Below the pieces are notes generated by a model, which saw only the letters and a program-made list of their open reading frames with translations, ran no database searches and had not been told where the DNA came from. Below are positions 1 through 22,222 of a stretch of 22,222 nt of DNA, in pieces (the first letter of the stretch is position 1; every line of letters starts with the position of its first letter). Source of the DNA: Saccoglossus kowalevskii. Lineage: Eukaryota; Hemichordata; Enteropneusta; Harrimaniidae. The stretch is from contig NW_003109095.1 of the NCBI RefSeq assembly GCF_000003605.2, positions 232,924 through 255,145 of the forward strand, in the 5' to 3' direction. Both the position numbers and the translations under genes were made by a program.

Positions 1-304
1 ATAGAGTAATAATAGATCTGTTTTTTTTAAAGGAAGTATTGCTCTCAATATTTTTTTTCATAATTATAGGACAACAATCTTTATGTCATTCAATTTTAGT
101 TATCAATCACTTGCCACTTCTTATCACACTCCCAAATTCATTAATGTGCTCGGGAAAGCCATATATAATCTCATCAGTCATATTTATAAGAAAGGACTTC
201 ATGGTGTAACAAGCTTTTTTAAGGCATTGAATAAAGTGTGTGACAAAAACGCTTTAACACAACATTGTCCATGCAAGTAACTTTCAGGTATGCACAATTC
301 TTAC
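1..304 (-). other. Start of intron 7 (partial), no further exon seen
   Basis: The sequence downstream of the exon 7 donor contains stops in all minus frames where a WD-repeat continuation (a 'TGS-D-t-k-W' type strand) would be expected. I see nothing else in it. The 65-codon plus frame at 83-280 has no recognisable motif and is AT-rich. Confidence 0.6.
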
Positions 305-373
305 CTTGTATTATTCTCTGTATCTTTTACTAAAATTAAACATGTGATTCCAGCGTCATGGGCTTTATTATTG
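305..373 (-). CDS. WD40 gene, coding exon 7 (residues 189-211); gene continues left of the window
   Basis: The acceptor is a T-rich tract ending ctcctgatag. The donor is gtaaga. After completing Cys189 the exon encodes NNKAHDAGITCLILVKDTEN and then NT, the first strand of WD repeat 5 starting at His194. It ends with AG of a split codon, so at least one more exon must follow beyond base 1. I searched 1-300 on the minus strand and found no matching continuation. A 73-codon frame across this exon (301-522) is the exon plus read-through of the upstream intron. Confidence 0.9.
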
Positions 374-3300
374 CTATCAGGAGAAAAAAAAAATAATACA
401 ATTAAATAAAATAATGAAATTAATATTTCTGAAGATTTGAATACCAGAAGCAGTAAAGAAAAAAAAAGCAAACAGATGTATTTTAGAGACATAGTCGTTA
501 TCCGGTTTTGGCAAAAATTCAAAATTAAATTGTTAACAGTAAAATAATATTAATCATAATATTGAACTTTCCAAGAACCATTCTCATTGGGTTATTGATA
601 CTACATTCAATCATCAAATGATAACTATGCATTGTTGGGGGTCAATGCACGAAAGGTCAGAGAAGATAGTCCAGAATATCCAGAATAGTCCAAAATATCC
701 AGAATAGTCCAGAATATCAGGAATAGTCCAAAATATCCAGAATAGTCCAGAATATCAAAATTTTGTTGAATTTTGTAAGGATCATTGAAACAACAATTCC
801 ATTATGATTTGTTCACATATGTGTTTTTTTTTTCACTCCATTCTACAATTTCTCCCAACATGTCTGAGAAATTTCTAAAAAAAAGTTTTAATCATTGCAA
901 TTACCAGAAAACTGGAAGGAGTTCACGACGACTTGGATTGGAGACAGAATCCAGACACATTATTTTACCATCATATCTGTACACAGAGAAAGATATATTC
1001 AATATATGCACAAGTAAAACATTTGACAAACATTGATTTTCCCACAATTCAATGTGCTTTTCTTATAAAATCACGAGTAATGTAAAATCTGTATTAGAAA
1101 CCGTGGCTTCTATTAAAATGGTACAATACAACACAGGGGATGCGGCTTCTATTAGAGCATATGAGAAATGATGAATTTTGGATTCTCAATTATTCAAAAA
1201 GAATGGGTGCGACTTCTATTAAAGAATGCAGCTTTTAATACAGATTTTTCAGTAGCAGTTAGACCTGGATGTAACTTGCACTAATTACCACTGGCGACTA
1301 ATTAAAGCTTGGTAATTTCTCATTGTATACTTATTAGCGTCAAAGTCAAAAGTCATCATCTTTTTTTTTATATGAGACCCATGTGACGACCAACATCCCT
1401 TTTACTATACAATAAGAGCATGACATGGTGAACTAGTCTTACATTATGCAAATGTATTTAAATGTCATATATATGAGCCAATCAAACTTGTACCATGAGA
1501 AGTATTAAAACATTCTGTTCATTGATGACTTCATATGCAGCCTGTGTGTAATTCCTTATAGAATTATACAAACCCTGGTGGCTAGATGATCGATAATGCT
1601 TATGTTAACAATTAACCTCTCATTAGCTGACTGTGATGGCTTTAACTGGGTGTTTACTACACATTGTAGTTGTCTTGGACAATTTAAAAATTACATAGAT
1701 TATAGACCAGCACATCACATATTTTCTCTATTATTAGTGAATGCACTTGCGTAAATGTGTCTATGGTAATTCGGTAAGGCATATATAACAATGATCCAAC
1801 CTAATGCAAATTGGCTCATGTGCACTTCCATGGGAGATATACACTTTTAAACAGACCAATATGTATATACATGTAAAATGCAATACATTCAATGAGAATT
1901 TTCATTCAACAATCACCAAATATCACAGTTAGTTGGAATGACCATTAGCATACTCACCCGGCAGAATATATTCGTGATTCGTTACATAGAACACATCGTA
2001 TTATATCAGTATGCTGGGTCTCTTCGCACTCGATTGCCGACTTCAAATCTATAACATGACCACTTTCTTTATCTGTAAAGTAAGACCAGATTCACACTCA
2101 TTAATATTCATGAGCTAATTTAATGAAACTGTCGGTCATTATTGTTCGCAAGCTGATTAATATTCATTAGTCATAATTATTCATGACTCATCATCACAAG
2201 CTCATTAATATTCACAAGCTCATTAATATTCAAGTTTTGGAAATCCAGATTCAGTTTGGCTGTTTATTTTGACACAGCATTCAACTATATTGAATAGAAT
2301 AATGTTTTAAAACATCCTTAATGAAATCTGACATTTCAGTTTTGGTAATTGCTGTATTAAAGCTTTTTTTTAAAATAAACTACAATTAAACTACACATAC
2401 AATACAATAATAGATTTCTAATAAACAACAACTAAATCACACTGAAAATATAGCACAACAATACATTAATTAATTATCATCTTTTCTGTTCTTATTTTGT
2501 AGGTTTTCTGTATGTAATTTAATAACCCGAGTAGACATTGTTTGTTAGTTGTGTTTAAAATGTGTATCAATTTATCTTTGTTGTAATTTTTGAAATTTGG
2601 ATTGGAGAATAGACTTTATAAATCTTGTCTATTTTTCTGTATAGAGATCACACTCAGTGATGAAATGGATTTCATCCTCAATCACGTTACATTTGTCACA
2701 TTTCCTGTCCTGAATTGTTGTTTTTGGTTTTGTGTGTCTACCCACTTCTATGTACAGTTGGTGGCAGCTAATTCTAAATTTGCCCAACAAAAAATATTTA
2801 CGAGTTGGTTATTTGGGGGGGGGGGGGCAAAGTTAGGCTTTGAACACTATATGAAGGGCAAAATATCTCGCGATTCTTTAATGAAATATTGGTGGCCATT
2901 TGTGAAAATAGGTCAGTGAGTGAAACAATCCATATTTTCTTCAAATTTTGTGTTGAGTCTTTGTATTTTTGTGAAAGGTCATATACATGTAATGTATGCA
3001 AGCACTCTCAAGAAGGTTTTGATGGTCATTTGCATATATCTACTTGTCATAAAACGAATCCTCAATTATCAGTGGGGAACCTGAAGGAGATCAGTAATTT
3101 TGGTAATAATCAACTTACTTTCGTCTAATTCATATACTTTCAGGGATGCGTTGAAACCACACACTAATTGATGCCGTTTATAATTCATAGATATCGTGTA
3201 CACAGGTGCACCAAGCTGTAAGCAAAAAAGAACATTTTGAAATAAGTTTGCGAAGGGGAGGTGTTAGATATATAAATACAGTTCCCTTGTTTGAAAAAGA

Positions 3301-6300
3301 AAGATAACAGCCTTTAGGGAAAAATGATACTCACTCACCATTTTCAAATTTTAAATCGAGAAAGAGGATATCTTTTCTGGTCTTATACAGAAATTGTTAT
3401 TGGTTTCGTATTGAGAAAATGTATGTTTTGATTAAAGCATCAGTTATTGTACCGTGACATGAAAAACATTATTAGCTTAAAAATGTCATTTTTATGTCTA
3501 CTGTGGTGCATCTACATTATATTATGTAAGCGAAGCGAAACGAAACGACCACTGACAGAGAGTGTAAAGTACTGTAAAATCTGTATTAGAAACCGCGGCT
3601 TCTATTAAAATGGTACAATGCAATAGAGGGGATGAGGCTTCTATTAGAGCATCTACACATATGAGAAATGACGAATTTTTGGTTCTCAATTATTCAAAAA
3701 AAATGGGTGCGACTTCTATTAGGGATGCGGCTTCTAATACAGATTTTACGGTAATACCCCTTATAATTGTTTTCTTTGATAAGCGCTGTGTAATATTTAC
3801 ACAGTGATGTTTCGCTCTAGTCTGGTGTTACTGGTAGTGGTTGGTAGAGAAAATAACAGTATTTAATAAAGCCATATTGCAAAGGTCCAATATTGACAAG
3901 CTTACAAGTCTTGTTGCTTTTTTGAAAATTTAAATTTTTTTTATTAACAACTAAAAGAATCCTTTAAAATAACAAAAATACGAAATAATATATTGCAAAA
4001 TCTTCAAAATACCAACAACTTGTATCCCCTATATGCACCTGAGTGACATCCACTAAGTTTCTAATCAGTGAATTCACATAATTATCTGATTATCTACGTT
4101 TTTTAGAATACCAAAATTAATCCAATCAGAAATTATAATATTTGCATATTATGCAGATGATGTTTGATAGAAAGAAAACAATCGTTCATTTCATTTTTAT
4201 ATTTTCCATTCACACTTTTATTATTCATTCACTTTACTATAACATTGAGTTGACATTGAAAAGATTAGTCTGCACACTTTCTTGTTGCTTGTAAGTCTAG
4301 GATTGGTACGTACCTCCATTTTGTCATGTACACCTCCTCCTGATGCCCAGGCAATTATAGACCCATCATTAGAAGAAGAAAATAATAACTTAGGTTCTGT
4401 CCTGAAAACAAAAACAAAAACATCGAAAGTTTACAGTTTTATTGAGTACCTCCTGCTAGGCTCCTTATACTATAGGAATAATGCAGCTGATATGACTGTT
4501 TATATTCACATATTAGATACATTGTAGAGGGGTGGCAAGGGTTATTTTCGTTCAACGTAATTGCAATATTTTTTTGTTCGTACAACGTAAATTTGAAGAA
4601 ATCAATTCCGTAATTCTGTAATCACAGGCTAGACGTACAACGTAATCAATCAAATATTTTTTTCGTACACTGTAAAATTGTCTCATTTTTCTCGGTACGT
4701 ACAGGAATTTACATCCAAATAAAAAAAGTCGTAAAGAATAATCCAGGGAAATTACATTTTCGAAACTGTAAAACTACTAGATAACACAATTCACTGCAAT
4801 ATTCAGTTTTCACTGTAAACTGTAAAAACATCTTTTTATTCCATGTAAATTGTAAAAAGCCCTTATTATTTCCCGTAAAACGGTACCAGCTACCCCTCCC
4901 CCCCTTATTGTAATACTGGAAATGCATTAATTATTCACGGGGTTTTAATTTCACTTTTAAGCAAAATCCTTTAAATTAAATCCACATCAACATGTAAAAA
5001 TAACATTAGAACTAAATGTTTTGCAAGAAAATTTATGAACTTAAAACCCAGTGAATATGCTCAAAATATCAAAGTAATGAAATAAAATGCAAGTAAAAAT
5101 AGTCATTTTACAGTATTGGAGGAAGTAAAGACAGTGAAATCTATACGAAAAGTAAAAAGCTGTTTAAGCCAAACAGTAACAACACAATTTAAACAAGTGA
5201 AAATGCAATTATTATGCAAATTAGATAATTAATATGCACATATTTCTATAAAAAAATAATCAGGTATGCACGTAATCTCAGAGCATCTATGTACCAAGTT
5301 TCATTAAAATCTGATAATTGGTTCTTGAACTATCAGTGTAACAGACACACACATAGTAAATGTTTATGAAACTTAGGATTAGTAAAGGGGGTAAGTTACC
5401 GGGGTAGTACACTTATATTAAATTTAATATTAAGTTTAACATACTTTCCACTTTTACTAACCCTAAGCTTTGCAAACTTGATTTAAATTTAATTAAATAT
5501 TAATATAAATTATGAAAAATAGGTTGTAGGTTGTCACTTGGTAGATATGTCTTTACTTGCTAGGTGTAAAGTTAAATGAAAGTAGTCACCACGTTGATAA
5601 AACAAACACACACACACAAAGCACCACCTCCAAGGACTCTCATTGTATATGCTTTGCACCCCAGTAGTAACCATGTTTGCAAACAAGAGTTGAAAACCTG
5701 TCTAAATAGCAATAATACAATTAATTGTCCAAATTCTGAATATAAAATACTTCTAAAGACCAAATATTTCTGTAAACTGAATAATTTCTTCTATCTCATT
5801 ATTTTACAACTACATACACAGTAAATTCATAAGAAAACAACAGGATTCATGCTATACTGCCCTCTATAGTTGAGAATGACATGTTGGATGAGGGCGCACT
5901 GTATTTTGGCTTGCATTGATTCAATACAAACACCTGTAAAGTGATAGAAGTAGAGTGTACTGTAATTGTAACAGAAAACGAAAGTGATACACTCGTTAAT
6001 TATTCACTGGGTTTTGATTTTTCCTTTTTTTTGGAGATACGCGAATTCGATCACTGGTAAGTGTAGTGGTTATTAGATCGTACTAATAACTTATAGACCA
6101 GAGTTCAACCCAACCCTGGAAAGGCTAAATTCACTTGCTGAAATTCATTCACAAATGGATGTGACTTAACTTTAGGTTAGGTTCGCCAGGCCTGCCATTA
6201 TAATAGGTAGATCGTCACAACATAGCCCAGTCACATAGTAATGCAACGTATGTTAGCTCAACAAATGAAACAAATCTAATTTAAATCTATGTGAAAAATT

Positions 6301-9300
6301 AACATTACAATTGATCTTCAGGTCTCTAAATTCCTGGAGACAATGAAGTCAATTGTTTAGATGTCCCAATTGAATGCCCGGGTGCCCTTCAGATTAATCA
6401 AATATTTGTATCACAAGTCAATCACTTCAAGGCATTTTTAGACATTTTTAGCCATGAAATTTATAGGTGTTCTCAGCAGAATACTTCATGCGCTCAAACT
6501 AATTATTAAACTGGAAACAACTGGAGTTTAAAACCCAGTAAATATACACAAAATTTTAAAACAGTGATATTAATTACTAGTGAAAAACAAATGCTGTACA
6601 ATTAAGATACAATGTACAGGTCATAAGATATAATTCGTTCACATGTGCACTTATTTTAGTGCATATCTGTCTACAATTATTTGTTAACAGTTTTTGGTTC
6701 ACTGTTAACTTGTTTTTGAGAAAAAATTGTAAAATAATAAGCATAAAATGCCATTTTAGCAGTGGTTTCCATAGACCACAATGAAAAAACTTTTCCATGA
6801 TAAAAACCCACAAAAAAATATTTGATATATCAAAAAGCATCTTGTAAGACATAATGGTATATCTTTTCTTCACCATGTCACCCAGGCAAATTTTTAGATA
6901 TTGAGATATATTCGTTCCATATATAACAATGGTAAAATGTCCCAAAACAGACAAAACATCATATATACATCGTTTTTTTCTTCGAACCGAATACGATGAC
7001 CCCAGGTTTTTATTCCATTTCCTTTCATCCTCATGATATGAAATAGCAAATATGTACAAATGAAGAAATTGACAACATTTATACTTCTGTGTACATAGCA
7101 TTCAACCTTCAAGAGAAATTTGACAATCCCAGGGAATACCCCATAGAATTGAACAGGACAGAAGCTTACGGTTTATTCAATGAAATGTATATATCAGCAT
7201 GGACAGACAATGACAGAGAAAACATGTAGACAAGTTTCATAAACTGTAGACATTGACATCAATGTAATTTAATACATCACAACAAAATTTCAACATCACC
7301 CAGTTTATGCTGGCATTTAGTGACATTATCATGCTAAACCGAAATCTGGGTGTCTATGGAAACGAACATGGCCCTGTCAGTTTTCTAAATCTGAATCAAT
7401 CAGTGAACTCTCATGGTTACACAGCAAAATCCAGCAGAAAACAAATTCAATGTAGCATAACAATTATTAATGGTTTTCAAGAAGAGTGAAAAGAAACATA
7501 AGCAAAGTAATAGTTGTATTTTAGTAAGACTGGAAGAAGTGAATTCACCTTAATCCAAGTGTTCTTGAAAGGGTAGCTGTCAATCCCTTGGATTACATCA
7601 TGGGACACTAATTTTTATGGACTGGATTATGTACGGCTTTTACACACTGATGTCATACAATGTATGATGGAAGAACCCATGCACAAAGTTGATAAGACAA
7701 ACGTACACACACATGGATGCACTAACCCCCAATATATCAGTCTAATACAAACAGCAACAACACAATTTTTTGTCCATTCTCTGTATATAAAAGACTACTA
7801 CAGACTACTATGGTAAACCGAATAATTTTGTCAATCGCATCATTTTTCAGTTGAGACATAATGCATAAAAGTTATGCAGCAAACACTCAAAGTACAACTA
7901 CACAAGTCTAGTCTACTCATACGAGTAAGAAAATAACAAGATTCACCCTATTCTGCCCTATATATATAGTTGAGAAAGACAGGAGCCAACGCTTGCAAGT
8001 CATATGACAGTAGTGGGTAAAAATCATATCGAGTCCATAAAGTATTTATCATAAACACGTACCTTATAGGGTTCATTAAAAATAAATGAAATTGTTTTTG
8101 AGATGCTGGTGTTTAATTTATATTTGGTCGCACTCACTGCTATTGCAAATCTTTTGAACAATTAAGAACCCCTTCTAAAACCGTGATCACAATGAATGTG
8201 GTTAGACTTAAGCCCTAAATATTATCTGTGATAGATAGCTAGTTATTACTATGTATGAATGCTTTATAAAGGCAAGTTTTACAATACAACTACAGAATCA
8301 AAACAAAATAGCTATGAATTTTATCTCCGGCAACGTGATGTACTAGTATATGGCTAAAACTAGTTATGAATGGGCCCTGCTTTAAATCTATATATGGAAT
8401 AAGTTTGTCCAAATATGGTCAAACAGGGCCAGGATATGCAAATTTATTGCATGGCTCACTCATCAGGTTTCTCGTAGATTTAAAGAAATTTACATGACTG
8501 GGCAATACAAGGTACTAGTATATGATGACATTGTCCATGTCATTTGTTCTACTAGCATGCCAGTCATTTCTAAACTGTGAGAGTGGTTTATAAAGAAGCT
8601 TTCATACCTTAGGATTACACCATTGCATTGTGGGAGATTCTTATCTTAGACTTTACAGAAAACAAACAGCACATGTACAAATCCAAGATTATCCCGATAA
8701 GAAAGCTTTCACCTTCTGACGTTTTAGAGAAAGAAAAATCCTCACAATCAAACAAAGCTCTCAGACAACAATCCACAAAAAGAGTTTGAGAACAATACCA
8801 AATAAACTAAGATTAATGTTAGTTGATTTGTCCAGTAAGTTAAAAATACCATATACTGGCATAACTCGTTTTTGCAGCTCAGCAATGTGACAAAAAATCT
8901 GTCCCGTGTATTACCTCAGGGGTGTTTGTAAGCTGTAAATCAATCTACTTACGTCTGAGTGAAGTTGTTTATTACTTTTAGTGAAAAGATCACAGACAAT
9001 TAAAACCAAGAGTTTAACTTGCATACATGTCGAAGAGCTATATAGATAGCATGGCGTGTTTTCAATGCTTTGCGTTGTCTGTCCATGCGTGTATGGTTTC
9101 ATTGTTTGTCAGAAGACGTACACGCCTTATTTTCAATTGCCTGCACTGATCACCTGGTATAAATTATGAAGTCATTTGTACGGTACGTACACCGAGTTCA
9201 TGCATTCCTATAGGTATTTTGCTTTGGGGCTATTATGTGAAATATTTGGCGGATTAAATTTGTGCAAATCGCTGGAAATGTGTAATAAACATTCAAATTT

Positions 9301-12300
9301 CAACGATTTTTTTGTTATTGAAACTTTTGAATAGTTTTCGAACATGCAAGGATTCACAATGATTGGTTTCTGTGTGGCTGACAAAAATTCTTAATAATAA
9401 CAGGTTATTGCAACGATACTGCAAAGTATACACACAGACAGTATCACAGGAGTATCGACCGACAAGCAGTGGAGGTCGTTGTGACGGCGTACTGTCTGCA
9501 TACTTTGCAGTATTTTCATAATAACCTTATTATTATACATCTTTTTCTTCCAGGAATACATCATGAATCAGTGAACATCTTTGTGTGGAGTTCGGTCAAA
9601 CACTGGGGCAGCCATGTTTGTTTTTATTATTAGAGGACGCTTGTGAGCTTAATCATTTCATATTTGGAATTCGCATTTCCTAATATGGTAGGATGAAAAT
9701 ATGGTCATCAAATTTATTTTCGCACAAGACCTAGGACAAATTTCTATGGAAATGGTGATTTTTTTATTTTATTTACCATTGGTTTTTATATTAAAACCAT
9801 ATCACAAAATTGTGTGGAAAAAATATACATTATGTTTGTGATGAATTATTTGAAAATTTTGATACATACTACCGGGTAGTTATTTTTTATGAAATAATGC
9901 TTCAACATAGATACCCATTTTCCAAAAAAAGTAATGTTTTGCATTTTTTCAAAACAATAACTCATACTAACAAAAACATTTGAAAAGATAATAAAATGTT
10001 CTAATCAATAACTATGTAACACTTGGGAAAAAATTATTATAATTATTTTTTTCACCCCTACTTTACCTTCTAGGCCATGATAAAGCAAAGATTAACAGTT
10101 TTCTTCAGATTGAAAAACAGTATGTATTAACACATTGCCTGACATCATTGTTTTCCCTTTCATTTCAGCCATTTATGTAGGCTTTCACCAGGTTGTATAT
10201 ATAATGCACCGTTTGAAAAATAGTTCTCTGAGGAAACTCGATTAATTTGAATTAAACAATCTGATTCACACTCCTGCTTGGAAATACATTATATTAAATG
10301 ATATAGAACTTTCATTTCTTGAAAAAATTGTCTGTTGATTGCAGCCACTGTAGTTTTCTATTTTTTGCTGCAGAAATATAGGTTCTATAATTTGTGCATT
10401 TTTCTCTATTTTTGATAATTTGATGCGAATAATTAAATAATAAAAAAGAATGAAAACGGTGATATGCATTCTTTGAATAGTTCCAAACCTTATAATGTAA
10501 TGTTGAAAAAAAAATTCAAGTTTATTTAATAAAATTGTAATCGTGTTTTTTCAACTACTAACAGATAAGGACCCCCACCCTCAATATATATATGTTTCTG
10601 ATTGCTGTGCAAGTCAGGAAACAAAAAGATGTGTCTCAATTTCTTTTTTTTTTTGTCAGAAAAACAAATCTGAAAATTAACGAAAAATGCCAGAATCAAA
10701 ATAAAAAGCTTTTAGAAAACAAATTGACAATAAACATTTTGTTTGACCTAATTTGTTCATTAGAGTCCATTACCGAGTATGCAGGATATTCCCTAAAATA
10801 CAACAACTAGCTAAATTGATAACCATTCAGTTAAAAAGCAGATTAAAAATTTAAATTCAGCCAATTCATTCCTTTTCATAAAAAAATAAAAAGAAAGGTT
10901 CAAAGAGGGTTCAAACAAACATAATGAACTGCCCATTGCCACTTGATCTGCCCTCATGTTGTGAAAGAAACAACTTTTTCTAAAATCAGGATGAAGGTAA
11001 TTTCATCCTTCACATTATTCACCTCGGTAAGCCATTTGAATTCTAAGAAAACTTTACAGTTGATAACAACCCCAATTTATTCACAATTATCACAAACAAA
11101 AAGACAGTCAATTTTCATAATGAATTAATAACGATTTAAGGCTGAACAATCAGGGAAGTGCATAACATTGTAACAAGAAACACAAGAAACAACAGGAGAA
11201 TTATCAGTTTTCAAAGACAAACCATTCAATACCAGTTACCATGACAACCACCACAAACTAATGAACCATGTCTATTCAAGATACACGCTTCACCAAAGCG
11301 AATTGAAAACGAGCAATTATAAGGAAAGAGATTTCACCTACCGGATATTCTGTAAAATAGCTAAAAGCTCTTTAAAATGATCAGATTTTAGTATTAAACT
11401 TTCTCTCTGTGCAACAAAAGTGTGGACACCAATGACTGACAAAGTGTTTTTCAATTAACATTTTTCTTATACCACATCACGACAGGTGTTTTGCATAAAT
11501 TGATCATTATTGGTAATTGGGATAGATCCTGCGTGCATGTATTTTGTGAGTACAGTAGGGCATACTGTAAAATACTTTATTTTCGCTTGGAATTAATTTT
11601 TGCTATTTTCGATGACAGGATGATTCAGTGAAAATAAAATCGAGCAAATATACCATTTTTCCTATATTTTATATTCAACTCACCAAGATCAGTGAAAAAT
11701 AATTTTCATACAACATCCAAAAAGTCTTTTCAGCAAAAATTAATTTTAATAGCCCTTCAAGAGTCTCCAACATTGATTTAATTTTATAGTAGGTATAGTA
11801 TTTTTGTCGTAATGGACATTCCTAGGAATTCAATGTCAATGTCACATGGCCACTAAGTTAAGGAGCAGTGGTCATTTCGCTACTGATGTGTGAGATATGG
11901 GTCTTATATTAAGATGGTGACCTTGATTGATGTACAGATCTTTTATGAATGAAAAAAGAAAGTTTTAATTTTTGGCAGTTCCTGGAATGATTGGAAAGCA
12001 ACAATGGATTCTAAGAAGTCAAAGACGGTATTTAGTGTACATTACGACCAGATACTTGCACTCATGCTTGCCATGCATGTGGGCATTTGGTTGTGGGAAA
12101 ATCTCTGTTTTAACTACACAACGAGCACTGGCCTTCAAACCAACCATTAGTGATAGGCTTTTATTGTAGTGATCTTGGAGACCTCAAAAGGGCTCATACC
12201 ACTAATTTAGTTTCCATAGACGAAAATGTTAACATATGACGAGATTGCTATATGAAAATGACGAAGAAAGTTGAAAATATGGCTCAAAAATGGGAAATCA

Positions 12301-15300
12301 ACATGCCAGTAATCAAGCATATGAAAAAAACTAACATGTTGGCCAGCTCAAACTCTTGCAAATCTCAGGTAAACAAGACACACCTACTGTATTTGGATTG
12401 CACCAAGAGAAATCACTGGAAAAACACCAAGATTAGAACATCCATTAACACACAGAATAAACCCACAGGTACACAGCCGCTAAGTAGTAAACAAAAGACC
12501 ACATGTTGGTCTCACCTCTGACCCAGGTGATTACGCCCTCAAACAGGGAGCACCTGAGAAAAATAATATTTAAAAAATTTCATTGGTTCTTGCTAGGCAT
12601 TTAAATTGAGGGCTACGAGCAGCCATTGGTTAATTAGTGGCATGAGACCAAAACATGCATAGATACTACCAATGTTTCCTCTGTCACGATTTCAACTATA
12701 AGCCAAGGGTGGACAAATTCCCCTATTTTTCTCAGGTTGAACTATTACCAAATAATGACACAAATGTATGGGATAATATACTTTACTTTCATTTATAGTA
12801 CTTGTAACTAAATCAAAATACATTTAAATCTGTTTGTAATATTTTATATTTAACTTGTGCCATACATAACACCTCTAAGCCTTATTTTCGCTCAATTTTC
12901 TCAGATTCAGTTGTAGTTTCTCAGTGAAATTTTTTCTTTTGAAAACTTTCTATGCATTTTGTATGCAGAAAAAACATTTCAAGGGGAAAATGGGCAAATT
13001 TTCACAGTATTTTCAAGATTCAAAAAAATTCAAGGGAACAGTGGATACCGAGCGACATTGGTAGCATGAATTTCCACACCTGATCCTGGAGTTCGATACA
13101 TGCCAATCACCAAAAAATATACCTATAGTTAAAGTTTTGCAATGTGTCAGTTTGTACTTGTTGGTCTGGGCAACAGTCAAAATCGCCATCTTTGTTTATA
13201 TGAGACCCATGTTATGCGCATGAATGGTCGGATAACATCCACTCTTTAATTGTTGGTAAATTGTTAACTCACCAATACAAGAAATCAGTGACCCAGCCTT
13301 GGTGTTCATGAGAAGACATCACAGGTAAACTACTCTCCGCTTCCCAAGTTTTTATGAAACCATCTACAAAATAAAAATAAAAATAAGTTGTAATAATATA
13401 ATGACAGGAGCAATTCAACCAATTCTCAAATGATGATAATGTTGACTATATACTGTATTATCACCTGCATAAGGTGTTGTAAAACAGAACAGATTGTAAT
13501 CACATACTTGAAGGTTAACTAGAACCGCAAAGTTTACATACGATCCGATAACTACGAATTGTGGTAAAAACGTTTTTATTTTGGTACACTCATGTGTATG
13601 TTTTTGGATATACTATTTCTCTCTGGAAAATCGGTTTTAAAAAAAAAAAATCACAGTAATTAGAGCGAATATTAGAAACAGCAGAATTGCTATACAGCTC
13701 GCACGAGGCGGAGACGAAAAATTGAAATATGTGGAGTCCACATAATTAGCATACGAGATGCATGCAAGGATATATGTGTGCATTTGGTGTTATTGCAGCA
13801 ATAGTTCCACTGTTAAAACTCCAACGTTTTATTTTTCCGCACTGTGGAAATATGCATATAATAAATATATAACCCCATGATATTTTCTTTTAGGTTGACG
13901 TCAGCAGACGCATGTGATTACTGCCAGAGTATCATTAAAACTCAACTGTTGCTCAAATTGATACAAAACTTTAGTGATAATAAGTCATCTCAGCTGATAC
14001 AATACAAGTCATTGTCTATGACAAATACTGTGGAATACTTTATTTTCGCTGGAATTAATTTTCGCTGAAAAGGCTTTTTGGGCGTTTTGTATGGAATTTA
14101 TTTTCACTGTTTTTTGATGAGTTTAATGTGAAATATAGGAAAAAAAAGTATATTCGCTGGATTTTATTTTCCTGGAATCATCCCTTCAGCGAAAATAGCG
14201 AAAATAAATTCCAAGCGAAAATAAAGTACTAGTATTTTACAGTATGTCCATGTCCTAGTTTTCATTGACTGTTATCATTAGTGTTAAATAATTATATACA
14301 CTCAAGTGACAGACATAATACAAGTTTTTTGTGTGATTCTGCCAATCTGAATCAGATTTTGAAACAGATCATGCATGTGCAAATGTGTTATATTGTATGT
14401 GTAAATTTTGAACGAGTTAGCAATATGGCTCTAAAAACAACATTTGTTAAAAACAGAATCGCCATCAGTCAGCTAATTTTAATCAAATGATAAAAAATAT
14501 GTGCAACAAGAACCCATTATGCTTAATAGGAATTACATGAGTGTTTGTTCGATATGAAGACATGTGTACATGTATGTGTGATGAAATTAATACAGTTACA
14601 GGCACATGGGACCCATATCAATTACGGTGATTTCAAAAATAGAAAAGTGTCTAATAAATGGTTAGACCATTACACTTTATATCTCCCCTCCCCCTGATGA
14701 GTTTCAATCTTTGCTTCAAAGAATTAGCAATATGGCTCCAAAAACAGCATTTGATAAAAAAAAAAAAATGGCCACTAGTCAGCCATTTAGAATCAAATGA
14801 AAAAAATGTGCATCAATGACCCATTATGTTTAATCAAAGACATAGAAAAGATCTTTTCTCTTTGGCTTTATGGATATACCAAGTTTTATTAAAGGGCCAG
14901 GTATACTATAAATACGCTCCTAAACAATGGGGATCATTTCCTTGCTTGTCACAATGTAGTAAGCAGCTCCAGCCAAGCTCCGGTAAAGACATGTTTTCTC
15001 AAACTGACAGGTCAATTATGTTGTGCCAAAGTGGATGCATGTGACTATGAATACCACAGCAGTGACTGTGTGTAGTATTTATGACAATAAATAATGTACG
15101 AGCTGAGATTTTGGCGGATAAAAGTCAAAAACACGAACCGGGGAAAGGGACGTGCTACTAATCTTGAATAATTAACTACTGTCAATCAAAGTCACGTGAT
15201 GTTGGACCGCTGAAACAGGATGCGTCATAGGCTATGCAAATGTTTAACAACACTCATTAGCATAGCCACACCTCCAATTCACACTTGCCCAGGGCAAGTG

Positions 15301-18300
15301 AATTGGGCCTTTAAGCTTTACTTCGAATCAGTATTTTACCAAAATAGAGTAGAAATCCTAGTTATCAATGAAACTCCTTCATACATGGAATGCTTTCCTG
15401 GTCTTTGTCTTCATACATAAGCAATAAGAAATCAAGAGTTCTTTTCTGTCATTCAATGTCAGAAATCCAACAAGCCTTGAGTGGAAGGGGGGTGTGGAGA
15501 TAAAAGGTGGAATAGCACAAATATGCACTTTCAACATAGCAAATAAGGTACAGTTGCTTCAGTGCGTTGGAACAGCATATATGTAGAACACTTTTAATGT
15601 ACACTATATCACTTACATAGAAAGTTCAGAGATCATATTAACAATGGTGGGGACATGTGATCATGGGAAAGTGCATTCCACAGTTTGTATAACCTAGTGG
15701 CATGTAGAGAGTGGAAAACTGCACCTGTACATTAGTGGGCATATTTTACGCCAGTTGAATCAAGCACTGATAGGAGCAGACTGTCCAGTCGGAAGAGACG
15801 GATAATTTAATCAGACAATAGCGTAAGCTGAACAAACAATAGCGCCGTTTTCAAAACAAAATAAATGTCTTTGAAAGGCAAGCAGTGGATATAATGTGCG
15901 TGTGCTGGTTCGGGAAATGTTATTTTCACTTGACAAAACAAAACCAATATTCACCGAGTACCGCAACCATCAACACCTTTTAAAACGGCAAGGTCAAAGG
16001 TCAATCTTTTCACCTTTTACAAAACAAACTGACATAACCCGCAGCTTTTTCCACATTTTTGATAAATTTTTTTTCAACATTTTTGAAATGTTATGTCAAT
16101 TTGGTCCAAAGTTAACAAATAAATTATGTAAAAATATGCAAATATCAAGTTTTCGGTAGGAAATAAATACACCGTTCAAAGGGTTAAACCAATCAGAATG
16201 CAGGTATTATGATATTATTTTCGAAAGTATATTTTTACAAGCGAGAAAAATTGCAACTTATGATTTTAGCAATGAAAATCTACTCTAGGCGCAACAAAGG
16301 CATTCCATTTATCTTCTCAAATATTTATAAACTGCACAGTTCAAACTGAAAGAAGAGGTTTCTAACGGCCATTCGAGTAAAATTGAAACGTTTTCAAATG
16401 ACGTTGATGTGCACTGTGCTTGTTGATTGGCTGGTTTGGTTCAACTAACACTGAAATTTATAAATATTTATGAGGATGAAGATGAAGAAAATGTCTTTGT
16501 TGCACCAAGAGTGTGCAATTTTATAAACATTAATAAACAAAAGTATCCATTGTTATAACGGGCAGATTTTCAATGCAAACTTAGAAAATCGGCATTAGAC
16601 GACCGTCCCGTTATATTTTCAATAAATCATTCTTTCCATATATAATATCGCAGAGAGCAGGAAAAACAGCAAGATTGGAAACTAACAAGTATAAACAAAT
16701 ATATACAAACAAAGCTGACCTATGACCCCTGCCAAAGAGTAATCGAATGATAAACTATTAAACACCCTAGATACTGATATGACCTTTGACCCCACCAGTG
16801 TTACACCGGGGTAACCGATCAATACAATCTCTTGGCAACTTTAAATGGTTTCCATCTGTATTTGTATCTTTTCTAAAACAACAGAAAAAATAAAAGAACA
16901 AAGAGATTTCAGTGGTGATTGTTATGCCAATTCATGAATGTTCGCAATCATAAAATTCAATAGACTGAAAAATGAGCATGCTTTCTATCTCAAGCACCGT
17001 GAAGTATTTCCACCATGTTTATTGACACTTTACACCGACTATCTATTGATAATATTCATATAAATCATTATCGTAACCTTTTGAACACCAAAATGTAATT
17101 GCAACATTTTGAATGTTTTTAAGAACTTTTCTATAATTTCTTCGTTAATTTTGGACCAAATGAACATTATTTCTTATTTGCTGAAGGAGTTAATCAAAAT
17201 TGTTGAAGAATCTGAAATATGGGAAAAAAATTATATTTTGTGTTAAGAGTAGAAAGTAGTCCTTGGCATACAAGGGGATAATTACAATGTGCAATCTTGT
17301 CTTATTATTGTAAAGGGATTAATTATTCACTGAGTTTTAATTTTACTTATTTTGCTGACTGGAAAATGCGCTAAATTATTAAAACCCAGTGAATACTGTA
17401 GAATACTTTATTTTCACTTGGAATTTATTTTCGCTATTTTCGCTGAAGGGATGATTCCGTGAAAATAAAATCCAGCGAATATACTTTTTTTCCTATATTT
17501 CACATGAAACTCATCAAAAATCAGTGAAAATAAATTCCACACAAAACGCCCAAAAAGCCTTTTCAGCGAAAATTAATTCCAGCGAAAATAAAGTATTCCA
17601 TAGTATGTAAAATTTAGCATAGAACACATTATCTAAATGTTAAATCAGTGAAACTTAAACCCACTGAAAATTAGTCAGTTAACAGTATTCAGAGGGAAAT
17701 TAAAACAGAAAATGAAAATATTTTGTTGGTGGTTACTATGTCGTGAGAATTCTATGCCTACCATATAAAGTACTATATAGGGCTTAATTATTCACTGGGT
17801 TTTATTTTTGCTTATTTCGATGATTATTTATTTCTGTTGCAAGCCAGTGAATCTAAAACCTAGCTCTGCAACATAAAATCCACTAAAATTTTAACATGTG
17901 TCAGTGTTTACAGTACAAGTCCCTGTCAATGACATAGTCCCTGTTTGTTTTATAGACGTGAGATATAGAACATACATGTATTGTGTGAAGTTGGAACTTG
18001 ATTGGTCCAGGCATGTATCAGATATGGCTCTGTGGAACTGCATTTGTGAAAACAAGATGGCCACCAGTCAGCCATTTTGGATTTCATGATGACAAATATA
18101 CTTGTGTGTTTATCCGACATGATGACTGATGTATTTGTGATGTTGATCTTGATCGACCCAAGATTTAGCTCAAATGGGAACTAAAAATGAAATTCTTATT
18201 CTGTTGTTTCATCATACTAAAAGATCCGATCTACCGAGTGTCTACTTTTTCTAATTAGTTCATTGACCTTTAATGGCACAGTCATCATACAATGCATATT

Positions 18301-20389
18301 GGAATTTTATTTTTTAAAGGCACAGTCCTTGTACATCGCATATTGAAATTTTATTTTTAAAGGCTCAGTCGTTATACACCGCATATTGGAATTTTATTTT
18401 TAAATGCTCAACCATCACACACTGCATACATGTATTGTTATGTTATACCCGTACTACTGTTTATGTCACATGGAATAAGTTTTGTAAACTACCCAGAATA
18501 AATGATTGTGACATTTTTAGGATGTGTTTACAGTTTCCTAAAAACATTTTTTTTTACACTGGAAGAATATACAATCATTAGCTAATAGGCGATAATAAAA
18601 CATGGGGTCAACGACTTTGTTGTTTAGAAAATTGTTTATTACTTTACAGTCAGTCTTTACTGCGGGGAAAAAGTAAAAATAGAAAAAAAAGCATTGTAAT
18701 TTTTTTGCAACTCTGAATGAGTAGGTGTGTGGAGAACAACATTTTTCAGAAATGAAAATAACAGGTCACATATCTTTTTGAAAGGTATTCACATGTCTGT
18801 GTGCAGTAGAATGTTTTCTCATGTGAAACCACTTCTGCTTGTTTGTGGTGTAAAACTAACCATACTCAAGTACATTCGAACAATTCAAGAAAATATAGAA
18901 ATTTTCTAACATTTTGCACGGAGTTAATGAGTACATATGAAAAATAAATATAAAACATTAAGTTTCTTCCATTTGACATTATGCTCATGCTCATATGAGC
19001 CTACAGGTATACTCACACTAGTAGGGATTGTGTACGTATGATATCATAAAGGAGAATTGAATATCTTTAGTTTCAATGCTGGTGTTCAATAATCTGTATA
19101 CATGTCTGGGGGGGGGGGCTTTAAATCTAGTTAATGTAAAACCATTTAATTTCACTATTTAGACCATATTCACTGAGTTTACGATTTTATCAGGGAAACA
19201 ATGAGTTCTATTGTTCTTTTACATGTTCACAGATATAATTTAGCAGATTTTATTTATTAGTGAAAATAGTGAAATCGAAACCCAGCAAATAATTAATGTA
19301 TGAAAAGCAATCAACTCATATTCAAAATTGATATACTGTTCATTTCAGTGTTTATTTTCAAAACAAATTCAATACACTTCATTATTTCAAGCATTATTAT
19401 ATAGAGCAAGAAACTGCAGATTTTTGTTTTCCTTGGCCTCAGATTTGTGTAGGATTTTATGATCTTGACAAAATTATTATCTAATCAATATGGAACCTTG
19501 ACAAGATGAAGTGATTTGTTTTTTTAAGCAAGGACTTCTTTTGAAATAGCTGAAAAAGAAGAGTAATGTATATTCACTGTTACTCTATAAATCTTACTCG
19601 CACAATGCTGTTGACCTCCCTATACAAAGCTAAAGACAATTCTTGTAATTGTTAAGGTCATGTCAGTTATTCCCTGTCATTGACACCCCCCCTCTTGGTT
19701 TATTGCTTGATCAACCATGCATTAGAGTATGCTATTACTGGTGAAATAGTTACATGTCTTTTTAGTAAATTTGGCTTGATGCACATTTAATGGAATCTTA
19801 ATTTAGCTAAAGTGCCAACAATCTCATTATGAAAATATATTTTATTTTAAATTAATGACATTTTGAATTAGCAAAATTACAGATTCTAGTTCAAATAACA
19901 TACATGTATATGCTAAAAAGATATATTTCACAGTACTTTTTACAAATATTTTTCGACAGTATAAATTTGTCAACAGTATTCTAGGCTTTAAAATACTCAG
20001 ATAGCTTTAAAATTTCTGGGAAGTCTTTTACAGTTTGAGTTAGATACAATAGCAGATCATAAATTCAATATCTGAAAATAGCTAGCCCAACAAAATACCT
20101 CTCTCTGAAAACTCTTGTATAATTCAAAAATCTAATTTTTAATACAGAACAAATCATAAAATAATTATAGAAAAAATGTAAAACTGAAACAATAGAGACC
20201 TTTATTTTTTTCACTCACCATATTATATCTTCAAATAATAATTAAGTCAAAAAATTCTATTCAATAATGGCAAAAGCCGAAAAAAAGGGGAAAGCTACTC
20301 AATTAAATCTGCTCGCTTAAACACATGAATATCTTTAAAAATAAATTCTGTTGAGAGATATGAAGAAATCAAAACTATATATATATATA

Positions 20390-20425
<36 letters not shown>

Positions 20426-21345
20426 TATATATAATATATATATGTAGTATATATAGTACCCCCCAATTTCTAATGGTCAATCCCTCAGGGGAGTACCATT
20501 AGCAACAATGCAGAAGGGGATGGTAGGAAAACTGCAAATATTTTTTTTTATAGGCTTTGTATTAAGGATTGAGCTAATTTTTTTTTCACGATGATGTTAC
20601 AAGAAAACATTTTATTATTCCTATATCAAATGTGTGTTTGATTTTTTTTTCCTTCCGATTTTTTTTTAATGAAATTTGCCATCGAATCCCACACCCCGAA
20701 TTTCTTAGTCTACCTTTTGAGTATAAAATCTCATATGTTGATATCGTCAACTTGAAGTTCAAGTGTGACGTACCTCACAACGGAATGTCAACTGCCGGTG
20801 TTACAAAGCACAGTCCCTATAGAGGGACTGTGTACAAAGTAAACTAAAAAAAAACAAAAACTAAAACGAACAAATACTCAGCAATCATTGCGGCCACATG
20901 CGTAATTTAGAAGTACTGTCGCGGCTGGGGTAACCACTATTGTGTTGAAGTGATATTCGTGTCAACAACGACTAGCAACTTTCCCTGGAACTTTTCACCC
21001 GTGTTTCTGACTGAGGTTGAGCGAAGTTCCGCGCGAAAAAAAAAATCTAAACTTATACGACGACTTTCTCAATAATGGTTTCCCACTTTGCAAACCGATT
21101 GCGACTGGTTCCAGGAGTCGCCAAATAATTTCAGACGTTCGCTAACAGTGGAGCACACGCTTAGTAGTATTTATAGTTTATGGCTAAACCAAACTCGTCG
21201 AATCAGTGTTGACAGGGCCCCCACTGACTCGCATTCACGTACCTTCGCACCCAGCAAGAATTTCACGTCTCAGCGGATGGTACCCCAATGCCGTGATTGC
21301 TCTGGAATGGGTATCCTTAATCGTGTACTGCTTTTCCATAGCCAT
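305..21345 (-). CDS. WD40-repeat protein, N-terminal part, seven exons, 3' end outside window
   Basis: Joined minus-strand exons: 21345-21243, 13363-13273, 4401-4314, 3215-3119, 2072-1958, 976-905, 373-305. They give 635 nt (211 codons plus 2 nt) with no stop. Every junction keeps frame (exon-end phases 1, 2, 0, 1, 2, 2, 2) and has GT donors and AG acceptors. WD40-like units seen: 1, residues 13-42 (from HSRAITALGYHP, ending IKTWE); 2, about 55-83 (HQGWVTDFLYW, then SNDGSIIAW); 3, about 95-124 (LGAPVYTIS, then VYEL); 4, about 147-174 (HTDIIRCVLC, then SAGYDG); 5 begins at 194 (HDAGITCLIL) and is cut by the window edge. WD40 units fold into a beta-propeller used as a protein-binding scaffold; that role is family knowledge, and the partner is unknown. 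There is no signal peptide or membrane segment, so a cytosolic protein is likely. I do not recognise an orthologue. The repeats lack the classical GH pair and end in WE, AW or YE rather than WD. Confidence 0.9.
374..904 (-). other. Intron 6 (531 bp)
   Basis: Bounded by the exon 6 donor (gtaatt) and the exon 7 acceptor (gatag). It contains the 19-bp minisatellite at 668-756. The rest is AT-rich with no visible feature. Confidence 0.85.
668..756. repeat. Minisatellite, about 19-bp unit
   Basis: About 4.6 tandem copies of a unit close to CCAGAATAGTCCAAAATAT, with A/G variation at one position and a 'cagg' variant in one copy. Period and unit were read by eye. Confidence 0.9.
905..976 (-). CDS. 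WD40 gene, coding exon 6 (residues 165-188)
   Basis: The acceptor is tttctctgtgtacag. The donor is gtaatt, somewhat weaker than the others. After completing Gly165 the exon encodes YDGKIMCLDS, which closes WD repeat 4. A loop, VSNPSRRELLPVF, follows. The final TG is completed by the C of exon 7 to Cys189. The 72-bp length and both phases fit their neighbours. Confidence 0.9.
1080..1252. mobile_element. MITE-like element, family A copy 1
   Basis: Imperfect terminal inverted repeats (left ATGTAAAATCTGTATTAGAA; right ending cagatttttcag) lie between TA dinucleotides at 1078-1079 and 1253-1254. This pattern is typical of Tc1/mariner-type non-autonomous elements. It is about 88-90% alike by eye to 3572-3751, in the same orientation, but lacks an 8-bp piece after 'gagcat'. 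No coding capacity. The family name is unknown to me. Confidence 0.75.
1340..1410. repeat. Dispersed repeat fragment shared with 13173-13250
   Basis: The core 'tatatgagacccatgt' followed by '..catccc/act..' matches 13197-13245. A related inverted piece lies at about 11896-11925. These are probably fragments of one old dispersed repeat with no visible ends. Confidence 0.5.
1958..2072 (-). CDS. WD40 gene, coding exon 5 (residues 127-164)
   Basis: The acceptor is ctttacag and the donor gtgagta. The exon encodes KESGHVIDLK, then an acidic linker (SAIECEETQ), then HTDIIRCVLCNESRIYSA, the first half of WD repeat 4 (His start, two beta strands). It ends with GG, completed to Gly165 by the A that starts exon 6. 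At 115 bp it is the longest exon found. The AT-rich degenerate 'attaatattca' repeats begin about 25 bp upstream of its acceptor. Confidence 0.92.
2073..3118 (-). other. Intron 4 (1,046 bp)
   Basis: It contains the AT-rich degenerate repeats at 2096-2232 and a 13-base G run at 2815-2827. The 109-codon plus frame (2590-2919) and the minus frame (2798-3001) cross the homopolymer, have no domain features, and lie wholly inside this intron. Confidence 0.85.
2096..2232. repeat. Degenerate 'caagctcattaatattca' repeats
   Basis: Two near-perfect adjacent 18-bp units (about 2197-2232) are preceded by looser copies ('cactcattaatattcatg', 'gcaagctgattaatattcat'). The array lies just upstream of the exon 5 acceptor within intron 4. 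Confidence 0.65.
3119..3215 (-). CDS. WD40 gene, coding exon 4 (residues 95-126)
   Basis: The acceptor is ttttttgcttacag and the donor gtaagt. In phase 0 the exon encodes LGAPVYTISMNYKRHQLVCG and then FNASLKVYELDE. This is WD repeat 3, with strand pattern 'a-V-t-i-s ... qLVcGf-n-slkVYe', ending in Tyr-Glu where classical repeats have Trp-Asp. The last A joins AT of exon 5 to make Asn127. The intron to exon 3 is 1,098 bp and holds a family A element. Confidence 0.92.
3216..4313 (-). other. Intron 3 (1,098 bp)
   Basis: Bounded by gtacgt and cttacag. It contains the family A element at 3572-3751. The rest is AT-rich with no other feature I can support. Confidence 0.85.
3572..3751. mobile_element. 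MITE-like element, family A copy 2 (180 bp)
   Basis: The ends are CTGTAAAATCTGTATTAGAA and its near-complement TTCTAATACAGATTTTACGG, flanked by TA at 3570-3571 and 3752-3753. Inside are four copies of a short motif close to GCGGCTTCTATTAGA (about 3595, 3632, 3709, 3727). This copy looks more intact than copy 1. The plus-strand frame at 3610-3807 is a translation of the element, not a gene. Confidence 0.8.
4314..4401 (-). CDS. WD40 gene, coding exon 3 (residues 65-94)
   Basis: The acceptor is tttttgttttcag and the donor gtacgt. The first G completes Trp65. The exon then encodes TEPKLLFSSSNDGSIIAW (residues 66-83), a clear second WD strand with the Asn-Asp-Gly turn and a Trp end. The linker ASGGGVHDKME follows. 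It ends in phase 0. The upstream pyrimidine-rich tract on the minus strand is the run of A and G on the plus strand at about 4403-4423. A plus-strand frame at 4282-4527 overlaps this exon and is its antisense shadow. Confidence 0.92.
4527..4906. mobile_element. Inverted-end element built of short 'CGTACAACGTAA'-like units
   Basis: The left end reads aggggtggcaagggtta and the right end complements to aggggtagctggtaccgt, giving an imperfect terminal inverted repeat. The interior holds about ten loose units such as ttcgtacaacgtaa, gacgtacaacgtaatc, cactgtaaactgtaaaaa and ccatgtaaattgtaaaaa. ATTGTA occurs next to both ends (4519-4525 region and about 4908-4914) and may be part of a target duplication. 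The ends suggest a hAT-like non-autonomous element, but this is uncertain. Confidence 0.5.
4927..5114. mobile_element. Inverted-repeat element, family C copy 1
   Basis: It starts ttaattattcacggggtttt and carries the complementary ttaaaacccagtgaat at about 5040-5056. It is followed by a tail ending attttacagta. The same start and core recur at 5996, 17318, 17784 and 19160. Exact ends are uncertain. Confidence 0.6.
5369..5472. repeat. Inverted repeat with AT-rich loop
   Basis: The arms aaacttaggattagtaaa (5369-5387) and tttactaaccctaagctt (about 5454-5471) are near-complements around an AT-rich middle. Possibly a small hairpin element; no target duplication is evident. Confidence 0.6.
5575..5890. 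repeat. Diverged repeated block E, copy 1
   Basis: It shares a colinear set of blocks with 7660-7985: gttgataaaacaaac plus a short CA run, agcaataatacaatt, ttgtccaaattctgaatata, ctgaataattt, and a final 'aacaggattcatgctatactgccctc'-like stretch ending tagttgagaatgac. Same orientation. The frames on both strands here (5572-5824) are chance. Confidence 0.65.
5996..6556. mobile_element. Family C element, possibly split by a SINE-like insert
   Basis: The left half, ttaattattcactgggtttt, starts at 5996. A right half with tttaaaacccagtaaata lies at about 6527-6544. The two are about 500 bp apart instead of about 100 bp, and the SINE-like sequence at 6051 lies between them. A single interrupted copy is inferred; two unrelated fragments is the alternative. 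Confidence 0.4.
6051..6230 (+). mobile_element. Possible tRNA-derived SINE head
   Basis: A box A-like stretch (gtgtagtggttattag, 6061-6076) is followed about 25 bp later by a box B-like stretch (agttcaaccc, 6102-6111), then aaccctgg. The spacing resembles a tRNA-type RNA polymerase III promoter, as in SINEs. The unrelated body runs to about 6230 with no clear A-rich tail. It does not fold into a complete tRNA, so it is not called a tRNA gene. Confidence 0.4.
7660..7985. repeat. Diverged repeated block E, copy 2
   Basis: Colinear with 5575-5890, about 2.1 kb away in the same orientation, but with small insertions (for example the segment around 7850-7920). It ends in attctgccctatatatatag and gttgagaaagacagg. 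The two copies are clearly related but old. Confidence 0.65.
9391..9535. mobile_element. Long hairpin (MITE-like) element
   Basis: The left arm starts ttaataataacaggttat and contains atactgcaaagtat and acagacagta. The right arm carries the complements tactgtctgcatactttgca and ends ataaccttattatta. Arms are about 50-60 bp around a GC-richer centre of about 45 bp (cgaccgacaagcagtggagg). No protein-coding capacity; the target duplication is unclear. Confidence 0.7.
11565..11752. mobile_element. Family B element, copy 1, right end lost
   Basis: It begins after TA (11563-11564) with CTGTAAAATACTTTATTTTC. It follows the same internal order as 17396-17603 (tgattcagtgaaaataaaat, then tttttcctatatttta, then aaaaagtcttttcagc) until about 11752, where the right terminal repeat is missing. 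Confidence 0.7.
12501..12658. repeat. Inverted repeat with 'acatgttggtctca' arms
   Basis: The arms acatgttggtctca (12501-12514) and tgagaccaaaacatg (12643-12657) are imperfect complements. Inner pieces (gattacgccctcaaa; aattgagggctacgagc) also pair partly. The GC content of the left part is higher than its surroundings. Probably a small hairpin element. Confidence 0.5.
13173..13250. repeat. Dispersed repeat fragment shared with 1340-1410
   Basis: It carries agtcaaaatcgccatcttt, then ttatatgagacccatgt and an 'aacatcc' end like the copy in intron 5. It lies just beside the exon 2 donor (13272) within intron 2. Confidence 0.5.
13273..13363 (-). CDS. WD40 gene, coding exon 2 (residues 35-64)
   Basis: The acceptor is a T-rich tract ending ttttgtag. 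The donor is gtgagt. Starting in phase 1, the exon reads D-GFIKTWEAE, which closes WD repeat 1. It continues with HEHQGWVTDFLY, which opens repeat 2. The final TG is completed to Trp (TGG) by the G that starts exon 3. Both flanking introns are very long (7,879 and 8,871 bp), so this 91-bp exon sits alone in 16.7 kb of repeat-rich DNA. The joined protein is continuous in sense with exons 1 and 3, which makes chance very unlikely. Confidence 0.92.
13965..14520. mobile_element. Dispersed repeat D, copy 1, interrupted by family B
   Basis: The 5' part (acaagtcattgtctatgac) matches 17912-17931 of copy 3. It is interrupted at TA by the family B element 14028-14242 and resumes with tatgtccatgtcctagtttt. 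The 3' part carries caatatggctctaaaaaca and gccatcagtcagc, shared with copies 2 and 3. Outer ends are uncertain. Confidence 0.5.
14028..14242. mobile_element. Family B element, copy 2 (215 bp), nested in repeat D
   Basis: TA at 14026-14027 and 14243-14244 flank CTGTGGAATACTTTATTTTC and its near-complement ending agtattttacag. The interior carries repeated 'ttttcgctg / cagcgaaaa' pieces. In inverted orientation it matches 17396-17603. No coding capacity; TA duplication suggests Tc1/mariner-type mobilisation. Confidence 0.8.
14717..14835. repeat. Dispersed repeat D, copy 2 (3' part)
   Basis: Shares gaattagcaatatggctcc, aaaacagcatttg, an A run, ggccactagtcagccattt and atgacccattatg with copy 1 at about 14412-14515. 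Confidence 0.6.
14893..15310. mobile_element. TTAA-flanked element (418 bp)
   Basis: It starts AGGGCCAGG after TTAA (14889-14892) and ends TTGGGCCT before TTAA (15311-15314), so both the ends and the four-base flanks mirror each other. TTAA duplication is the hallmark of piggyBac-type transposition. The right end contains a stem (ccaattcacacttgccc / agggcaagtgaattgg, 15272-15306) and a ggctatgc...gcatagcc pair (15230-15266). GC is higher than the surroundings. No open frame worth calling. Confidence 0.55.
15991..16003. promoter_or_regulatory. DR1-type nuclear receptor motif
   Basis: AGGTCAAAGGTCA is an exact direct repeat of AGGTCA with a one-base spacer, the DR1 consensus bound by HNF4/RXR-class receptors. 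Function is inferred only from sequence; it lies in intron 1 about 5.2 kb downstream of the start codon. Confidence 0.45.
16552..16615. repeat. Short inverted repeat with TATAACGGG ends
   Basis: ttataacggg at the left and cccgttata at the right bracket about 45 bp containing agattttc / gaaaatc pieces. Possibly a remnant MITE; too short to classify. Confidence 0.45.
16716..16729. promoter_or_regulatory. DR1-type motif (inverted)
   Basis: TGACCTATGACCCC complements to GGGGTCATAGGTCA, a DR1 with one G-for-A change in the first half-site. Confidence 0.35.
16780..16793. promoter_or_regulatory. DR1-type motif (inverted)
   Basis: TGACCTTTGACCCC complements to GGGGTCAAAGGTCA, a common strong DR1 variant. 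It lies 64 bp from the site at 16716 in the same orientation. Confidence 0.4.
17318..17690. mobile_element. Family C element, copy 3, split by a family B insertion
   Basis: The left part, from attaattattcactgagttt through ttaaaacccagtgaa, runs to the TA at 17394. The family B element (17396-17603) follows. The C sequence resumes at 17606 with tgtaaaatttagca and later aaacttaaacccactgaa. Joining the two sides across TA gives 'cccagtgaatatg', as in the uninterrupted copy at about 5048-5060. Confidence 0.6.
17396..17603. mobile_element. Family B element, copy 3 (208 bp), nested in family C
   Basis: TA at 17394-17395 and 17604-17605 flank CTGTAGAATACTTTATTTTC and its near-complement ending aagtattccatag. 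The interior is the inverted equivalent of 14028-14242, including the aacgcccaaaaagccttttc segment. Confidence 0.8.
17784..17893. mobile_element. Family C element, copy 4
   Basis: Starts ttaattattcactgggtttt and carries a partly complementary aagccagtgaatctaaaacc near 17840. Ends are degenerate. It lies about 100 bp beyond copy 3. Confidence 0.5.
17905..18110. repeat. Dispersed repeat D, copy 3
   Basis: Carries acaagtccctgtcaatgac at the left and gatatggctctgtggaac, gatggccaccagtcagccat and tttcatgatgacaaatat at the right. It is uninterrupted where copy 1 has the family B insert. The 63-codon frame here is a repeat translation. Confidence 0.55.
18275..18429. repeat. Tandem repeat, 43-44 bp unit, three and a half copies
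   Basis: Units start at 18275, 18319 and 18362, each with the pattern 'ggcacagtc..tacaNcgcatattg' followed by gaaattttatttttaaa. A partial fourth unit (tgctcaaccatcacacactg) starts at 18405. Confidence 0.85.
19139..19300. mobile_element. Family C-like inverted repeat, degenerate
   Basis: The left arm has aatttcactatttagacc and attcactgagttta; the right arm has ttagtgaaaatagtgaaat and aaacccagcaaataattaat. The arms are partial complements. It is related to family C by the 'cactgagttt / aaacccag' ends. Confidence 0.5.
20376..20457. repeat. TA microsatellite
   Basis: Nearly continuous (TA)n with a few interruptions (cattg, gtag). The 61-codon minus frame across it (Ile/Tyr repeats) is an artefact of the repeat. 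Confidence 0.95.
20809..20832. repeat. Perfect 10-bp stem hairpin
   Basis: cacagtccct and agggactgtg flank the four-base loop atag. It is within intron 1, on the edge of the CpG-richer promoter region. It may be the tip of a degraded hairpin element; there is no T run after it. Confidence 0.6.
21243..21345 (-). CDS. WD40 gene, coding exon 1 (start codon, residues 1-34)
   Basis: The start ATG is at 21345-21343 in a good context (GCCAAGATGG). An in-frame TAG lies 12 codons upstream at 21384-21382, which argues against a longer N-terminus. A second in-frame ATG is codon 3. The exon encodes HSRAITALGYHPLRREIL followed by AGCE, the first half of WD repeat 1. It ends in phase 1 at a strong donor (GAAG, then gtacgt). 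The next exon supplies AT to make Asp, completing the common 'ED-G' turn between WD strands. Open frames on the opposite strand here (21088-21354 and 21206-21412) are shadows. Confidence 0.92.
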
Positions 21346-21350
21346 CTTGG
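21340..21350 (-). promoter_or_regulatory. YY1-like motif overlapping the start codon
   Basis: The minus strand reads CCAAGATGGCT, matching the YY1 core AAGATGGC with the ATG being the start codon itself. This arrangement is known at many animal start codons and just downstream of start sites. Confidence 0.5.
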
Positions 21351-21428
21351 CTGATTCTTGTGGCACAGACCGTCTATGTGACTATTTCCTCTACTGTTTG
21401 ACGCTCGACTGAGCTCAACGAGTTCACG

Positions 21429-21446
21429 CTTCCGCCATCTTGCCCT
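21429..21446 (-). promoter_or_regulatory. YY1-like motif with adjacent ETS-like core
   Basis: The minus strand reads GGGCAAGATGGCGGAAGC. CAAGATGGCGG is close to the full YY1 consensus and GCGGAAG resembles an ETS core. An ATG here opens only Met-Ala-Glu-Ala then a stop, so it could be a four-codon upstream frame if transcribed. Confidence 0.5.
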
Positions 21447-21540
21447 TGGTCACTATGGAGATTTGTAACCCGACGCGCACCAATTTAGGAATGGGACGTT
21501 GTTGGGGGCGCTATACGTCTTGGACGGTGTCCTGATTATT

Positions 21541-22222
21541 TGGAGGAAACGTCACAAAATTAAATTCAACATTTAGAATACATTATAACGTTTTAATTAG
21601 TATTAATTAGTCTTAATTAACCTTATGACTGACTTTTCGCGTGTGCGTGTTTGTCCGTAAACAATATTCCAAACCTCACATTTCTGAATATGGTGTCACC
21701 GATTCAAAATTAATATTATGAGTAAAAATCAGTTGTATCAAATAAATAAATCCAAATATATTGATATAGTTTGGTTATATATTGAATAAATAAATTTACA
21801 ACTTGGATCCGTGTAAAACTGTGTTTTTAATTTCATGTTTCCTTCACACTGACTCTAGTTTACAAGTCACGGTATTTATTTATTTGTCTGTTTATCTACT
21901 TATTTACACACCGTGACACTGGAACTGTTACTACAACATTTGACACACCGTGTTAAGGTAGAGATGCAGGTTGGGAGACTATATTTCTAATTGCCTCTAA
22001 TTACTGTAATTACATGAGTAAAATATACTTTTTACCAATCAAGTTATATATCATTCGAAAGAGTTTTATTTAAACTTTTGAGTTTTATGGTTTACAATAA
22101 TGTACTATGATACCATATTAAGTGGTGTTGATTTTGGGTTAAAATCATGCATTTTAGTGAAAGTGCACTTAAAACTATTTAACTTTTGAATGCATACCCT
22201 GATTTTAATTTAAGAACACTTA
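21541..22222. other. AT-rich upstream flank, no gene seen
   Basis: It holds loose TTAATTAGT repeats (about 21593-21625) and an ATTT-rich run (about 21870-21905). I see no exon pattern for a divergent gene on the plus strand. Confidence 0.6.

Follow-up and report, generated by a model that had tools for sequence, protein, structure and literature searches.

The window, by which we mean the whole stretch of 22,222 nucleotides that was analysed, very probably holds the 5′ part of a nuclear animal gene, spliced and ordinary in kind, that encodes a WD40 propeller protein and continues beyond base 1; that the WD40 gene is real is almost certain. In line with a preliminary description of this DNA, which had proposed seven minus-strand segments with AG and GT borders, all seven were recovered in place over the span 305-21345 (Table 1), none of them longer than 115 bp. 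Joined, they give 635 nt or 211 residues without a stop, the phases are compatible at every join of the chain, and the sense continues through the junctions as they had been named (E-D-G, FLY-W-T, DE-N-K, SA-G-Y, VF-C-N). The six introns measure 7879, 8871, 1098, 1046, 981 and 531 nt, the first two agreeing with the roughly 7.9 and 8.9 kb described before. Every exon is followed by a GT donor (7/7), and each of exons 2-7 is preceded by an AG acceptor after a T-rich stretch (6/6). The donors all match GTRAGT at five or six of six positions, a level reached by 137 of the 1304 minus-strand GTs in the window. The chain thus has GT-AG introns, compatible phases, an open joined frame and an initiator methionine, as a spliced nuclear gene should.

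Table 1. Features placed on the window (nt, nucleotides)
Feature	Position	Strand	Remarks
Putative promoter / 5′ untranslated region	21346-22000	minus	candidate from CpG content
Coding exon 1	21243-21345	minus	103 nt; ATG at 21345; donor GTACGT
Coding exon 2	13273-13363	minus	91 nt; donor GTGAGT; WD repeat 1 (residues 11-41) spans exon 1-2 junction
Coding exon 3	4314-4401	minus	88 nt; donor GTACGT; two WD40 stretches when exons 1-3 are joined
Coding exon 4	3119-3215	minus	97 nt; donor GTAAGT; repeat 3 by eye
Coding exon 5	1958-2072	minus	115 nt; donor GTGAGT; most of repeat 4; WD40 stretch in exons 4-7 joined
Coding exon 6	905-976	minus	72 nt; donor GTAATT; end of repeat 4
Coding exon 7	305-373	minus	69 nt; donor GTAAGA, exits leftward; repeat 5 start by eye

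The protein search that the preliminary description had called for bore out its reading. The joined 211 residues match the Pfam WD40 family (PF00400) in three stretches with an E-value of 1.1e-13 and 51.4 bits, above the curated cut-off of 27, which places the product among WD40 repeat proteins. The more detailed claim of WD repeats 1-4 and the start of a fifth stands in part: the three stretches are found by Pfam at E ≤ 1, while repeat 3 and the beginning of repeat 5 were recognised by eye only. Importantly, the match needs the exon joins, because none of the seven single exon peptides (taken without split residues) matches WD40, one giving a weak PD40 match (0.075), and because one scrambled exon order halves the score to 25.0 bits, at which a WD40 match is still seen (E 2.6e-5). 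Exons 1-3 joined score 35.9 bits. Exons 4-7 joined score 21.7, below the cut-off, and this weakness on their own is what would be expected if the two groups were parts of two different genes wrongly joined. We consider such a misjoin very improbable, given that both groups lie on the same strand, that intron 3 is just 1098 nt long, that the phase fits at the exon 3-4 junction, and that the Pfam model PF25173 aligns right over this junction (residues 11-123, junction at 94/95).

A motif-seeking reader could also have assembled unrelated open segments by chance. Open AG-GT candidates of 60-120 nt are plentiful in the window, 800 on the minus strand once the real exons are taken out and 1083 on the plus strand (counted together with their phase), so that chains of them can be made freely. 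To this the Pfam E-value is one answer, and random chains are another. A small WD40 profile was built from three designed repeats and two found in this genome. Under it the real chain reaches 12.2 bits, whereas 20,000 random phase-compatible AG-GT chains drawn on the minus strand, without the real exons, peak at 3.0 bits and a further 20,000 on the plus strand peak at 7.0 bits; none of the 40,000 attains the real score. We therefore give hardly any credence to a chance assembly. When all 5040 exon orders were compared, the true order tied for the top score with 23 others, so that this comparison mainly backs part of the joins, not the complete order; the score itself was only 7.2 bits, since G had been put in place of the split residues. 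Taken together, the open frame, the Pfam match, the dependence on joins and the random chains uphold a minus-strand WD40 gene with seven coding exons in the window.

What does not hold is that these seven exons make up the gene. Exon 7 stops two bases into a codon at its donor and the propeller is incomplete, hence the window carries the 5′ part of a longer gene. Of ten contig stretches taken to the left of the window and four to the right, ten consist wholly of N (nine left, one right), two are N in part and two are free of N. A WD-pattern scan for exon 8 over positions 140000-233329 of the contig, which are mostly N, gave no match.

At the other end, the start of exon 1 is well supported. 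Its open segment has an in-frame TAG with 12 residues between it and the first methionine, and around its ATG position -3 is A and position +4 is G; the exon 1 ATG is the probable translation start. A further non-coding exon may lie upstream. The half-kb bin 21001-21500 (GC 0.474) has 31 CpG, the highest count among the 44 bins, and CpG observed/expected is 1.11 there and 1.09 in the following bin; four half-kb bins outside 21001-22000 are also at 0.98 or above. From these CpG counts, 21346-22000 is a probable promoter and 5′ untranslated region. Transcription would then start in the CpG-rich stretch near 21.35-22 kb and run right to left, the pre-mRNA including the long introns 1 and 2 as well as four shorter ones and extending left past base 1. 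Removal of the GT-AG introns would join the exons into a message, and in its protein WD40 repeats would begin almost at the N-terminus. The repeats would close into a beta-propeller, its blade number being a prediction, and by analogy with other WD40 proteins the propeller may act as a scaffold for protein-protein contacts.

Since only the 5′ part is in view, a formerly working WD40 gene with damage outside the window, that is, an old pseudogene, has to be considered. All seven exons, however, are open, with canonical borders and fitting phases, and a second locus to serve as the working copy was not found in the searchable genome. We searched the assembly of 572,110,611 bases in 4830 contigs, in which N stretches cannot match, with the protein; the matches at E ≤ 1e-3 (all 11 candidates scored) were seven in number and every one overlaps these exons. 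As all genome matches are the gene's own exons, no retrocopy or close copy is seen in the searchable part. We thus regard a pseudogene as improbable and a working gene as the better reading of the same exons. Pattern scans elsewhere picked out 5 stretches in viral contigs and 27 in prokaryote genomes that fit the pattern, none confirmed by tblastn.

The remainder of the window was screened as well. The preliminary description had stated that there is no long open reading frame. Taken literally this fails, as the longest, on the minus strand at 6577-7101, encodes 174 aa, and no segment in 200 Markov windows was longer than 173; in substance it stands, as this frame lies inside a dispersed repeat, with at least 42 further genome pieces of 68-92% identity among the 40 candidates scored out of 270. 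We rejected the frame as a gene because its DNA is this repeat; its translation has no Pfam match at E ≤ 0.1. Ten open segments, chosen from the 24 longest among 598 with 24 codons or more, were compared with Pfam and none had a match above cut-off. The sole matches among them fall at 12240-12518, to DUF725 (E 0.0022, 18.4 bits, cut-off 22) and Glyco_hydro_101 (E 0.008, 16 bits, cut-off 25). ARAGORN found no tRNA in the window, and no Rfam family reached its gathering score there. Other repeats include an inverted pair at 14025-14228 and 17404-17606, whose arms (122 and 88 nt) are complementary at 97%; this pair, to which a copy near 11557-11686 is related, looks like a palindromic interspersed element. 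Two copies of another interspersed element, 93-94% identical, lie at 1076-1221 and 3568-3721, and tandem repeats at 666-758 (19/38 bp), 18269-18428 (43 bp) and 20376-20455 (a TA run).

In the same assembly we came upon a separate contig, C4830, whose 17,037 bases are a mitochondrial genome of animal type with COX1 on the minus strand, which identifies the host as an animal. Its plus-strand frames are presumably ATP6, COX3, ND3, ND4L, ND4, cytochrome b, ND2, ND1 and COX2, and one minus-strand frame we take to be ND6, so that COX1 and this putative ND6 are opposite in strand to the other protein genes read on it. A 623-codon frame is a candidate for ND5 by its length and place. ARAGORN reports six tRNAs on this contig, and the gene order strikes us as presumably deuterostome-like. 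At 16425-16876, two open frames 191 nt apart have nearly the same translation, which suggests a repeat.

How ordinary is the window gene in its own genome? Searching the assembly for WD40 exon by exon gave at least 114 matches (150 of 346 candidates scored). The open frames around the window gene's exons have 45-82 codons, and among the 114 matches listed, 38 have an enclosing frame no longer than 82 codons; for 66 it is no longer than 115 codons, and for 31 it has at least 245. The window's contig (C358, of which the window is 232924-255145) is absent from these 114 (150 of 346 candidates scored), so that an exon-by-exon search misses the gene. Ordinary eukaryotic gene finders are designed for split genes. 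The earlier portrayal of the gene as hidden is therefore apt for methods that list open reading frames or search exon by exon, but goes too far beyond them. WD40 genes split by introns are frequent in this genome. In other marine invertebrates, exons and introns average 203 and 1705 bp for a bay scallop (PMC7090048) and 193 and 1319 bp for a sea cucumber (PMC5638244); the exons of the window gene (69-115) fall below these exon averages, and introns 1 and 2 are above the intron averages. A further paper describes long first introns as a general feature of eukaryotes (PMC2518113); the longest intron of the window gene is the second, not the first. In kind, the gene looks ordinary, an animal WD40 gene split by long introns. 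It is a clean example of how an exon-by-exon domain search can miss WD40 repeats cut by introns and of how a spliced reading recovers the gene, with slight importance outside the annotation of this genome.

Among the best 60 of 491 matches in a PDB search, we found designed or generic propellers, headed by the designed Ika8 (1.5e-20) and Tako8 (6.6e-15), and within the same 60 the best natural matches were LIS1 (PAF acetylhydrolase IB beta subunit; E 2.1e-13) and PWP2 (E 5.1e-13). Their best stretches cover only residues 29-83 and 7-83 of the 211 (55 and 77 residues); the similarity looks like generic repeat likeness and not orthology. Similarly, the Pfam propeller models of WDR3, WDR55 and WDR90/POC16 align in part (E 2.6e-11, 3.3e-10 and 7.8e-9), while the N-terminal part tested scores 44, 39.9 and 35.6 bits against curated cut-offs for membership of 154, 200 and 60. 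Among the papers listed in literature searches on WD40 terms, none could be tied to this protein. Tentatively, and with more doubt than conviction, the gene could belong to a WD40 subfamily without a solved or functionally characterised member, be single copy here and encode a taxon-restricted scaffold. With WD40 repeat proteins as a whole (PF00400), the window gene shares its consecutive WD-type repeats; it differs in that about four and a half of them lie in the window and the remainder of the propeller, which when closed usually has seven blades in WD40 proteins, would lie outside.
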